This document shows, in pieces, positions 1-64,000 of a DNA stretch of 64,000 bases. The translations under genes were made by a program, and so were the position numbers. Origin of the DNA: Lachnospiraceae bacterium. GTDB lineage: Bacteria; Bacillota_A; Clostridia; Lachnospirales; Lachnospiraceae. Numbering within the stretch: the first letter of the stretch is position 1; every line of letters starts with the position of its first letter. The notes beneath the pieces are model-generated. The model was not told the origin of the DNA and ran no database searches. It saw only the letters and a list, made by a program, of their open reading frames with translations. The DNA lies in the NCBI GenBank assembly GCA_017416505.1, contig JAFQCI010000062.1:62001-126000 (forward strand). Reading direction: 5' to 3'.

Positions 1-1983
1 CGGACTTTCTTCCCCTGTCATTTTCTCTGCAAGCTGATTTTGAACTTCAAACACCGTTCCCTGTTCTTTATTAAAATAACGGATATCAGGACTAACCTTA
101 AATCCAAGAGCCAGAGGATATTGATTTTCATACACTCCAACAGTTCCAAAGTCATTTACCAAAGAAAAGGTATTCTGATGAAAATCATCTTCCCTTTTTA
201 AGGTATAGCGAACACCTAAAATAGAATCCGTAAACTGGGTTGCTCCCCGGTATAAGTGTTCATTGGTTGCAGTATAAAATCCTAGTTTTCCTAAGATTCG
301 AATGGTATCTGCATCCGCAGTAGAACCAAATAAAGAAATACCATTTAAATTATGATAAGTCACCTCATCCAAGTACTGGCTCACATTTAATTCCATACGA
401 TAAAAATCGTCCTTTAAACCTTCTTTCGCCCATGCCTTAGCTGCTTCTAATCCTTCTTCTTTTTCATATTTTTCCCCACCGGAATAGCCGCAATTTGAGA
501 TTCCTATTGTACCTAAAACAGCCACTTCCAGGCTCAATAATATCGTAAATACAATATTAAATACAGGATTTTTTATCTTTTTTGACTTCGCAACAACAAA
601 AAGGATGGCATAAACCAATAAGATTATCAAGCTGATGATAAAAATAACATTCTTTGCAGTAGGGTTCTCCTTCCAAAGATAGATAACAAAACCTACTGCG
701 AACAAAAATCCAAGTCCATAACCGTACCAAGGAACCCGTTTTCTCTCTTTTACCACCTCATATCCTATCATCAAAAGAAGGAAATTACACAAAAATACCA
801 TACGGTTTGGGATTCCGTACTGATTATGAAATCCATGCCAGATATAATTTAATAATTCATTCTCATAGCTTACATAAAAAAATAAAATCAATGCAGTTAT
901 GGTTATTTTCCGATACCAACTGGTTTTTGTCTTAAATAAGAACATAGGCACCAAAAAGAGAACTACCATGGAACAATATAAGTTTGCCTTTCCATCAAAG
1001 GTATCTGTAGTAATCGGCATATGATATGCCAACTGGGATACCAAGGTTTCCTTAATGGAGCCATACCATTGTGACTCCGGAATTTTACTTGTTATGGTTT
1101 CTCCGGAAGAGGTCATTTTAATCCCCCAATATGCCGGAAGCAGTAAAACCGCACTGATGCCCCCACCAAGTAAGGAGGAAACTGCAAACCTTAAACCATT
1201 CATTATAAATTCTTTGATAGAAGATGGCTTAAAGGTGAAAAAGAACAACACAAGGAAAAGACATACCATAAAAGCCATATAATAATTACAATACAGACAA
1301 TACGCCAAAGTAATCACATACAAAGCAATCTTTTTTTCCTTCATTAACCGTTCCATTCCAAGTATGACTAACGGAAGAATATAGATGCAATCCAGCCACA
1401 TGATATTCCAATAATACCCCATACAATAACTGCTTAGGGCATAGGCAAGGGAAAATCCCGCAATATAAAATTCTTTTTTTCTTCTTTGGATTAAATCTAA
1501 GGAAGAAATCTCTTCTTCCTTCTTCTTATCATTTGGTCTATGTATTAAATAATATGCAAAAAACAAGCCTGCAAGCAAGATTTTAATGTATACCAGAAGA
1601 CTCATGGAAAAATACAACTTTTCCTTTGGAAAAAGCAAAACCAGAAGATTCAATGGTCCTGCCAGATAATAAGTAAACAAAGAAAGGAAGTTATTTCCCA
1701 TTCCTACATGAAAGCTGTATAGCAGACTCTCTCCATTTTTTATCTTTTCATAATACTCAGAAAAGAATGGAATATATTGATGCACACCATCTACGATAAT
1801 AAGAGAATGCTTTCCAAAAGGATAGATTTTATTCACACCCCACACAACTCCGAAAGCAATGGTAATCACCAAGGCAATCCAAAAGTAAATATAATTGTGT
1901 CTTGCATTAAGAAGCGATTGTTTCCCCTTTAAACGCAATTTTATCATACATTTTTTTATTCTTTTTTTTATTTCTTCCCACAT
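1..1983 (-). CDS. YfhO-family membrane protein, C-terminus cut by the window edge
   Basis: Open frame from an ATG at 1983 (ribosome site AAAGGGA, about 8 bases upstream) through position 1, giving 661 codons and still open at the edge. A membrane segment near residues 30-50 is followed by IIVDGVHQYIPFF and GMGNNF, the typical N-terminal lumenal/extracellular motif of the YfhO family (GT-C-like, implicated in glycosylation of teichoic acids in Firmicutes). Many further hydrophobic segments follow up to about 1550..540, and a soluble stretch covers the last 170 residues seen. YfhO proteins are usually about 850-900 residues, so roughly a quarter is outside the window. The substrate cannot be read from sequence. 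The next gene, at 2309, is divergent. Confidence 0.85.
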   Translation of the reverse strand, partial: MWEEIKKRIKKCMIKLRLKGKQSLLNARHNYIYFWIALVITIAFGVVWGVNKIYPFGKHSLIIVDGVHQYIPFFSEYYEKIKNGESLLYSFHVGMGNNFLSLFTYYLAGPLNLLVLLFPKEKLYFSMSLLVYIKILLAGLFFAYYLIHRPNDKKKEEEISSLDLIQRRKKEFYIAGFSLAYALSSYCMGYYWNIMWLDCIYILPLVILGMERLMKEKKIALYVITLAYCLYCNYYMAFMVCLFLVLFFFTFKPSSIKEFIMNGLRFAVSSLLGGGISAVLLLPAYWGIKMTSSGETITSKIPESQWYGSIKETLVSQLAYHMPITTDTFDGKANLYCSMVVLFLVPMFLFKTKTSWYRKITITALILFFYVSYENELLNYIWHGFHNQYGIPNRMVFLCNFLLLMIGYEVVKERKRVPWYGYGLGFLFAVGFVIYLWKENPTAKNVIFIISLIILLVYAILFVVAKSKKIKNPVFNIVFTILLSLEVAVLGTIGISNCGYSGGEKYEKEEGLEAAKAWAKEGLKDDFYRMELNVSQYLDEVTYHNLNGISLFGSTADADTIRILGKLGFYTATNEHLYRGATQFTDSILGVRYTLKREDDFHQNTFSLVNDFGTVGVYENQYPLALGFKVSPDIRYFNKEQGTVFEVQNQLAEKMTGEESP

Positions 1984-2020
1984 TATTTATTCCCTTTCAA
2001 AAAATACAACTCTAAAACAA

Positions 2021-2071
2021 CATCTCTTGTAAACCATCTCTAACGTGAGTGGATACCACATTTATGTACCA
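2021..2071 (-). repeat. Upstream motif shared with 35929..35978
   Basis: This stretch, 40-90 bases upstream of the YfhO-type gene, aligns without gaps to the segment upstream of the hypothetical gene at 35315..35863. A hand count gives 34 of 50 identical positions, with a solid core TCTTGTAAACC. Both copies face a minus-strand gene. The rest of the gap 1984..2308 holds only AT-rich sequence and the promoter of the chemoreceptor. Function unknown; it may be a shared operator or a degenerate repeat. Confidence 0.35.
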
Positions 2072-2244
2072 CCTGTTTACAAACTCTCTATCTTCCCCGT
2101 TGTTTTGCTAATTTTTTCTCTTCGAATTTCTTACCTTTTATATATTACAACAACAAAATCATTCTCACAATCTTTTTCTTCTGCAAACATAAACAAAAAA
2201 TATATTATTTTTCAACAAAATTTATAGAAAATGACTTAAAATAT

Positions 2245-2273
2245 TTGCTATTTTCAACAATTTGTGATATAGT
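2245..2273 (+). promoter_or_regulatory. Predicted sigma-A promoter of the chemoreceptor gene
   Basis: TTGCTA (2245-2250), a 17-base spacer and TATAGT (2268-2273), 36 bases before the start codon. The ribosome site GAAAGGAG precedes the ATG at 2309. Confidence 0.5.
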
Positions 2274-2308
2274 ATTAAGTAATACTATTCTAAAGAAAGG
2301 AGTTCAGT

Positions 2309-4942
2309 ATGTTTAAGAAAGCAAAAGAAACGAAGAAACAAAATACGGATGTACTACAAACCGAAACTGCTTCCGAAGGAACTTTAGAAGATGAACAAAT
2401 TTCCCTAGATGTAACAGAAGAATCAACCATAACATTAGAGGAAGAAACCATTTCCGATGACGTAACAGAAGAATCAACAGCGACATTGGAGGAAGAAACT
2501 ATTTCCGATAATGTGTCAGATGAAGAAATGGATATTTTGACAGGAGCGGAACCTCTCGAATCAACAGAGTCTGAAGAAATATCCACCAGGAAAGGTTCAA
2601 AGAAGAAAGTAAAAAAAGAAAAAACAAAAAAAGAAAAGAAGGCGAAACCGAAGAAAAAAGCGAAAGACAAGCAGGAAGAAACTTCACAGGAAAACTCGGA
2701 AGAAGTAACGGAAGAAACCCTGCCAGAAGACTCTAACTTGAATCAGGAGGTTGCCCAAGAAAACGAATCAGAACTCTTAAATAAAGAACCGATGAGCGAA
2801 GAGAAAGTCAACACTCCGAAAAAGAAAAAGTCAAAAACAAAAGTTTCCAAAACCAAAAAGAAACGAAGCAAGAAAGAGCCGAAGAAATTCGACCCAAGCA
2901 AAAAACGGTTTGGTATTAAATTAAAACTACTTTTAACCGTACTTCCTACGGTTTCTGTAGCCATTTTAATTATACTATTTATTACCTATAATTCTTCCCA
3001 GAAAATCATTTTAAATCTTGCGAAGAAAACTTTAACTTCTGAATCCCAGGCATATACCCAGGAATTAAGTGTATGGGCTAACAGCATCATTTCCGAATTG
3101 GAAATGTATAAAACTGCTATAGAATCTGTAAATATGTCCTTGGAAGACAAATATGCTTTTATGCAAAAGACAGTAAAAAGGAACGATTCCTATCCAAATG
3201 GTATTTTTATGGGAAGTCCGGAGAATGCCTTTGTATCCGGAACCCAGATGGAAGAAAATGCTTCTTTTACCGTTGCAACGGAGAAATGGTTCCAGGCCGG
3301 TCTTAGAAATAGAGAATTCTCTTTTGGAGAGCCATATTATAACGAAAGTGACGATGCCTATTATGCAACTGCTACCTGTACCATAACAGATGCAGGAGGT
3401 CAGATTTGGATTGGCGGAGCTGATATTTCCCTGGAATATATCTCAGATAAAGTATCTAATATCAAGATTATGGACGAAGGTACTTCCTTCTTATACGATA
3501 TGAGAAGTGCTACCATCATTGCACACCCGGATTCCTCTTTCTTGTCTGCTACTTTATTGGACGATGGACTGGATTCCCTATATTCGAATATTAACGATGA
3601 ACTTTATGTTATTGGCTACGGTCTTCGTGAAACCACCGGAGATGCAGGTAACTACATGATTGATATTCAACCTGTAGAGGGAAGTAATTTCTTATTAATT
3701 ACTTTCATTGAAGAAGAAACGGTATTGCAGGATTTAAGAAGCTTACAGACTTTGGTAATGCTTTTAATGATTATCGGTATTATCATCATTGGAGTTCTTA
3801 CAGAACGTATGGTACATATCATTATTAAACCAGTAAAATACCTGACCAACGCACTTTCAAAGATTACCACCGGAGATTTTTCCGATGACCTGACAATTAA
3901 AGGAAATGATGAAGTATCCCTTATGACATATAGTATGCAGAACTTCATTGAAACCATGCGTGGAACCATTTCCGATATTAATATGGTATCTTTGGAATTA
4001 ACAAATCAGGCTGGAGAAAGTGCCGACATTGCAGAAACCATTCGAAATTCTGCCACCATGCAGGCAAATTCCATGAATGACCTGAACCTTACCGTAGAAG
4101 AACTGGTAAATTCCGTTTCCGAAATTACAGATAATACCTTATCCTTAGCAGAAGTCGTTATGGATACCAGAAATAACGGTCTTCAGGTAAATGATATTAT
4201 GAATGGTACAGTTTCTATTTCGGAACAAGGTAAATATGACATGGAACAGGTAAACCTATCCATGGCTAACATCGAAAAAAGTGTTAAGACCCTTGTGGAC
4301 TCTATCGAAAGAGTAAGTACTTCTACCATTCAGATTAATAAAATGGTTACTATGATTGGTGATATTTCTGATGAAACCAACCTGCTTTCCATCAATGCCG
4401 CTATCGAAGCTGCCAGAGCCGGTGAAGCCGGTAAAGGATTTGCGGTGGTTGCAGGACAGATTCGCCACCTTGCAGATATCAGTGCAAATGCTGCGGCAGA
4501 TATCACGAAATTAACCGATTATATCAATGAATTAATCGCAGAAGTAAAAGTTCAGGCAGAAGTTTCCTCCAATGAAATTATGGACAGTGGTGTAAAAATT
4601 GCTACCGCTTCCAGAACTTTTGATAACATTTACGAATCTATTTCAACTTCAAGTGCCATTGTAGGACAGATGATTGAAAAGATTAACACTGCAGATGATG
4701 TTGCTACCTCCCTTGCAGGTATTACAGAAGAACAGGCAGCCGGTGCTACAGAAATCCACCAGACTACTACTTCCCTTCTTGAACTTGCAAACCATGTAGC
4801 CGAAGACAGTTCTTTGGTTGCACAGATGGCACAGAACTTAACTTATACTGCAGATGACTTATCAGACCAGGTACATAACTTTACCATCGAAAAGGAAGGC
4901 GAATGTGTTGCAGACATTGCAAAAGAGTTGCTTTCTCAATAA
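2309..4942 (+). CDS. Methyl-accepting chemotaxis protein with a long charged N-terminal extension
   Basis: 877 residues. Residues 1 to about 205 are an unusual cytoplasmic leader: an acidic Thr/Glu-rich part with a tandem repeat of about 18 residues ([15 protein letters not shown]..), then Lys-rich blocks. The first membrane helix lies at about 208-228, an extracellular sensor (Cache-like) at about 230-475 and the second helix at about 480-500. A HAMP linker follows to about 555, then the signalling domain. The hairpin tip at about 686-724 contains [20 protein letters not shown] and [15 protein letters not shown], the CheA/CheW contact region. Expected role: ligand sensing at the membrane and control of CheA. 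No che or motility genes are nearby. Ordinary receptors start 5-15 residues before the first helix, so the leader is extra. The start is fixed by GAAAGGAG upstream. Confidence 0.9.
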
Positions 4943-4960
4943 ATAAAAAAGTATGTTTAC

Positions 4961-4993
4961 ATATCCTCTATCTTAATATAAGATAGAGGATAT
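4961..4993 (+). terminator. Rho-independent terminator after the chemoreceptor
   Basis: Perfect 15-bp inverted repeat (ATATCCTCTATCTTA and its complement) around a 3-base loop, followed by TCTTATT, 19 bases after the stop codon. Confidence 0.7.
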
Positions 4994-5027
4994 TCTTATT
5001 CAAGGAAAGGAAGAAATGTGAAGTATT

Positions 5028-5819
5028 ATGAAGTTTAGACCATGTATTGACATTCATAACGGAAAAGTAAAACAAATCGTAGGCGGAAGCCTTTTAGACC
5101 ATGGAAATCAGGCAAAAGAAAATTTTGTTGCCACTCAGGATGCAGCATTTTACGCAAATCTTTATAAAGAAAAAGGACTAAGTGGAGGGCATATCATTCT
5201 TTTAAATAAATCCGGCACGAAAGAATATGACTTGGATTTAGAACAGGCTCTTATGGCTTTAAAAGAATATCCTAACCATCTTCAAATCGGGGGAGGCATT
5301 ACACCTGAGAACGCTCCTTTCTTTTTAGAACACGGCGCTTCTCATGTAATCGTGACCTCTTACGTTTTTTCCAACGGACAAATCCACTTTGAAAAGCTGG
5401 ATAAATTAGTTTCCTCTGTTACCAAAAAACATCTGGTATTAGATTTAAGCTGCCGAAAGAGAGACGGTAATTATTACATTGTAACCGACCGCTGGCAAAA
5501 CTTTACGGATGTAGTATTATCCCCTGAAACCATACAGGAATTAAGTGAATACTGCGATGAATTTCTGATTCATGCTGTAGACGTGGAAGGGAAAGCCAAT
5601 GGCATTGAACAGGAGCTGGTAAGCCTTCTTGGCAGTGCTGCAAACATTCCCGTCACCTATGCCGGTGGTGTGGGAAGTTTCGAAGATTTGTCCTTATTAA
5701 AAACACTAGGAAAGAACCGATTAGACGTAACCATCGGAAGTGCGTTAAATATTTTCGGTGGAAACATGGACTTTAATAAAGTGTGTGATTTTATGAAGCA
5801 ATCATCTAAAATAGAATAA
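5028..5819 (+). CDS. hisA: Eukaryotic-type HisA (ProFAR isomerase), orphan
   Basis: 263 residues. Expected to catalyse the Amadori isomerisation of ProFAR to PRFAR, step four of histidine synthesis, in the cytoplasm. The N-terminus FRPCIDIHNGKVKQIVGGSL matches the fungal/plant HIS6-like branch (CIDLHNG.VKQIVGG) rather than the common bacterial form (PAIDL..G.CVRL). QIGGGIT and TYAGGVGSFEDL are the beta-barrel phosphate-binding loops, and IHAVDVEGKANGI carries the second acidic region. No other his gene is in the window, so it is separated from any his operon. A ribosome site AAGGAAAGGAAG lies about 15 bases upstream. Confidence is high for the family; the branch assignment rests on motif memory. 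Confidence 0.85.
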   Translation: MKFRPCIDIHNGKVKQIVGGSLLDHGNQAKENFVATQDAAFYANLYKEKGLSGGHIILLNKSGTKEYDLDLEQALMALKEYPNHLQIGGGITPENAPFFLEHGASHVIVTSYVFSNGQIHFEKLDKLVSSVTKKHLVLDLSCRKRDGNYYIVTDRWQNFTDVVLSPETIQELSEYCDEFLIHAVDVEGKANGIEQELVSLLGSAANIPVTYAGGVGSFEDLSLLKTLGKNRLDVTIGSALNIFGGNMDFNKVCDFMKQSSKIE

Positions 5820-5875
5820 AAGTACCCACTTTTCCACTCTATTTCCCCGGTATTCTAATATTTTCATTGAAAACA

Positions 5876-5905
5876 TTGGCTTTTTCTCTTTTATTATGTT
5901 ATAGT
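5876..5905 (+). promoter_or_regulatory. Predicted promoter of the DUF4003-like gene
   Basis: TTGGCT (5876-5881), an 18-base spacer and TATAGT (5900-5905), 61 bases before the ATG at 5967. Confidence 0.4.
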
Positions 5906-5966
5906 GAACAAAGTGAGCAAACTCTTTAAAACAGTCTTACTTTTATTCTGAAAGGCGGCGATTAGT

Positions 5967-6932
5967 ATGAATACCGAATTAGAACAATCCATAAATCAAT
6001 TTATAGAGCAAAAAAGCAGCATTGAAAAAAATATACTTTTAGAATATGATTTTAACCTTTGTATCTCCTCTTTGCTCTGTGTACGATACGATAAAACATT
6101 AGAACCCTTGAAAATAAAACGATTCAAAAGCATGATGCAGAAAAAAACAAAGGCTTTTTCCAATTATCGAGGAATCATTGCACTGCCTTGTGCAGCTTTA
6201 CTTTCCTTTTATGAAAATCCACAGGAAGCCTTTGATGAAACGGTTTCCGCCAATAAATACCTAAGGAAAAATAATTTCAAAAATTCCAATTACTTATCCT
6301 TTGCTCTACTGCAAATGGGTGAAAAACTAGCTGAGCTGGATGCTAAAACCATAGAAGTGCGGGCAACAACCCTTTATCAGCAAATGAAGAAAAAATATAA
6401 AGTACCTACAGATGCTTTAGATTATGGCTTTTTAAGTATTTTGGCACAGGAAGAAAAGGATAGCGATGCACTTGCCCATAAAATGGACCAGTTATACCGT
6501 CTTGCAAAGAAAGAGGGAACCGATTCCGGCAACAGTGCAATGCTTGCCAAAATTTTATGTCTTGACGATACGGAAAATGAAACCTTAATCAAGGATGCCT
6601 ACACCCTATACGGCAAATTAAAAGAGCAAAAAATAAAGTTTTCCGATTATTTTACAGGTACTTATTTAGGGATTCTTACCCTGTTATCAGAAGATTTTGA
6701 CGAAACCATAAAGGACATTTTAGAAGTGAATCAGACCTTACGACAAAAGAAAGGCATTTCCACCATGTTATCCGACAAGGGACAAAGAATGCTTTATTCG
6801 GTTTTACTTGTAATTATGAATTTAACAAACGAAAAGAAAGATATGGATACCTCAAAGAAAAATGAATTATTAGACATTGCCTTTGCAAATGCTGTTTCTA
6901 CCGGTGCCGGAATTCTTTCAAATTTCCAATAA
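5967..6932 (+). CDS. DUF4003-like cytoplasmic protein of unknown function
   Basis: 321 residues, mainly helical, with no signal peptide or clear membrane span. It resembles in length and style the DUF4003 proteins of Firmicutes (repeating helical units with phrases such as FSNYRGI, ILSLLSEDF-like), but the assignment is from memory. No catalytic motif is recognised. Ribosome site AAAGGCGGCG lies upstream of the ATG. The next gene begins 16 bases after its stop on the same strand, so the two are probably co-transcribed. That pairing with a membrane phosphatase gives no firm clue to the role. Confidence 0.6.
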   Translation: MNTELEQSINQFIEQKSSIEKNILLEYDFNLCISSLLCVRYDKTLEPLKIKRFKSMMQKKTKAFSNYRGIIALPCAALLSFYENPQEAFDETVSANKYLRKNNFKNSNYLSFALLQMGEKLAELDAKTIEVRATTLYQQMKKKYKVPTDALDYGFLSILAQEEKDSDALAHKMDQLYRLAKKEGTDSGNSAMLAKILCLDDTENETLIKDAYTLYGKLKEQKIKFSDYFTGTYLGILTLLSEDFDETIKDILEVNQTLRQKKGISTMLSDKGQRMLYSVLLVIMNLTNEKKDMDTSKKNELLDIAFANAVSTGAGILSNFQ

Positions 6933-6948
6933 ACAAAGAGGTGACGTA

Positions 6949-7710
6949 ATGAAAAATCTTGGAGAATTTCGAATTCAGGATTTAAAAGAACTAAAGAATT
7001 TTAAATTCAGCTCCTTAAAAAATGTCAAAAAAACAGATGTATTAAAATGGTTTTCCAATAATAAAGAAATATTGGTTGCATTAATATATATCATTATTTA
7101 TTCCATCGTTTTTTATCTATTAGAAAAAAGACTGCCAAACGATGCCAATTATACCAGTATGTATTGTTCTTTGGATGATAAGATTCCATTTTGTGAATAC
7201 TTTTTAATCCCTTACTACACCTGGCACGCATTTATGGTAATTACTGTTTTGTACTTTTTATTTACTGACACCAAGGATTACCTTCGCTCCTGTATGATGA
7301 TATTCGGAGGTATGACGGTTTGTTGTATTATTTATTTCCTCTTCCCAAACGGACAAAATTTACGTCCTGCTGTGGATACTTTACGGGATAATATCTTTAC
7401 TGCAGAAATCATCCGTCTTTGGCAGGTAGATACCTGTACGAATGTATTTCCAAGTATTCATGTGTATGATTCTGTTGCAGCTTTCATTGTGGTTTGTAAA
7501 AGCCGGGAATTCCGAAAGAATACGTTAGTAAAATGGCTGATTGGTATTTTAGTGTTCTTAATTAGCATCTCCACTGTATTTTTAAAACAACATTCTATTT
7601 TAGATGGATTTGGAGCTTTGGTTCTGGCTGCTGTTATGTATGTAATCACGTATAAGGTATTGGATAATAAAATTAGTCAGTGTTCTTTTTTGAAGAAAAA
7701 TAAGGGGTAA
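6949..7710 (+). CDS. PAP2-family membrane phosphatase
   Basis: 253 residues. The start is set at the ATG at 6949 because GAGGTGA sits 5 bases upstream; an in-frame ATG at 6877 would overlap the preceding gene by 56 bases. About five or six membrane helices. The phosphatase motifs are visible: NGQNLRP (motif 1, Arg-Pro), VFPSIHVY (motif 2, catalytic Ser-x-His) and KQHSILDGFGAL (motif 3, His...Asp). The family dephosphorylates lipid phosphates such as phosphatidate or undecaprenyl diphosphate, or transfers phospho-headgroups, at the membrane. The spacing of the motifs and the cytoplasmic leader (residues 1-45) recall the inositolphosphotransferase-like subgroup. The substrate is unknown. Confidence 0.75.
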   Translation: MKNLGEFRIQDLKELKNFKFSSLKNVKKTDVLKWFSNNKEILVALIYIIIYSIVFYLLEKRLPNDANYTSMYCSLDDKIPFCEYFLIPYYTWHAFMVITVLYFLFTDTKDYLRSCMMIFGGMTVCCIIYFLFPNGQNLRPAVDTLRDNIFTAEIIRLWQVDTCTNVFPSIHVYDSVAAFIVVCKSREFRKNTLVKWLIGILVFLISISTVFLKQHSILDGFGALVLAAVMYVITYKVLDNKISQCSFLKKNKG

Positions 7711-7790
7711 TGACAAAATTGCCTGATGGATAATAAAATCAAGGTGGATGACAAAACTTGCCTAATAGAAAACAAAATCAAGGGGGATAA
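7711..7790 (+). repeat. Two tandem 38-39 base direct repeats plus a partial third
   Basis: Immediately after the PAP2 stop codon, 7711-7748 and 7749-7787 are near copies (both begin TGACAAAA, contain AAAATCAAGG and end GGA). A third partial unit starting at 7788 (TAACAAAATTGCC) runs into the left arm of the first long hairpin. Confidence 0.7.
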
Positions 7791-7791
7791 C

Positions 7792-8026
7792 AAAATTGCC
7801 GGTATCCTATCGGGTTGAAAGTTCCAATGTCCGGAGCTAAAAAATCTAAGCATCTTTATTTCATATGTATAAAACGGACGTAACCGCCCCAACAGAGCCG
7901 TCCATGGCTCGGTTGAGGCTTTGTCGGACCTCCATGTCCGACAATTACTGTGTTACGAAAAAGATGCTAAGTTTTTTTACGCTCCTACCAAAGTCGCTTT
8001 CACCCGAATAGGATACCGGCAATTTT
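7792..8026. repeat. 235-bp long hairpin element, copy 1
   Basis: The outermost 19 bases (AAAATTGCCGGTATCCTAT) pair perfectly with the last 19, extended by GGGT/ACCC and GAAAG/CTTTC. Inside, GGAGC pairs with GCTCC, and an A-rich arm ending AAGCATCTTT pairs with AAAGATGCTAAG. The centre has GAGCC-GGCTC and TTGTCGGAC-GTCCGACAA hairpins. The core is homologous to the reverse complement of copy 2, but the outer arms are not. No plausible coding frame crosses it. It lies between the convergent PAP2 gene and atp operon. Confidence 0.85.
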
Positions 8027-8202
8027 CAATTTACATTTTGATTTTTTTCAAAAGTTTTCTTTTCCTATCAAAATACTATAAATAATATCTGACAACTCCC
8101 GGCTAGCACCATAAACGATATCTGATGACACCATCAAACCTCGCCCTCTACTCTTGCATATCAAAAACAACCTCACCCGACCGTCTTTCGAAGTGTAAAT
8201 TG

Positions 8203-8437
8203 GTCAAATTTTGATAATTATGTCTGTGCTGTAGCGACTTTGGGAGGAGTATAGAAAATCTTAGCATCTTTATCACCGTCAGGAATTGCCGGACAGGGAC
8301 GTCCGGCAAAGTCCCCTCCGAGCCAAGGACGGCTCGTTTGGGGCGGTTCCGTCCATCTTAAAATAGCAAACAAAGATGCTTAGATTTTCTGCTCCGGACA
8401 ACGGAGCTACACACAGACATAATTATCAAAATTTGAC
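8203..8437. repeat. 235-bp long hairpin element, copy 2 (inverted relative to copy 1)
   Basis: The first and last 26 bases are perfectly complementary (left arm begins GTCAAATTTTGATAATTATG). The core carries the same blocks as copy 1 in reverse complement: TCTAAGCATCTTT, AACCGCCCCAA, GAGCCGTCC, TGGCTCGG and the hairpin GCCGGAC/GTCCGGC. Length is identical to copy 1. The 176 bases between the copies (8027..8202) show no gene. Confidence 0.85.
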
Positions 8438-8450
8438 TATAACACATTCA

Positions 8451-8501
8451 AAAAAATCCCCCATCGAACACCGTTTTATTCCGATATTCATGGGGGGAAT
8501 T
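8451..8501 (-). terminator. Terminator of the ATP synthase operon
   Basis: On the minus strand ATTCCCCCCAT pairs with ATGGGGGAT across a roughly 30-base loop and is followed by TTTTTTT. It lies 60 bases beyond the atpC stop codon. Confidence 0.75.
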
Positions 8502-8563
8502 TCATATTATGATATACCAAGTGAGTAATATTCCGAATTACTCCGCGCTTAGCGTTTTCATCC

Positions 8564-8971
8564 TTATCGTTTACTTCCTAACTGGATACGTGCCAAAGAC
8601 CTCTTCAGTGCCAATTCTGCCTTAGCAATATCAATGTCGGCTTCTTTTCCACTTAATCTTCTTTCTGCACGAATCTTTGCTTCCTGGGCTCTTGCCACAT
8701 CGATTTCATCCGGCCATTCCACAGACTCTGCCATAATGGTGATTTTATCCTCTAAGACTTCAATAAAACCAGCGTGTAAGGCAGCTTCTTTTACGCCCTC
8801 CTCTGTATGAATCCGGATTACACCAGGTTCCACAATAAAGGTCATAGGAATATGTTTCGGATAAATTCCAACATCTCCTTCTGAAGTATGAAGTTCCACA
8901 AAAGAAGCATCTCCTTCATAAAAGATTCTGTCAGGATTTATTATTTTTAACAAAAATGTTCCATCTGCCAT
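8564..8971 (-). CDS. atpC: F1Fo ATP synthase epsilon subunit
   Basis: 135 residues. An N-terminal beta-sandwich (ADGTFLLKIINPD...FYEGDASFVELHTSEGDVGIYPKHIPM, seen here as consecutive motifs) is followed by the C-terminal helical hairpin (RAQEAKIRAERRL...). It belongs to the central stalk and modulates ATP hydrolysis. Last gene of the atp operon, 49 bases after atpD. Ribosome site GGAGGATAAAGA precedes the ATG. Length is normal for the family. Confidence 0.97.
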   Translation of the reverse strand: MADGTFLLKIINPDRIFYEGDASFVELHTSEGDVGIYPKHIPMTFIVEPGVIRIHTEEGVKEAALHAGFIEVLEDKITIMAESVEWPDEIDVARAQEAKIRAERRLSGKEADIDIAKAELALKRSLARIQLGSKR

Positions 8972-9020
8972 TCTTTATCCTCCATTCGGTCACTCTGCTT
9001 CAATGTACATCAGTGACTTA

Positions 9021-10424
<1,404 letters not shown>

Positions 10425-10434
10425 TCACTCCTTT

Positions 10435-11301
10435 TTAGTTTATTGCATCTGCACCAGCAATAATTTCTGTAAGTTCCTGGGTAATAGAAGTCTGTCTTGC
10501 ACGATTGTACATAAGAGAAAGTCCTGCAATCATTTCCTCCGCATTGCTGGTAGCCGAATCCATTGCCTGCATTCTGGCACCGTTTTCACTGGCAACTGCT
10601 TCTGAAAATGCTCCATAAATCAAACTGGAAACATACTTAGGAATCAATTGTTCCAAAGCCTCTTCCGGTTCCGGTTCATAATTCATAAGTGTATTGGAAT
10701 CCTTCTCTTCCCCTTCTGTCTTTACCGAATCCTGGTCCATTGGTAAAAGTTTTATCAAGGTAGGAATGTGACTTACAGTATTTTTAAAACTGGTATATGC
10801 TAAATAAATCTCTCCGATTTCTCCATCACGGTAAGATTTTAATAACGCCTGAGTAATATCTACGGCATCTTTATACAAAGGCTGATTGATTACTTCTGAA
10901 TAATCTGCTTTGATTTCATAACCCTTTCTTAAGAAAATTTCTCTGCCTTTAGAACCGATGTTGTAAATTACTACATCTTCCTTTGGTAAATTTTCATCTC
11001 CGGTTACTAATTTCACAAGATTGGTATTGTATCCGCCTGCCAATCCACGATTCGCACTAATGGCAATAACCGCCTTTTTATTACTATCATTCTTTACAAG
11101 ATATGGATGCTGGATAGCACCTGACTTTGAAAGAATAGAACCGATGGTCTGATACATGGTTTGAAAGTACGGTTTTGACTCTTCTGCTTTGGCTTTCGCC
11201 TTTTGCAACTTAACCGTAGAAACAAGTTTCATCGCTTTCGTAATCTGCTGGGTACTTTGAATACTTGACTTACGGCGTTTTATATCTCTCATAGATGCCA
11301 C
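10435..11301 (-). CDS. atpG: F1Fo ATP synthase gamma subunit
   Basis: 288 residues. Rotating central-stalk subunit. The N-terminal coiled-coil helix MRDIKRRKSSIQSTQQITKA and the C-terminal helix (RARQTSITQELTEIIAGADA) are both present; together they form the shaft inside the alpha3-beta3 ring. AISANRGLAGGYNTN is the conserved Rossmann-like part. Its start lies 17 bases after the atpA stop. Confidence 0.97.
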   Translation of the reverse strand: MASMRDIKRRKSSIQSTQQITKAMKLVSTVKLQKAKAKAEESKPYFQTMYQTIGSILSKSGAIQHPYLVKNDSNKKAVIAISANRGLAGGYNTNLVKLVTGDENLPKEDVVIYNIGSKGREIFLRKGYEIKADYSEVINQPLYKDAVDITQALLKSYRDGEIGEIYLAYTSFKNTVSHIPTLIKLLPMDQDSVKTEGEEKDSNTLMNYEPEPEEALEQLIPKYVSSLIYGAFSEAVASENGARMQAMDSATSNAEEMIAGLSLMYNRARQTSITQELTEIIAGADAIN

Positions 11302-11318
11302 AAAAAATCACCACCAGT

Positions 11319-12899
<1,581 letters not shown>

Positions 12900-12950
12900 T
12901 TACTGCCATAAGACTTCACTTTTAACCTGACTGTTCTATCATTAGCCTTT

Positions 12951-13484
12951 CTATATCAGACTCTTGGTCATGTTTGCAAGTTTCGTCTTAATACTGCTAT
13001 CTACTACCCTGTCATTGATTCTTAGTACCAGTCCGCCGATAAGACTTTCATCCACCTCGTACTTTACTTCCAAAGAAACATAACTGGTTAGTTCAAGCAC
13101 CCTTGCTTCGATTTGTTCTTTTTGAACCGCTGACAATGTCACTGCTGAAGTAACATACAATTCACCGATTTTCTTATACTCTCTGGCACAATGCATGAAA
13201 TAATCAAAGATTTCCAAAATTCCGCTTTGACGGTCCTTATTTAACAAAATTGCTAAAAATCCTGACATCTCCTCTGAAACCTGTCCTTTAAAAACAGTTT
13301 CCAGTAAAGTAATTTTCTCATCCTTTGGGATTTTCGGATGATTTAAAACCTTCATCAAATCTTCGTTTTCTTCCAGACACTGCTTGATAAAAACTACTTC
13401 CTGCATCATTTGCTCTAGGTTATTTTGTTCCACGGCTAATTCAAATAATGCATTACCATATGTTTGACTTATTTGCTTAGCCAT
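12951..13484 (-). CDS. atpH: F1Fo ATP synthase delta subunit
   Basis: 177 residues. N-terminal helical bundle (AKQISQTYGNALFELAVEQN) that binds the top of F1, and a C-terminal region (YEVDESLIGGLVLRINDRVVDSS, in two halves VDESLIGG and RINDRVVD) contacting subunit b. It starts 16 bases inside the end of atpF, so translation is probably coupled. Confidence 0.95.
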   Translation of the reverse strand: MAKQISQTYGNALFELAVEQNNLEQMMQEVVFIKQCLEENEDLMKVLNHPKIPKDEKITLLETVFKGQVSEEMSGFLAILLNKDRQSGILEIFDYFMHCAREYKKIGELYVTSAVTLSAVQKEQIEARVLELTSYVSLEVKYEVDESLIGGLVLRINDRVVDSSIKTKLANMTKSLI

Positions 13485-14032
13485 GTATCATCACCCATCT
13501 CTTTTAATGTATCCTGAATCAATGCATTCTGCATAGACTCATCCATCTGCATCTTTACCATCTTACCAGCCATCACTGCTGCCACTTTCACGATTTCCAC
13601 TTTGATTTCATCCTGAAGTTTATTCTTTTCAAGTTCAATCTCATTATTGGCTCTCGCTAGAATTCTGGCAGCCTCTTCTTTGGCCTCTTCTACAATATCA
13701 TTCTCCCGTTTTAATGCCTTTTTCCGTGCATTGGAAAGAATTTCTTCTGCCTCTTTGTCTACCTCTTTTATCTTGGCATCATAAGTTTCTTTTAACTTTA
13801 GTGCTTCTTCTTTATTGGCAGCGGCAGTCTCAAGGTCGTTTTGCACCTTTTCCTTACGGTTATTCAGCATCTTCTTAACAGGTTCAAATAAAATATAAGA
13901 TAAGAATGCGAATAAGATTAATATGGCAATGCCCTGAAAGCAAACATCCACTAAAAGCTGCTTATCCAGTCCGAAAATTCTTCCGGTGGCAAGCAACGAA
14001 AATGTGTTACCATACTGAACTAAATTGGTCAC
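13469..14032 (-). CDS. atpF: F1Fo ATP synthase subunit b
   Basis: 187 residues. One membrane helix at about 30-48 (GIAILILFAFLSYILFEP) and a long charged coiled coil, the peripheral stalk. Overlaps atpH by 16 bases. The ribosome site GGGAGGCGTAAAGCG lies before the ATG. The periplasmic N-terminal stretch of about 28 residues is rather long, but within the clostridial range. Confidence 0.95.
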   Translation of the reverse strand: MTNLVQYGNTFSLLATGRIFGLDKQLLVDVCFQGIAILILFAFLSYILFEPVKKMLNNRKEKVQNDLETAAANKEEALKLKETYDAKIKEVDKEAEEILSNARKKALKRENDIVEEAKEEAARILARANNEIELEKNKLQDEIKVEIVKVAAVMAGKMVKMQMDESMQNALIQDTLKEMGDDTWLSK

Positions 14033-14074
14033 GCTTTACGCCTCCCTTCCTTTTTCTTCCTCGCTCCTTAAGAA

Positions 14075-14383
<309 letters not shown>

Positions 14384-14428
14384 TCAATGTTCTTAAATCC
14401 CCGAAACTATGTTTCGGACAACTACAAG

Positions 14429-15187
14429 TTACTCTGTTTCGGCTTTTTGTGAAATAAATACCATCGTCAGCATAGAGAATACATATGCCTGGATAGCACC
14501 TGAGAACAAGTCGAAATAACCATGTAAGAATGCTGGTATCCCAAGCTTTACTAACCATGGAAGCAATCCATAATATAAAGCCAGTAAAACGGTACCAGCC
14601 ATAACATTACCAAACAGACGCAACGACAATGACAATGGTGTTGCAAATTCACCGATTAAATTAATCGGGAATAAGAATGGCAATGGTTTAAACAAATCCG
14701 TAACAACTCCAAACTTATTATTCTTGACATTACAGTATTGAATTAATACAAAAGAAATCAATGCCAAAGAAAGGGTTGTACCATAATCTGCTGTTGGTGG
14801 TCTTAGTCCGAATAAGCCGGAAATGTTAGATAAAAATATAAAAATAAACAAGGCTCCAATATAGTTTACATATTTTGAACCCATTTTTCCCATAGTGGAA
14901 TGTACAAAATTATCCAATGTTTCTACCACAAATTCCAGGAAATTCTGAAAGCCATCCGGAATTTCTTTTGCTTTGTTTAACTTGATTCTGGCAACAATTG
15001 CAAAAATCATAATCGTCAGCACAACAAGAAAGGTGCATACATGGGTAGTTGTTAAATAAACACCATCCCCTAAAAAGGTGAGGGGCATCAACTCATGTAT
15101 GAAAAAATCCACACCTTCTTGCTCTTCCGCCAAAAGCATTCCGCCTCCAGCCAGATTCCCTAAAAAGCCGGCTAAATCTGTTCCCAT
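14429..15187 (-). CDS. atpB: F1Fo ATP synthase subunit a
   Basis: 252 residues from the ATG at 15187. An in-frame ATG at 15205 overlaps the ribosome site AAGGAGG, which lies 7 bases before the chosen codon, so the shorter form is preferred. Six or so membrane helices. LSLRLFGNVMAG near residue 188 contains the essential stator arginine facing the c ring. Just upstream lies a 176-base structured repeat, unusual within an atp operon. Confidence 0.96.
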   Translation of the reverse strand: MGTDLAGFLGNLAGGGMLLAEEQEGVDFFIHELMPLTFLGDGVYLTTTHVCTFLVVLTIMIFAIVARIKLNKAKEIPDGFQNFLEFVVETLDNFVHSTMGKMGSKYVNYIGALFIFIFLSNISGLFGLRPPTADYGTTLSLALISFVLIQYCNVKNNKFGVVTDLFKPLPFLFPINLIGEFATPLSLSLRLFGNVMAGTVLLALYYGLLPWLVKLGIPAFLHGYFDLFSGAIQAYVFSMLTMVFISQKAETE

Positions 15188-15215
15188 ACGTCTAACCTCC
15201 TTCATTTATTTTGTT

Positions 15216-15391
15216 GATACCAGGGTCAAAAGGACATACTTTTCATGCTTGCATGAAAAAGTATGGCTTTGGGACCCGCAAAACATGAGAAAGCAGCCCG
15301 AACAGGGCGGATTTCGAATGTTTTTAGAATTGCGTGAGCACACAGTGCGTAGCAATTCGTAGGTATCAGGGGTCAAAATACCTTTTGACCC
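15216..15391 (+). repeat. 176-bp structured dispersed repeat, copy 1, inside the atp operon
   Basis: Begins GATACCAGGGTCAAAAGG and ends CCTTTTGACCC. Contains the hairpins CATACTTTTCATG...CATGAAAAAGTATG and GGGTCAAAA-TACC-TTTTGACCC, plus GAGCACA.AGTGCG and GGTATCA, which is complementary to the TGATACC start. Nearly identical to 42141..42319 in the same orientation, and related to a decayed copy at 19121..19202. It separates atpI-like and atpB and is antisense to the operon. The open frames inside it are incidental. Confidence 0.9.
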
Positions 15392-15409
15392 AATAGCATT
15401 TTGTTGTAA

Positions 15410-15829
15410 CTATTCTGAGTCAGGCTCCGAACCGTCACATATGAAATATCTGAATACAACGGGTGATAAAAGTGCTGCCACTTTCAAGGCAAATAAGCCA
15501 AAAAACACACCGATGCAACTGATGACATTAATATTTATGGCTGCTGCCATAACCAAAAACCAAAAAAGAGAACGTAAAAAACTTCTGCCTCGAATATATT
15601 TTTCCGCCTGTTCTTCGCTCATCTCTACTGCTCTTTCGCAGTCCCTTTGCATCATCCAGGTAATCCCGAACTGCAAAAAGATTCCAAGCCACAATCCTAT
15701 GCTAAAAGCCAGTTTTTCCTGTACTAAAATTACTCCTACTACCTCAGCCAGGATTCCAAAAAGAACCATTCCAAGCCATAAACTTAATACAGTTCTATCT
15801 ATCTTTATTTTGCTCAAAACTTTCTTCAC
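15410..15829 (-). CDS. atpI: AtpI-like ATP synthase accessory protein
   Basis: 139 residues with four hydrophobic segments in two pairs (about 15-32, 40-58, 85-103, 108-127), as in the AtpI / ATP synthase subunit I family. AtpI assists c-ring assembly and possibly Mg2+/Ca2+ supply in Bacillus. It overlaps the end of the AtpZ-like gene by 35 bases and is followed by 222 bases, including the repeat, before atpB. The family call rests on topology and position more than on motifs. Confidence 0.75.
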   Translation of the reverse strand: MKKVLSKIKIDRTVLSLWLGMVLFGILAEVVGVILVQEKLAFSIGLWLGIFLQFGITWMMQRDCERAVEMSEEQAEKYIRGRSFLRSLFWFLVMAAAININVISCIGVFFGLFALKVAALLSPVVFRYFICDGSEPDSE

Positions 15830-16085
15830 TTTGAATCATTTCCTCACCGGCTTCTGAGTCAGGCTTACTTTCCTGCCCAATGGAGCCATCTATCTTCTTT
15901 ATTACATTATATGCACTACGATATCCCGATGCGACTCCTAAAAATAAAAACCAGATTAAAAAATTGGTTCCAAACTTATGGTCTACCCATATTCCAAGGG
16001 CAAGACACATTCCAACAGCAGTCAGCATCGAAATTCCAATCTGGGATATGAGGGTAATATTCTTTAAAAAATGAGCCTGCTTCAT
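15795..16085 (-). CDS. atpZ: AtpZ-like small membrane protein
   Basis: 96 residues. Two membrane helices (about 10-30 and 40-58) with GIWVDHKFGTNFLIWFLFLG and GYRSAYNVIK, characteristic of the AtpZ/AtpI protein pfam09527 found first in many atp operons. AtpZ and AtpI together form a putative Ca2+/Mg2+ channel assisting ATP synthase. First gene of the operon, 29 bases downstream of its -10 box. Ribosome site AGAAGGA. Confidence 0.85.
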   Translation of the reverse strand: MKQAHFLKNITLISQIGISMLTAVGMCLALGIWVDHKFGTNFLIWFLFLGVASGYRSAYNVIKKIDGSIGQESKPDSEAGEEMIQSEESFEQNKDR

Positions 16086-16114
16086 TCCTTCTCATCCTTT
16101 CCAATATCCCTTCT

Positions 16115-16143
16115 ATTATACCACAAAATCAAAATTAAGTCCA
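16115..16143 (-). promoter_or_regulatory. Predicted promoter of the atp operon
   Basis: On the minus strand TGGACT (16143-16138), a 17-base spacer and a perfect TATAAT (16120-16115), shortly before the AtpZ-like start at 16085. It lies after the rpiB stop, so the atp genes can be transcribed independently of rpiB. Confidence 0.65.
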
Positions 16144-16165
16144 TTCACAAAAAATGTTATCCTGC

Positions 16166-16597
16166 CTAATTTTCTTCTATTGCTGCAATTCTTCTGACAT
16201 GACGTTCGTCATTGGAAAATGGTGTATCCAAAAAAGTATCCACTATTTTCAACGCATGGCCTACACCGATTACTCTTGCTCCCATAGCAAGAATATTGGC
16301 ATTATTATGCTCTCTGGTAGCCTCAGCACTAAAACAATCGTGGCAAAGTGCCGCTCTTACACCTTTAATTTTATTGGCTGCAATGCTGATTCCAATACCG
16401 GTACCACAAATCAAAATACCAAGTTCACATTCCTTACCGGCTACTGCCTTTCCTACTGCATGGGCAAATTCCGGATAATCACAGGATGCTTCGCTATAAC
16501 ATCCATAGTCCTTATATTCTATCCCTCTTTCTTCTAAATGTTTCATAACTTCCTGTTTCAAGGCATATCCGCCGTGGTCACTTCCTAATGCTATCAT
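16166..16597 (-). CDS. rpiB: Ribose-5-phosphate isomerase B
   Basis: 143 residues from the ATG at 16597 (MIALGSDHGG); the frame extends 21 codons further but that overlaps the previous gene and lacks family character. Interconverts ribose-5-phosphate and ribulose-5-phosphate. ALGSDHGGYALK, GILICGTGIGISIAANK (two adjacent motifs; Cys base) and REHNNANILAMGAR are the RpiB/LacAB signatures. Its start overlaps the upstream stop as ATGA, with ribosome site AAAGGTGG. The neighbourhood matches Bacillus ywlC-ywlE-ywlF(rpiB) upstream of atp. Confidence 0.95.
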   Translation of the reverse strand: MIALGSDHGGYALKQEVMKHLEERGIEYKDYGCYSEASCDYPEFAHAVGKAVAGKECELGILICGTGIGISIAANKIKGVRAALCHDCFSAEATREHNNANILAMGARVIGVGHALKIVDTFLDTPFSNDERHVRRIAAIEEN

Positions 16598-18126
16598 TCT
16601 TTTCCACCTTTCAATCGTATCATAGTTTTTTCTACTAGTCTTTCTAACTCCCGCAGACAATATTCATAGTCTACGATTTCCTTACCATAAGGGTCTAATA
16701 CTTCGCCTTGTTCATTGGCATATTCTTTTATGGTATAGATTCTTTTTACATTTTCATATTCATCCATGACTTTGTTCTTCTCAGCCTCGGTCATGGTTAA
16801 TATCATACACCCTGTATCAATGTCTTCCTGGGTCAGCTGTTTCGTTACATAATCTTTCACCGGATACCCATGTGCTTCCAAACAAATCTGTGCCTTGGGA
16901 TTCACCGGTTCCTCAAAAAGCACCACCAAACCTCTGGACATCACCTGAACATCTTCTATATTCTGGTCATTTAACAGCTTCGCCATGGCTACCTGAGCCA
17001 TATAACTTCTGGTGGAGTTCGTGGTACAGACAAAAATAATTTTATTTTTCTCTAAGACTTCATCTTTCCCTTTTACTTCCACCACTCGATGTCCTGCAGC
17101 CTTTAAAAGCCGGTTCATAATGGCGTAACCTAACTTTCCGCCTTCAAAACTTTCCGAATAAATAAATTCCATTCCCAAAGAATCAAACTCCCGTAACACC
17201 CGAAACAGATTCGCTGCAACGGTGGAATCGTCTTCTCTGGAACCAATGCTTAACACGGTTCCCTTCCGGTATAACTGTGCACTTTCGTCTGTGGCAATAA
17301 TTCCTACCTTTTTCCCTTGGGACTGCATGACCTCTACAATGGAATTGATTTCTTCTGCCACCATCTCGATGTCGTTTCCCTCTACTATGGTTAATTCACC
17401 CTTTGGTGCGTAGTGCCGGTATTTCATTCCCGGTGCCTTTGGTTTAATATCAAGAGTCAAATCTCCTTGTATGGCAGGGTCTACTTTTACTTCTCCCACT
17501 ACATCTTCCAACATTTCTTTTGTAATAAATCCCGGTCTTAATATTACAGGAACTTCCCCTGTCACATCCAGCACTGTGGACTCAATTCCGATAGAAACAC
17601 TACCTCCATCCAAAATCATGTCAACACGCCCTTTTAAATCCGCAATCACGTGCTCTGCCAGTGTAGGAGATGGCTTTCCGGATAAATTGGCACTAGGGGC
17701 AGCAATAAACCTTCCGGAAGCTTCAATCAGTCTCTGGGCAATGGGATGGCTTGGATATCTTACCGCTACCGTAGACAATCCTCCCGTGGTTTCATCCGGT
17801 ATCCCTTCCTGCTTATCAAAAATCAAAGTAAGGGGACCCGGCCAGAAAACCTCCATCAACTTACAAGCTACTTCTGACACTTCTCTTGCTAAATGGAATA
17901 CATCTTCCTTTCTGGCAATATGAATAATCAAAGGATTATCGCTTGGTCTGCCTTTCGCTTCATATATCTTTGCCGCTGCTTCTTTTTGCAGACCATCCGC
18001 TCCCAATCCATATACCGTTTCCGTAGGGAATGCCACCAGACCACCCCGTTGAATGATTTTAGCTGCCGACTCAATTACGGTTTCGTCTATATTTTGAGAA
18101 TCTACTTTTATCGTTTTTGTATACAT
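16594..18126 (-). CDS. Fusion: Sua5/YwlC threonylcarbamoyl-AMP synthase + low-molecular-weight (YwlE-like) phosphatase
   Basis: 510 residues from the ATG at 18126, which has GAGGT 5 bases upstream (a start 9 codons earlier is possible). Residues 1 to about 340 are Sua5/YwlC: AFPTETVYGLGADG, KGRPSDNPLIIHI, WPGPLTL, APSANLSGKPSPT and the C-terminal Sua5 domain. This enzyme makes threonylcarbamoyl-AMP for tRNA t6A. From about 360 a phosphatase domain starts: IIFVCTTNSTRSYMAQ with the C-x5-R loop at C367-R373 and a late DPYG acid near 478. In Bacillus YwlE, an arginine phosphatase, the loop is CTGNTCR and its Thr is specificity-determining; here Ser occupies that place. The separate Bacillus genes ywlC and ywlE are here one polypeptide. 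Confidence 0.9.
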   Translation of the reverse strand: MYTKTIKVDSQNIDETVIESAAKIIQRGGLVAFPTETVYGLGADGLQKEAAAKIYEAKGRPSDNPLIIHIARKEDVFHLAREVSEVACKLMEVFWPGPLTLIFDKQEGIPDETTGGLSTVAVRYPSHPIAQRLIEASGRFIAAPSANLSGKPSPTLAEHVIADLKGRVDMILDGGSVSIGIESTVLDVTGEVPVILRPGFITKEMLEDVVGEVKVDPAIQGDLTLDIKPKAPGMKYRHYAPKGELTIVEGNDIEMVAEEINSIVEVMQSQGKKVGIIATDESAQLYRKGTVLSIGSREDDSTVAANLFRVLREFDSLGMEFIYSESFEGGKLGYAIMNRLLKAAGHRVVEVKGKDEVLEKNKIIFVCTTNSTRSYMAQVAMAKLLNDQNIEDVQVMSRGLVVLFEEPVNPKAQICLEAHGYPVKDYVTKQLTQEDIDTGCMILTMTEAEKNKVMDEYENVKRIYTIKEYANEQGEVLDPYGKEIVDYEYCLRELERLVEKTMIRLKGGKE

Positions 18127-18367
18127 AAATACCTCATCACTGTTTTCTTCCATATGCTCTCACAAATCAAAAAACACTCGAATTCCGTCCTTTAGGACTA
18201 CCTTCTTATCAGTATAACACTTCTTTCCAAAAATTAAAACACATTTCTTTTTCTTTGCCTACAAAGTCCAACGAAAACCCCGTTTATTTCGGATAAATCT
18301 AACTTCTATTTTTCCCAATTTTGAATATAATAATAAAAACCATTGCTTTTTATTAAGAGGCAATCTT

Positions 18368-19132
18368 ATGAAAGACAAATTCTCCAAATTATTTGAAACG
18401 AAGCTCTTTTCCAAGTTTTCTAATATTCTCTTAAAGCAAAAGAAAAAATATCTAAGCTACTCCTTTCTTTTGTTTTGCATGATTTTATTTCTTGTGGGAA
18501 TATTAAAACAATCTTTTGTTTTTCCTGCCACCAACCAGAACAAAAACAAGCCCATTATTGTCCTGGATGCCGGGCATGGAGGTGCTGACCCTGGAAAAGT
18601 CGGAATAAATGGAGAATTAGAAAAGGATTTAAATTTATCCATCGTACTCATTTTAAAGGAAATTTTAGAGGAAGACTATACTGTCATCCTAACCAGAGAT
18701 AGCGACACTATGCTTTCCGATGAGGGTGCCAGCAACAAAAAAACTTCTGATTTAAAAAACCGGGTAGCATTAATCAATGAGAGTTCCTGTGATATTGCCA
18801 TCCTGATTCACCAAAACAGTTTCCAAAGCGAAAGTGCGAAAGGGGCTCAGGTTTTTTATCACACAGGAAGTGAAGATGGAAAGCTTTTAGCTACCTGTCT
18901 GCAAGAGGAACTCATCGCAGGAAGTGACCCTTCCAATACCCGTACCATAAAAAGCGACCAGACTTATTATATCTTAAAAAATTCCACTCCTACTGTTGTC
19001 ATCGTAGAATGCGGTTTTTTATCCAATCCGGAAGAAGCTTCCAAACTCTGTCTTCTTTCTTATCAGGAAAGTCTGGCCCTTAGTATCAAAAATGGAATTG
19101 ACCGATATTATGAAGAAAAAGAATCCCAATGA
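18368..19132 (+). CDS. N-acetylmuramoyl-L-alanine amidase, CwlD-like
   Basis: 254 residues. A basic N-terminus and one membrane helix (about 30-48), then an Amidase_3 domain. Zn ligands and catalytic residues are visible: H70 in LDAGHGGADPG, E83 in NGELEKD, H148 in ILIHQNSF and E214 in VVIVECGFLSNPEE. It cleaves the bond between MurNAc and the stem peptide outside the membrane. Size and single anchor match CwlD, the sporulation amidase that makes muramic-delta-lactam, but a vegetative amidase is possible. It is divergent from the Sua5 fusion. The last codons overlap a decayed copy of the dispersed repeat. Confidence 0.88.
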   Translation: MKDKFSKLFETKLFSKFSNILLKQKKKYLSYSFLLFCMILFLVGILKQSFVFPATNQNKNKPIIVLDAGHGGADPGKVGINGELEKDLNLSIVLILKEILEEDYTVILTRDSDTMLSDEGASNKKTSDLKNRVALINESSCDIAILIHQNSFQSESAKGAQVFYHTGSEDGKLLATCLQEELIAGSDPSNTRTIKSDQTYYILKNSTPTVVIVECGFLSNPEEASKLCLLSYQESLALSIKNGIDRYYEEKESQ

Positions 19133-19202
19133 TATCTACAAATTGTTCTGCACTTTATGCTCCCACAGTTTTTAAAACATGACCCTGGGACTTTGGTATC
19201 AT
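19121..19202 (-). repeat. Decayed, shortened third copy of the 176-bp dispersed repeat
   Basis: Read on the minus strand, TGATACC, then AGGGTCATG, GTTTT..AAACTG, GGGAGCATAAAGTGCAGA, ACAATTGTAG and ATATCATTGGG follow the order of the intact copies, but the central part is missing. It overlaps the 3' end of the amidase gene. Confidence 0.55.
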
Positions 19203-19208
19203 AAAACA

Positions 19209-19380
19209 GTAAAAGGCAAGATTGCTCCTGCCTTTTACACCGTTTTCATCGTATTTTTTTATGGTAGATAGGATTTTCCTATCTTTAAAAAGAGGTACAG
19301 GCTGCCTTTCGTCTTCGTTTAGGGTATGTGTAAAGCCAAGTACAGACGACAATAGCAACTTAATTTAGGCAGCCTTTTTA
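19209..19380 (+). ncRNA. Series of three hairpins ending in a T-run; possible terminator cluster or small RNA
   Basis: Stem 1 GTAAAAGGCA/TGCCTTTTAC (19209-19238), stem 2 GATAGGA/TCCTATC (19267-19283), and a large stem 3 AGGCTGCCT/AGGCAGCCT (19299-19375) followed by TTTTTA on the plus strand, with TCGTCT/AGACGA nested in it. An open frame on the minus strand (19155..19358) has no protein character. No known RNA family was recognised. Confidence 0.4.
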
Positions 19381-19962
19381 CCATGCCATTTCACTTCCAT
19401 GACAGCCCGCGTTTTTGTATTTAGGGAAAGTTTCATCTTCCCCTGTAAAAGAAAGCTTTCTTTCATAAGGACATGCTGTGATATTAAGGGTAAAACATTT
19501 CCCCCAAATGATATGTAGCTTATTTTACTTTCTTTTTGAAATAAGTGTAAAGAAATACAAAGACGTTTTACATTGTGAATTTATGACGAGATAATTCCCC
19601 TTTTTTTATGTTCACTTTTTATCTTTTTTGATGTTTTTATTAAGGTAATATGGGAAATTCGTCCTTTCCTTATTCATGCCTTGAATGATAAATATGGCTT
19701 ATAAAAATTTATTTCATAATTCTATTTTTCATTCTTATGGCTTGAATCATCCAGGTTAATATGTGAGTTATGATTATGAAATGAGTAAATTCAAAAATTT
19801 GAATTTACCAAGATAAATCTGAAACGTCAGACACAAAACTGTCATAGAATAGTAGTATCATCCCCTTTCATAAGGGAATTATCTCTTATGTTGTATTTTA
19901 CTACAATTTAAATTCATTTTCAAGCACTTTTTTGAATTTTATTGCAAAGTCAGACTTCTTAT
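19381..19962. other. AT-rich non-coding stretch, nothing assigned
   Basis: No open frame with a ribosome site and no tRNA-like or riboswitch-like core recognised. Short inverted repeats occur (for example AAATTCAAAAATTTGAATTT near 19792). This is the middle of a 1.1 kb gap between the amidase and mecA. Confidence 0.5.
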
Positions 19963-19988
19963 GTAACTGTTCACACGTGAACAGTTAC
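19963..19988. repeat. Dispersed palindrome, copy 1
   Basis: GTAACTGTTCAC and its complement separated by AC, a 12-bp perfect stem. Related copies lie at 22054, 22640 and 24812, all in intergenic gaps. Confidence 0.8.
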
Positions 19989-19993
19989 TTATT

Positions 19994-20080
19994 GGTTTTT
20001 GCATGCAAATTTGCTACGCGAAGCAAAAACCAACTCCTGAATCATGCTATTACGTAACCTGACAGCAAGTGTCAGGTTAC
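19994..20080. repeat. Two further hairpins next to the palindrome
   Basis: GGTTTTTGC...GCAAAAACC (19994-20031) and GTAACCTGACA-GCAAG-TGTCAGGTTAC (20054-20080). They form a compact hairpin cluster upstream of mecA. No T-run follows, so simple termination is unlikely. Confidence 0.6.
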
Positions 20081-20228
20081 TGAGTAACAGTAACCTTCTT
20101 ATTCTACTTTTATCTTCCTATTCGTTAGAAAATATGTTAATATGTAAAGGGAAGAACTTGTACGCATTTAAGACAGAACCTTTGTCCTGAATCGTTACCA
20201 AGAATCTTATATAAAAGGAAGTGATTCT

Positions 20229-21065
20229 ATGAAGATAGAAAAAATAAATGATAAGCAGATACGCTGCATCCTAAATCAGGCAGACCTTGCCGACCGTAAC
20301 CTTCTTCTTAGCGAATTGGCATACGGCAGCCAAAAAGCAAGGGCTCTTTTCAGTGATATGATGCAAAAAGCCTCAAACGAACTAGGTTTTGAGGTGCAAG
20401 ACACTCCTCTTATGATTGAAGCGATACCTATTTCCCCGGATTGTCTGGTACTAATTGTTACAAAAGTGGATGAACCGGATGAGTTAGATACCCGTTTTTC
20501 CAGATTTAGTTCTGCTGACCCTGACGAATATTTTTCAGATTATGACGATATGGAAGATGAGGATGACGAAGAGGAAGATGAGGAAACTTACTTTTTAGAA
20601 TCAAATCTCTTAAATGATGAGCATACTGTTCTGGATTTAATGAATGTTTTAGATGCTTCTGTAAATCCGGTGAATCTAAATGACTTTGTTCCTTTAAAGG
20701 AAACTTTGTCCCATACTCCTTTTATCCAGAGCTTAAAGGAAAAGAAAGAGGAAGAAAAAGCATTAAAACGGTTGTTCCATGTCATCTCCTTTACAAATTT
20801 TAATGTTTTAATCAAGGCTTCCCGTTCTTTGGGTGCCGAATATCCAGGAGAAAGTATGTTATATAAAAATCCTGTCACTTCCACCTATTATCTGGTAATA
20901 TACCGTGGAAATCAGGATTCCAACCGCTACCATCACTACATTCACGTGTTATGTGAATATGGTAAATTAGAAACTACCTCTTTTGGTACACTTTCTTACT
21001 ATAATGAACATTTCACTCCTATGCTTTCGCAATATGCCGTAAATGTATTGTCTAAACTGGCTTAA
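20229..21065 (+). CDS. mecA: MecA-family adaptor protein for ClpC
   Basis: 278 residues. N-terminal substrate-binding domain (MKIEKINDKQIRCIL...DL..R.L...ELAYG, FSDMMQKASNELGF), a very acidic linker at about 97-120 (DDMEDEDDEEEDEE), and a C-terminal ClpC-binding domain from about 180 with YYLVIYRG and FGTLSYYNEHF. MecA proteins deliver substrates such as ComK or Spo0A-related factors to ClpCP. The length is above the Bacillus protein (218) because of the linker. Ribosome site AAAAGGAAGTG lies before the ATG. Confidence 0.9.
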   Translation: MKIEKINDKQIRCILNQADLADRNLLLSELAYGSQKARALFSDMMQKASNELGFEVQDTPLMIEAIPISPDCLVLIVTKVDEPDELDTRFSRFSSADPDEYFSDYDDMEDEDDEEEDEETYFLESNLLNDEHTVLDLMNVLDASVNPVNLNDFVPLKETLSHTPFIQSLKEKKEEEKALKRLFHVISFTNFNVLIKASRSLGAEYPGESMLYKNPVTSTYYLVIYRGNQDSNRYHHYIHVLCEYGKLETTSFGTLSYYNEHFTPMLSQYAVNVLSKLA

Positions 21066-21203
21066 AAGGAAAGTTAAAGAGCGAAAAAGATACAAAGGTT
21101 GAAAGAAATTAAGAACAGAAAGGAAAATGCAGATTGCCCATTCTTCCAACCTATCTGATTGGGGCAATTTCGCAAAGAACTTGCGAAATGCGAAGGTATA
21201 AAA

Positions 21204-22034
21204 ATGAGTTATGCAGACCAGCTTTTTATCAATATGTGCAAAGATATCATTGAAAATGGTGTCAGCACAGAAGGAGAAAAGGTTCGTCCTAAATGGGAAG
21301 ATGGAACCTATGCTTATACCATAAAACGTTTTGGTGTCGTAAACCGCTATGATTTATCCAAAGAATTTCCGGCTATTACTTTACGGAAAACATATATTAA
21401 ATCTGCCATTGACGAATTGCTTTGGATTTGGCAGAAAAAGTCCAACAACGTAAATGATTTAAAGAGCCACATCTGGGATTCCTGGGCTGATGAAGATGGT
21501 TCCATCGGAAAGGCTTACGGATACCAGATGGGGGTAAAACATAAATACAAAGAAGGTGAAATGGACCAGGTAGACCGTGTTATTTATGATTTGAAGAACA
21601 ATCCATACAGCCGCCGTATTATGACCAATATTTATGTTCATCAGGATTTACATGAAATGAACCTCTATCCTTGTGCCTACAGTATGACCTTTAATGTTAC
21701 AGGGAACAAACTAAATGCTATTTTAAACCAGCGTTCCCAGGATATCCTTACTGCTAACAACTGGAATGTCGTACAATACGCTGTTTTGGTTCATATGCTG
21801 GCTCAGGTCAGCGGTCTGGTTCCAGGAGAGCTGGTTCATGTAATTGCAGATGCCCACATTTACGACCGCCATATACCGATTGTAAAGGAACTTATTACAA
21901 GAACTACTTATCCTGCACCAAAGTTCTCCATGAATCCGGAAATCAAGAACTTTTATGATTTTACTGTGGATGACTTTACCATTGAAGACTATCAGACAGG
22001 GGAACAGATTAAAAACATTCCTGTTGCCATTTAG
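21204..22034 (+). CDS. thyA: Thymidylate synthase, Bacillus ThyA-like type
   Basis: 276 residues from ATG 21204 (ribosome site GAAGGT); an in-frame ATG 45 bases upstream is less likely. Converts dUMP plus methylene-THF to dTMP plus DHF. ELLWIWQ, the catalytic Cys in LYPCAYSMTFNV, RSQDILTANNWNVVQY and DAHIYDRH are present. Most ThyA have PCH at the active site; here, as in Bacillus ThyA (PCVYET), His is absent. The dfrA gene follows, which recycles the DHF produced. Confidence 0.95.
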   Translation: MSYADQLFINMCKDIIENGVSTEGEKVRPKWEDGTYAYTIKRFGVVNRYDLSKEFPAITLRKTYIKSAIDELLWIWQKKSNNVNDLKSHIWDSWADEDGSIGKAYGYQMGVKHKYKEGEMDQVDRVIYDLKNNPYSRRIMTNIYVHQDLHEMNLYPCAYSMTFNVTGNKLNAILNQRSQDILTANNWNVVQYAVLVHMLAQVSGLVPGELVHVIADAHIYDRHIPIVKELITRTTYPAPKFSMNPEIKNFYDFTVDDFTIEDYQTGEQIKNIPVAI

Positions 22035-22053
22035 AATACTATGATAAATCGAT

Positions 22054-22080
22054 TGTTACTGTTCACCTATGAACAGCAAC
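22054..22080. repeat. Dispersed palindrome, copy 2
   Basis: GTTACTGTTC...GAACAGCAAC with one mismatch, in the 90-base gap between thyA and dfrA. Confidence 0.65.
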
Positions 22081-22124
22081 GAAAACATACACAATGCCAT
22101 TAAACGTCACAAAGGAGATACACT

Positions 22125-22619
22125 ATGAATTTAATCGTTGCAGTGGATAATAACTGGGCTATCGGTAAGAATAACAGTTTATTGGTAAGAATCCCGGAAG
22201 ACCAGAAATTCTTCCGTCAGACTACCACCAACCATGTTGTAGTCATGGGAAGAAAAACTTTAGAAAGTTTTCCCAATAAAATCCCTCTTCCAAACCGTGT
22301 AAATATCGTATTAACCAAGAACGAAACTTATCAGGCAAAGGATGCCATTATCGTTCATTCTGTAGAAGAATTATTGGAAGTCTTAAAGAATTATGATGAC
22401 AAAGAAATTTTTGTTATTGGTGGACAATCTATTTATGAACAATTACTGCCATATTGCGATGTGGCACACGTAACCAAAATCAATTATGAATACGAAGCAG
22501 ATGCCTATTTCCCTAATCTGGACAAATTACCGGAATGGGAAATCGTAGCGGATAGCGACGAACATACTTATTTTGATTTGGAATATACTTTCTACAAGTA
22601 TGAAAAAAAGAAAGCTTAA
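22125..22619 (+). CDS. dfrA: Dihydrofolate reductase
   Basis: 164 residues. Reduces DHF to THF with NADPH. NLIVAVDNNWAIGKNN (N-terminal strand and Met20-type loop), IPEDQKFFR with the catalytic acid, VVVMGRKTLESFP and IFVIGGQSIYEQLLPYCD are conserved. The usual Trp in the L-P-W motif is Arg here (LLVRIPED). Ribosome site AAAGGAGATACACT. It probably shares a transcript with thyA. Confidence 0.95.
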   Translation: MNLIVAVDNNWAIGKNNSLLVRIPEDQKFFRQTTTNHVVVMGRKTLESFPNKIPLPNRVNIVLTKNETYQAKDAIIVHSVEELLEVLKNYDDKEIFVIGGQSIYEQLLPYCDVAHVTKINYEYEADAYFPNLDKLPEWEIVADSDEHTYFDLEYTFYKYEKKKA

Positions 22620-22639
22620 GACCAAAAAAAGAATATCCA

Positions 22640-22663
22640 TAACTGTTCACACGTGAACAGTTA
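22640..22663. repeat. Dispersed palindrome, copy 3
   Basis: TAACTGTTCAC-AC-GTGAACAGTTA, perfect, 20 bases after the dfrA stop and flanked by GAATATCC on both sides. Confidence 0.75.
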
Positions 22664-22710
22664 CGAATATCCATCATAATAATGCATTATGATTCATCAT
22701 TCACCAAAAG

Positions 22711-22743
22711 AAAGGGGCTTGTCACAGTAGTGACAGCCCCTTT
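22711..22743. terminator. Bidirectional terminator between dfrA and the AEC carrier
   Basis: AAAGGGGC...GTCAC-AGTA-GTGAC..GCCCCTTT. It overlaps the last codons of the minus-strand carrier gene, whose stop is at 22722, and can serve both convergent genes. Confidence 0.65.
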
Positions 22744-23666
22744 AATACGTAGATCCAAAGTGTAAGTGTAACCGCAGAAACCAAAGTGGTAACTACCACT
22801 ATGCTGGCGGATAACACAGCATCGTTTTTCATTTGTTTTGCCATAATAAAGCTGGTGGATGTGGTTGGTGAACCAAGCATAATCAGAATCGCCATCAATT
22901 CCTGATTACGAAATCCCATCAAAACCGCAATCGGAAGAAAAATCAATGGCTGAATCAAAAGCTTCATACTACTGCCTAACAAAGTAGGTTTTAACTTCTT
23001 TATCGCCTTCTTCCCTTCAAAGCCTGCTCCTATGGCAAGCAAAGCCAAAGGACTTGCAAGGCAGGAAATACTCTCCATGGTTTTCGCCATAATTTTAGGA
23101 AATTCCACGTCACACAAAGCAAAGGGAATTCCTAAGAAAATAGCGATAATAATAGGGTTTTTTAATATATTCTTTGCCGCTGTCTTAATAGGATTCGCTC
23201 CCTCTATCTTCTCACTGGAGCGAAAAGTCAGTACAATCACAGAATAAATATTATAAAGTGGCACACAAGACACCAACATCAAAGGTGTCATGCCCACATC
23301 TGAATATACATTTTTTACAAATGCCAGACCCAGGATGGCAACGGAACTTCGAAAAGAACCTTGTACAAAAGCACCGATTACCGTCTTATCTTTAAAGACT
23401 AACTCAGCCAGTCCCCAGATACCGAAAAAGCAAACGGTGGTTACTATCATACAGTAAAGAGAAAATCGAATGTCAAAATCCTCTCTGATATTAGAGCTGG
23501 CAATATCCTGAAACAAAAGCACCGGAAGGCATATCTGAAACACTAGTTTATTGGCTACCTTCGTAAATTCTTCATTGATAAGATTCCATTGTTTAAACAG
23601 TCCTCCTAAAAGGATGACCAGAAACACCGGAATCGTAGCATTTAACGCATAGATAAAATTACTCAT
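22722..23666 (-). CDS. Auxin efflux carrier (AEC) family transporter
   Basis: 314 residues with about ten hydrophobic helices in two five-helix halves. Motifs of the bacterial AEC (YfdV/MleP-like) branch: N-terminal IPVFLVILLGGLFKQWN, NKLVFQICLPVLLFQ, and near the end MLGSPTTSTSFIMAKQM. The family exports or imports small organic acids such as malate. The substrate cannot be told from sequence. The carbamoyltransferase gene lies 53 bases upstream on the same strand, so the two may form an operon. Confidence 0.85.
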   Translation of the reverse strand: MSNFIYALNATIPVFLVILLGGLFKQWNLINEEFTKVANKLVFQICLPVLLFQDIASSNIREDFDIRFSLYCMIVTTVCFFGIWGLAELVFKDKTVIGAFVQGSFRSSVAILGLAFVKNVYSDVGMTPLMLVSCVPLYNIYSVIVLTFRSSEKIEGANPIKTAAKNILKNPIIIAIFLGIPFALCDVEFPKIMAKTMESISCLASPLALLAIGAGFEGKKAIKKLKPTLLGSSMKLLIQPLIFLPIAVLMGFRNQELMAILIMLGSPTTSTSFIMAKQMKNDAVLSASIVVVTTLVSAVTLTLWIYVLKGLSLL

Positions 23667-23719
23667 TTATTAACACTTCTTTTTCCTTCTGCTATGACTT
23701 TATGACACGCAATATATAA

Positions 23720-24676
23720 TTAATTTTCAAAATACTTCTTAGTATTTTCGTCTTCTAATAATGTAACCATAACAGCCTTTTCTACATGTCTTCTGTTTTC
23801 AGCCTGGTCTAAGATATGGTCTAAATTCTTATCTACTATACTTTGAGAGATTTCATATCCAATGTGCATTGGCATATCATGAAGAACAATAGCCTTGCTG
23901 TCTTCTAATAATTCATCATTAATCTGATATGGCATCATCTTTGCAATAGTTTCTTCTTTCTGCTTTGCAAAAGCAGGATTGTTAAAGAATTCCATATCAA
24001 CCCAGGTGTCTGTATATAATACATCCATATCTTTTACGATTTTCTTTAATTCTTCCATGGAAACAGATGGGTCAATCTCTATGTAATTACCAGTTTCTTT
24101 CGCTTTTTCATAAAATTCTTCCGGTACTCTGGTATCGTTTACAATCGGAGTCAGGCTGTATAGCTTTCCTCCTAATCTTGGAAGAGAGTCAACCAAAGAA
24201 TTTAATACGTTATTTTTTGCACCTATGTATAAAAAGTTTATTGCTAAGGTTCCAAACTGCTCTTTTACCTTTAATAAGTCTGCCAATGCCTGACATGGGT
24301 GAAAGCTATTATCACAGCCATTGATAAATGGTACTGTAGTGTTCTTACCCATAAGTTCTACTGTTTCATTTCTCTTTAATCTTGCCATGATAATGTCAAC
24401 ATTTCTTCCGACATATCTAAGCTCTGAAATCGTATCACCTAATACAAAGTTACTTTGCTCCCATAACTGGTTATAATAAGTTCCACCTAATTCCGTCATA
24501 CCTGTAGAAAAAGATAAGAAAGTACGAGTGGAAGTTTTTTCAAACAACATATAAAGTTTCTTTCCTGCAAGGATATCCTTAAACTTCTCTGGATTTGCCT
24601 TAATCGCAGCTGCCCTGTCTAATAATACTTCTATCTCGGCAGGTGTATAGTTTCTAAAATCTAATAAGTTTCTCAT
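23720..24676 (-). CDS. Divergent ornithine-carbamoyltransferase-like enzyme
   Basis: 318 residues, two-domain aspartate/ornithine carbamoyltransferase fold. The carbamoyl-phosphate loop reads EKTSTRTFLSF (S49-F53) instead of STRTRxSFE. HPCQ (126-129) is retained. The ornithine-site SMG motif is replaced (TDTWVDME, from 222), and the HCLP motif is HDMP at 266-269. It is therefore likely a carbamoyltransferase, but its acceptor may not be ornithine. Alternatives are another amine or ureido acceptor. No arginine-pathway genes are adjacent; the neighbour is an organic-anion carrier. Own promoter and leader hairpin upstream. Confidence 0.75.
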   Translation of the reverse strand: MRNLLDFRNYTPAEIEVLLDRAAAIKANPEKFKDILAGKKLYMLFEKTSTRTFLSFSTGMTELGGTYYNQLWEQSNFVLGDTISELRYVGRNVDIIMARLKRNETVELMGKNTTVPFINGCDNSFHPCQALADLLKVKEQFGTLAINFLYIGAKNNVLNSLVDSLPRLGGKLYSLTPIVNDTRVPEEFYEKAKETGNYIEIDPSVSMEELKKIVKDMDVLYTDTWVDMEFFNNPAFAKQKEETIAKMMPYQINDELLEDSKAIVLHDMPMHIGYEISQSIVDKNLDHILDQAENRRHVEKAVMVTLLEDENTKKYFEN

Positions 24677-24710
24677 GATTCGTCAAATCCCTTCTTCTAA
24701 ATTAATAAAC

Positions 24711-24739
24711 CTCGATGACCCATGACCTGAATCATCGAG
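24711..24739 (-). promoter_or_regulatory. Leader hairpin of the carbamoyltransferase gene
   Basis: CTCGATGA/TCATCGAG stem with a 13-base loop between the predicted promoter and the start codon. No T-run follows, so it may be an mRNA-stability or regulatory hairpin. Confidence 0.4.
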
Positions 24740-24750
24740 AATAGATTTTT

Positions 24751-24779
24751 ATTGTATCATAAACGAAAGCACGATTCAA
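24751..24779 (-). promoter_or_regulatory. Predicted promoter of the carbamoyltransferase gene
   Basis: Minus strand TTGAAT (24779-24774), 17 bases, TACAAT (24756-24751). Confidence 0.55.
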
Positions 24780-24811
24780 GAAATAAAATCCCTTCATCTT
24801 ATGTAACTTAT

Positions 24812-24845
24812 GTTACTGTTTACGAGGCACGAGTGGACAGTAACT
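24812..24845. repeat. Dispersed palindrome, copy 4 (diverged)
   Basis: GTTACTGTTTAC...GTGGACAGTAAC with a 10-base loop, between the beta-helix protein stop and the carbamoyltransferase promoter. Confidence 0.6.
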
Positions 24846-24848
24846 AAC

Positions 24849-27800
24849 TTATAGTTTACCACGTTTTATTAAAATAAAAGCATAAAACAAAACACCAAAT
24901 GATAACACTCCTGCCAGACATATAATCCCTATTATCAGCTTTTGGTTTGTATCCTGTTCTTTTTCTAAGGTCTCAACATCCTCTTCTTTTGTAACATCCT
25001 TCGCATTTAAGCTTTCCTCTGTCTGATATTCTGTCTTTTCGCTTTCATTTTTTTGATTTATATCCGCATTGCTATCTTTACTTACAAGAACTTCTGCATC
25101 TTTTTCCTCATTATTTACAGTTTCTATGTATTCTTTCTGAGTTTCATTCTTAGCCACATCACTGTCTAACACAAATTCTTCATTACTGCTACTTGTACTT
25201 GTATTGTTTGATTGATTGTTGACAGCCACGGTACTGTTTGTTTTATTACTACTTTGGGTTATCTGGGTCGCAGGTGTTTTCGTTGGTCGATTGGTATTTT
25301 GCGTTACCTGACTGGTAGTAGTTTCTTGGGTTTTATTGGTATTCGGTGTTTCCTCTACCGGCTTACTTTCCTCTGGTTTGCTGGTATTTGGTGTTTCCTC
25401 TACCGGTGTATTTTCTTCTGATTTACTGGTATTTGGTGTTTCTTCTACCGGCGTATTTTCTTCAGGTTTACTGGTATTTGATGTTTCTTGATTCTGGCTG
25501 TCATCCTCTTCTTCCTTTTTTACATCGTCTTTACCACTATTTTCATCCTGCTGGTTCTCTTGATTTTCTTCCTGATTCTCCCCTTTATTGTCCACAATGT
25601 CTTCCTCTGTAAATGGAGGTGTAGAAGGTTCTTCCGTATTTTCTCCTTCCTCTTCTTCCTCTTCCACTACATTGTCCCCTGTCCATCTTGCATATAGTGT
25701 AGTGTTAGAAGTAATCGGGGTGGTAGCATCGAATTCATTTTTAAAGCCTTTATCCTTATACCAGCCTAACAATGTTTCCGTATCATTTTTTAATTTAGGC
25801 AAGGTTACGGTCTTTCCTGAAAGCACCAGTTTAGAGGAATTACTTGCTTTTCCATTGGCTATAAAATTCACCAGATATACCGGAATATCTTCGATTTTAT
25901 TGTTTTTAAACGAAACATCAATATCCGTCACATCCCCCGCCATTGAAGAAAGTGCTGAGTCCATGTTGTTATTTGCAATGGTTATCTGGGCAGCATCCTG
26001 CTCCGTGTTTGGGTAATATCCAAAGAAACAAAACTGCTTATCGTTAAGACTATCTGCTTTTACAGTATTATTGGTAAACTGAACTTCATTTCCATTAAAT
26101 GTGACCTTATTTACCGTCAACGCATTCATCCATTTAACACTGTCCGCCACACCACCATTCAAAGAAACGCTATCACTGTCTATCACAACATTTGTTTTCA
26201 AGGTTTCCTTTACAGAATATAAAGAATTTCCCTTACATTCACCATTTACTACAAACTGATTTCGAATGGATTGGAATTTCTGGCACATCAATCCATAGGT
26301 AGTACCGTTTAACATTACCTGATTGTCCACAGCATTGGTACCATATCCCATCACATATCCTGTACCGGCATCGCAGCGAATCTGATTTCCACTGACCTCC
26401 CCTTCTCCTGCAATAAGAATGGATAAATTCGCAGAAGTTTTAGGAACCAGAATTTTGTTATTACGAATGGTAACGGATTTATTTTCACCGGTTCCCGTAT
26501 TAATGACATTTCCTTCTGCTTTTTCACTTAAACCGGAATATACAATTTCATTTCCTTCTAATAATACAGTTCCAGCACCGGAGCCTATGGAAATTCCTTT
26601 CCATACTCCATATCCTTCGATGTGATTGTTGATAAACTGAATGTTATCAACCGGATATTCATATCCAATAGATAGTAATAAATCTCTGTTATATTGCCCC
26701 GCCAGACCATAAATATCACAATTTTTTACTGTTATATCCTTGATAAAGGTTTCATTTTCTGATTCATATCCGGCACCGGAAAAAATCGCAATGACTTCAT
26801 CCTTACAGTTATATGCCATGTAGCAATTGTCTACCAAGGCCTTCTGGCTTCCCTGATACCAGATATCATTAAACCCAATGCATCCTCCTGTATAGGTATC
26901 TGCATAATTTTCTATAATACAATTATTGATATAGATATTATTCCAGTTAGAAACTCCGCCAAGACAACAGGAAGCGTAGGTTTTCGTAGGTTCTTCTACC
27001 TCACTGTCAGCATATACCCCCTTCGGTATATAAAACTCACAATGGTCGAATCCAAAATTATCTCCATTATACATATCTGCTAACCCTGTCATGGAAATAT
27101 ATTTTGTACATCTTAATTCAAAACGGATATTCTTAACATGATAGTTTTCCGGTCCAAAAAGAATCAAAAGTCGTTTCCATTCACCAACAGAATCATTGTC
27201 AGCAAAAAGAGTCGCGCCCTGTCCTTCAATGGTCATATCCTTAATTTTATTTACCCATATGGTTGAACCACAACGGTATTCTTTCCCTTTTTCCAGATAA
27301 ATCACTGAGAAATTAGAGGAAAATGCCTTTTCTAACGCCTCACTGTCATCCGTTTTACCATCTCCAACCGCCCCATATTGTGCTGCTGAAATTATTCCAT
27401 CCTGTGTTTGAAGTGCCGCCCTCATATTTTTCTTATTTAACTGATGTTCACAGGCAATGATTTGTCCCCCATCATCCAGGATTTTTTCTCCATCGTCCCT
27501 GATAATGACATCATTTTGAATGCGGTATACACCACCACCGCCATCTCCTGCTGAATAATAACCTTCGGTACGGACATAATCCCCTTCTGCAATTCCTAAA
27601 GCGGCAAAATCTGCTGCCTTCATTTCTGCCACATTGCTAAATTCATAGCTTATGGAAACTTCCGGAGGCTGATAAGTAAAAGTCCTTAGATTCTGGCTGA
27701 TGCCCCTTCCCTTGCTATGCTGCAAAGTATAATCTGCGTTTTCGGTTACATTATGTGCCTGCACTTCCTTTAGGAAATTAGCATTCATCTCTTCTGCTGC

Positions 27801-27896
27801 CGCTTTCTTCCCTTCCGGCATCATGGTACCTAACAAAAGTACCATCAAACAAACCGCAATTATGCTTTTGATTCTCTTTTTTCTCCCTGCATTCAT
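24849..27896 (-). CDS. Large surface protein: beta-helix domain, repeat module, PTE-rich stalk, membrane anchor
   Basis: 1015 residues from the ATG at 27896, chosen because GGAGGAT precedes it. A basic signal peptide with hydrophobic core lies at about 5-25. From about 160 (GAVGDGKTDDSEALEKAF, the pectate-lyase_3 style opening) to about 690 there is a right-handed parallel beta-helix with many NN-containing rungs. About 685-745 is a Listeria-Bacteroides (Flg_new) repeat ending TTLYARW. Residues 745 to about 960 are an acidic then Pro/Thr/Glu-rich stalk with repeats of the type NTSKPEENTPVEETP. A C-terminal helix near 985-1005 is followed by KRGKL. No LPxTG is seen, so it is membrane-anchored. 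Possible polysaccharide-binding or lyase function; catalytic residues cannot be assigned. Confidence 0.8.
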   Translation of the reverse strand: MNAGRKKRIKSIIAVCLMVLLLGTMMPEGKKAAAEEMNANFLKEVQAHNVTENADYTLQHSKGRGISQNLRTFTYQPPEVSISYEFSNVAEMKAADFAALGIAEGDYVRTEGYYSAGDGGGGVYRIQNDVIIRDDGEKILDDGGQIIACEHQLNKKNMRAALQTQDGIISAAQYGAVGDGKTDDSEALEKAFSSNFSVIYLEKGKEYRCGSTIWVNKIKDMTIEGQGATLFADNDSVGEWKRLLILFGPENYHVKNIRFELRCTKYISMTGLADMYNGDNFGFDHCEFYIPKGVYADSEVEEPTKTYASCCLGGVSNWNNIYINNCIIENYADTYTGGCIGFNDIWYQGSQKALVDNCYMAYNCKDEVIAIFSGAGYESENETFIKDITVKNCDIYGLAGQYNRDLLLSIGYEYPVDNIQFINNHIEGYGVWKGISIGSGAGTVLLEGNEIVYSGLSEKAEGNVINTGTGENKSVTIRNNKILVPKTSANLSILIAGEGEVSGNQIRCDAGTGYVMGYGTNAVDNQVMLNGTTYGLMCQKFQSIRNQFVVNGECKGNSLYSVKETLKTNVVIDSDSVSLNGGVADSVKWMNALTVNKVTFNGNEVQFTNNTVKADSLNDKQFCFFGYYPNTEQDAAQITIANNNMDSALSSMAGDVTDIDVSFKNNKIEDIPVYLVNFIANGKASNSSKLVLSGKTVTLPKLKNDTETLLGWYKDKGFKNEFDATTPITSNTTLYARWTGDNVVEEEEEEGENTEEPSTPPFTEEDIVDNKGENQEENQENQQDENSGKDDVKKEEEDDSQNQETSNTSKPEENTPVEETPNTSKSEENTPVEETPNTSKPEESKPVEETPNTNKTQETTTSQVTQNTNRPTKTPATQITQSSNKTNSTVAVNNQSNNTSTSSSNEEFVLDSDVAKNETQKEYIETVNNEEKDAEVLVSKDSNADINQKNESEKTEYQTEESLNAKDVTKEEDVETLEKEQDTNQKLIIGIICLAGVLSFGVLFYAFILIKRGKL

Positions 27897-28018
27897 TTTC
27901 CATCCTCCATCCTGCATTTTATCCGAACAACAATGTTTTACAACACATTTATATTCAAGTATAACACATTATCATTCCGAAATACAATGGATGCTTTAGA
28001 ACATAAAAAATTTTCTTC

Positions 28019-30490
28019 CTACTTTATTCTCTCCTCTTTCATTCCTCCCAGACTAGAAAGCATGGTAAGTAACATCAATCCTACTCCGGCAAAAACAATA
28101 CTTCCTACCGGTACTGTAAATTTCAGCTTTGTCTCTGACAGTACCATAAGGCTATATATTCCATATCCGAACCCAAGTCCAAGAGCTGTTCCTAAAATAA
28201 GGGCTATCATAACAGACAACATACCTTCCAGTAATATCATCTTTCGGTACTGTCTTAAACTCATTCCAACGGTACGCATGATTTTTCTTTCATTTTCCCG
28301 GAGAATATGATTGGATTCCATGCTGTTAAATAAATTCGCAGAACAAACCAGTGCCACTAAAATGAGAATCGCATTTACAACCAATCGTGTCATTTTTACT
28401 GATTCTACTTCCTCTCTCATATCTTCCATTGAATCATAAAACAGCATTCCATATTTTAATGCTAATTCATGTACCTTGGAGGTATCGCAATCCTCGTCCA
28501 TTTTTAAACGGATTTCTCCATATTCATCAAAACACATATCCTGTTCTTCGCACAATGCCTGAAATCCTTCTTTTGATACGATAATAGTAGGACATAAACT
28601 ATAAGCATCCTCAAAAGGTTGTTCCTTTAAAACAGCCTTCACTTCGAACTCGCTAATGGGGTTTTCCACTGACTCGTCCTCTCCTAAAATAAAATCATGA
28701 AGTTCAATCTTATCACCAATGGATACATCCGAAATTTCTATGCTTTCTCCTGTCTCATCATCGCATCCCCAATTAATAACATAACATTCCCCCGGCTTCA
28801 GACCTCCTACACTGCCTTTTTCCACACTACTTTTTTCAATAGGATATTTTTCCTCGTCCAAAGCTACCAGGTTTGTTACTCGTATTCCTTTTCCATCCTC
28901 TTTCCTTCTTAAGCTTTCATTGTCTACCATAAAGCCGTAGGCATAACAAAAGATAACATTACTCACTCCCTTTATGTTTTCCAATTCCTTTTTGATGGAA
29001 TCTTCCAAATCCATCTCCTGAGAATGAGCATAAAGAGTTGTATTATAACTAGGATATGCTATCTCTATCTCTTCCATAAGCTGCTCAGAGTAGATAAACG
29101 CCGCATTGATTCCAATAAAAAACGTGACCCCGACCACGCAGCTTGCGGTGGTGGTAATAAATCTCCTGCGATTTCTGCTTAAATTTTTGTAAGCATACTC
29201 ACCTTCCACTCCAAATATTTTTCCTATGAGCCAGCCCATTTTCTTTCCGGTACGAAACCGTTCTTTTTTAACATCTTTTTGGTTTCGTAGTGCATTTAAA
29301 GGATTTAATGCATTGATTTGACGGGTTGGTTCTAATAAGGCAAATAGCACAATAGCCAAAATAATCAGGCAAGTTGCTATTATCAGGAGTGGACGATGCA
29401 CCAACTGAAATTCCTCTAAAAAGGAAAAATATCGTTTTCCTATTCCGATACCAAGATACAAAAACAAATAAGAAAACAGGATTCCAATTGCTTCCCCTGC
29501 TACCCCAAGTATAAGAGCCTCATAAAAAGCAATTTTCCTAATCTGTCTTTTAGAAGCTCCGATACAACGAAGCATCCCATAATCTCTGGTTCGTTCTACC
29601 ACAGAAATCACAAAAGAATTTCGGATTACAATCGCCGCAAAGCCTCCTATAAAAGCAGCGAAAATCAAAACCAGGCAATAGACCAGGTACGCGTCTTCAC
29701 TCTGGGACTTTTCAAATAACGGGTTCACTTCTACTTCCGCACCATAGGTATCTCCAAGACTTCTCGCCCAATCTTCTTTCTCCTCAAACCCTTCCAGGGA
29801 TTCCAAATCTTCGATTCCTTCTTCTTCCGAAGTAATATAAACCCGGTAAGTATTTTCACTATTTCTTGGGTCATCCTTTACTAAAACAACTCTTCCTTCC
29901 CATCCACCCAGCCAGGAATAATCAGAACACCGATAGTAACCGACCAAAGTATAGGTTTTGGTAAAAAGCTCTTCTTCCTCTTCCATATTCTGCTGATCAT
30001 TCTCTATTCCAAGTTCCCTGGCAGTTAACTGCACCGTAATACTATCACCGATTTCAAAATCTTCTCCCAGATAATACTTACATTCCTCACTTAACATGAT
30101 TTCTCCAGGCTGCTCCGGAGTTTTTCCTTCTGTTATCTCATAATAAAAAGGGAATTTAGAAAAATCCTCAAAATAATAAAATTCAAAGTAGCCTTTAATG
30201 GAGTCTGTTCCTATTTTTCCATCGAAATATATACTGTTTTCCAAGGCACAGACTACGGCTCCATCCTTTTCCAACTCTGCTATCTGCTCTATGCTCATTT
30301 CCTCTAAGTATGCAATATGATTGCCTTCAGTCTTTAAATCTGTATTCTTGCTTGTATAATAAGCGCCCACAAACAGATTTTCACTCAAAAAAATGATAAA
30401 TACCGCTAAAGAAATGGCAAATAAGGTAGCAAGACTACGGCTTTTCTTCTTACACAAATACTTCCATGCCAGTTTTCTCTCATTAATCAT
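28019..30490 (-). CDS. FtsX-type ABC transporter permease (permease 2 of a paired exporter)
   Basis: 823 residues. One N-terminal helix (about 18-38), a large extracellular MacB-like domain, three helices at about 265-385, another helix near 435, a second extracellular domain, and three C-terminal helices. RTRDYGMLRCIGASKRQIRK and NERKIMRTVGMSLRQYRKM are the two FtsX coupling segments. The start overlaps the ATPase stop by 8 bases, with GAGGTGA before it. It shares strong similarity with the permease at 31190..33625. Likely exports or extracts a peptide or lipid-linked substrate. Confidence 0.88.
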   Translation of the reverse strand: MINERKLAWKYLCKKKSRSLATLFAISLAVFIIFLSENLFVGAYYTSKNTDLKTEGNHIAYLEEMSIEQIAELEKDGAVVCALENSIYFDGKIGTDSIKGYFEFYYFEDFSKFPFYYEITEGKTPEQPGEIMLSEECKYYLGEDFEIGDSITVQLTARELGIENDQQNMEEEEELFTKTYTLVGYYRCSDYSWLGGWEGRVVLVKDDPRNSENTYRVYITSEEEGIEDLESLEGFEEKEDWARSLGDTYGAEVEVNPLFEKSQSEDAYLVYCLVLIFAAFIGGFAAIVIRNSFVISVVERTRDYGMLRCIGASKRQIRKIAFYEALILGVAGEAIGILFSYLFLYLGIGIGKRYFSFLEEFQLVHRPLLIIATCLIILAIVLFALLEPTRQINALNPLNALRNQKDVKKERFRTGKKMGWLIGKIFGVEGEYAYKNLSRNRRRFITTTASCVVGVTFFIGINAAFIYSEQLMEEIEIAYPSYNTTLYAHSQEMDLEDSIKKELENIKGVSNVIFCYAYGFMVDNESLRRKEDGKGIRVTNLVALDEEKYPIEKSSVEKGSVGGLKPGECYVINWGCDDETGESIEISDVSIGDKIELHDFILGEDESVENPISEFEVKAVLKEQPFEDAYSLCPTIIVSKEGFQALCEEQDMCFDEYGEIRLKMDEDCDTSKVHELALKYGMLFYDSMEDMREEVESVKMTRLVVNAILILVALVCSANLFNSMESNHILRENERKIMRTVGMSLRQYRKMILLEGMLSVMIALILGTALGLGFGYGIYSLMVLSETKLKFTVPVGSIVFAGVGLMLLTMLSSLGGMKEERIK

Positions 30491-31169
30491 GTACTCTCAC
30501 CTCATCCTGAATAATTTTTCCATCTTCAATCCGGATGATACGGTCTGCCATGTTTGCAATTTCTATGTCATGGGTAATTAATACCAGTGTCTGCGAAAAC
30601 TTCTCAAGGGATTTTTTTAATAACCCCAGTACTTCATATCCGTTTTTCTTATCCAGATTTCCTGTAGGCTCATCTGCAAAAATAATAGATGGGCGGTTGG
30701 CTAATGCCCGTCCAATGGCAACTCTTTGCTGCTGTCCTCCGGATAACTGGTTCGGCAGGTGAGTTCTTCGGTCTTCCAATCCCAAGGTCTTTATGATTTC
30801 ATTGATGTATGCCTCCTCCGGCTTTTTCCCATCCAGAGACAATGGCATCTTAATATTCTCTTCTACAGTTAGAATCGGAAGCAAATTATATTCCTGAAAG
30901 ATAAATCCCACTTTCCTTCTTCGAAGAATAGACCTTTTTTCATCTTTTAGAGAATACACATCTTCTCCATCAATCAATACTCTACCCTTAGTAGGAGCAT
31001 CTACACCACCTAATATATGTAACAAAGTGGATTTTCCTGAGCCGGATGCTCCTACGATAGCCACAAACTCCCCTTTTTGAACGGTTAAACTAATGTCATT
31101 TACCGCCACTACCTTGGTTTCATTTTCACCATAAACTTTTAATAAATGTTCTGCTTTTAATATTTCCAT
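30483..31169 (-). CDS. ABC transporter ATP-binding protein (MacB/LolD-like)
   Basis: 228 residues from ATG 31169 (an upstream TTG in frame is less likely). Walker A GASGSGKSTLL, Q-loop FIFQEYNLLP, signature LSGGQQQRVAIGRALA, Walker B IIFADEPTGNLD and switch LITHDIEIA are intact. It lies between two paralogous FtsX permeases, forming permease-ATPase-permease in one operon, which suggests a heterodimeric pump with a shared ATPase. Confidence 0.95.
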   Translation of the reverse strand: MEILKAEHLLKVYGENETKVVAVNDISLTVQKGEFVAIVGASGSGKSTLLHILGGVDAPTKGRVLIDGEDVYSLKDEKRSILRRRKVGFIFQEYNLLPILTVEENIKMPLSLDGKKPEEAYINEIIKTLGLEDRRTHLPNQLSGGQQQRVAIGRALANRPSIIFADEPTGNLDKKNGYEVLGLLKKSLEKFSQTLVLITHDIEIANMADRIIRIEDGKIIQDEVRVHD

Positions 31170-31189
31170 GATTCTATTCTTACCTTTCT

Positions 31190-33625
31190 TTAATTCCAAT
31201 CTTCTTTTTTTATTCCACTTATGCTGGAAAGTACAGTAAGCAGGGTCAATCCCACACCGGCAAAGACAATACTGAAAATTGGAACCATAAATTTCAATTT
31301 TTTAGCTTGTAACCTCCAAAAAGGATATAAAATGCGGAATATTCCATATCCGAATATGATTCCTAATGCAGTTCCTATTATCAATGCTATCAGAACGGAC
31401 AACATTCCTTCTAATAGAATCATTTTTACATACTGTTTGTGGCTCATACCCACTGCACGCAAAATTTGTCGTTCCTTTTCACGAAGAATCAGGTTAGACT
31501 CCATACTATTAGATAAATTAGCAAAACTGATAAGAGCTATTAAAATCAAAATGATATTCACTGTCAGCTGAATCCTTTTTACTTTTGTTACTAAAGTTCT
31601 TTCATCATACTGATAGTCATCAAATAACATTCCATTGTCTTCCACCAGCTCCTGCACCTTATTTACATCACAGCTTCCATCTATTTTGAAATAAATTTCC
31701 CCTGTTTCCTTATAATCTATTCCCTGCTCCTGGCACAATGCCTGAAAACCTTCTTCAGACATCATCATAACCACCTCATAATCCAGGATATCCTGAACCG
31801 GCTGCTCCTTTAAAACAGCTATAATATCCAATTCGCTAACAATTCCTTCTTCTGTTTCCCTCTCATGCTTCTCTTTTGCAACTTCTATTTTACCCCCGGG
31901 AACAACATCATAAAGTTCCAAAATTTCCATGCCATCTTCATCTTTACAGCCATTTATCATGTAGCATTCTCCGACATCCGGTTTTTCAAGTTCCCCTTCC
32001 AGCACACTATCTTTTGGGATAAAATCCGCAAGCTCTTTCGTAGCAATAATGTAGGCATCTAGGAATTTCCCACTACCATCCTCTTTCCATGTTATTGTTC
32101 CGTCACCAATACGATAACAACACGCGTGGGAAACAACTACATTGCTAACACCCTTTATGTTTTTTAAGTTTTCTTCCACTGAATCTATGGACTCTGAACC
32201 ATATTCGTGAAAAAGGATTTTTGCATTATAATCCGGATATTCTATCTCACTTTCTTTATATATCTGCTCTGTATAGATAAAGGCACCATTTACTCCTACA
32301 AATACCGCAATACTGATGATACTGTTTGCTGTCATGGTAATAAACTTCTTCCGGTTACGTATTAAATTCTTGTAAGCGTATTCCCCTTCCACACCAAAAA
32401 TTTTGCCCGCTAGAGCACCGTTTTTTCTGCCTTTTCGAAATCGTTCCTTTTTCACATCTTTTTGATTCCGCAATGCATCCAAGGGTCTTAATTGATTTAT
32501 TTGACGTGCTGGTTCAAGTAATCCAAATAACGTAACTGCGAAGGTAAGCAAACAGGTTCCAACCATTAATACCGGCTGATGAACCAACTGAAAGTCCTCA
32601 GAAAGATAAAAATACTCTTTCGCAATTTTTATTCCCCCATATAAAAACAGATAAGAAACAATAAGACCGATGACCTCTCCTGTAGCCCATAGCATAATGG
32701 CTTCGTAAAAAACCTCATTTCGAATCTGCCTTTTGGAAGCACCCACGCAGCGTAGCATTCCATAATCCCTGGTCCGCTCTACTATAGAAATCATGAATGC
32801 ATTCCGGATTACTATGGCTGCAAATCCCCCAATAATGATACCTGCAATTAACATTAATAAGTAAATTAAGGCACCCTCACTACCATCAGCATTTTGATAG
32901 GCTAAATTTACACTTGTCTTATTTCCAATATCGAATCCAATATTTACAGCCCAGTCTTCTTTTCCCTCATAACCTTCTTCCGTAGAGTCAAAATACGCCC
33001 GGTAAAGGGAATCTGAATTTCTTTCTTCATCTTTTACTAAAACCACACTGTTCGCCAGCCAGCAATCCTCTGATGCGTCATAATACCCTGCCAGAGTGTA
33101 GGTTTTTGTAATTTTATCCCGACTAAAATTCTGAGTCGTTTCATCCAATTCATATTCTCTTACGGATAAAGTAATCGTATCACCAATGTTACAACTTTCC
33201 CCCAGATAATATTTCCATTTCTCATGTAGCATAATTTCACCGGGTTTTGTTGGGATACTGCCTTCTGTGATTTCATAGTAAAATGGAAAATCAGAAAAAT
33301 CTTCAAAATAATGAAACTCGCATTGAAGCCGATCCTTTTGTCTTTCCAGATATCCTGTATCATAGATCTTGTTTTCTAATGCACGAAGAACTGCCCCCTC
33401 TTTTTCCAAATCTGGTATTTTTTCTATTTGAAAATCTTTCAAATAAGCCACGTAATCTCCGTATGCCTTGAAATCCGACTGCTGGGAGGCGTAATATATA
33501 CTCAAAATCAAATTCCCACTTACAAAAATCAAAAACACTGCTATTATTATTGCAAACAAAGTTGTGATACTACGCCTTTTTTTCTTACATAAATATTTGA
33601 ATGCCAGCCTTCTTTCATTTATCAT
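31190..33625 (-). CDS. FtsX-type ABC transporter permease (permease 1)
   Basis: 811 residues from ATG 33625 with AAAGGGGTG upstream. Same layout as the permease at 28019: RTRDYGMLRCVGASKRQIRN, a GRKNG..AGKIFGVEGEYAYKNLIRN segment between the halves, and REKERQILRAVGMSHKQYVKM near the end. Extracellular parts are less conserved between the two paralogues than the membrane parts, as expected for different substrate contacts. No kinase/regulator pair is adjacent. First gene of its operon. Confidence 0.88.
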   Translation of the reverse strand: MINERRLAFKYLCKKKRRSITTLFAIIIAVFLIFVSGNLILSIYYASQQSDFKAYGDYVAYLKDFQIEKIPDLEKEGAVLRALENKIYDTGYLERQKDRLQCEFHYFEDFSDFPFYYEITEGSIPTKPGEIMLHEKWKYYLGESCNIGDTITLSVREYELDETTQNFSRDKITKTYTLAGYYDASEDCWLANSVVLVKDEERNSDSLYRAYFDSTEEGYEGKEDWAVNIGFDIGNKTSVNLAYQNADGSEGALIYLLMLIAGIIIGGFAAIVIRNAFMISIVERTRDYGMLRCVGASKRQIRNEVFYEAIMLWATGEVIGLIVSYLFLYGGIKIAKEYFYLSEDFQLVHQPVLMVGTCLLTFAVTLFGLLEPARQINQLRPLDALRNQKDVKKERFRKGRKNGALAGKIFGVEGEYAYKNLIRNRKKFITMTANSIISIAVFVGVNGAFIYTEQIYKESEIEYPDYNAKILFHEYGSESIDSVEENLKNIKGVSNVVVSHACCYRIGDGTITWKEDGSGKFLDAYIIATKELADFIPKDSVLEGELEKPDVGECYMINGCKDEDGMEILELYDVVPGGKIEVAKEKHERETEEGIVSELDIIAVLKEQPVQDILDYEVVMMMSEEGFQALCQEQGIDYKETGEIYFKIDGSCDVNKVQELVEDNGMLFDDYQYDERTLVTKVKRIQLTVNIILILIALISFANLSNSMESNLILREKERQILRAVGMSHKQYVKMILLEGMLSVLIALIIGTALGIIFGYGIFRILYPFWRLQAKKLKFMVPIFSIVFAGVGLTLLTVLSSISGIKKEDWN

Positions 33626-33781
33626 GAGCACTCACCCCTTTCTGCGTATTTTCCTCTTCCTTACTTCATTGGCACTTATGGCCTCCAAAATATTCTTGCC
33701 ACTCCACCATCTAATTTTATGATAGCATATAAAACTTACATCTTCGTGAATAAGAATCTTACAATTTTGTAAGTATTACTA

Positions 33782-34598
33782 CTACAAAATATATGTATCC
33801 ATTGTCAACAACACACTATTCAATACTTCATCCCACTGCAACTCACCAACAAAAAAGTTCTTCTCCCTAAACTTCTCCCACATCTGTGCCATTGTTTCGT
33901 TAGACTTTATCTTGCTAAATATATTTGTCATTTCTTCATTTGAAAATATAGTTTCTCGCTTCTCACAGGTTGCACAAAATGCTTCCATTAGAGTATCCTT
34001 GTCAATTTTTTCTGTATTCATCTTTACAATTCTATAAACATCATAAAAGTCTCTAAATCTAGTATTTGAAATACCTCTTGCAAAAATTGTCTGTACTTTC
34101 TCTGCGAGTAAGGTTTCTATATTGTACGTAAGGAGTGATATTGTTCTATTTTCAAACATTAGTTTATATTCATACTCCACAGCGGATGGTGTAATAACAT
34201 CGTCTGTAGAAATGTCAAGTTTTATTTTCTGTCTCATTCGCTCAAGTGTCGCCTCTAAGACCATCCTTATCCCAGGATATTCAAAATCCTCCATAATGTT
34301 TGTTACAGATGTAATGCCAAAATTTACACCATCCCCAATATTAATAGTGCATATTTCAGATATAATTTTTTTGCATCTTTTTCATTTAAAGGCAAGGCGT
34401 AGCTCTCATATCAACACCCACTATAGATGCCACAAGCATACCACCCTTTAAAATAAAATTGTTTCTATAACATGACAAAGATACACGTTCTAAAAAACGC
34501 TCCATCAGAAATGTTCTTATTAACGACTTGGCCACATCATTATCTCCCTTTGAGATATTTCGCACCTTATCTTTTAATTGTTTTGACGTATGAATCAT
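33782..34598 (-). pseudogene. abiEii: Broken AbiEii nucleotidyltransferase toxin
   Basis: The frame opens at ATG 34598, overlapping the antitoxin stop as ATGA, and reads MIHTSKQLKDK... to FILKGGMLVASIVGVDMRA, a typical AbiEii/AbiGii N-terminus. Just after it (about 34399) the frame jumps: the expected catalytic segment with D-x-D (MDxDTT-like) is missing, and LPLNEKDA continues in another frame. A second lesion lies in a run of seven A on the minus strand (34366-34372), where eight would restore the frame into SEICTINIGDGVNFG. The rest (34294..33782) is intact AbiEii C-terminus, including LLAEKVQTIFARG and RFRDFYDVY. Both lesions make it non-functional. Confidence 0.85.
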
Positions 34599-35188
34599 AT
34601 AAGTACCTCCACATATTTCATTACTTCATCTCGAATTCCAAACTTCTCTGCATACTCAACCAACCTCGATATTTTTTTGTCTTTCCCAAACATATAATCC
34701 TTCATCGCAGTCTGAAAATTTTGTACTTCTACATTGTTTCTCTCCATAATCAATTCACAAATACATCTTTCCTTATCATAGACCTTAACAATATTTCCAC
34801 TATTAGAAGTCACATTACAAACCCCCATCTCATAAATATCTCTATGCACATATTTCACCCGTACATTATCTGCTTTTAAATGAGTTGCATTATACCCAGA
34901 TGGCACAGTGATACAAATATCTGTATATTCTCTATCAATCAGTCCATGAAGATAAAGTGCCGTTTCACCGGAAAAGATAACCGCTGCATTTCTCACCTGC
35001 ATAATATATAATTCATCTGGCCATACATCATCTGTAATATATATTCCTCTAGCAACCTTTTCCATTTTCTTTTCCTTTACATATTGAGACAGATAAGTTC
35101 TAGAAACATCGCATTTTGCAGCCATAGATGTAATCAAGTACCCATTATTCTCTTCAATTAACTGTTCTAAAACCTTTTTTTTGCTCAT
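34595..35188 (-). CDS. abiEi: AbiEi antitoxin / transcriptional autorepressor
   Basis: 197 residues from ATG 35188 (AAGGAG about 8 bases upstream; an in-frame ATG three codons earlier touches the ribosome site). N-terminal winged-helix part (GYLITSMAAKCDVSRTYLSQYV) and C-terminal AbiEi antitoxin part (IFSGETALYLHGL, ITVPSGYN, KVYDKERCICELI, VMKYVEVLI). Members neutralise the AbiEii nucleotidyltransferase and repress their own promoter (type IV system). The toxin downstream is broken, so this may persist as a repressor or as protection against related systems. Confidence 0.9.
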   Translation of the reverse strand: MSKKKVLEQLIEENNGYLITSMAAKCDVSRTYLSQYVKEKKMEKVARGIYITDDVWPDELYIMQVRNAAVIFSGETALYLHGLIDREYTDICITVPSGYNATHLKADNVRVKYVHRDIYEMGVCNVTSNSGNIVKVYDKERCICELIMERNNVEVQNFQTAMKDYMFGKDKKISRLVEYAEKFGIRDEVMKYVEVLI

Positions 35189-35201
35189 ATAAAACATCTC
35201 C

Positions 35202-35247
35202 TTTACATTCTCGCTTAAATAATATCATTTTCAAGCGAGAATGTAAA
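35202..35247 (-). promoter_or_regulatory. Probable AbiEi operator: 15-bp inverted repeat
   Basis: TTTACATTCTCGCTT (35202-35216) and its exact complement (35233-35247), separated by 16 bases, directly upstream of abiEi. AbiEi proteins are known to bind inverted repeats in their own promoter. Confidence 0.7.
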
Positions 35248-35273
35248 CTATATATTTTTTAATATATTATCAC

Positions 35274-35309
35274 AAAAAAATGACAGAAATTCTTCTTCTG
35301 TCATTTTTT
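35274..35309 (-). terminator. Rho-independent terminator of the 35315..35863 gene
   Basis: AAAAAATGACAGAA and its complement around a short loop with T-runs on both strands, 6 bases after the stop codon at 35315. Confidence 0.8.
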
Positions 35310-35314
35310 ATTCC

Positions 35315-35863
35315 TTATTCCGGAATTTCAAAATTCACTACTTCCGGTGTTGCCATGGTTACTTCCGAATTTGCAATTTTTTCTTCAATACTTCCGGTTT
35401 CTTTTTTGGAATTTTCTTCTTCGTCTTCCCAAAGAGATTTGTGGGATTTTTTTGACTTTTCGGTGTTTAACATGGCTGCATTTTTCGCTGAAAGATATAA
35501 TTCAAAATTATACTCTAGCAGTTTTTTCTCATCATAGGCCGGTACTTTATCCCCTTTCGAAATTCTTCTGGCTATTTCCATGCACTTTGCCATATCATCC
35601 GCAGCTTCTTTCGCGGCTTCCCCTTGCTGCTTGGATGCTTCTACCTCATACATTAATGTAGATTGCAAAGATAGGGTTTCTAAAAACTGATGGGTCATAT
35701 CATAAGCCTCTGACACTTGATTGGAAAGTTCAAGAATCACACCACGTTCTTCATCCGACAATTTATTTTCTTTATCCTCTAACTTCTTTTCCAATATCCT
35801 TTTTTGCTCTGAAAGAGTATTTTGCTGTTGTACATATATTTGTCTGGCATCCTTTATTTTCAT
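35315..35863 (-). CDS. Conserved-looking charged cytoplasmic protein, function unknown
   Basis: 182 residues from ATG 35863 with GGGGGATGATGAT upstream. Strongly helical and charged, with a coiled coil at about 10-80 (EKKLEDKENKLSDEE), no membrane segment or signal peptide and an acidic tail ending FEIPE. It stands alone between AbiE and the sigma/anti-sigma genes, with its own terminator. I do not recognise a family. The upstream region holds the second copy of the 50-base motif also seen before the YfhO-type gene. Confidence 0.6.
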   Translation of the reverse strand: MKIKDARQIYVQQQNTLSEQKRILEKKLEDKENKLSDEERGVILELSNQVSEAYDMTHQFLETLSLQSTLMYEVEASKQQGEAAKEAADDMAKCMEIARRISKGDKVPAYDEKKLLEYNFELYLSAKNAAMLNTEKSKKSHKSLWEDEEENSKKETGSIEEKIANSEVTMATPEVVNFEIPE

Positions 35864-35928
35864 ATCATCATCCCCCAAATCCGACTTTCATTTTACAGGT
35901 TCACCATCTTAACCTCAATAATTCACGG

Positions 35929-35978
35929 CATATCTTGTAAACCTCCACTAATGCGGTTAGGTGCCACGTTTATATGAA
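35929..35978 (-). repeat. Upstream motif shared with 2021..2071
   Basis: Ungapped partner of the motif before the YfhO-type gene (core TCTTGTAAACC). It lies 65-115 bases upstream of the 35863 start codon. Confidence 0.35.
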
Positions 35979-36063
35979 TCATCTCGGTTACTTATCATTT
36001 ATATCGGCATTGGGGGAAAAAATCATTATAAAATTGTATGATAAGATACCATTACTTTTATGC

Positions 36064-37269
36064 TTATTCTACCACATAACGATAAACTCTTAATGTAAAG
36101 GTACCGTCTTCATTCATGGTATAATTTTCTATATAGTATGTTTCCCCATCACCCACAATCTCTGTAGTAACAGAGTCTCCTGCTTGTTTTCCTTCAAAAT
36201 AGGAACTTGGCGATATGGTGACTTCTCCAACTTTCATTCCATCTTCTTTCATTTCAAAGGACTTAACTGTGATATTTCCATCTTCATCCGGAGTCAATAT
36301 CTGAGTTAAATCTTCCATGTATTCTGCATGGCTGTTTAGTTCTTCCAGAGTCCAGCTTCCCATTTCCTCAAACAGTTCTTCTGCCAGTCCTTCCTCTTCC
36401 AAATCCTGACTGTCTTCGTCCCCATCCTCTAGTTTTTCTTTTAATTCTTTTAAATATTGTTCAGCGGCTTCCGGGTCTGCCTTACTTACATCAATTGGAA
36501 GACTAAATAAAGCATTTACTCCCTCATAAGATTCCTTCCTTGTGATTTCCCCGGTTTCTTCATTGTACTCATAGGCATCTGCAGAAGGTGCACCGTCTGT
36601 TACAGAAAGATATAATCCTCTGTCTGCAAACATTTCTATGTTATCACATTTTGTAATACGGTATTCAATCCCATTTTCCACCACTGTCATACATCCGCCA
36701 TCCATGGTGTAAATATTAAATTCCCAAGGGTTCAATCCTTTTACCAGTGGCGATACCGTAAGTCCCATGGCTCCTGCCTCATCCCAATTCTCTGTTTGTT
36801 CTGTTGAATTCACCCGTTCAATTGCTGTTACAATGTAAGTTTTATCCTCTGCCAATTGCAGTTCCCCATCTATTTTTACATTTTCATCCATTTGCAACAT
36901 ACACTGACTTAAATTCTTCCCGGATACCATACCCAGTAAGGTAATTTTCATATTGCCACAGGTCTGGCTTTCATTAATGGTAATCGCATCTTCACTTTGA
37001 AACGCTTTCATTAAGCCTTGGTCTTCAAAGACTTGTGCTACCTCATCCGGTGTCAGATACTTCCATGCTGCAAATGCAGTTGCCGAACCAAGGCAAAGCG
37101 TAAGTGCTGCCACCATTGCTGCTGCAGGTATTCTAGGTTTTATTCTTTTTGTCATTTTTTCATTCTCCTTTGCTCTTCTTAAAATATTCTGATTCAGCCA
37201 TTCATTTGGCTTTTCCTCTGGAGAAAGGGCTTGTTTTAATATCTGATTCCATTTATCCTCATGTTTCAT
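36064..37269 (-). CDS. Anti-sigma-factor-like membrane protein (DUF4179 type)
   Basis: 401 residues. A cytoplasmic N-terminus of about 45 residues able to bind a sigma factor, one membrane helix at about 47-68 (AAMVAALTLCLGSATAFAAW), then an extracellular domain with an acidic insert (about 280-310). Overlaps the sigma-factor gene by 11 bases, so translation is coupled. In such pairs the membrane protein holds the sigma factor inactive until an envelope signal. The signal is unknown, and no further operon member follows. DUF4179 membership is from memory of the AAWKYLTPDEVA-like segment after the helix. Confidence 0.75.
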   Translation of the reverse strand: MKHEDKWNQILKQALSPEEKPNEWLNQNILRRAKENEKMTKRIKPRIPAAAMVAALTLCLGSATAFAAWKYLTPDEVAQVFEDQGLMKAFQSEDAITINESQTCGNMKITLLGMVSGKNLSQCMLQMDENVKIDGELQLAEDKTYIVTAIERVNSTEQTENWDEAGAMGLTVSPLVKGLNPWEFNIYTMDGGCMTVVENGIEYRITKCDNIEMFADRGLYLSVTDGAPSADAYEYNEETGEITRKESYEGVNALFSLPIDVSKADPEAAEQYLKELKEKLEDGDEDSQDLEEEGLAEELFEEMGSWTLEELNSHAEYMEDLTQILTPDEDGNITVKSFEMKEDGMKVGEVTISPSSYFEGKQAGDSVTTEIVGDGETYYIENYTMNEDGTFTLRVYRYVVE

Positions 37270-37798
37270 ATAAAACGACCTCCAATTCCTGTTTTAACAG
37301 TTTCCTTGCTTTATGCAGCCTGCTTTTTATTGTCCCTTTGGGAAGCTTCATGATTTCTGCAATCTGTTCAACGGAACATTCCATGGTATAATACAAATAT
37401 ACCGGTATTCGGTATTTTTCATCCAGTTTTGCTACTGCCTGTCTAACCTGTATCTTTAACTCCCATTCTAAAATCTGTTCTTCCGGAGAATGTACGGGTT
37501 CACCCTGGTTCCATTCTTCTTCACTTACTGCTTCCTGAAGAAATGTCACTTCATTGGCAATCCGTTTTCTCCATGCGAATTTTCTCTTTTTATTCTTCCA
37601 TATCCTTATTGCTATAGATGCAAGATAACTTTTCGGGTTCTTGGTATCGTCAATCTGCTCCCCTAACTCTACCGCCTTTAGAAAGGTATCCTGATATAAA
37701 TCATCTGCTTCCTGTTTGTTACAAGTAAGCCGGTTGCAAAATGCATAAATGTCTGTTCCATATTCATCTATACATTGTTCCAGCTGTTCTCTGTTCAT
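37259..37798 (-). CDS. ECF-type RNA polymerase sigma factor
   Basis: 179 residues. Sigma region 2 (YAFCNRLTCNKQEADDLYQDTFLKA ends with the DLYQDTF core) and region 4 (LDEKYRIPVYLYYTMECSVEQIAEIMKLPKGTIKSRLHKARKLL, with EIMKLPKGTIKSRLHKA). First gene of a two-gene unit with its membrane-bound anti-sigma partner. It probably directs its own operon; a matching promoter motif was not identified. Confidence 0.92.
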   Translation of the reverse strand: MNREQLEQCIDEYGTDIYAFCNRLTCNKQEADDLYQDTFLKAVELGEQIDDTKNPKSYLASIAIRIWKNKKRKFAWRKRIANEVTFLQEAVSEEEWNQGEPVHSPEEQILEWELKIQVRQAVAKLDEKYRIPVYLYYTMECSVEQIAEIMKLPKGTIKSRLHKARKLLKQELEVVLYET

Positions 37799-37967
37799 AT
37801 TTCATTTCACCACCATATTTAAGACGTCTTTTCTGGCTTTTTTCTTGCCCTTCACTAATACATTGTAATAACTTTAGGATTGGTTCACTTTTTTATAATA
37901 TTTAATAAAACAGGATAACTACCCCTGTTTTTCACTAAATAACATTGGAGTAATTACCCTGTCTTTT

Positions 37968-38969
37968 TTATCGGAAAAAGGTAAGAATAAATCTGGTAAA
38001 GGAACTTCCTTCTTTCGTGTCACTTTCCACCCGGATTCTGCCACCTTGTCCCTCTACAATGCTTTTGGTAATAGCCAGTCCCAGTCCTACACTATTAGGA
38101 TTTATCTCGTTTTGCACCCGATAGAATCTTGTAAATATTTTCCCCATTTCTGATTCTGGAATGCCCGGTCCATTATCCGTAACCCTAATCACCGTAGCCA
38201 AAGGATTCTGTTCTGCCTGAATCTTAATTTTTCCCTGTTCCTTCGTATATTCTATGGCATTTTTAATGATATTAATCAATGCCTCCTGCAGCCACTCTTT
38301 ATCATGTAACAGCAACAGATTTTCCTCACATTCTATTAAAACCATATGCCCCTTTTGCTCAATTTTGTCGTTTAAAGAGGCCACTGCTTCTGCAATGGTA
38401 GGATACAAAGGCTGTTCTTCCTTTTGAAACTGCACTGCTCCGGCTTCAATTCTTGCCAGCTTTAACATAGAAATAATCAGCCATTGAATCCTGGTTAATT
38501 GCTTTTCTGACTCTGTCAGCATTTTTAAACTCGTTTCCCTGTCCATTTCCTCTTTCATTAAAATATCATTAAACACAACCAACGAAGAAAGGGGGGTTTT
38601 TAACTGATGAAAAATATCATTGATTAAATCCTTTAAAAAAATCTTTTCCTTTTGCTGGGTTTCAATGGATTCTTTTAATATCCGCACCATCTCTGAAAAA
38701 TTATCCATTAAAATTCCGATATCCCCTTCTTCATAGGAAGAAAAGGACATTTCAAAAGAAGGGTCGTTTCTATGGGTTATCACCTGATTTGCCGCCTTAT
38801 TGACTTTATTTAATTTCTTGAAAATTCTGGAAAAGAAAAACAAACTCACTCCATAACACAAACCGCAGGAAAGCAAGGCTGTAAGAAGTGATTTACTAAA
38901 CCATAAAACTACTGCAAATACAAACACATATGCCCATGTCATATACTTTACTTCTTTATTGTTCCACAT
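37968..38969 (-). CDS. Sensor histidine kinase
   Basis: 333 residues. Two membrane helices close together (about 11-28 and 30-48) with almost no extracellular loop. A HAMP-like linker follows, then the phosphorylation motif FHQLKTPLSSL with H121, N box NIIKNAIEYT, and G boxes TDNGPGIP and GLGLAITKSI. The lack of a sensor loop resembles intramembrane-sensing kinases. It follows the response regulator gene by 14 bases. No ABC transporter is adjacent, although BceS-like kinases usually have one. Confidence 0.92.
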   Translation of the reverse strand: MWNNKEVKYMTWAYVFVFAVVLWFSKSLLTALLSCGLCYGVSLFFFSRIFKKLNKVNKAANQVITHRNDPSFEMSFSSYEEGDIGILMDNFSEMVRILKESIETQQKEKIFLKDLINDIFHQLKTPLSSLVVFNDILMKEEMDRETSLKMLTESEKQLTRIQWLIISMLKLARIEAGAVQFQKEEQPLYPTIAEAVASLNDKIEQKGHMVLIECEENLLLLHDKEWLQEALINIIKNAIEYTKEQGKIKIQAEQNPLATVIRVTDNGPGIPESEMGKIFTRFYRVQNEINPNSVGLGLAITKSIVEGQGGRIRVESDTKEGSSFTRFILTFFR

Positions 38970-38983
38970 ATCCGCCTGCCCTC

Positions 38984-39682
38984 TTACTCTTTTAACACTA
39001 ACTGGTATCCTAACCCTCTTACGGTCACAATCATTTCCGGATTCTTGGAATCATCTTCTATCTTTTCTCTCAATCTCTTTATGTAAACCGATAAAGTATT
39101 ATCATCCACAAACGCCTGGTCCACATCCCAAAGCCGCTCCATTAACTGTGTCCTGCTTAATGTCTGATTTGGATGGGTAACCAATTCCAATAAAAGCCTG
39201 TATTCACTTGGAGTAAGGAAAATTTCTTCTCCACCCTTCTTCACTGTGCAGCGGTTACTGTCAATCCATAAATCTTTGACCTGGTAGCAGGATACCGCAG
39301 TTCCCTTATCTTTCACATTTCTTCTGATGTTTGCCTTAATTCTGGCTTCTAACTCTTTCACCCTAAAGGGTTTGGTAATATAATCATCCGCCCCCATATC
39401 AAGTCCTTTTACAATATTAATTTCATCTGACACGGCAGTCAAAAAGATAATCGGCACCTGACTTCCCTTTTTCCTAATTGCCTCACAAAACTCAAATCCG
39501 GTTCCATCCGGCAACATCACATCCAACAAAATCAGGTCTAAGTCCCATCCTTCTTCCTCAAAAATCTTCTTCGCTGCCTCCAGGGTACCAGCTTCCCTTA
39601 ACTCATATCCCTCACTTTTTAAAGAATATGAAATTCCCATGGACAAAGCAAAATCATCCTCTACTAATAAAATCTTACTCAT
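38984..39682 (-). CDS. OmpR/PhoB-family response regulator
   Basis: 232 residues from ATG 39682. Receiver domain with the acidic pocket VEDD, phospho-acceptor D54 (LILLDVMLPDG) and TKPF lysine, then a winged-helix DNA-binding domain (TPSEYRLLLELVTHPNQTLS, TVRGLGYQL). First gene of the two-component operon. The target is unknown. Confidence 0.95.
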   Translation of the reverse strand: MSKILLVEDDFALSMGISYSLKSEGYELREAGTLEAAKKIFEEEGWDLDLILLDVMLPDGTGFEFCEAIRKKGSQVPIIFLTAVSDEINIVKGLDMGADDYITKPFRVKELEARIKANIRRNVKDKGTAVSCYQVKDLWIDSNRCTVKKGGEEIFLTPSEYRLLLELVTHPNQTLSRTQLMERLWDVDQAFVDDNTLSVYIKRLREKIEDDSKNPEMIVTVRGLGYQLVLKE

Positions 39683-39743
39683 TTCACGCAACCCATCCTA
39701 TACATAGTTCTTCACAAAGATTATCACGATACTTTTAGGATTA

Positions 39744-40796
39744 TTAATCCTCTAATTCTATTTTCTTTTCCATTAAAATTTTTAATATCTCTTCCTGTGT
39801 GGAATTCTTATTGGCACTATTTATTACTTCACATATTTGTTCCACAACATCTAAATCCGTTTCCAGTTCCTCAGAAATAACCACATAAGATTTACCTTTT
39901 GACAGTTTCTTTTGAATCAATTTCAAAAGATTTTTCATTTCACCCATTTCGATTCCTTCTTCACGACCCTCTTCACGTCCATCTTCTAATAAAGTTTGTT
40001 CGTGCAGCTGTTTATCATATTCCGTTATACTTATCATTTCTACCTCCGCTCTAAATTTTGTTAGTATTTCTACCAAAATCCCATCCTCAATACATTCCTT
40101 AACCGCCTTAGCCACCGCCTTCTCAATTTCCATAGTCTTCGAATAATTACGGACTTTTTGTACATAAATAGAATAGTCTTTTATATCTTTACAAGCCTCC
40201 ATTAATTCTGTATTCCGTCCATAGTTAATATTAATCACGGTAACCACTAATTCCAGTTGAGGATGTTCTTCTTTTTGTTCAAATGCATCTGATAACTTTA
40301 AAACACTTCTGTCTTCCATTTCTTTTTCACCATTATAAAACACGACAAAATGAGGTGTAGGAATTTTTATCAACTTACTGGAATATGTATACTTTCTTGG
40401 AATCATTCCTTCCAGCAAAGTAGATACATAATGTAAGTCCCTTAAAGGTATGTTGGGACAATAGGTGCTTTGGTGTTCGAAAATGTTTAGCCTTAAATCA
40501 AACAGAAAAGAAAGGTCATTCTTCATACTTAGATATACTACATTTTCCAACGTATTAATCTCTAAGTCTTCTGGATTTTCATAATTCGAATGATTCAGTG
40601 CATTATAAAGTCTTAAGAGTTTCTCCTTATCATTAAAAATAAACCTGAATAACGTATCTTTATATTTGTAATTCACTGAACTATCTGCTTTTTTGAAATA
40701 ATTCCGTTTTTGCTCCTGTGTAGGAAATAACATCTCCTCTGTTTTCTGTTTTGCATTTTCATTTAGGTTTTTGTTGTTTGTTTCTTCTTTTGCCAT
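39744..40796 (-). CDS. Rpn-family (PD-(D/E)XK) recombination-promoting nuclease-like protein
   Basis: 350 residues. N-terminal nuclease core: NYKYKDTLFRFIF, and FDLRLNIFEHQST, which supplies the D...E-x-Q part of the PD-(D/E)XK site; RDLHYVSTLLEGM and FVVFYNGEKEMEDR follow. The C-terminal tail has EDGREEGREEGIEMGEMKN, typical of this family. Formerly annotated as putative transposases, they are DNA nucleases that stimulate RecA-independent recombination. The protein looks complete. Single gene between the two-component system and a divergent dehydrogenase. Confidence 0.8.
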   Translation of the reverse strand: MAKEETNNKNLNENAKQKTEEMLFPTQEQKRNYFKKADSSVNYKYKDTLFRFIFNDKEKLLRLYNALNHSNYENPEDLEINTLENVVYLSMKNDLSFLFDLRLNIFEHQSTYCPNIPLRDLHYVSTLLEGMIPRKYTYSSKLIKIPTPHFVVFYNGEKEMEDRSVLKLSDAFEQKEEHPQLELVVTVININYGRNTELMEACKDIKDYSIYVQKVRNYSKTMEIEKAVAKAVKECIEDGILVEILTKFRAEVEMISITEYDKQLHEQTLLEDGREEGREEGIEMGEMKNLLKLIQKKLSKGKSYVVISEELETDLDVVEQICEVINSANKNSTQEEILKILMEKKIELED

Positions 40797-41176
40797 AGAC
40801 TCTCCTTTTCTTCGAGTCCGAACTCTACATTTGACAAAAGTTAAATTTTATTATCTGCAAGAATCAATAAAAAATATTCCTTCTAAAAGCATTTTATAAT
40901 ATTTCCCTTCTATCCGAATGCATTTCGAACTCCAATTATTCATTTTTCATAAGCATGGATTTCAAAATACTTCGACTACTGCTGATGAGTAGAGATGAGA
41001 TGAATTCTCATAATAGAATTGAAAATATAAGTTTAAGAAATGAATGCTTTAGTTCATGCTAGCATATAAATAGTTATTTTTCAAGATAAAATCAAACATT
41101 AAAAATCTGATTGAAATCGTCTTATCTTGATGATATCATGATACATAGAGCAAATAAAAAAGAAGGTAAAAAAGAC
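40797..41176. other. AT-rich divergent intergenic region
   Basis: It separates the Rpn-like gene and the plus-strand dehydrogenase. Promoters for both are expected here, but no clear -35/-10 pair stands out. No hairpin with a T-run and no RNA gene was recognised. Confidence 0.4.
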
Positions 41177-42136
41177 ATGAAAATAGTAGTTTTAGAAGCC
41201 GATGCCATGGGTTTGGGTGTTAATTTTGATTCCCTAAAGCAATTCGGAGAAGTTATCATTTATGGCAAAACCCAGGCAGAGGAAATCGTAGAACGAATCA
41301 AAGATGCAGATATCATCATTCCCAACAAATCCATCTTAAATGAAGAAAACTTAAAAGAAGCAAAAAACTTAAAACTCATTTGTGAAGCCGCTACCGGTTA
41401 CAATAACATCGACATTGAATATTGTAAAAAACGTGGAATTCCTGTTACCAATGTAGTAGGTTATTCTACTCCCATTGTGGCACAGCACACCTTCGCCCTG
41501 CTGCTTTATATATATGAAAAACTTCATACCTACAATGAATATGTGAAAAATGGAGAATATTCGGAAAGTGGCGTATTTACGAAAGTAGAACCTTTATTTT
41601 ATGAATTGTCCGGTAAGAAATGGGGTATCATCGGCATGGGTAATATCGGTCGGGAAGTTGCTAAAATCGCCACTGCCTTCGGCTGTGAAGTGATGTATTA
41701 TTCTGCTTCCGGGAACACCTATGATGTTCCTTTCCAAAGAGTAGAACTGGATGAATTATTATCTGCTTGTGACATTGTTTCGGTTCATTGCCCATTAAAC
41801 CAGCATACCCATCATTTATTAACTTATGAAAAATTCCGGAAAATGAAACAAACCGCTGTTCTCATCAATGTGGCAAGGGGACCTGTCATCGTAGATGCCG
41901 ACCTTGCAAAGGCATTAAATGATAACCTGATTATGGGAGCCGCTCTTGATGTATTTGAGGTTGAACCGATTCCAAAGGATAACCCACTATTAAATATCAA
42001 AGATAATACCAAACTGATTATGACTCCTCATATCGGATGGGGAAGTTTAGAGGCCCGGAGCCGCTTGATTGAGGATATTCGAAAAAGTATAGAAGCCTTT
42101 CTAAACGGAAATCCTAGAAGTGTTGTAAATCAATAA
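41177..42136 (+). CDS. D-2-hydroxyacid dehydrogenase (NAD-dependent)
   Basis: 319 residues from ATG 41177, preceded by GAAGGT; a longer frame from 41111 lacks a ribosome site. NAD-binding GMGNIGREVA, NVARGPVIVD with the substrate Arg, the Glu-containing DVFEVEPIP and catalytic His in MTPHIGWGSLEARS match the D-isomer 2-hydroxyacid dehydrogenases (glycerate, phosphoglycerate and lactate-type). The substrate is not determined. The stop codon is followed after four bases by copy 2 of the dispersed repeat. Confidence 0.88.
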   Translation: MKIVVLEADAMGLGVNFDSLKQFGEVIIYGKTQAEEIVERIKDADIIIPNKSILNEENLKEAKNLKLICEAATGYNNIDIEYCKKRGIPVTNVVGYSTPIVAQHTFALLLYIYEKLHTYNEYVKNGEYSESGVFTKVEPLFYELSGKKWGIIGMGNIGREVAKIATAFGCEVMYYSASGNTYDVPFQRVELDELLSACDIVSVHCPLNQHTHHLLTYEKFRKMKQTAVLINVARGPVIVDADLAKALNDNLIMGAALDVFEVEPIPKDNPLLNIKDNTKLIMTPHIGWGSLEARSRLIEDIRKSIEAFLNGNPRSVVNQ

Positions 42137-42140
42137 TTTT

Positions 42141-42319
42141 GATACCAGGGTCAAAAGGTCATACTTTTCATGCTTGCATGAAAAAGTATGACTTTGGGAC
42201 CCGCAAAAACATGAGAAAGTAGCCCGAATAGGGCGGATTTCGAATGTTTTTAGAATTGCGAGAGCACAAAGTGCGGAGCAATTCGTAGGTATCAAGGGGT
42301 CAAAATACCTTTTGACCCC
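42141..42319 (+). repeat. 179-bp structured dispersed repeat, copy 2
   Basis: Nearly identical to 15216..15391: same GATACCAGGGTCAAAAGG opening, CATGCTTGCATG hairpin tip, TTTGGGACCCGCAAAA, GCCCGAATAGGGCGG, GTTTTTAGAATTGCG, GCAATTCGTAGGTATCA and GGTCAAAATACCTTTTGACC ending. It directly follows the dehydrogenase stop codon. Confidence 0.9.
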
Positions 42320-42355
42320 AACATCATAATTTTAAAAGCTAAGAAACAAATATTT

Positions 42356-42437
42356 GCCCTGGGATTAGAGGTGACCCCCAAAAGTTAGACCAAAAATCTA
42401 ACGATTGGGATGTCGGTTCCAATTGCAGGGCTTTTTT
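42356..42437 (+). terminator. Long terminator hairpin with IS3-like end sequence
   Basis: GCCCTG (42356-42361) pairs with CAGGGC, with GTTAGA-TCTAAC at the tip, followed by TTTTTT on the plus strand. The internal GTGACCCCCAAAAGTTAGAC resembles terminal repeats of IS3/IS150-group elements, so it may be a remnant insertion-sequence end recruited as a terminator. It can terminate the plus-strand dehydrogenase transcript. Confidence 0.5.
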
Positions 42438-43429
42438 CATACCATAACTTCATTCAGACATTGCCCTGTTTCCATAAATTCTACAATATTCTTTACTGTT
42501 GTCTGGGCAATATTTTCCAAGGCTTCTTCCGTTAAGAACGCCTGATGGGATGTAACAATGACATTCGGCATGGATATCAGTCTGGCAAGGGTGTCATCCT
42601 CCATGATATGTCCCGAATTGTCTTCAAAGAACAAATCAGATTCTTCTTCGTATACATCCAGACATGCGGCACCCACCTTGCGTGATTTGATTCCTAAAAG
42701 CAATGCTTCCGCGTCCACAAGGGCACCCCTGGATGTATTAATCAGCACAACACCCTTTTTACATTTTTCCAAAGTGGATGCATTCATAATATGGTGCGTT
42801 TCTTCTGTCAATGGGCAATGTAGGGAGATGATGTCACTCTTTGCAAACAATTCATCCAGTTCTACATAGCGAATGGTATCGCCATTGTCAAGTCCCTCTG
42901 CCGGAAACTTATCATATGCCAGTACCTTCATGCCAAATCCCCGGCAGATATCAATAAATACCCGTCCAATTCGTCCTGTTCCAATGACACCAACGGTTTT
43001 TCCATAAAGGTCAAAGCCAGTCAGCCCGGACAAACTAAAATTAAAATCTCTGGAACGAATATACGCCTTATGAATCCGGCGAATCGATGTCAGAAGCAAT
43101 GCCATGGCATGCTCAGCCACTGCATAAGGAGAATATGCCGGTACCCGTAATACATGAATTTTTCCATAAGCATGCTTGAGATCTACATTATTAAATCCCG
43201 CACACCGCAAAGCCAGTACCTTCACACCCATTTCCTCCAGGTGGTCAATGACTGCTTCGTTTATTGTATCATTTACAAAAGCGCACACACCATCGTACCC
43301 CTGTGCAAGATAAACCGTATCTTCATTTAGTTTTGTTTCAAAATATTTAAACGTAACCCCATATTCTTTGCCATATTTATCAAACGAAGGCTTATCATAA
43401 GGTTTTGTATCAAAAAATGCAATCTTCAT
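42437..43429 (-). CDS. ldhA: D-lactate dehydrogenase-like 2-hydroxyacid dehydrogenase
   Basis: 330 residues. LRCAGFNNVDL, VPAYSPYAVAEHAMALLL, NAD-binding GTGRIGRVFIDI, LINTSRGALVDAEAL, LDVYEEESDLFFEDNSG and catalytic His in VTSHQAFLTEEAL are typical of fermentative D-lactate dehydrogenase (LdhA). It reduces pyruvate to D-lactate with NADH. AGGAGGTTCCAG precedes the start. Upstream are a 15-bp perfect hairpin and a LytTR-box-like direct repeat (43673-43705), so expression may be regulated. Confidence 0.85.
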   Translation of the reverse strand: MKIAFFDTKPYDKPSFDKYGKEYGVTFKYFETKLNEDTVYLAQGYDGVCAFVNDTINEAVIDHLEEMGVKVLALRCAGFNNVDLKHAYGKIHVLRVPAYSPYAVAEHAMALLLTSIRRIHKAYIRSRDFNFSLSGLTGFDLYGKTVGVIGTGRIGRVFIDICRGFGMKVLAYDKFPAEGLDNGDTIRYVELDELFAKSDIISLHCPLTEETHHIMNASTLEKCKKGVVLINTSRGALVDAEALLLGIKSRKVGAACLDVYEEESDLFFEDNSGHIMEDDTLARLISMPNVIVTSHQAFLTEEALENIAQTTVKNIVEFMETGQCLNEVMV

Positions 43430-43574
43430 TCTGGAACCTCCTTGCTTTTAATACCTCGCAATTATAGTATACTTAGAACGATGATTATAATCAATTATTT
43501 TTCAAAAATAAGAGTAGAAATTTTTACCACATCATTTTTCCTCCGCTTTCCCCTATACCTCTCCGAATATACCA

Positions 43575-43614
43575 TTAAAGTCAAGCTAATACCTAATACT
43601 TAGCTTGACTTTAA
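43575..43614. terminator. 15-bp perfect hairpin upstream of ldhA
   Basis: TTAAAGTCAAGCTAA and its complement around a 10-base loop. A close copy is at 47925..47966. It may terminate the 47.7..43.8 kb operon or lie in the ldhA leader; the T-run is short. Confidence 0.55.
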
Positions 43615-43672
43615 CCCGTTTACATTTTAACTTATAATTTTACTTCAAGCTCCTGAAATACACAAGCCAAAA

Positions 43673-43705
43673 TGTATGAACGACAAAATTTTTGTATGAA
43701 CGACA
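43673..43705 (-). promoter_or_regulatory. Direct repeat TGTCGTTCATACA x2, 20-bp period (LytTR-box-like)
   Basis: Two exact 13-base copies start 20 bp apart on the minus strand, followed by a degenerate third (TTGTGTATTTC). CGTTCAT fits the general LytTR half-site [CA]GTTN[AG][TG]. Single related copies are at 47843-47855 and 57890-57902. The rest of the 43430..43812 gap is AT-rich with no gene. Confidence 0.5.
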
Positions 43706-43812
43706 TCTAATTGATTTTTCATTATTTTATACTTGTATTAAATTTCATTTCAAACCATTTAGATTTTTTAATTATTTTAACCCAAACCACTATGCAGACA
43801 TAACATCTACCT

Positions 43813-45144
43813 TTATTCCTTCCTCATCGCTATCCTCATACATCCCCAAAAGTACACCCAGCTTGCCAAAACTGCCACCATTCCGGTTCTTAAGTCAAAA
43901 ACAATCTGAAAATCCAGTATCTGTTTTGTTACCATATTCAAAAGAAGTAGAAAAATCGCAGACAAATAGATTCCCAGTACCGTTGCCAAAAGCATTATCG
44001 TACCCATCTCCATGGAACCTATCCACCTTCTATCCCGTTTCTCCATTCCGATATCCTGTAACATGGAAAAATATCTCGCATTTCTATCCCGATAAAACTG
44101 AAACATATAACCGACAGAAAATGTAATGATTAACCCTATCACTCCTGCAATTAACAGCAAAAGTTTACCGATGTGATCCATAATCCAGTACAACAAACTG
44201 TATTCCATTCCCTTTCCGGTTAGTTTCACCTGAGAGTCCTCCGACTCATAGACTTCTGCAAGATTCAGCCTTAAAATACTATCCATATTTTCATAATTTT
44301 CTACATATTCCATATAGTCATGAAAATAATACCGGATACTTCCACCAGAAATGATAAAACGCTCCCTGTCCTCTAAAAAAGGATTGATATAGATATGTTC
44401 CAAATGAACATCCCTTGTAAAAACGCTTTCCCGATATGAAAGCAGTTCTGCCTGAAAAATTCCTGTCAACGTATAATCACGCAGAATAATTTCTTCTGTT
44501 TCCTCATTGATAAAAGAAATACTTACTTTCGTTCCCAGTAATGATTCCTCTATATTTTCCACCCCAAAAACTTCCAATATATGCGTATCCAGCATGATTT
44601 CACCCGGACGTTCCGGATAACTTCCCATCAGATACCCTTTCCCATACTCCTTAGTGATTTTATCCGCAAATACAGCCATCCCCGGCTGATACAATCCGAC
44701 GGAAACCGGAGAAGAATTTCCCTGTATACTCTGATACATTTTTCGCTGACTCACATAATAATTTACAGCCTGACAGGTTTCGCCATTTAAAATCAGCCCC
44801 ATATTCCCGGCAGCAAGTAATTCCTCGCCTTCCGTTAAATCAAGGGTACATAGGACAGAAGTTTCCACCGCATGGTATTTTTCCTGCATCTCATGACTTC
44901 CGGCTACTAAGCCCTCTATGACATTCTCTGCCAGTTCCTGACTTCCAATTTCTGAATAATAATAACAATCTGTCACATGCTTTTGATTAAACCCTTCGAT
45001 ATATGCAAAGTAGGATTGCATTACCATCAAAAAGCAGAATATTATCATAAAGACAAATACCATTCCAAATATCATCTTTTTCATCATCTGCTTTCCGGCA
45101 CCCAGATTCCAAAAAGCAATCTGAACCTTATCTTTCACTCTCAT
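43813..45144 (-). CDS. FtsX-like ABC permease subunit
   Basis: 443 residues. N-terminal helix (about 24-44), an extracellular domain of about 280 residues with YPERPGEIMLD (as in FtsX/MacB domains), and three C-terminal helices (about 332-352, 382-405, 415-435). FYRDRNARYFSMLQDIGMEK is the coupling segment. It corresponds to one half of an eight-helix permease and overlaps the other half, at 45128, by 17 bases. With the ATPase at 45888 this makes a three-gene exporter. The substrate is unknown. Confidence 0.78.
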   Translation of the reverse strand: MRVKDKVQIAFWNLGAGKQMMKKMIFGMVFVFMIIFCFLMVMQSYFAYIEGFNQKHVTDCYYYSEIGSQELAENVIEGLVAGSHEMQEKYHAVETSVLCTLDLTEGEELLAAGNMGLILNGETCQAVNYYVSQRKMYQSIQGNSSPVSVGLYQPGMAVFADKITKEYGKGYLMGSYPERPGEIMLDTHILEVFGVENIEESLLGTKVSISFINEETEEIILRDYTLTGIFQAELLSYRESVFTRDVHLEHIYINPFLEDRERFIISGGSIRYYFHDYMEYVENYENMDSILRLNLAEVYESEDSQVKLTGKGMEYSLLYWIMDHIGKLLLLIAGVIGLIITFSVGYMFQFYRDRNARYFSMLQDIGMEKRDRRWIGSMEMGTIMLLATVLGIYLSAIFLLLLNMVTKQILDFQIVFDLRTGMVAVLASWVYFWGCMRIAMRKE

Positions 45145-45904
45145 CCATCTGCCTCCACTGCTTTCGAAATGAAATCCACATCACAAACATACTGATACCA
45201 CCAAGGGTAAGCACCATCAGCCAGGAAACCCTGTCAAAAGAAGCATAAATATACATTGTTTCTGCCATATACCGGTTCAGCATGGTAACAAGAAAGGCAT
45301 TCATGCCTGTTGCCAGTATCAATGCCAACACGTTCCGCAGGGCAAAGAAAATATAGTAAATCTCCTGACATACCCGTCTCGAACATCCAAGCTGCCTTAG
45401 CATCCGTATATAATGTTTCCTTCTCATCAGTTTCATGGTAAAAGAATTTGACAGATTATTCAACATAACCATTAACATTACCACACCAATGGCAAAAAAG
45501 GTAATCTGGCAAAAAAGCATGGCACAAAGAATCTCGTCCAATCCCTCATTCCATATATCTTTTCCCGAAAAAGCCGCCTGTAATTTATGCCTCCAGATTC
45601 CATCCAGGTCATCCCTCCTGGCGTAGCCCGAATCTCCTACACTGGAAAATGAAATATCACAAAATCCCATTTCCTCTAATTTAGATATATCCTGTTCCCC
45701 ATATCCCGTAAGAAAAAAATCGTATCCCTCCGGATAAATGGTTTTCATGTATTCCCCGCAAATTTCATCCACGCTAAAAGCCACCGTAAACAAAAAAAGT
45801 ACACTGGTAAAAATCAACCACTGTAACGCCACGGATATCATCCATTCTAACTTTTCATACCTGTACTCATGCAAAATTAATCTTATTTTATCCCAAAATT
45901 TCAT
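45128..45904 (-). CDS. FtsX-like ABC permease subunit, short form
   Basis: 258 residues. One N-terminal helix (about 25-45), a small extracellular domain of about 80 residues, and three C-terminal helices (about 130-150, 185-205, 225-245). MRRKHYIRMLRQLGCSRRV is the coupling segment. The extracellular domain is shorter than the roughly 280 residues of its partner. It overlaps the ATPase gene by 17 bases upstream and the second permease by 17 bases downstream, indicating tight translational coupling. Confidence 0.75.
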   Translation of the reverse strand: MKFWDKIRLILHEYRYEKLEWMISVALQWLIFTSVLFLFTVAFSVDEICGEYMKTIYPEGYDFFLTGYGEQDISKLEEMGFCDISFSSVGDSGYARRDDLDGIWRHKLQAAFSGKDIWNEGLDEILCAMLFCQITFFAIGVVMLMVMLNNLSNSFTMKLMRRKHYIRMLRQLGCSRRVCQEIYYIFFALRNVLALILATGMNAFLVTMLNRYMAETMYIYASFDRVSWLMVLTLGGISMFVMWISFRKQWRQMDESER

Positions 45905-46565
45905 GATTCACTATCTTTCCATCCTGTAATGTGATGATTTCATCTGTCAGCTTCGCATCTTCCGGGTTATGAGTAATTAAAACCACCGTTTTCCCCTGCT
46001 CCACCTGTGTCCGCAATAATTTCATAATTACCTGTCCATTTTCCCAGTCCAAATTTCCACATGGTTCATCCGCAAATATCATTTCCGGCTCATTTACAAT
46101 CGCCCGGGCAATGCACACACGCTGCTTTTCTCCTCCCGAAAGATTCTTCACATACGCATCTTTTTTATGTAGCATTCCAACCGTTTCCAACGCCTGTTCT
46201 ATCATTTCGTTTCTAAGTTTTGCCTCTGTTTTTGAAATCATTAATACGATTTCCACATTTTGATATACCGTATACATTTCCTCAAGAAAATAATCCTGAA
46301 AAATAAAGCCAATCTTATTACACCGATAATGTGCCATTTCCCACTCATTTAAGGAATATAAGTCCGTCCCATCTATCTGCACGCATCCCTTAGTGGGCTT
46401 TAACAGTCCACCCATCATTTTTAATAAAGTGGACTTTCCACTGCCGGAACGTCCCACAATACTTACAAAAGTCCCATCCAAGGCGGTGAAATCCACACCT
46501 TTTACCGGCCATATTTCACCGGAACTGTCCTTATAACATTTTCCTAAATCTTTTACCTCTATCAT
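45888..46565 (-). CDS. ABC transporter ATP-binding protein
   Basis: 225 residues. Walker A GRSGSGKSTLL, Q-loop FIFQDYFLEE, signature LSGGEKQRVCIARAI, Walker B MIFADEPCGNLD and LITHNPEDA are intact. It precedes its two permeases in the operon and follows the small secreted protein gene by 15 bases. Confidence 0.95.
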   Translation of the reverse strand: MIEVKDLGKCYKDSSGEIWPVKGVDFTALDGTFVSIVGRSGSGKSTLLKMMGGLLKPTKGCVQIDGTDLYSLNEWEMAHYRCNKIGFIFQDYFLEEMYTVYQNVEIVLMISKTEAKLRNEMIEQALETVGMLHKKDAYVKNLSGGEKQRVCIARAIVNEPEMIFADEPCGNLDWENGQVIMKLLRTQVEQGKTVVLITHNPEDAKLTDEIITLQDGKIVNHEILG

Positions 46566-46580
46566 GCCACACTTCCTTTG

Positions 46581-47060
46581 CTACTTTTCAAAAACCAATG
46601 TCTTTACCGGATTATTAATCTGAACGGTTTTATGTAATGAGTCATATTCAAACACCAGCCCAAACGCATAACCACTCTGGTAACACCAGTAAACATATGT
46701 AAATGTTCCAGTTTTACTTCCTTCTTCTAATAATTCATATTCATTCACTACATACATCTGATTTAAATCTGAGACCTGCTCCAACTGTTCCTTTGTTAAA
46801 GGAACCACTGCTCCACGCTCTTCCATTGTTTTGTAAAGTTCCAGTTGTGCCTCCTGATAAATCGCATTGAAATCAATGTTAAAAAACTGAAGCTTTCCAT
46901 CTTCTACCACAAGATACGCATCCGGATATTCAGGACAATCCTTAATCTTGTAAGTTCCTTCTGTAATTTCCGCTCCACCAACCTTGGTAACGAATCCCAC
47001 CGCTACCAGTAATGCTACTGCAAGTATTATGCCAATTCCTATTTTAATACCTTTTTTCAT
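46581..47060 (-). CDS. Small membrane-anchored extracellular protein, unknown function
   Basis: 159 residues. Lys-rich start and one hydrophobic helix (about 7-25), then an extracellular beta-rich domain beginning EITEGTYKI and containing YVYWCYQSGYAFG. The helix lacks a lipobox. It sits between the 219-residue membrane protein gene and the ABC genes in one operon, so it may be a partner or sensor of that transporter. No family was recognised. Confidence 0.65.
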   Translation of the reverse strand: MKKGIKIGIGIILAVALLVAVGFVTKVGGAEITEGTYKIKDCPEYPDAYLVVEDGKLQFFNIDFNAIYQEAQLELYKTMEERGAVVPLTKEQLEQVSDLNQMYVVNEYELLEEGSKTGTFTYVYWCYQSGYAFGLVFEYDSLHKTVQINNPVKTLVFEK

Positions 47061-47075
47061 TCCTGCACCTCATTC

Positions 47076-47735
47076 TTATTCATTTTCTTTCTCTTCATCC
47101 CAGTATACCAAAAGCCCCTTTACTCCACCACTAAAGAAGAAATAGGCTATACTTACTACTATCAGTAAAAATCCTATAGAAATTTTTTTCGTATCAACTT
47201 CAAGGGAATCCTGACAAATAATATAGTCAGTAATCACCAGTTCATCAATTTCCTCCTTCGACTCTACCCCAAAAAGCTTTTGATACCATGAATCTTCCAA
47301 TTCATCTCCAAAAGCTTTCACTATCCTTCCCTCAAAATAAGCAGAATTTCCTTTTCCTCCAATATAACTATCTAACTCTTTTATCAGTCCTCGGTCTTCA
47401 TCATTTACAAATATATTAATATATTTTCCATCCGCTATTTTTATCGTATAGGTACAATAAAATGTACCACCACCCAGACCAATTGCTCCGTATGGCGAAG
47501 AACAAAAACTGTTTTCGTTTCCCTGAATTTCATAATATCCCGCATACTCTCGTATCACTCCCCTTACATACTGTCCATCTTTTATCTGGTATTCCTCCAG
47601 TTCACTAATAGATAGTGCATTCCAACCTTTTAAAAGACTTAAAAGTCCTAAAACTAATACCAACACCCCTAATAAAAACAGGATGGCTGTTATAATATAG
47701 CCCTTTGACACGTTAATGGTAAATCTTCTCTTCAT
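47076..47735 (-). CDS. Two-helix membrane protein, paralogue of 51292..51951
   Basis: 219 residues from ATG 47735 (MKRRFTINVSKGYI); the frame extends 23 codons further, but GGGAGAGGAATC right before this ATG decides the start. One N-terminal helix (about 13-36), an extracellular domain with DSYIGGKGNSAYFEG, and a C-terminal helix followed by VYWDEE. Strikingly similar to the protein at 51292..51951, including the terminal segment. Function unknown. It is first in the operon with the 159-residue protein and the ABC exporter. Confidence 0.7.
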   Translation of the reverse strand: MKRRFTINVSKGYIITAILFLLGVLVLVLGLLSLLKGWNALSISELEEYQIKDGQYVRGVIREYAGYYEIQGNENSFCSSPYGAIGLGGGTFYCTYTIKIADGKYINIFVNDEDRGLIKELDSYIGGKGNSAYFEGRIVKAFGDELEDSWYQKLFGVESKEEIDELVITDYIICQDSLEVDTKKISIGFLLIVVSIAYFFFSGGVKGLLVYWDEEKENE

Positions 47736-47842
47736 GATTCCTCTCCCTATGTATTGAAAAAAAAAAGTCTTTCTCCTATACCCCGCCAAATATCCTTGAC
47801 ACAACAGATTTCTTTCAAGCTACTGAAATACGCAAGTAAAAA

Positions 47843-47855
47843 TGTACGAACGACA
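47843..47855 (-). promoter_or_regulatory. Single LytTR-like half-site upstream of the 47076..47735 gene
   Basis: TGTCGTTCGTACA on the minus strand. It sits in a segment that parallels the one before ldhA, including ACTTGCGTATTTCAG and AGCTTGAAAG; a possible -35 TTGAAA and -10 GATATT follow. Confidence 0.4.
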
Positions 47856-47924
47856 TCTGACTATTTTTTTGTTTCTTTAATTTGTATTATTTTCATTTTC
47901 AGGCATAGGATTTTTTCATATGTT

Positions 47925-47966
47925 GTTAAAGTCAAGCTAATACATAATATTTAGCTTGACTCTAAC
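47925..47966. terminator. Hairpin downstream of the lipoprotein gene, copy of 43575..43614
   Basis: GTTAAAGTCAAGCTAA/TTAGCTTGACTCTAAC with one mismatch and a 10-base loop, 45 bases after the stop of the lipoprotein gene. Probable terminator. Confidence 0.55.
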
Positions 47967-48010
47967 CTGTTTACATTTTAATTCATACTCTTACTGTCTT
48001 CTAATACTAC

Positions 48011-48721
48011 CTAATAATTTGGCACATATATATTCGGAATATTGGAAGTCTTGTAATACTTATACTCACTGACTCCTGCAAATCGCATCCAGTCTGAACC
48101 GAAGAAAGTTACTGTAGCTATATCACCTTCCAACGTAATAGTTCCTCTGAAAACTTTATCACCCCGGTCAGCTAAAAAAGTAATTCCCTCCTCTGTGCGT
48201 TCACCTACACATTCATCCAAAGAAGTCAATCTATATATCCCTATCTGGATTTTATATGTTCCATCTGCATTCTTTTGAATTTCAAGATCAGGTTCATCAA
48301 CATCATAAGAATTATATTCTCCAACAAATGGGTCCAAAGTAGTATCCTCATCATCTTTTTGAGATTCATTTTCAGTTTCTGAATCAATATCTTCCTTCTT
48401 CTTTGATGTACTTTCTGTGTTTTCAGCTTCTGTAGCACCGTTTGTCTTATCCTCTATTGTAGCCTTTGTCACATTCTCTGTTGCATCTTCTGTCGTATCT
48501 TCTGTTACATCCTCCAAATCATCCGACGAGCGACTTTCTACTTTTTCAGTTCCTTTTTCTGTAGTACTTTTGGAATCATCAGTAATATCCTTCTCATCAC
48601 CATGATCCATTATTTCACTTAACTCTGTTTTGTTATCTGTGTTATTTTCTTTCGTTTTTCCACAAGCACAAAGTGATACTGCCATAAAGCATGTAACACT
48701 TATAATTAAAAAACGCTTCAT
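48011..48721 (-). CDS. Secreted lipoprotein with Thr/Glu/Asp-rich linker
   Basis: 236 residues. Lipoprotein signal peptide with lipobox ending LCAC near residues 17-20, then an acidic Thr/Glu/Asp/Lys-rich low-complexity stretch (about 25-130; DLEDVTEDTTEDATENV style) and a compact C-terminal domain of about 100 residues with FVGEYNSYD, GTYKIQIGIYRLT and GSDWMRFAG. The C-terminal domain looks like a small beta-barrel such as those binding envelope ligands; no family is assigned. GGGAGGATATAGG precedes the ATG. Confidence 0.7.
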   Translation of the reverse strand: MKRFLIISVTCFMAVSLCACGKTKENNTDNKTELSEIMDHGDEKDITDDSKSTTEKGTEKVESRSSDDLEDVTEDTTEDATENVTKATIEDKTNGATEAENTESTSKKKEDIDSETENESQKDDEDTTLDPFVGEYNSYDVDEPDLEIQKNADGTYKIQIGIYRLTSLDECVGERTEEGITFLADRGDKVFRGTITLEGDIATVTFFGSDWMRFAGVSEYKYYKTSNIPNIYVPNY

Positions 48722-48969
48722 CCTATATCCTCCCTATCATAATACAGCCAATTAAGCCATTCAACTAATTTTAATCTCAAACTAATTCCAACCATTGGCA
48801 TCGTTATTAACCATATCACAAATTGTAAAATTAAAAAAGTGTATAGTAAGCATTTTAAATCAAAAAGTGCTATTTAGATTCCACTGAAATCAGTTTAAAA
48901 ATTTTTCAATATCAGCCCATGCTATCAGAAATGTACAATACACGTATTCTTTGTAAAAAATATTATGAA

Positions 48970-49035
48970 TTAATAAACATCATCTATCTGCACCAGACTT
49001 GCATAATTACATGAAGATACTACATAAAAAATCAT
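48970..49035 (-). CDS. Tiny ORF (21 residues) behind a LytTR-type promoter; possible signal peptide precursor
   Basis: MIFYVVSSCNYASLVQIDDV then Y, stop. The ATG at 49035 has an excellent ribosome region (AAAGGGGGATAAGGACT) and lies 25 bases after the -10 of a promoter that directly follows the direct-repeat operator. It contains one Cys, a hydrophobic start and an acidic end, the general layout of short peptide signals, but it is much shorter than AgrD and no AgrB is nearby. It could equally be a leader peptide or chance. Confidence 0.3.
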   Translation of the reverse strand: MIFYVVSSCNYASLVQIDDVY

Positions 49036-49059
49036 AGTCCTTATCCCCCTTTCTTTTAC

Positions 49060-49126
49060 AAAATAACAGATAAAAACTATGATTGCAACGATAACTTCGT
49101 GAACGTCGACTTAACTTCGTGAACGT
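49060..49126 (-). promoter_or_regulatory. LytTR-type operator and promoter, site A
   Basis: Minus strand ACGTTCACGAAGTTA occurs twice with 20-bp period (49126-49112 and 49106-49092). Three bases further is TTGCAA (49088-49083), then a 17-base spacer and TATTTT (49065-49060). Site B at 57804..57870 has the same layout. The adjacent GHKL/LytTR gene pair is the obvious candidate regulator. Confidence 0.6.
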
Positions 49127-49138
49127 TATATTTTTATT

Positions 49139-50476
49139 CTATTTTCTTCTTAATGGCAGAATCACTTCTACCTTAAATTCCTCCTCTTCATATTTCCATG
49201 AAAAAGTTCCATGATTTTTTTCTACCGTTTCCTTTACATTCTTAAGTCCGATTCCATGGTCTTTTTTATTCTGTTTAGAAGTCTGTGGTAACCCACTGCT
49301 TTTATCCCCCACCTTTTCCCTTGAGGTATTGGAAATTTCTAGTTTCATATTCGTTTTCCCCTGAGATATGTTTAGTTTAAAATATTTCGAATCCTGATTC
49401 TGATTGAAAGAGTTTAATTCTTCTACTGCATTTTGAATCAAATTCGAAACAATAGTACATAACTCTATGGAATCCATCTCTATTTCCTCTTTACACGTTC
49501 CCTTAACAACTACTTTCGCATCCTTTATCTGTGGAATTAAGCCATTGATAAGAATATCCATAACATCATTTCCTACAGTATAATACGTTGGTTTTAATTC
49601 CTGAACCCGATGTTCTAACTGACCAATATAGTCCATTACCATTTGCTTATCGTCTTTCTCCGCCATTCCTTTTAAGCAAATTAAATAGTTGATGAAATCA
49701 TGCCTGAATCTTCTGGTTCCCTCCTCTTTCTTTAACATTTCTTCGTAATAGTTCTTTTGTATTTCCATTAACATTTTTTCTGTTTCAAAACTATTCTTTA
49801 TTTTTTTATTCGTATCATTGATATAAAGTACAAACAACACAAGAAATATCATACTGCTAAAGGCAAAAAGAGATAATACATTAGCAAAATCATTGAATTT
49901 CGTATTGGTAACATAAGCGGAGGCATAACCTAATCCTCCTATGGTCAACGGAATTGATATCCCCATAATACACATGGAAAAATAGATAAATATTTGAGTT
50001 ATTCTATTTTTTACTTTTCTCTCCAATTTGATTATCTTATATTTTTTAATGAGAGCCACCACTAAGAAAATAACCAATAAAATGCTACAACCAGCCAACT
50101 CCATTCCATCATTTATAGAACTAATTTCAATGTGATACATCATACATATCATCGTTTCAATCACATAGTTTAAACACACATTGGTAAAATAAACCTCCAG
50201 CGGCAAAAGTATTTTTTCCTTAAAATTGCTATCAACGATAAAGCCAAACAATACCAAAGTCACTGCAAATTCAATCACTGACCGTGGAACAAAAGTATTT
50301 GTTGCAATATCCGTACACAATACTAAAATAATATAAACAACACTTCCGAAAACACTGAACCAATTAAATTTACACTTTTTCTTAAAGAAAATATAATTTA
50401 TAAAAAAACATTGCAAAAAATTAATAACAAAACTTCCTATAGCAATTAAATTTGAACTATCTATAGTTAACGTCAT
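49139..50476 (-). CDS. GHKL-domain sensor histidine kinase (AgrC/BlpH-like)
   Basis: 445 residues. Six or seven membrane helices in residues 1 to about 215, a dimerisation helix with FRHDFINYL (phospho-acceptor His), and a GHKL ATPase part with SNLIQNAVEEL and GIGLKNVKETV. This architecture typically senses extracellular peptides and phosphorylates LytTR regulators. The start overlaps the regulator gene by 20 bases. No peptide-processing gene (AgrB or C39 exporter) lies in the window. Confidence 0.92.
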   Translation of the reverse strand: MTLTIDSSNLIAIGSFVINFLQCFFINYIFFKKKCKFNWFSVFGSVVYIILVLCTDIATNTFVPRSVIEFAVTLVLFGFIVDSNFKEKILLPLEVYFTNVCLNYVIETMICMMYHIEISSINDGMELAGCSILLVIFLVVALIKKYKIIKLERKVKNRITQIFIYFSMCIMGISIPLTIGGLGYASAYVTNTKFNDFANVLSLFAFSSMIFLVLFVLYINDTNKKIKNSFETEKMLMEIQKNYYEEMLKKEEGTRRFRHDFINYLICLKGMAEKDDKQMVMDYIGQLEHRVQELKPTYYTVGNDVMDILINGLIPQIKDAKVVVKGTCKEEIEMDSIELCTIVSNLIQNAVEELNSFNQNQDSKYFKLNISQGKTNMKLEISNTSREKVGDKSSGLPQTSKQNKKDHGIGLKNVKETVEKNHGTFSWKYEEEEFKVEVILPLRRK

Positions 50477-51152
50477 ATTCTATGTACCGCCTCTCAAATT
50501 CCTTCCTATTCCTTACAGAAACTTTTAATTTCATTCCATCAATACAAATAGTTCCGTTACTATATTCATCTATCCATGCCAAATTAATAAGATAGGTTCT
50601 GTTAATCCGGAAAAAGAATCTCTGATCCAATACACCTTCCAATTGCGTTAATGATGTATCTTTCCGGTACTTTCCATTTTTCACAGTTAATTCTATATAA
50701 CTGTCTACGGCTTTGATGTATTTAATATTTTTTAAGTAAATTTCACACTTTGTCCTTTCTTTGTATACCTCTATCGTTTCCATCTTCAAGAAATTTCTAT
50801 ATACTCTTTCTAACACTTCTTTTACTTCTTCTTTATCAAATGGTTTCGTGACAAAATCATACGCATTAATTTTAAATACTTCCTTAAAGCGTTCTGTTCT
50901 ACTTGTAGCCATAATAATCTTGCAGTCAACAGCCTTTTTTCTTAATTTATGCCCAAGTTCGATTCCATCCATTTGAGGCATTTCAATATCTAAAAATAAT
51001 ACATCTAAATTTTCAGCCTCATCTATTACTTCTTCTCCAGAACGAAATGATACAACTTGTCCGCTTATTCCCAATTCTTCTAAGCACTCTTCAATCAAAG
51101 CTTTTAACAGCTCTAATATCATAATCTCATCATCACAAATCCCTATTCTCAT
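50457..51152 (-). CDS. LytTR-family response regulator
   Basis: 231 residues from ATG 51152 (AGAGAGAGA 8 bases upstream; an ATG eight codons earlier lacks a ribosome site). Receiver domain with D55 (VLFLDIEMPQMDGIEL) and TKPF lysine, then a LytTR DNA-binding domain (YLKNIKYIKAVDSYIEL, FFRINRTYLINLAWI). Such proteins bind direct repeats spaced about two helical turns, as found at sites A and B. First gene of the operon; promoter at 51217..51245. Confidence 0.94.
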   Translation of the reverse strand: MRIGICDDEIMILELLKALIEECLEELGISGQVVSFRSGEEVIDEAENLDVLFLDIEMPQMDGIELGHKLRKKAVDCKIIMATSRTERFKEVFKINAYDFVTKPFDKEEVKEVLERVYRNFLKMETIEVYKERTKCEIYLKNIKYIKAVDSYIELTVKNGKYRKDTSLTQLEGVLDQRFFFRINRTYLINLAWIDEYSNGTICIDGMKLKVSVRNRKEFERRYIEYDVNYR

Positions 51153-51216
51153 CCCATGTATCTCTCTCTTTACCATAATTTATCTGTTTGCAATTTTATC
51201 CCTCATTACATCTATC

Positions 51217-51245
51217 ATTATACCATTTCCACCAAATAATGTAAA
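51217..51245 (-). promoter_or_regulatory. Predicted strong promoter of the GHKL/LytTR operon
   Basis: Minus strand TTTACA (51245-51240), exactly 17 bases, then perfect TATAAT (51222-51217), 41 bases before the upstream-most ATG. Confidence 0.7.
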
Positions 51246-51291
51246 CAAAGAAACTACTCCGGCAGCGAATTGTTATCTTCCTGCACCTCAC

Positions 51292-51951
51292 CTATTCACT
51301 TTCTTCCTCTTCATCCCAGTACACCAAAAGCCCTTTTACTCCACCACTAAAAAAGAAATAGGCTATACTTACTACTATCAATAAAAATCCTATAGAAATT
51401 TTTTTCGTATCAACTTCAAAAGAATCCTGTAAAATAAAATAATCAGAAATCACCACTTCATCAATTTCCTCTTTGGACTCTATACCTAAAGCCTTTTGAT
51501 ACCAGGATTCATCCATTTCATCTCCTGGCAAGGCTTTTACCACCTTTCCTTCAAAATAAGCAGAATTTCCTTTTCCTCCTATGTAGCTGTTTAATTCTTT
51601 TACCAGCTTATTGTCCTCTTCGTTTACCATTAGAGTAATATACTTTCCGTCCGCTGTTTTTATAGTGTATTCCCAATAAAATACGCCATTTCCAAAACTC
51701 GTCGCTCCGTATGAAGAATGAAAAGTTTCTTCGTCTTCTGGGTCTTCATAATATCCCATATACTCCCGGATTACTCCCTTTACATATTGCCCGCTTTTTA
51801 ACTGAGACTCATATAATTCACTAACAGATATTGCATTCCTCCCTTTTAAAAAACTTAAAAGCCCCAAAATCAAAACCACAACCCCTAATAAAAATATAAT
51901 AGCAGTTATAATATAACCTTTTGTCACATTGATAGTAAATTTTCTTTTCAT
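51292..51951 (-). CDS. Two-helix membrane protein, paralogue of 47076..47735
   Basis: 219 residues. Same plan as its paralogue: FTINVTKGYIITAIIFLLG at the N-terminus, DGKYITLMVNEED, YIGGKGNSAYFEGKVVKA, and the near-identical end SIAYFFFSGGVKGLLVYWDE. Terminal regions are more conserved than the middle. Immediately upstream (minus direction) is a truncated ABC ATPase fragment, suggesting that this copy once belonged to an ABC operon like its sibling. Confidence 0.7.
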   Translation of the reverse strand: MKRKFTINVTKGYIITAIIFLLGVVVLILGLLSFLKGRNAISVSELYESQLKSGQYVKGVIREYMGYYEDPEDEETFHSSYGATSFGNGVFYWEYTIKTADGKYITLMVNEEDNKLVKELNSYIGGKGNSAYFEGKVVKALPGDEMDESWYQKALGIESKEEIDEVVISDYFILQDSFEVDTKKISIGFLLIVVSIAYFFFSGGVKGLLVYWDEEEESE

Positions 51952-51969
51952 GATTCTCTCCTATATACT

Positions 51970-52080
51970 TTAACCCACAATTTTTCCATCTTCGATATGA
52001 ATCACCCGTTTACAACGATTTGCAATGTTTATATCATGGGTAATTAATATTACTGTCTTTACCTTTCTATTTAAAAATGG
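51970..52080 (-). pseudogene. C-terminal remnant of an ABC transporter ATPase
   Basis: About 36 codons, FLNRKVKTVILITHDINI followed by ANRCKRVIHIEDGKIVG and stop. It matches the end of the ATPase at 54196..54858 (GKTVILITHDINVANRCKRV). The rest of the gene, including Walker A, signature and Walker B, is missing; the fragment abuts the SDR stop codon. Confidence 0.85.
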
Positions 52081-52088
52081 TACAGAAT

Positions 52089-52817
52089 CTAAATCCATGC
52101 CCCATCCATCCTAAAAACCTGTCCCGTAACATAGGAATTCATTGTTACAATCTGGTAAATAAAATCTCCTGCCTCCTTACTGCTTCCCAAACGACCGGAA
52201 GGAATCTCACAGGCTAAGTCCTCTAATTCCTCTTTAGAAAAGCAGGCATTCATTGAAGTATCAATGGCACCAAAAGAAACCGCATTTACCTGAATGTTGC
52301 TAGGTGCCAATTCCTTCGCAAGTGCTTTTGTAAAACTGATAATACCGCCTTTTGTAGCAGAATAAGCCACTTCACAGGAAGCCCCTACCTCTCCCCAGAC
52401 AGAACTTACATTAATAATCTTCCCGCTTTTTTTAGACACCATGGAGGGAATGACCTCCTTACACCCATAAAAAACAGAGGATAAATTTGTATTTAAAATA
52501 CGGTTCCACTCTTCCACCGACATATCAGACAATAATCCCACATAAGAAATCCCGGCATTGTTTATCAGCACATCAACATTAGAAAAACGTTCCAAGGTCT
52601 TCCCAATCATTTCATGAACAAAGCTACTGTCCTGCACATCTCCCACCAATGCCAGACAATCTCCTCCATAAGATAAAATTTCATCCTTTACCTCATTTAA
52701 CTCCTTGGCACTTTTCGAAGAATTAATAACTACATTCCAACCTTCCTTTGCAAAGCGAAAGGCTGTTTCTTTCCCAATTCCTCTCGAAGCACCTGTAATC
52801 ACAACGGTTGATTTCAT
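52089..52817 (-). CDS. Short-chain dehydrogenase/reductase (FabG-like)
   Basis: 242 residues from ATG 52817 (GGAGTGAT 8 bases upstream). TGASRGIG nucleotide motif, NNAG in LINNAGISYVG, catalytic Ser in INVSSVWGE and YSATKGG (Tyr-x3-Lys), and the C-terminal GQVFRMDGAW. It resembles 3-oxoacyl-ACP reductase (FabG), but standalone SDRs have varied substrates. The frame continues 45 codons upstream to an ATG at 52952 that also has a ribosome site (AAGGAAAA), across a terminator hairpin. Confidence 0.88.
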   Translation of the reverse strand: MKSTVVITGASRGIGKETAFRFAKEGWNVVINSSKSAKELNEVKDEILSYGGDCLALVGDVQDSSFVHEMIGKTLERFSNVDVLINNAGISYVGLLSDMSVEEWNRILNTNLSSVFYGCKEVIPSMVSKKSGKIINVSSVWGEVGASCEVAYSATKGGIISFTKALAKELAPSNIQVNAVSFGAIDTSMNACFSKEELEDLACEIPSGRLGSSKEAGDFIYQIVTMNSYVTGQVFRMDGAWI

Positions 52818-52835
52818 TCTTATATCACTCCATTC

Positions 52836-52891
52836 GTAAAAAAACAGCCAAAAAGTTTCAAACACTGTTAAGTCATTCTTTTTGGCTGTTT
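52836..52891 (-). terminator. Terminator-like hairpin in the SDR leader
   Basis: Minus strand AAACAGCCAAAAAG pairs over 14 bp with CTTTTTGGCTGTTT, followed by seven T. It ends about 20 bases before the SDR start codon, leaving no room for a promoter in between, so it is either an attenuator or part of the read-through of the peptidase operon. Confidence 0.7.
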
Positions 52892-53005
52892 CATCCTTCA
52901 TAATACCATGTTCTAAAAGTTCCTGCTGTTTCATCTCAAAACGAAACAACATTTTTCCTTGGTATCATTCTATTTATTGCTTACTGTTCACATAAAGTGT
53001 AGCAT

Positions 53006-53791
53006 TTATTGCTCCTCTTCCACAGGAACTTTCTCAAAATGCTGGTAATCTGTTGGTTTTGTCCAACTTCCACCCCAGGTAAATCCATGCTCTATAAACA
53101 ACTGATAACAAGGGTCTTCCGTAGTAATTTTCCCTTCAAATTCTGCCTCACGGTCAGCATATTGTTCCGCACAGGTAGGAAGAACATAAAGTGGGTCGCT
53201 GTTATAAATAACATAAGGGTTATAAAGAGGATTAATGTCAATGGCATATCCAAAAGCATGTAAAGAAAGTTCTGAACTGCCGGATATCGTTCGGTAATTA
53301 AAACAAGATGTATTATTATCCACCATGGAAGCAATATCATCCCCATTGTATTCATCAATTAAGGACATCTTAGCAATCGGATATTTTATCTTATAAAGTT
53401 CATAAAATATTTCTACCAAATCCTGAGCAATGTATTCATTACAAATAATCTGCCCAATATGCTCTTTCTGCTCAAAATCAAAATATAATACCTGCACATA
53501 CTTTAAATCTTCCAATGCAACTTTTACTGATTCATCTTCAAAATCCACAATCATTTTCTGTTGGATTTTATATGGAATGGATTCATAGAAAAAATCCGCT
53601 GCATAAGTCACTCTGTCCGACTGCGGCGTATTGGTAATGTATTCCATAAAAACGGTTTCTTCCTGCTCAATCTTCTTTTGCTCCTCTTTTTTATCTGAGG
53701 TAGATTTAAAATAATAGATACCCAGTCCGACGCAAATCAATATAGAAAAAACAAGAATTGTCTTTAATACTTTCACTGTTTTCAATTTCAT
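53006..53791 (-). CDS. M15-family D-Ala-D-Ala carboxypeptidase-like protein
   Basis: 261 residues from ATG 53791. Membrane anchor at about 9-27, then an extracellular domain. Peptidase_M15 motif residues: SLHAFGYAIDINPLYNP (His...Asp Zn ligands), GFTWGGSW and the final DYQHFE (third ligand region). It trims cell-wall peptides outside the membrane. Gene start follows the 90-residue protein gene by 15 bases, and an ABC operon lies upstream. Confidence 0.88.
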   Translation of the reverse strand: MKLKTVKVLKTILVFSILICVGLGIYYFKSTSDKKEEQKKIEQEETVFMEYITNTPQSDRVTYAADFFYESIPYKIQQKMIVDFEDESVKVALEDLKYVQVLYFDFEQKEHIGQIICNEYIAQDLVEIFYELYKIKYPIAKMSLIDEYNGDDIASMVDNNTSCFNYRTISGSSELSLHAFGYAIDINPLYNPYVIYNSDPLYVLPTCAEQYADREAEFEGKITTEDPCYQLFIEHGFTWGGSWTKPTDYQHFEKVPVEEEQ

Positions 53792-53806
53792 CACCTTCCA
53801 CTTTCA

Positions 53807-54079
53807 TCAAAATTCATCTTCTTCTATCAAATGAAACTCCAGATAGTCAAAAGGAACGTCCTCAATAAAACTATCCCTGTTGAATCTGGTTTTGTCATGC
53901 AGAAGAAATTCTTTTATATTCTTTTCCAACCAGATAGGTTGTTGTAAATCAAATTCATAACAAATCAGTTCCAGACTCCGATATACCTTCTTGGTGCGGC
54001 TCAAATCCTCCTCCACATTTACTACCGTGTCCCTTAGAAGCCGGTTGTCCTTCATTAGTTTACCCCAAACACGAAACAT
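53807..54079 (-). CDS. Small conserved Lachnospiraceae protein of unknown function
   Basis: 90 residues. MFRVWGKLMKDNRLLRDTVV, then SRTKKVYRSLELICYEFDLQ, QPIWL, HDKTRFNRDSFIE and a DYLEFHLIEED end. I recall close relatives of this pattern in many Lachnospiraceae genomes, without assigned function. Soluble and charged, with no signal peptide. Likely co-transcribed with the M15 peptidase gene downstream. Confidence 0.75.
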   Translation of the reverse strand: MFRVWGKLMKDNRLLRDTVVNVEEDLSRTKKVYRSLELICYEFDLQQPIWLEKNIKEFLLHDKTRFNRDSFIEDVPFDYLEFHLIEEDEF

Positions 54080-54195
54080 ATCGTCACAATCCTTTCTGAT
54101 TTACAATATACCAAAATTTCAGCAAATATACAACCTAAAAAAAGATTTGCATTGCTTTGCAAATCTTTTTCTTTCCTTTATATTCTTCTGAAAAT

Positions 54196-54858
54196 CTAAT
54201 CTTCAACCCACAACTTACCATCCTCTATATGAATCACCCGTTTACAACGATTCGCAACATTAATATCATGCGTAATTAATATTACCGTCTTTCCATTCTT
54301 ATTAATTTCCTCGAAACACTTCATGATTTCATTTCCTGTATTCTGATCTAATGCTCCGGTAGGCTCGTCTGCCAGTAAAACTGAAGTATCCGCAGCCAAT
54401 GCTCTGGCAATGGCACAACGTTGTTGTTGTCCGCCAGATAAATGAGCTGGAATTTTATTCTTCAAATCAGCAATCCCCATTTTCTCAAGATACTCCATCA
54501 CAATAGGCTTTCTATGTTTTATATGCCTTGCAATCAAAGGCATTTCTACATTCTCATAAACGGTGTATTTATCCATCAGAGCAAAGTTTTGAAATACAAA
54601 ACTGATATTTTCTTTTCGAAATTCATGTAACTCCTTTAAGTCACAAGCAGTAATTTCCTTATCGCGAAACATATACTTTCCGGATGTTGCATGGTCCATA
54701 GCACCTATAATGTTAAGTAACGTAGATTTCCCAGACCCGGAAGTCCCCACGATTGCTACAAATTCTCCTTCCTCTATTTTCAAATCGATTCCCCTCAAAG
54801 CATGGGTTACCTGTTCCTTATTCTTATAATCTTTTCTTATATCTTCAAGTATAATCAT
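54196..54858 (-). CDS. ABC transporter ATP-binding protein of the LytTR-site operon
   Basis: 220 residues. Walker A GTSGSGKSTLL, Q-loop FVFQNFALMD, signature LSGGQQQRCAIARALA, Walker B VLLADEPTGALD and LITHDINVA intact. Last gene of an operon of two FtsX-like permeases plus this ATPase. A remnant of a second, closely similar copy is at 51970..52080. Confidence 0.95.
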   Translation of the reverse strand: MIILEDIRKDYKNKEQVTHALRGIDLKIEEGEFVAIVGTSGSGKSTLLNIIGAMDHATSGKYMFRDKEITACDLKELHEFRKENISFVFQNFALMDKYTVYENVEMPLIARHIKHRKPIVMEYLEKMGIADLKNKIPAHLSGGQQQRCAIARALAADTSVLLADEPTGALDQNTGNEIMKCFEEINKNGKTVILITHDINVANRCKRVIHIEDGKLWVED

Positions 54859-54973
54859 CTCGTACCTCTCTAACTATAATATGAACTACCATAGTAAAAC
54901 CAACCGAATTGCGATAGTCTCATCTCAATCCTCTCTGTCATATATCCTCCATATAGTTTTACGTTTTCATTCA

Positions 54974-56224
54974 TTAAACTACCTTATTATGAATCAACTT
55001 TACCGGTGTGAATCTCTTTAAAACAGCGCAAGTTACTATATGCATAATTACAATCATTCCAACCGACACTGCGATTGCCACTGGAAATACATAATGTCCT
55101 AATATATTTTTTATCATATACTTCATATCATCATTTGCAAATCGATATTGTGCAACCATCATACATAAAGGTATCGCCAGTACCAAAGAAGTAAAAGCAG
55201 TAATGATATGTTTCCAAAGTAACATTCGATTCACTTCTTTTCGAGAAAATCCAACCGCATACATTATGCCGTAATTCTTCGTATTTTCCAACATAATTAC
55301 AATCTGTGTAGTAAGCATCATCAATATAGTTGCAACCATAATAATTCCCAGTAATTTTGTTAAATAAAGTAATAATAAATCGGTATCTCTTGTTACCTCT
55401 TTAGCCTTATCCGTTAAAGTCTCATATGTAAATAAAATTCCACATTTTGTACCAACTTCCTTTGCAGCATCAATTGCTTCTTCTATTGTATATCCATCTT
55501 CTGCACATAACCATAGCCCCGATGAAAATACATTTTTATTACTAACAAGAAAGATTACATAATTACAATCCACCGTATAATCTAAAATTTCAGAAGTATA
55601 GGTATGTTCTAACTCACTCTTAATCCATCTCTGATTTTCTTCGATTATTCCTGCTACTATTAATTTACTTCCATCTTTCTCCGTAAATACAGTACCAACC
55701 TCAATGTCATCATATACCGCACCAAGATATAGATATTCTATATTATCCCAATCCTTAATTTCCAGTTGTTCCACCGGAGTTCCTTCTTTTAACTTAAGTT
55801 CACATAATGGCATTAAATATGAATTCAAAGTTTTCATTTCTATTAACTCATCCTCTAACCCAATTTCATAATTTTGAACATGGCCTTTTTGTATTTCATA
55901 TAATTCCCCCAAAGATTCATAGTAACAGCCATAATCCACCATACTTCCAATGCAATATATTTCATCTCTTTCATATGCTTCTCGCAAAAAATCTATCGTT
56001 CCATCTTGAGACACGAATGATTCATCATCAAGACGTAACACTGCAGTTCCTTCCATTCCTTTACTTAACATATTATCACTAGATATGTAGGAATATTGTT
56101 CTCCCTTATAAATCATCACCGTAAACATAATGAGAAGAAGAGAAATCACCATAAGCACTACTGTCAAAAGAAACTTTTTAAACTGCATTGCAATCATATC
56201 AAAAGCAAATCTTAATATCCTCAA
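54974..56224 (-). CDS. FtsX-like ABC permease with a TTG start
   Basis: 416 residues. The start is a TTG at 56224 with GAAGGGGG about 9 bases upstream; the ATG nearer to the ribosome site runs into an immediate stop in its own frame. N-terminal helix (about 16-38), an extracellular domain of about 240 residues, and three C-terminal helices, with ENTKNYGIMYAVGFSRKEV as coupling segment. It pairs with the preceding permease, 15 bases upstream. Confidence 0.8.
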   Translation of the reverse strand: MRILRFAFDMIAMQFKKFLLTVVLMVISLLLIMFTVMIYKGEQYSYISSDNMLSKGMEGTAVLRLDDESFVSQDGTIDFLREAYERDEIYCIGSMVDYGCYYESLGELYEIQKGHVQNYEIGLEDELIEMKTLNSYLMPLCELKLKEGTPVEQLEIKDWDNIEYLYLGAVYDDIEVGTVFTEKDGSKLIVAGIIEENQRWIKSELEHTYTSEILDYTVDCNYVIFLVSNKNVFSSGLWLCAEDGYTIEEAIDAAKEVGTKCGILFTYETLTDKAKEVTRDTDLLLLYLTKLLGIIMVATILMMLTTQIVIMLENTKNYGIMYAVGFSRKEVNRMLLWKHIITAFTSLVLAIPLCMMVAQYRFANDDMKYMIKNILGHYVFPVAIAVSVGMIVIMHIVTCAVLKRFTPVKLIHNKVV

Positions 56225-56239
56225 GCTAGCATCCCCCTT

Positions 56240-57373
56240 CTAATTTTCTGTCAATACGTATACTGGTGAAACCTTTTTTATATGCTGTATCATATGCAAA
56301 GCATTTAATATCGCAATTAATATCATTCCCATACATACAAATAAAATTTTCATAAACATCTGTCCCGTAAAAACATCTCCACCAACTATAGTTACATAAA
56401 CCAATTGCACCAACTCTGCTAAAATACATGCAGGTATACAAAGCTTTATGATATCTTTCATCATCATTCCTGTTATTTGCAACGAACTATATCCATATGC
56501 CTTTCGTATCGCTAATTCCCTTCTTCTACTAATTATCCATAAATATGATACAGTGAAACAATTAAAGATAGATAAAATCAAGCTAATTCCCATAAAGATA
56601 GAATTATATAAACGATACCAATAATTTTGATATTCACCTTCGTAAACAGCATCTATAATCAAGCTGCGTAATCCTATTTTTTCCATATCATGGACAAATT
56701 CTTTGTATGCTACTGAAATATCATCTTGACCTTTATAAGCAAATTTCAAAATACCTCTGAGCTCTCCTGCAATAATAGCATTCAAATACTTCCTCATAGA
56801 TTCATTGCAATTATCCCAAAAGATATATATGGTATGATCCACTCCTCCAGCCATTTTATTCTCCATAACCCCAATTACCTTCATAGTGTTTCCACCTATC
56901 TCTATGGTTTTTATCCCATCTTTATCTCTTGTAAATTCTAACAGATTTTCTCCTATAATAATGCCATTTTCTTCATTCAAATCATAATCCATATCGCAAT
57001 CAATCTTCGCATCTTCATTTAACTGCATTACAACATTGGCTGTATACGTATCTATTTTCTCATTGACATTTACCTGGAGTTCCAAATATGTATTTCCATT
57101 CGTTTCCTCTGATAACCTTGTTGTTACCAACTCTGTAATCTCATTTACAGTAACTTGTTGATTTTCACTATTGTTGAATAATTCCGTTCCATCCAAAAAA
57201 GAAGATGCTGAATATTTGAAACTATTTAACACCGTATTTTCGTTATTAATTTTTTCTACTAAATCAGCAACATTGATTAATATAAAGCAAGAAACTGTTA
57301 AGCCAAATACAAATAATCCACTTGCTGCCGATTCCCTAAAAATTAATTGCAACATCCGTTTCAATAACTTCAT
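56240..57373 (-). CDS. FtsX-like ABC permease, first gene after the Cys-rich ORF
   Basis: 377 residues; AGAAAGGAACAGT precedes the ATG. N-terminal helix (about 17-37), an extracellular domain of about 210 residues, and three C-terminal helices, with SRRRELAIRKAYGYSSLQIT as coupling segment. With the second permease and the ATPase it forms a complete transporter of the MacB/FtsX mechanotransmission type, which typically moves or releases peptides and lipids from the outer leaflet. Its expression is predicted from the promoter at 57709..57737 and LytTR site B. Confidence 0.82.
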   Translation of the reverse strand: MKLLKRMLQLIFRESAASGLFVFGLTVSCFILINVADLVEKINNENTVLNSFKYSASSFLDGTELFNNSENQQVTVNEITELVTTRLSEETNGNTYLELQVNVNEKIDTYTANVVMQLNEDAKIDCDMDYDLNEENGIIIGENLLEFTRDKDGIKTIEIGGNTMKVIGVMENKMAGGVDHTIYIFWDNCNESMRKYLNAIIAGELRGILKFAYKGQDDISVAYKEFVHDMEKIGLRSLIIDAVYEGEYQNYWYRLYNSIFMGISLILSIFNCFTVSYLWIISRRRELAIRKAYGYSSLQITGMMMKDIIKLCIPACILAELVQLVYVTIVGGDVFTGQMFMKILFVCMGMILIAILNALHMIQHIKKVSPVYVLTEN

Positions 57374-57445
57374 ATACTGTTCCTTTCTATATCCAAAAAT
57401 GCCTGTATGTTATATACAGACATTCTTGAATATATTCATACAAAT

Positions 57446-57652
57446 TTACGAATATAATGTACATATGGTAGAATCATCTACGCATCGCATATTTAATTTT
57501 CCACAGCTTCCACCATATCCACATTTTACACCATTACCACTACACTTCTTTTTTTCAACAGTAAACACTATACTAGGTAACATTTTCTTATTTGTCCCTG
57601 GTGTAATATATACATCTTTACCAGAAACTCCGTCAGCATCGTCCCCCCACAT
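57446..57652 (-). CDS. Possible small Cys/Gly-rich peptide ORF upstream of the ABC operon
   Basis: 68 codons from ATG 57652. The C-terminal half has five Cys in a Gly-rich context (KKKCSGNGVKCGYGGSCGK, then NMRC and TIC). The ribosome site is poor. The frame stays open for 18 more codons upstream without a normal start (FIYGCDDKVWYIGN), so the true start may be non-ATG, or a frameshift may link it to an ATG at 57687 in another frame. It lies between a consensus promoter and the ABC genes. It could be a toxin or bacteriocin-like peptide, or a gene remnant. Confidence 0.35.
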   Translation of the reverse strand: MWGDDADGVSGKDVYITPGTNKKMLPSIVFTVEKKKCSGNGVKCGYGGSCGKLNMRCVDDSTICTLYS

Positions 57653-57708
57653 ATTACCAATATACCAAACTTTATCATCACACCCATAAATAAATTTTAA
57701 GTCCTCTT

Positions 57709-57737
57709 TTTATATAAAACAGTCCAACATTTGTCAA
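57709..57737 (-). promoter_or_regulatory. Consensus sigma-A promoter for the 57.7..54.2 kb ABC operon
   Basis: Minus strand perfect TTGACA (57737-57732), exactly 17 bases and TATAAA (57714-57709). It lies about 70 bases downstream of a second, LytTR-linked promoter (site B). Confidence 0.75.
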
Positions 57738-57803
57738 ACTGTATTATATCATGTGATTTTACCAAAAGAAAAAACTATTCTCTGTTATCTCTTGACCTCT
57801 CAT

Positions 57804-57870
57804 AAGATAACATACCCCAATCACAATTGCAACCATAACTCCGTGAACGTCGACTTAACTCCGTGAACGT
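57804..57870 (-). promoter_or_regulatory. LytTR-type operator and promoter, site B
   Basis: Minus strand ACGTTCACGGAGTTA twice with 20-bp period (57870-57856, 57850-57836), 3 bases before TTGCAA (57832-57827), 17 bases and TATCTT (57809-57804). It differs from site A by A-to-G in each half-site and is otherwise the same in spacing. A single TGTCGTTTGTACA lies just upstream (57902-57890). Confidence 0.6.
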
Positions 57871-57964
57871 AATACTTTCACAATTTTTTTGTACAAACGA
57901 CATCCGATTGATTTTTATTAATTTTATTTTTGTATTAAATTTCATTTAAACCCATCTACATGCA

Positions 57965-58003
57965 AAATAAAATACGACTTCGACAAAGCCGAAATCGCAT
58001 TTT
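57965..58003 (-). terminator. Terminator of the choline-binding-like protein gene
   Basis: Minus strand AAAATGCGATTTCG pairs (with G-T wobbles) with CGAAGTCGTATTTT, followed by ATTTT, about 50 bases after the stop codon. Confidence 0.65.
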
Positions 58004-58050
58004 ATCTATCTCTATTCATTTGTTTCTCTAAATCTTTGCCAAATGGTATA

Positions 58051-60474
58051 TTATTTCACCCATTCGCCATTGGAATTTACGTAATAGGAACCTATTTTGG
58101 TATTGGATGCCATTTTACCTGATGCGTAAAAATAATACCACTTATTTTTAATTTTTTGCCAGCCATTTAGCATAGCACCACTATCACTTAAATAATACCA
58201 GACATTACTTTGCTTAAACCAGCCTGTTATCATTCCGCCTGAATTTCCAAGATAATACCATTTTCCGGAAACCTTCATCCAGCCTTGTGCCATGGCACCA
58301 GAGCCACTTAAGTAATACCATTTACCGCCATCTTTTAGCCAGCCTGTCTGCATAGAGCCGTTCGCATTCAAATAGTACCACGTGCCACTGTCTTTGAACC
58401 AACCGGTCTTCATGGTACCGTTTTCACTCAGATAATACCACTTACCACCGTCTTTGAACCAGCCTGTCTTCATGGAACCATCCGCATTCAAATAGTACCA
58501 TTTACCGTTATCTTTAAACCAGCCGGTCTGCATGGTGCCATCTGCATTGAAGTAGTACCACTTTGCTCCAACCTTTACCCATCCTGTTTTTATTTCTTTA
58601 TCTACCTCATCTTTTGATGTTTCTTCTGAAGTTGATGAAGTTTCTGTCTTCTCTTCTGTTGTTACTTCTGAAGTTGATGGCAATTCTGTCTTTTCTTCTG
58701 TCGTTACCTCTGAGGTTGATGGAGTTTCTGTCTTTTCTTCTGTCGTTACCTCTGAGGTTGATGGAGTTTCTGTCTTTTCTTCTGTCGTTACCTCTGAGGT
58801 TGATGGGGTTTCTGTTTTTTCTTCTGTTGTTACTTCTGAAGTTGATGGGGTTTCTGTCTTTTCTTCTGTTGTTACTTCTGAGGTTGATGGGGTTTCTGTC
58901 TTTTCTTCTGTTGTTACTTCTGAGGTTGATGGAGTCTCCGTTTTACCGTCATCTGGCGTTTTATCTGAAGTGCCAGAAACTAATTTCTCCAGATTGATTC
59001 TATATAAGGTTCCTGAATATGGACTTCCTTCGGAATCCCCTAAATTATCAATTCTTCCATTGCCACCAAGTCCAATATATATATATCCATCGTTATATAC
59101 AAAACTTCTTGCAAAAGACGGTGTATTGAAATACAGCACTCTTCTAAATGTTGTAAAGTTTTTATCTGTTTCAAAAACAGCAGTAGTGAAATTATTGGTT
59201 CCGTTTTTCACAGATGCCAGGAAATAATATTTTCCATCTTTTTCAAAGGCATCACGGGTGACATAGTTTTCATAGCCTGCTCCCAAAGAAACTTTTTCAA
59301 AAGTAATGACATCTGAAGATTTAAAAATACCATTACAAACTGCTACAAAAGTATCTGAAGTAGAAATCTTTGCACCACAAATAGGTTCGCTATAAATTGC
59401 TTCCTGTCCTACAGTTAACGCTCCTGCCTTTGCTGTTTGTTGACCAAAAGGATAATGGAGTTCTGTTCGCCCTGATACACCAGTGACATAACCTAAACTT
59501 GTCATATTTCTGGTAACGGCCATAAATCCTTTCGTATCCGTTCCTTTGCTCACCTGCACGAAACGGTTATTCTGTTTATCATATTTAAACAATCCTGATT
59601 CAGGAGTTACTGTATACTTGGTGCTAGAACTGTGTGCCACATATAATTCCCCTTTATACACAAACATATCATACGTACGCCAGTATTCTGAATTAAAATA
59701 TGTTTGAGTTGTCCCATCGGCCAGTTTATAGGTGTCCCATTCAGCCTTAAACTCAGTTCCATCAGCATAATAAAATTTAATATTAGAGGCAGCTTTAGAA
59801 CTTCCCAAGTCGCTTGTGTTAAGCTTTTGCACACAATTTACAACAGTATCACCACTACCTCTCACCATCCCGGCAAAAAATACCTCGCCATTATATTCCA
59901 CCATATCATAACAATGAATGGACATTGGAAGCTTATGGTAATCAATCCATTTATTTTTCGCGCTGTCAAATTTATAATAACTTCCATCTGCATAATTAAG
60001 TGGATCTGTAGCAGTGGCATAAATCGTACCATTGATATTATAAAAACGCTTGATTTCTTCTGAACTTAAACCTATTTTTGATATGTTGCTTTCGTATGTA
60101 CATTCCTTTTTTTCAGCGGAATCGTTAGTGTAATAATAAATCGGAACTGCACCTGTGTTTGAACCATAGTCACCCATGGATAACAATACCTTTCCATCTA
60201 CGGATGCCATATCCCAGATATTTCTGGCATAATAGGCTGTTTCATAAGTCGCCGTACTATAATGTTCCTCTCCCGGAATCCCAAGATTCTCAGGAGTAAC
60301 TACCAGATTATCAATCTCCGTAAGCGGGTTAGACGATGTCGCTCCACCCATAGTTACTGTAGTTGTTTCTGCAGACTGAAAGCTATTGGTCGCAGCCATT
60401 GCATTTCCCGCAGGGGTTAAAAATAAACCAAGTGCTAATGTAAAAGCGACTGCCTTTGAATATTTCTTTCTCAT
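58051..60474 (-). CDS. Secreted choline-binding-like cell-wall protein
   Basis: 807 residues. Signal peptide (about 1-27, ending in MAMAATN-like small residues), then a beta-rich domain to about 500 with repeated short blades such as GKVLLSMGDYG and GEVFFAGMVRG, perhaps a propeller. At about 502-615 is a linker of eight 14-residue units (KTETPSTSEVTTEE; six are identical in protein). At about 625-807 are eight cell-wall-binding repeats of the type GWFKDGGKWYYLN.DGSMKT, which bind choline or other teichoic-acid groups. The molecule is thus held non-covalently on the wall. The catalytic or ligand role of the N-terminal domain is unknown. AGGAGGGTATTT precedes the start. Confidence 0.85.
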   Translation of the reverse strand: MRKKYSKAVAFTLALGLFLTPAGNAMAATNSFQSAETTTVTMGGATSSNPLTEIDNLVVTPENLGIPGEEHYSTATYETAYYARNIWDMASVDGKVLLSMGDYGSNTGAVPIYYYTNDSAEKKECTYESNISKIGLSSEEIKRFYNINGTIYATATDPLNYADGSYYKFDSAKNKWIDYHKLPMSIHCYDMVEYNGEVFFAGMVRGSGDTVVNCVQKLNTSDLGSSKAASNIKFYYADGTEFKAEWDTYKLADGTTQTYFNSEYWRTYDMFVYKGELYVAHSSSTKYTVTPESGLFKYDKQNNRFVQVSKGTDTKGFMAVTRNMTSLGYVTGVSGRTELHYPFGQQTAKAGALTVGQEAIYSEPICGAKISTSDTFVAVCNGIFKSSDVITFEKVSLGAGYENYVTRDAFEKDGKYYFLASVKNGTNNFTTAVFETDKNFTTFRRVLYFNTPSFARSFVYNDGYIYIGLGGNGRIDNLGDSEGSPYSGTLYRINLEKLVSGTSDKTPDDGKTETPSTSEVTTEEKTETPSTSEVTTEEKTETPSTSEVTTEEKTETPSTSEVTTEEKTETPSTSEVTTEEKTETPSTSEVTTEEKTELPSTSEVTTEEKTETSSTSEETSKDEVDKEIKTGWVKVGAKWYYFNADGTMQTGWFKDNGKWYYLNADGSMKTGWFKDGGKWYYLSENGTMKTGWFKDSGTWYYLNANGSMQTGWLKDGGKWYYLSGSGAMAQGWMKVSGKWYYLGNSGGMITGWFKQSNVWYYLSDSGAMLNGWQKIKNKWYYFYASGKMASNTKIGSYYVNSNGEWVK

Positions 60475-60493
60475 AAATACCCTCCTATTTTCC

Positions 60494-60558
60494 TTTTATG
60501 TAAAAGGTCCAAGAACAAATGTTGAACCTCATATTCAATATCTGACCTCGGACCTTAG
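60494..60558 (-). terminator. Probable pgi terminator
   Basis: Minus strand AAGGTCC pairs with GGACCTT over a 40-base interior with ATATTGAATAT, followed by TTTT. It lies between the pgi stop (60609) and the next start (60474). Confidence 0.45.
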
Positions 60559-60608
60559 TGAACTGTCATATTATTAGAAATTACTTCGTTCTTTGAACCT
60601 TCGTAACT

Positions 60609-61949
60609 CTATAATCTAGCAGTTAATTCTTTATTTAATTCTTCAAATCCTGGCTTTCCAAGTAAAGCAAACATATTCTTCTTATAGCTTTCTACGCCTG
60701 GTTGGTCAAATGGATTTACACCTGATACATATCCGCTTACACCACAAGCAAATTCGAAGAAATAGAATAATTCTCCTAAATAGAATTCATTGATTTCTGG
60801 CATAGTAACCATTAAGTTTGGTACTAATCCATCTGTATGAGCTAAGATAGTTCCATTCATCGCACTCTTGTTGATGAAATCAACGGTCTTTCCAGCTAAG
60901 TAGTTTAATCCATCTAAATCTACTTCTTCTAATTCAAGAGTAATTTCAGCCTTTGGCTTTTCTACATTGATTACAGTTTCATAATGATTCTTAGAACCAT
61001 CCTGAATGAACTGTCCCATAGAATGTAAATCAGTAGTTAAATCCACTGCTGCCGGGAAGATACCCTTTCCATCTTTTCCTTCGCTTTCTCCATAAAGCTG
61101 TTTCCACCATTCAGAAACGTAATGTAAGGAAGGTTCATAGTTACAAAGAATTTCGATACCCTTTCCTTTTCTATGAAGAATGTTACGAACCGCTGCATAT
61201 AACAAAGAATCATTTTCTTCAAATTTATTTTCCAAGCATCTCTTTCTTGCAGATGCAGCACCTTCCATTAATTTATCAATATCTGCACCGCTAACTGCGA
61301 TTGGAAGTAAACCTACTGCTGTAAGTACAGAGAAACGTCCACCAACATCATCTGGTACTACAAAGCTTTCATATCCTTCTTCTGTAGCAAGATTCTTTAA
61401 TGCTCCCTTTGCTTTATCAGTAGTAGCATAAATTCTCTTTGCAGCTTCTTCTTTTCCGTACTTTTCAACTAAAATTTTCTTAAATACACGGAATGCGATG
61501 GCTGGTTCTGTAGTAGTACCTGATTTAGAAATCATGTTAATAGAGAAATCTCTATCTCCTACTACTTCAATCAAATGAGCAAGGTAAGTGGAGCTGATGC
61601 TGTTACCTACATAATAGATTTCAGGAGTCTTTCTTACTTCCTTATCTACTACATTGTAAAAGCTGTGTCTTAAGCTTTCAATGGCAGCTCTTGCTCCTAA
61701 ATAGGAACCACCGATACCGATGACTAATAAAACATCCGAATCATTTTGAATCTTAGCTGCTGCCTTCTTAATACGGTCAAACTCTTCTTTATCATAGTCA
61801 ACAGGTAAATCAATCCATCCTAAGAAATCATTGCCTGCACCTGTTTTTGCTAACAAAACATCCTTTGCAGCTTCTACCTGTGTTTTCATCATTTGGATTT
61901 CTGCATCAGAAACCATTGCATTTGCATAAGTAAATTTTACGTTTGCCAT
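60609..61949 (-). CDS. pgi: Glucose-6-phosphate isomerase
   Basis: 446 residues, the short Gram-positive form. Interconverts glucose-6-phosphate and fructose-6-phosphate. [50 protein letters not shown] and the C-terminal [10 protein letters not shown] signatures are present. It starts 17 bases after the upstream coiled-coil gene, with AAGGAGATAAAATAAA before the ATG. Confidence 0.97.
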
Positions 61950-61966
61950 TTTATTTTATCTCCTTA

Positions 61967-64000
61967 TTAATTTGTAAAATCAGACGGAATTAAAATATCG
62001 TCGCCATTACTTCTTCCATTGGAATCTGAAATGTCTTTTAATTCTCTCTTCTGGGCATTCTGTACTGCATTGTCTACTAATTTCAAGATACGGTCAAGAT
62101 TTCCATCTTCTACAGACTTCATCTGTTCCTTTAATCTTAAAATCGTAACTTCGTCTGCCATATATCCCAGTTGTGCAATATAATTCTTAGCAATTTCGAA
62201 GAATTCAATATCTTCTAATTGATGCATCTGAATTAAATGATTGAACATACTCATGCTCTCTTTATTGGTAGAGAACAATCTTGACAAGGAGTCAATTTCT
62301 CCAGTCAGGATAACAACGATATCATATCCTTTATGATTAATCAAATCGTAAAGCTCGTCTAATTTATTTTGTTGTAAAGCACCTGCATTGTCGATAATCA
62401 GACATCCGCCCTTTAACTTATCCAATGCGGTAGATAAATCTGCTCTGTTAAAGGCTGCTGCCTTAATTACAGCTAAAGTCTTAGATTTTACAATTCCGGT
62501 AGCATAATAACTTCTTGCAAAGTCTGCACCAACACAGGTAGAACCAAAACTATGTCTTCCTAATACAACAATATTTCTTTGGGCTCCGCCCTTAGTTCTA
62601 GCCATCTTATATGCATTGATAACCTGGTCGCTTAAAGAACCGATGGCAGCATATTTCGCAAGCAGTTTTTCTGCTTCTTTCGGCATTCCATTTGCTTCTT
62701 CCGCTGCAATTCTTGCTTCTTCCGCTTTCTTCGCTTCTTCCGCTGCAATTCTTGCTTCTTCGGCTTTCTTTGCTTCTTCCGCTGCAATTCTTGCCTCTTC
62801 GGCTTTCCTTGCTTCTTCCGCTGCGATTCTTGCCTCTTCGGCTTTCTTTGCTTCTTCCGCTGCAATTCTTGCCTCTTCGGCTTTCTTTGCCTCTTCCTCA
62901 GCATTATTTACTTCGCCAGCCTGTTCTGCCGCAAGTCTTGCTTCTTCCGCTTTCTTCGCTTCTGCCTGCTTACGCTCGGCTTCTTCTATTCTTCGTTCTG
63001 CCTCTGTCTTACCATTTGCAAAACCGCTTCCTATCTTAGAACTGATGGACTTTCCAAAACTGTTTCCATTAGCACTGCTGAATCCAAATCCTTTTCCTGC
63101 TAAGCCTGCCAATCCTCTTGGCTTTTGTGGTGCTTCTTCTTCTACAGGCTGTTTTTCAGTAGCCTTGATTTCTTCCCATCCATCTTCTTTCGCATCGTCA
63201 TGCTGTCCATCACCAAATAACTGATTTTCTACTTCTTCCTTAGAGGTTCCTGTATTTGATTCACTTAAATCAATCGTACCGCCAAGACCCTTTTCCGGCT
63301 TGTTCATGTTTGCTAATGTCTTTTCGCCTTCCTTGGTCTTTCCAGCCTCTGACAGTTTGTCTCCTTCTAATCCTGCCGTAGCAAGAGTTTCTTCTTTCTT
63401 CTTCGGTGCGCGGAAAATAGGTTTTTCTTCTTCTGCTGATTTCGTTTCGTTTTCTGCCGGCTTAGGAGCTTCTCTCTTTATTGGCTGTCCCTTTGCCGCT
63501 CTTTCTCTTTCAACCTGAGCCCTTACTGCAGCAATAAGTTCCTCACGTTTCTTTTCTTCTTCTTCTCGAAGTTTCTGAGCTTTTTCAGCAAGCAATATTT
63601 CATCTTGCTGTGCATTATAATTAACTTGTTCCTTTGAGGAATTCTTCCTCCCAAATTGTAGTTTGATCTCTGCATCACGTCTTTCTATTTGAATTCTTAA
63701 CTCATCAAAATCTGGATTTTCATCCCCAAAACTCGTTAAGTTGTCTTGCTGCATTTGCTCGAAATGATTTCTCACTTCGATATCTTCTTCGGCTTCGCTT
63801 TGTGCTAACTTCTCACGACTTTCAATCTCGCGTTCCTTTAGCTTTTCCAAAAACTCAGCTTCTTTTTGGGCCCTCAGTTCCCGGCTCTTCGCCTCACGTT
63901 CCTTCCTTCGGGCCTTCTCTTCTTCTTGTTCAAAGCCAAAAAGCAGTTCCTGTTCATAATCTCTTTCTAATTCCCGGTCCTGCTCTTCCCGCTCCCTGAG
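61967..64000 (-). CDS. Coiled-coil protein with EAK repeats and a degenerate AAA-like C-terminal domain, N-terminus outside the window
   Basis: 678 codons within the window, open to the right edge. The visible N-terminal part is a highly charged coiled coil (EREEQDRELERDYEQ-type). In the middle are acidic linkers, then a helical repeat with a 15-residue period (KKAEEARIAAEEA, encoded by 45-base repeats around 62690-62900). The last 230 residues look like a CbbX/SpoVK-type AAA module: NIVVLGRHSFGSTCVGAD occupies the Walker A place but lacks the GxxGxGK[ST] lysine, and GGCLIIDNAGAL corresponds to Walker B with Asn for Glu. It may be a scaffold using an inactive ATPase fold. Co-oriented with pgi. 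Confidence 0.7.
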   Translation of the reverse strand, partial: LREREEQDRELERDYEQELLFGFEQEEEKARRKEREAKSRELRAQKEAEFLEKLKEREIESREKLAQSEAEEDIEVRNHFEQMQQDNLTSFGDENPDFDELRIQIERRDAEIKLQFGRKNSSKEQVNYNAQQDEILLAEKAQKLREEEEKKREELIAAVRAQVERERAAKGQPIKREAPKPAENETKSAEEEKPIFRAPKKKEETLATAGLEGDKLSEAGKTKEGEKTLANMNKPEKGLGGTIDLSESNTGTSKEEVENQLFGDGQHDDAKEDGWEEIKATEKQPVEEEAPQKPRGLAGLAGKGFGFSSANGNSFGKSISSKIGSGFANGKTEAERRIEEAERKQAEAKKAEEARLAAEQAGEVNNAEEEAKKAEEARIAAEEAKKAEEARIAAEEARKAEEARIAAEEAKKAEEARIAAEEAKKAEEARIAAEEANGMPKEAEKLLAKYAAIGSLSDQVINAYKMARTKGGAQRNIVVLGRHSFGSTCVGADFARSYYATGIVKSKTLAVIKAAAFNRADLSTALDKLKGGCLIIDNAGALQQNKLDELYDLINHKGYDIVVILTGEIDSLSRLFSTNKESMSMFNHLIQMHQLEDIEFFEIAKNYIAQLGYMADEVTILRLKEQMKSVEDGNLDRILKLVDNAVQNAQKRELKDISDSNGRSNGDDILIPSDFTN

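Follow-up and report, generated by a model that had tools for sequence, protein, structure and literature searches.

A pair of long self-complementary elements was found in the 64,000-nucleotide stretch of Lachnospiraceae DNA analysed here (the window), between the 3' ends of two convergent genes which, from their translations, we take to be a PAP2-like gene and atpC of the atp operon. The initial annotation had reported two 235-nt hairpins at this locus, and both are real (Table 1). Folding of the two 235-nt RNAs against 200 shuffles gave z-scores of -12.6 for copy 1 and -13.5 for copy 2, and none of the shuffles folded as well. The arms of copy 1 (7792-7844 and 7974-8026) are 75% complementary over 53 nt without gaps and do not mark its outer limit, because weaker pairing extends outward, while the 26 outermost nucleotides of copy 2 (8203-8228 and 8412-8437) are 100% complementary, as had been described. 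Homology between the cores, which lie inverted to each other, covers 81 nt at 81% and 42 nt at 86%, and the reported compensatory change, GTCGGAC/GTCCGAC in one copy and GCCGGAC/GTCCGGC in the other, is present in the sequence. The 5' ends of both RNAs face one another over the spacer. The outer arms of the two copies are mutually unrelated and each pairs with its own partner; the outermost parts had also been called unrelated between copies, which is not wholly the case as both share GTAAATTG just outside the 5' arm.

Table 1. Coordinates of the two elements and their parts in the window.
Feature	Position	Strand	Basis or remark
Copy 1, entire self-complementary element	7792..8026	- (RNA sense on minus)	235 nt, arms and Rfam
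Copy 1 core, RF01731 TwoAYGGAY	7826..7992	-	Rfam, 129.2 bits
Copy 1 5' arm outside Rfam model	7993..8026	-	Arm alignment
Copy 1 3' arm outside Rfam model	7792..7825	-	Arm alignment
Copy 1 hairpin 1, loop ATGGAG, C-G closing	7923..7942	-	Sequence and alignment to model
Copy 1 hairpin 2, loop ATGGAC, C-G closing	7895..7910	-	Sequence and alignment to model
Spacer, 176 nt, separating the head-to-head copies; GTAAATTG adjoins each 5' arm on the outside	8027..8202	.	
Copy 2, entire self-complementary element, outer arms 26 bp perfect	8203..8437	+	235 nt, arms and Rfam
Copy 2 core, RF01731 TwoAYGGAY	8239..8402	+	Rfam, 117.5 bits
Copy 2 5' arm outside Rfam model	8203..8238	+	Arm alignment
Copy 2 3' arm outside Rfam model	8403..8437	+	Arm alignment
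Copy 2 hairpin 1, loop AGGGAC, C-G closing	8288..8307	+	Sequence and alignment to model
Copy 2 hairpin 2, loop AAGGAC, C-G closing	8320..8335	+	Sequence and alignment to model

Two further features were observed in the window. A direct repeat of about 38 nt, present in three copies at 7697-7800, abuts copy 1 and its last unit enters the 3' arm. Two Clostridiales-1 RNAs (RF01699), for which we know of no role, occur on the plus strand at 15215-15368 and 42140-42294 with 129 and 143 bits.

Both copies match the Rfam family RF01731 (TwoAYGGAY, clan CL00106) across the full model and score well above its curated gathering score of 43, so the core was already known and the earlier statement that no known large clostridial RNA matches was wrong. 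All four window loops have the form A-N-GGA-N, with one of the four being a literal AYGGAY. The Rfam model has 168 positions whereas the window stems run about 35 nt beyond it at either end, and those of some relatives reach even farther out. The Rfam label of the family is Cis-reg. In the excerpts available, TwoAYGGAY was listed as a probable RNA and rated as not cis-regulatory (Weinberg 2010), CsrA binding was proposed for it from motif matches and its external stem was described as poorly conserved (PMC4333381), extra covarying pairs were found to lengthen an annotated TwoAYGGAY helix (PMC7657543, 2020), and the family appears among those with updated structures in Rfam 15. The same literature, as far as these excerpts extend, yielded nothing on copy number, mobility or head-to-head pairing. 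The RF01731 core is known, and what we did not find described in the papers searched is an apparently mobile, high-copy palindrome carrying this core at its tip.

A total of 64 out of 397 genomes from the family of the closest genome (G001) were found to contain RF01731, and 62 of these exceed the curated cut-off; absences in this draw are not firm because strict filters were used and at most six candidates were scored per genome. Six of 50 genomes reached via relatives of a neighbouring protein contain it as well, and none of the 14 control genomes does. When seven genomes were scored in full, the numbers of matches were 50, 53, 47, 15, 8, 8 and 5 (E up to 0.001), with true copy numbers that may be somewhat lower because some matches are partial or lie at contig ends, where double counts are possible. 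A distant blastn search with 7700-8520 gave no match in plasmid and phage collections, and two loop patterns, narrow and exact, had 0 matches in viral contigs. The closest genome (L001/G001) retains an intact copy 1 and a copy 2 from which about the left two thirds have been lost. Another copy in G001 (L083, 1501-1663) is weak, scoring 41.5 bits and thus below the cut-off, is without pairing arms and resembles a decayed relic.

Close pairs, in which the gap between cores is less than 400 nt, were read by eye from the matches listed. At least 16 were found, several of them orthologues or paralogues, and every one has the head-to-head arrangement of the window pair, which is expected by chance in one of four cases. 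Pairs more than 400 nt apart show other orientations too, for example G090:C59.

One view of mobility comes from genome G034, where a pair lies upstream of a gene which, named by eye, is presumably parA/soj-like. Four congeners (G016, G443, G258 and G451), out of 20 genomes of the genus examined, match both flanks without the pair, with an interval between the flanks of 114-161 nt compared to 712-754 nt in G034. The remaining congeners had one flank matched well, or weaker pieces, and G019 had no flank match. At the pair-less sites the DNA is too diverged for an exact junction and no obvious hairpin was seen by eye. This G034 pair (L101, 1406-2191) also adjoins parS-like TTTCACGTGAAA sites, likewise identified by eye. 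At two orthologous sites in G034 and G019, a composite of about 520 bp faces opposite ways with respect to its flanks, for which either inversion or independent insertions could account. The composite ends are ATAATATTTCTTAT and ATAAGAAATATTAT (14-bp inverted) exactly at G034:C48, with near matches at both G019 sites and one side lost at G034:C10, and when fixed terminal inverted repeats were examined in other genomes the outer stems were variable. No target-site duplication was evident by eye at the copies and composites inspected. No clean empty site was found for the G019/G034 composites, the left flank not being syntenic in other genomes, and the genus of G090 offers one other genome, about 73-77% identical over the longer matches. 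A mobile palindromic element was among the alternatives offered by the initial annotation and is the best of them.

The search for more Lachnospiraceae copies that had been suggested did find them, and the outer arms beyond the Rfam model were aligned with their own partners in 80 of 89 copies, the other nine being short, without flank or duplicate. The mean score was 31.1, compared to a mean of 6.6 and a maximum of 24 for 251 mismatched controls combining arms from different genomes, related genomes included; 63 of the 80 copies pair above every control. The refuting outcome named in the initial annotation, a lack of more copies or copies with unpaired arms, did not occur. Pairing arms are absent in three of the aligned copies (L083, L165 and L192). 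Covarying pairs, defined as two Watson-Crick types with both sides changed and each type in at least two copies, make up 14/29 outer-arm pairs in G090, 25/62 in G360 and 11/18 in G189. These counts used 21 of 22, 17 of 21 and 11 of 17 copies respectively, since a G090 copy that is disrupted and two G360 copies that are divergent had been excluded in advance and the others lacked flank or length. Counted likewise, the cores gave 12/44, 4/51 and 23/47, so that the arms are not outstanding in every genome. Pairing in G360 extends about 80 nt past the Rfam model, and in G189 more matching stretches were seen by eye farther out. The arms are homologous inside copy families and, by eye, common sequence also occurs outside the arms in several genomes.

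Wholesale swapping of arms was considered and rejected. Out of 266 same-genome pairs with inner-core identity of at least 0.75, one arm fell below 0.55 in 12 and both arms in none, in a test that is weak because this threshold lies at the random mean (0.54). The arms look gradually diverged. In one TwoAYGGAY copy the outer 5' arm is replaced by another repeat of about 330 bp, rich in GCGGTAA (L193, 17488-17818), which has about ten matching places in G090 and no match in Rfam at gathering score.

If selection acted on an RNA stem of the sense strand, G:U pairs should exceed A:C mismatches. Under symmetric scoring the outer arms contain 78 G:U against 103 A:C, whereas the Rfam outer stem has 26 against 15 in 85 copies. 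In the controls, which were taken from related DNA and comprise 18 tRNA acceptor stems and 58 terminator-like hairpins, the figures are 28 against 8. The core hairpins of 53 copies consist of 686 Watson-Crick pairs, 5 G:U, 2 A:C and 49 others, so G:U is scarce in the core as well, and the outer stem and hairpins combined give 31 G:U against 17 A:C. The arms differ from both the controls (p 0.0002) and the core (p 0.009), and the core shows no clear difference from the controls (p 0.23), all of these p values being optimistic because the copies are not independent. The missing G:U excess of the arms depends on symmetric scoring, since RNAalifold structures, which favour G:U, give G:U:A:C ratios of 49:36 in the arms and 43:19 in the cores. 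The tallies make the core weakly RNA-like and the arms less so. Selection for a folded RNA or a DNA cruciform had been proposed for the elements; something does keep the fold and, as to an RNA or a DNA cause, the arms are without a G:U excess under symmetric scoring. We infer that arm complementarity is kept mainly at the DNA level and not by selection on a sense RNA stem, although selection on RNAs from both strands would give the same pattern.

The loops at the tip are conserved. In copies of at least 150 nt (n=86), where GGA itself was set by the search rule, an ANGGAN hexaloop was found in hairpin 1 of 83 copies, with C-G closing in 84 of the 85 assigned. In hairpin 2, ANGGAN on a firm stem (at least 4 of 5 Watson-Crick pairs) occurs in 49 of the 86 copies and A-N-GGA-N on a weaker stem in nine more. 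In about 20 of 21 copies of G360 and in 5/5 of G426 the leading A is missing and hairpin 2 has YGGAT instead, so that the second site no longer conforms to ANGGAN there. The YGGAT loop (L133-L152, L188-L192) is one base shorter than ANGGAN and represents a lineage-specific change in a presumed CsrA site. ANGGAN is given as the motif of RsmA/CsrA hairpins in the available portion of PMC3791407.

CsrA (PF02599) was found in 210 of the 397 genomes, and its distribution follows that of RF01731: 61/64 genomes with the element encode it compared to 149/333 without (Fisher p 8e-16, kinship not corrected). The sample of 50 genomes gave 5/6 compared to 25/44, and three of the 14 control genomes encode CsrA. 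Among the genomes with the element, a CsrA match is absent in G403, G214 and G364 and, from the smaller sample, G046; an incomplete assembly is possible for G403, which has 15 RF01731 matches. The closest genome encodes an ordinary member of the CsrA family that matches the solved entry 2jpp at 5.5e-15, an entry we take to be RsmE bound to RNA.

The element is a multicopy repeat with long self-complementary arms that occurs in head-to-head pairs, is absent from congeners at one locus and lies in opposite orientation at orthologous sites, and its GGA hairpins are conserved in genomes that nearly all encode CsrA. The best reading of these sequence comparisons, to which we give about an even chance, is that it is a mobile, non-coding palindromic repeat (fold-back or MITE-like) of Lachnospiraceae intergenic regions with TwoAYGGAY at its apex, whose transcript would present CsrA sites.

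The most serious competitor, possible though somewhat doubtful, is a purely selfish palindrome of the MITE or REP type, in which the hairpins are sites for a transposase or another factor on single-stranded or cruciform DNA and CsrA is irrelevant. MITEs, fold-back repeats and REP palindromes are short, non-coding, intergenic and multicopy with inverted repeats, and the TwoAYGGAY element resembles them in all of these and in its absence from relatives. It is unlike them in having no target-site duplication evident by eye, outer stems that vary between copies with compensation, and a conserved RNA motif at the tip. The lack of a G:U excess in symmetrically scored arms, the almost entirely Watson-Crick core hairpins, the number of matches per genome (up to 53), the opposite orientation of the composites, their inverted ends (exact at one, near matches elsewhere) and the loss of A from hairpin 2 in two genomes all suit a selfish repeat, but hairpin 1 fits the CsrA/RsmE motif and the presence of the element tracks CsrA.

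A stand-alone sRNA gene like CsrB or RsmZ, a proposal for TwoAYGGAY dating from 2014, would explain the GGA hairpins and the CsrA link and is improbable on the remaining evidence. Five promoter-like sites in 7650-8600, against 2.2 (sd 1.3) expected, favour it, one of them (8051-8022 on the minus strand, 9 of 12) being located at the copy 1 5' arm. However, a scan of the same interval found no terminator after either copy; its one terminator-like site lies within copy 1, against 1.0 expected. In addition, three genomes have about 50 matches each, and the arms have no G:U excess under symmetric scoring. The CsrB/CsrC/RsmX/Y/Z sRNAs likewise display ANGGAN loops in stable hairpins in genomes with CsrA, whereas the TwoAYGGAY element carries one or two sites in each RNA, gave no terminator in the scan, and has many dispersed copies and long palindromic arms.

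A cis-regulatory UTR element of neighbouring genes, in the window the atp operon and the PAP2-like gene, is very improbable. It agrees with the Rfam label and with G360, where 11/18 copies lie between divergent genes, but the orientations of copies relative to their neighbours are mixed (AA 22, SS 16, AS 16 and SA 13 among 67 copies with both neighbours available, using ORFs of at least 80 aa without a gene caller), the 2010 rating in its available excerpt was negative, and part of copy 2 is missing from the closest relative. Overlap with an ORF of more than 600 nt was seen for one of 89 copies, and on balance the genomic setting suits intergenic insertion better than a fixed UTR role. Insertion of the core into terminators or other unrelated hairpins that already existed, also raised by the initial annotation, is now disfavoured and hardly credible, for the unrelated arms of the window copies and the outer end of the copy 1 3' arm, common to the adjacent 38-nt tandem repeat, would suit it but arms are homologous and covarying within copy families, common sequence lies outside them and the pair-less sites have no obvious hairpin (both by eye).

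Under the favoured reading of a mobile palindrome with CsrA sites, read-through transcripts in the sense direction would fold, the folded stem would present one or two putative CsrA sites and CsrA would bind the presented loops, through which the element would act as a decoy or local brake. Fold-back copying or palindrome repair at the DNA level would keep the arms complementary. A bolder version, which we consider rather unlikely as a whole, is that the palindrome spreads a ready-made CsrA decoy, that the level of free CsrA is set or buffered by tens of copies in a genome, and that the arms template each other at the DNA level. Renewal of the arms at the DNA level, if true, would account for the coexistence of a conserved RNA core with arms that change fast and stay complementary. 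Covariation in such repeats has to be read with caution, as its source may be upkeep of the palindrome in addition to RNA function. An orphan motif from 2010 onward, TwoAYGGAY acquires a testable role as the tip of an apparently mobile, high-copy palindrome that tracks CsrA, and mobile DNA would thereby be connected with a global regulator found in gut bacteria.
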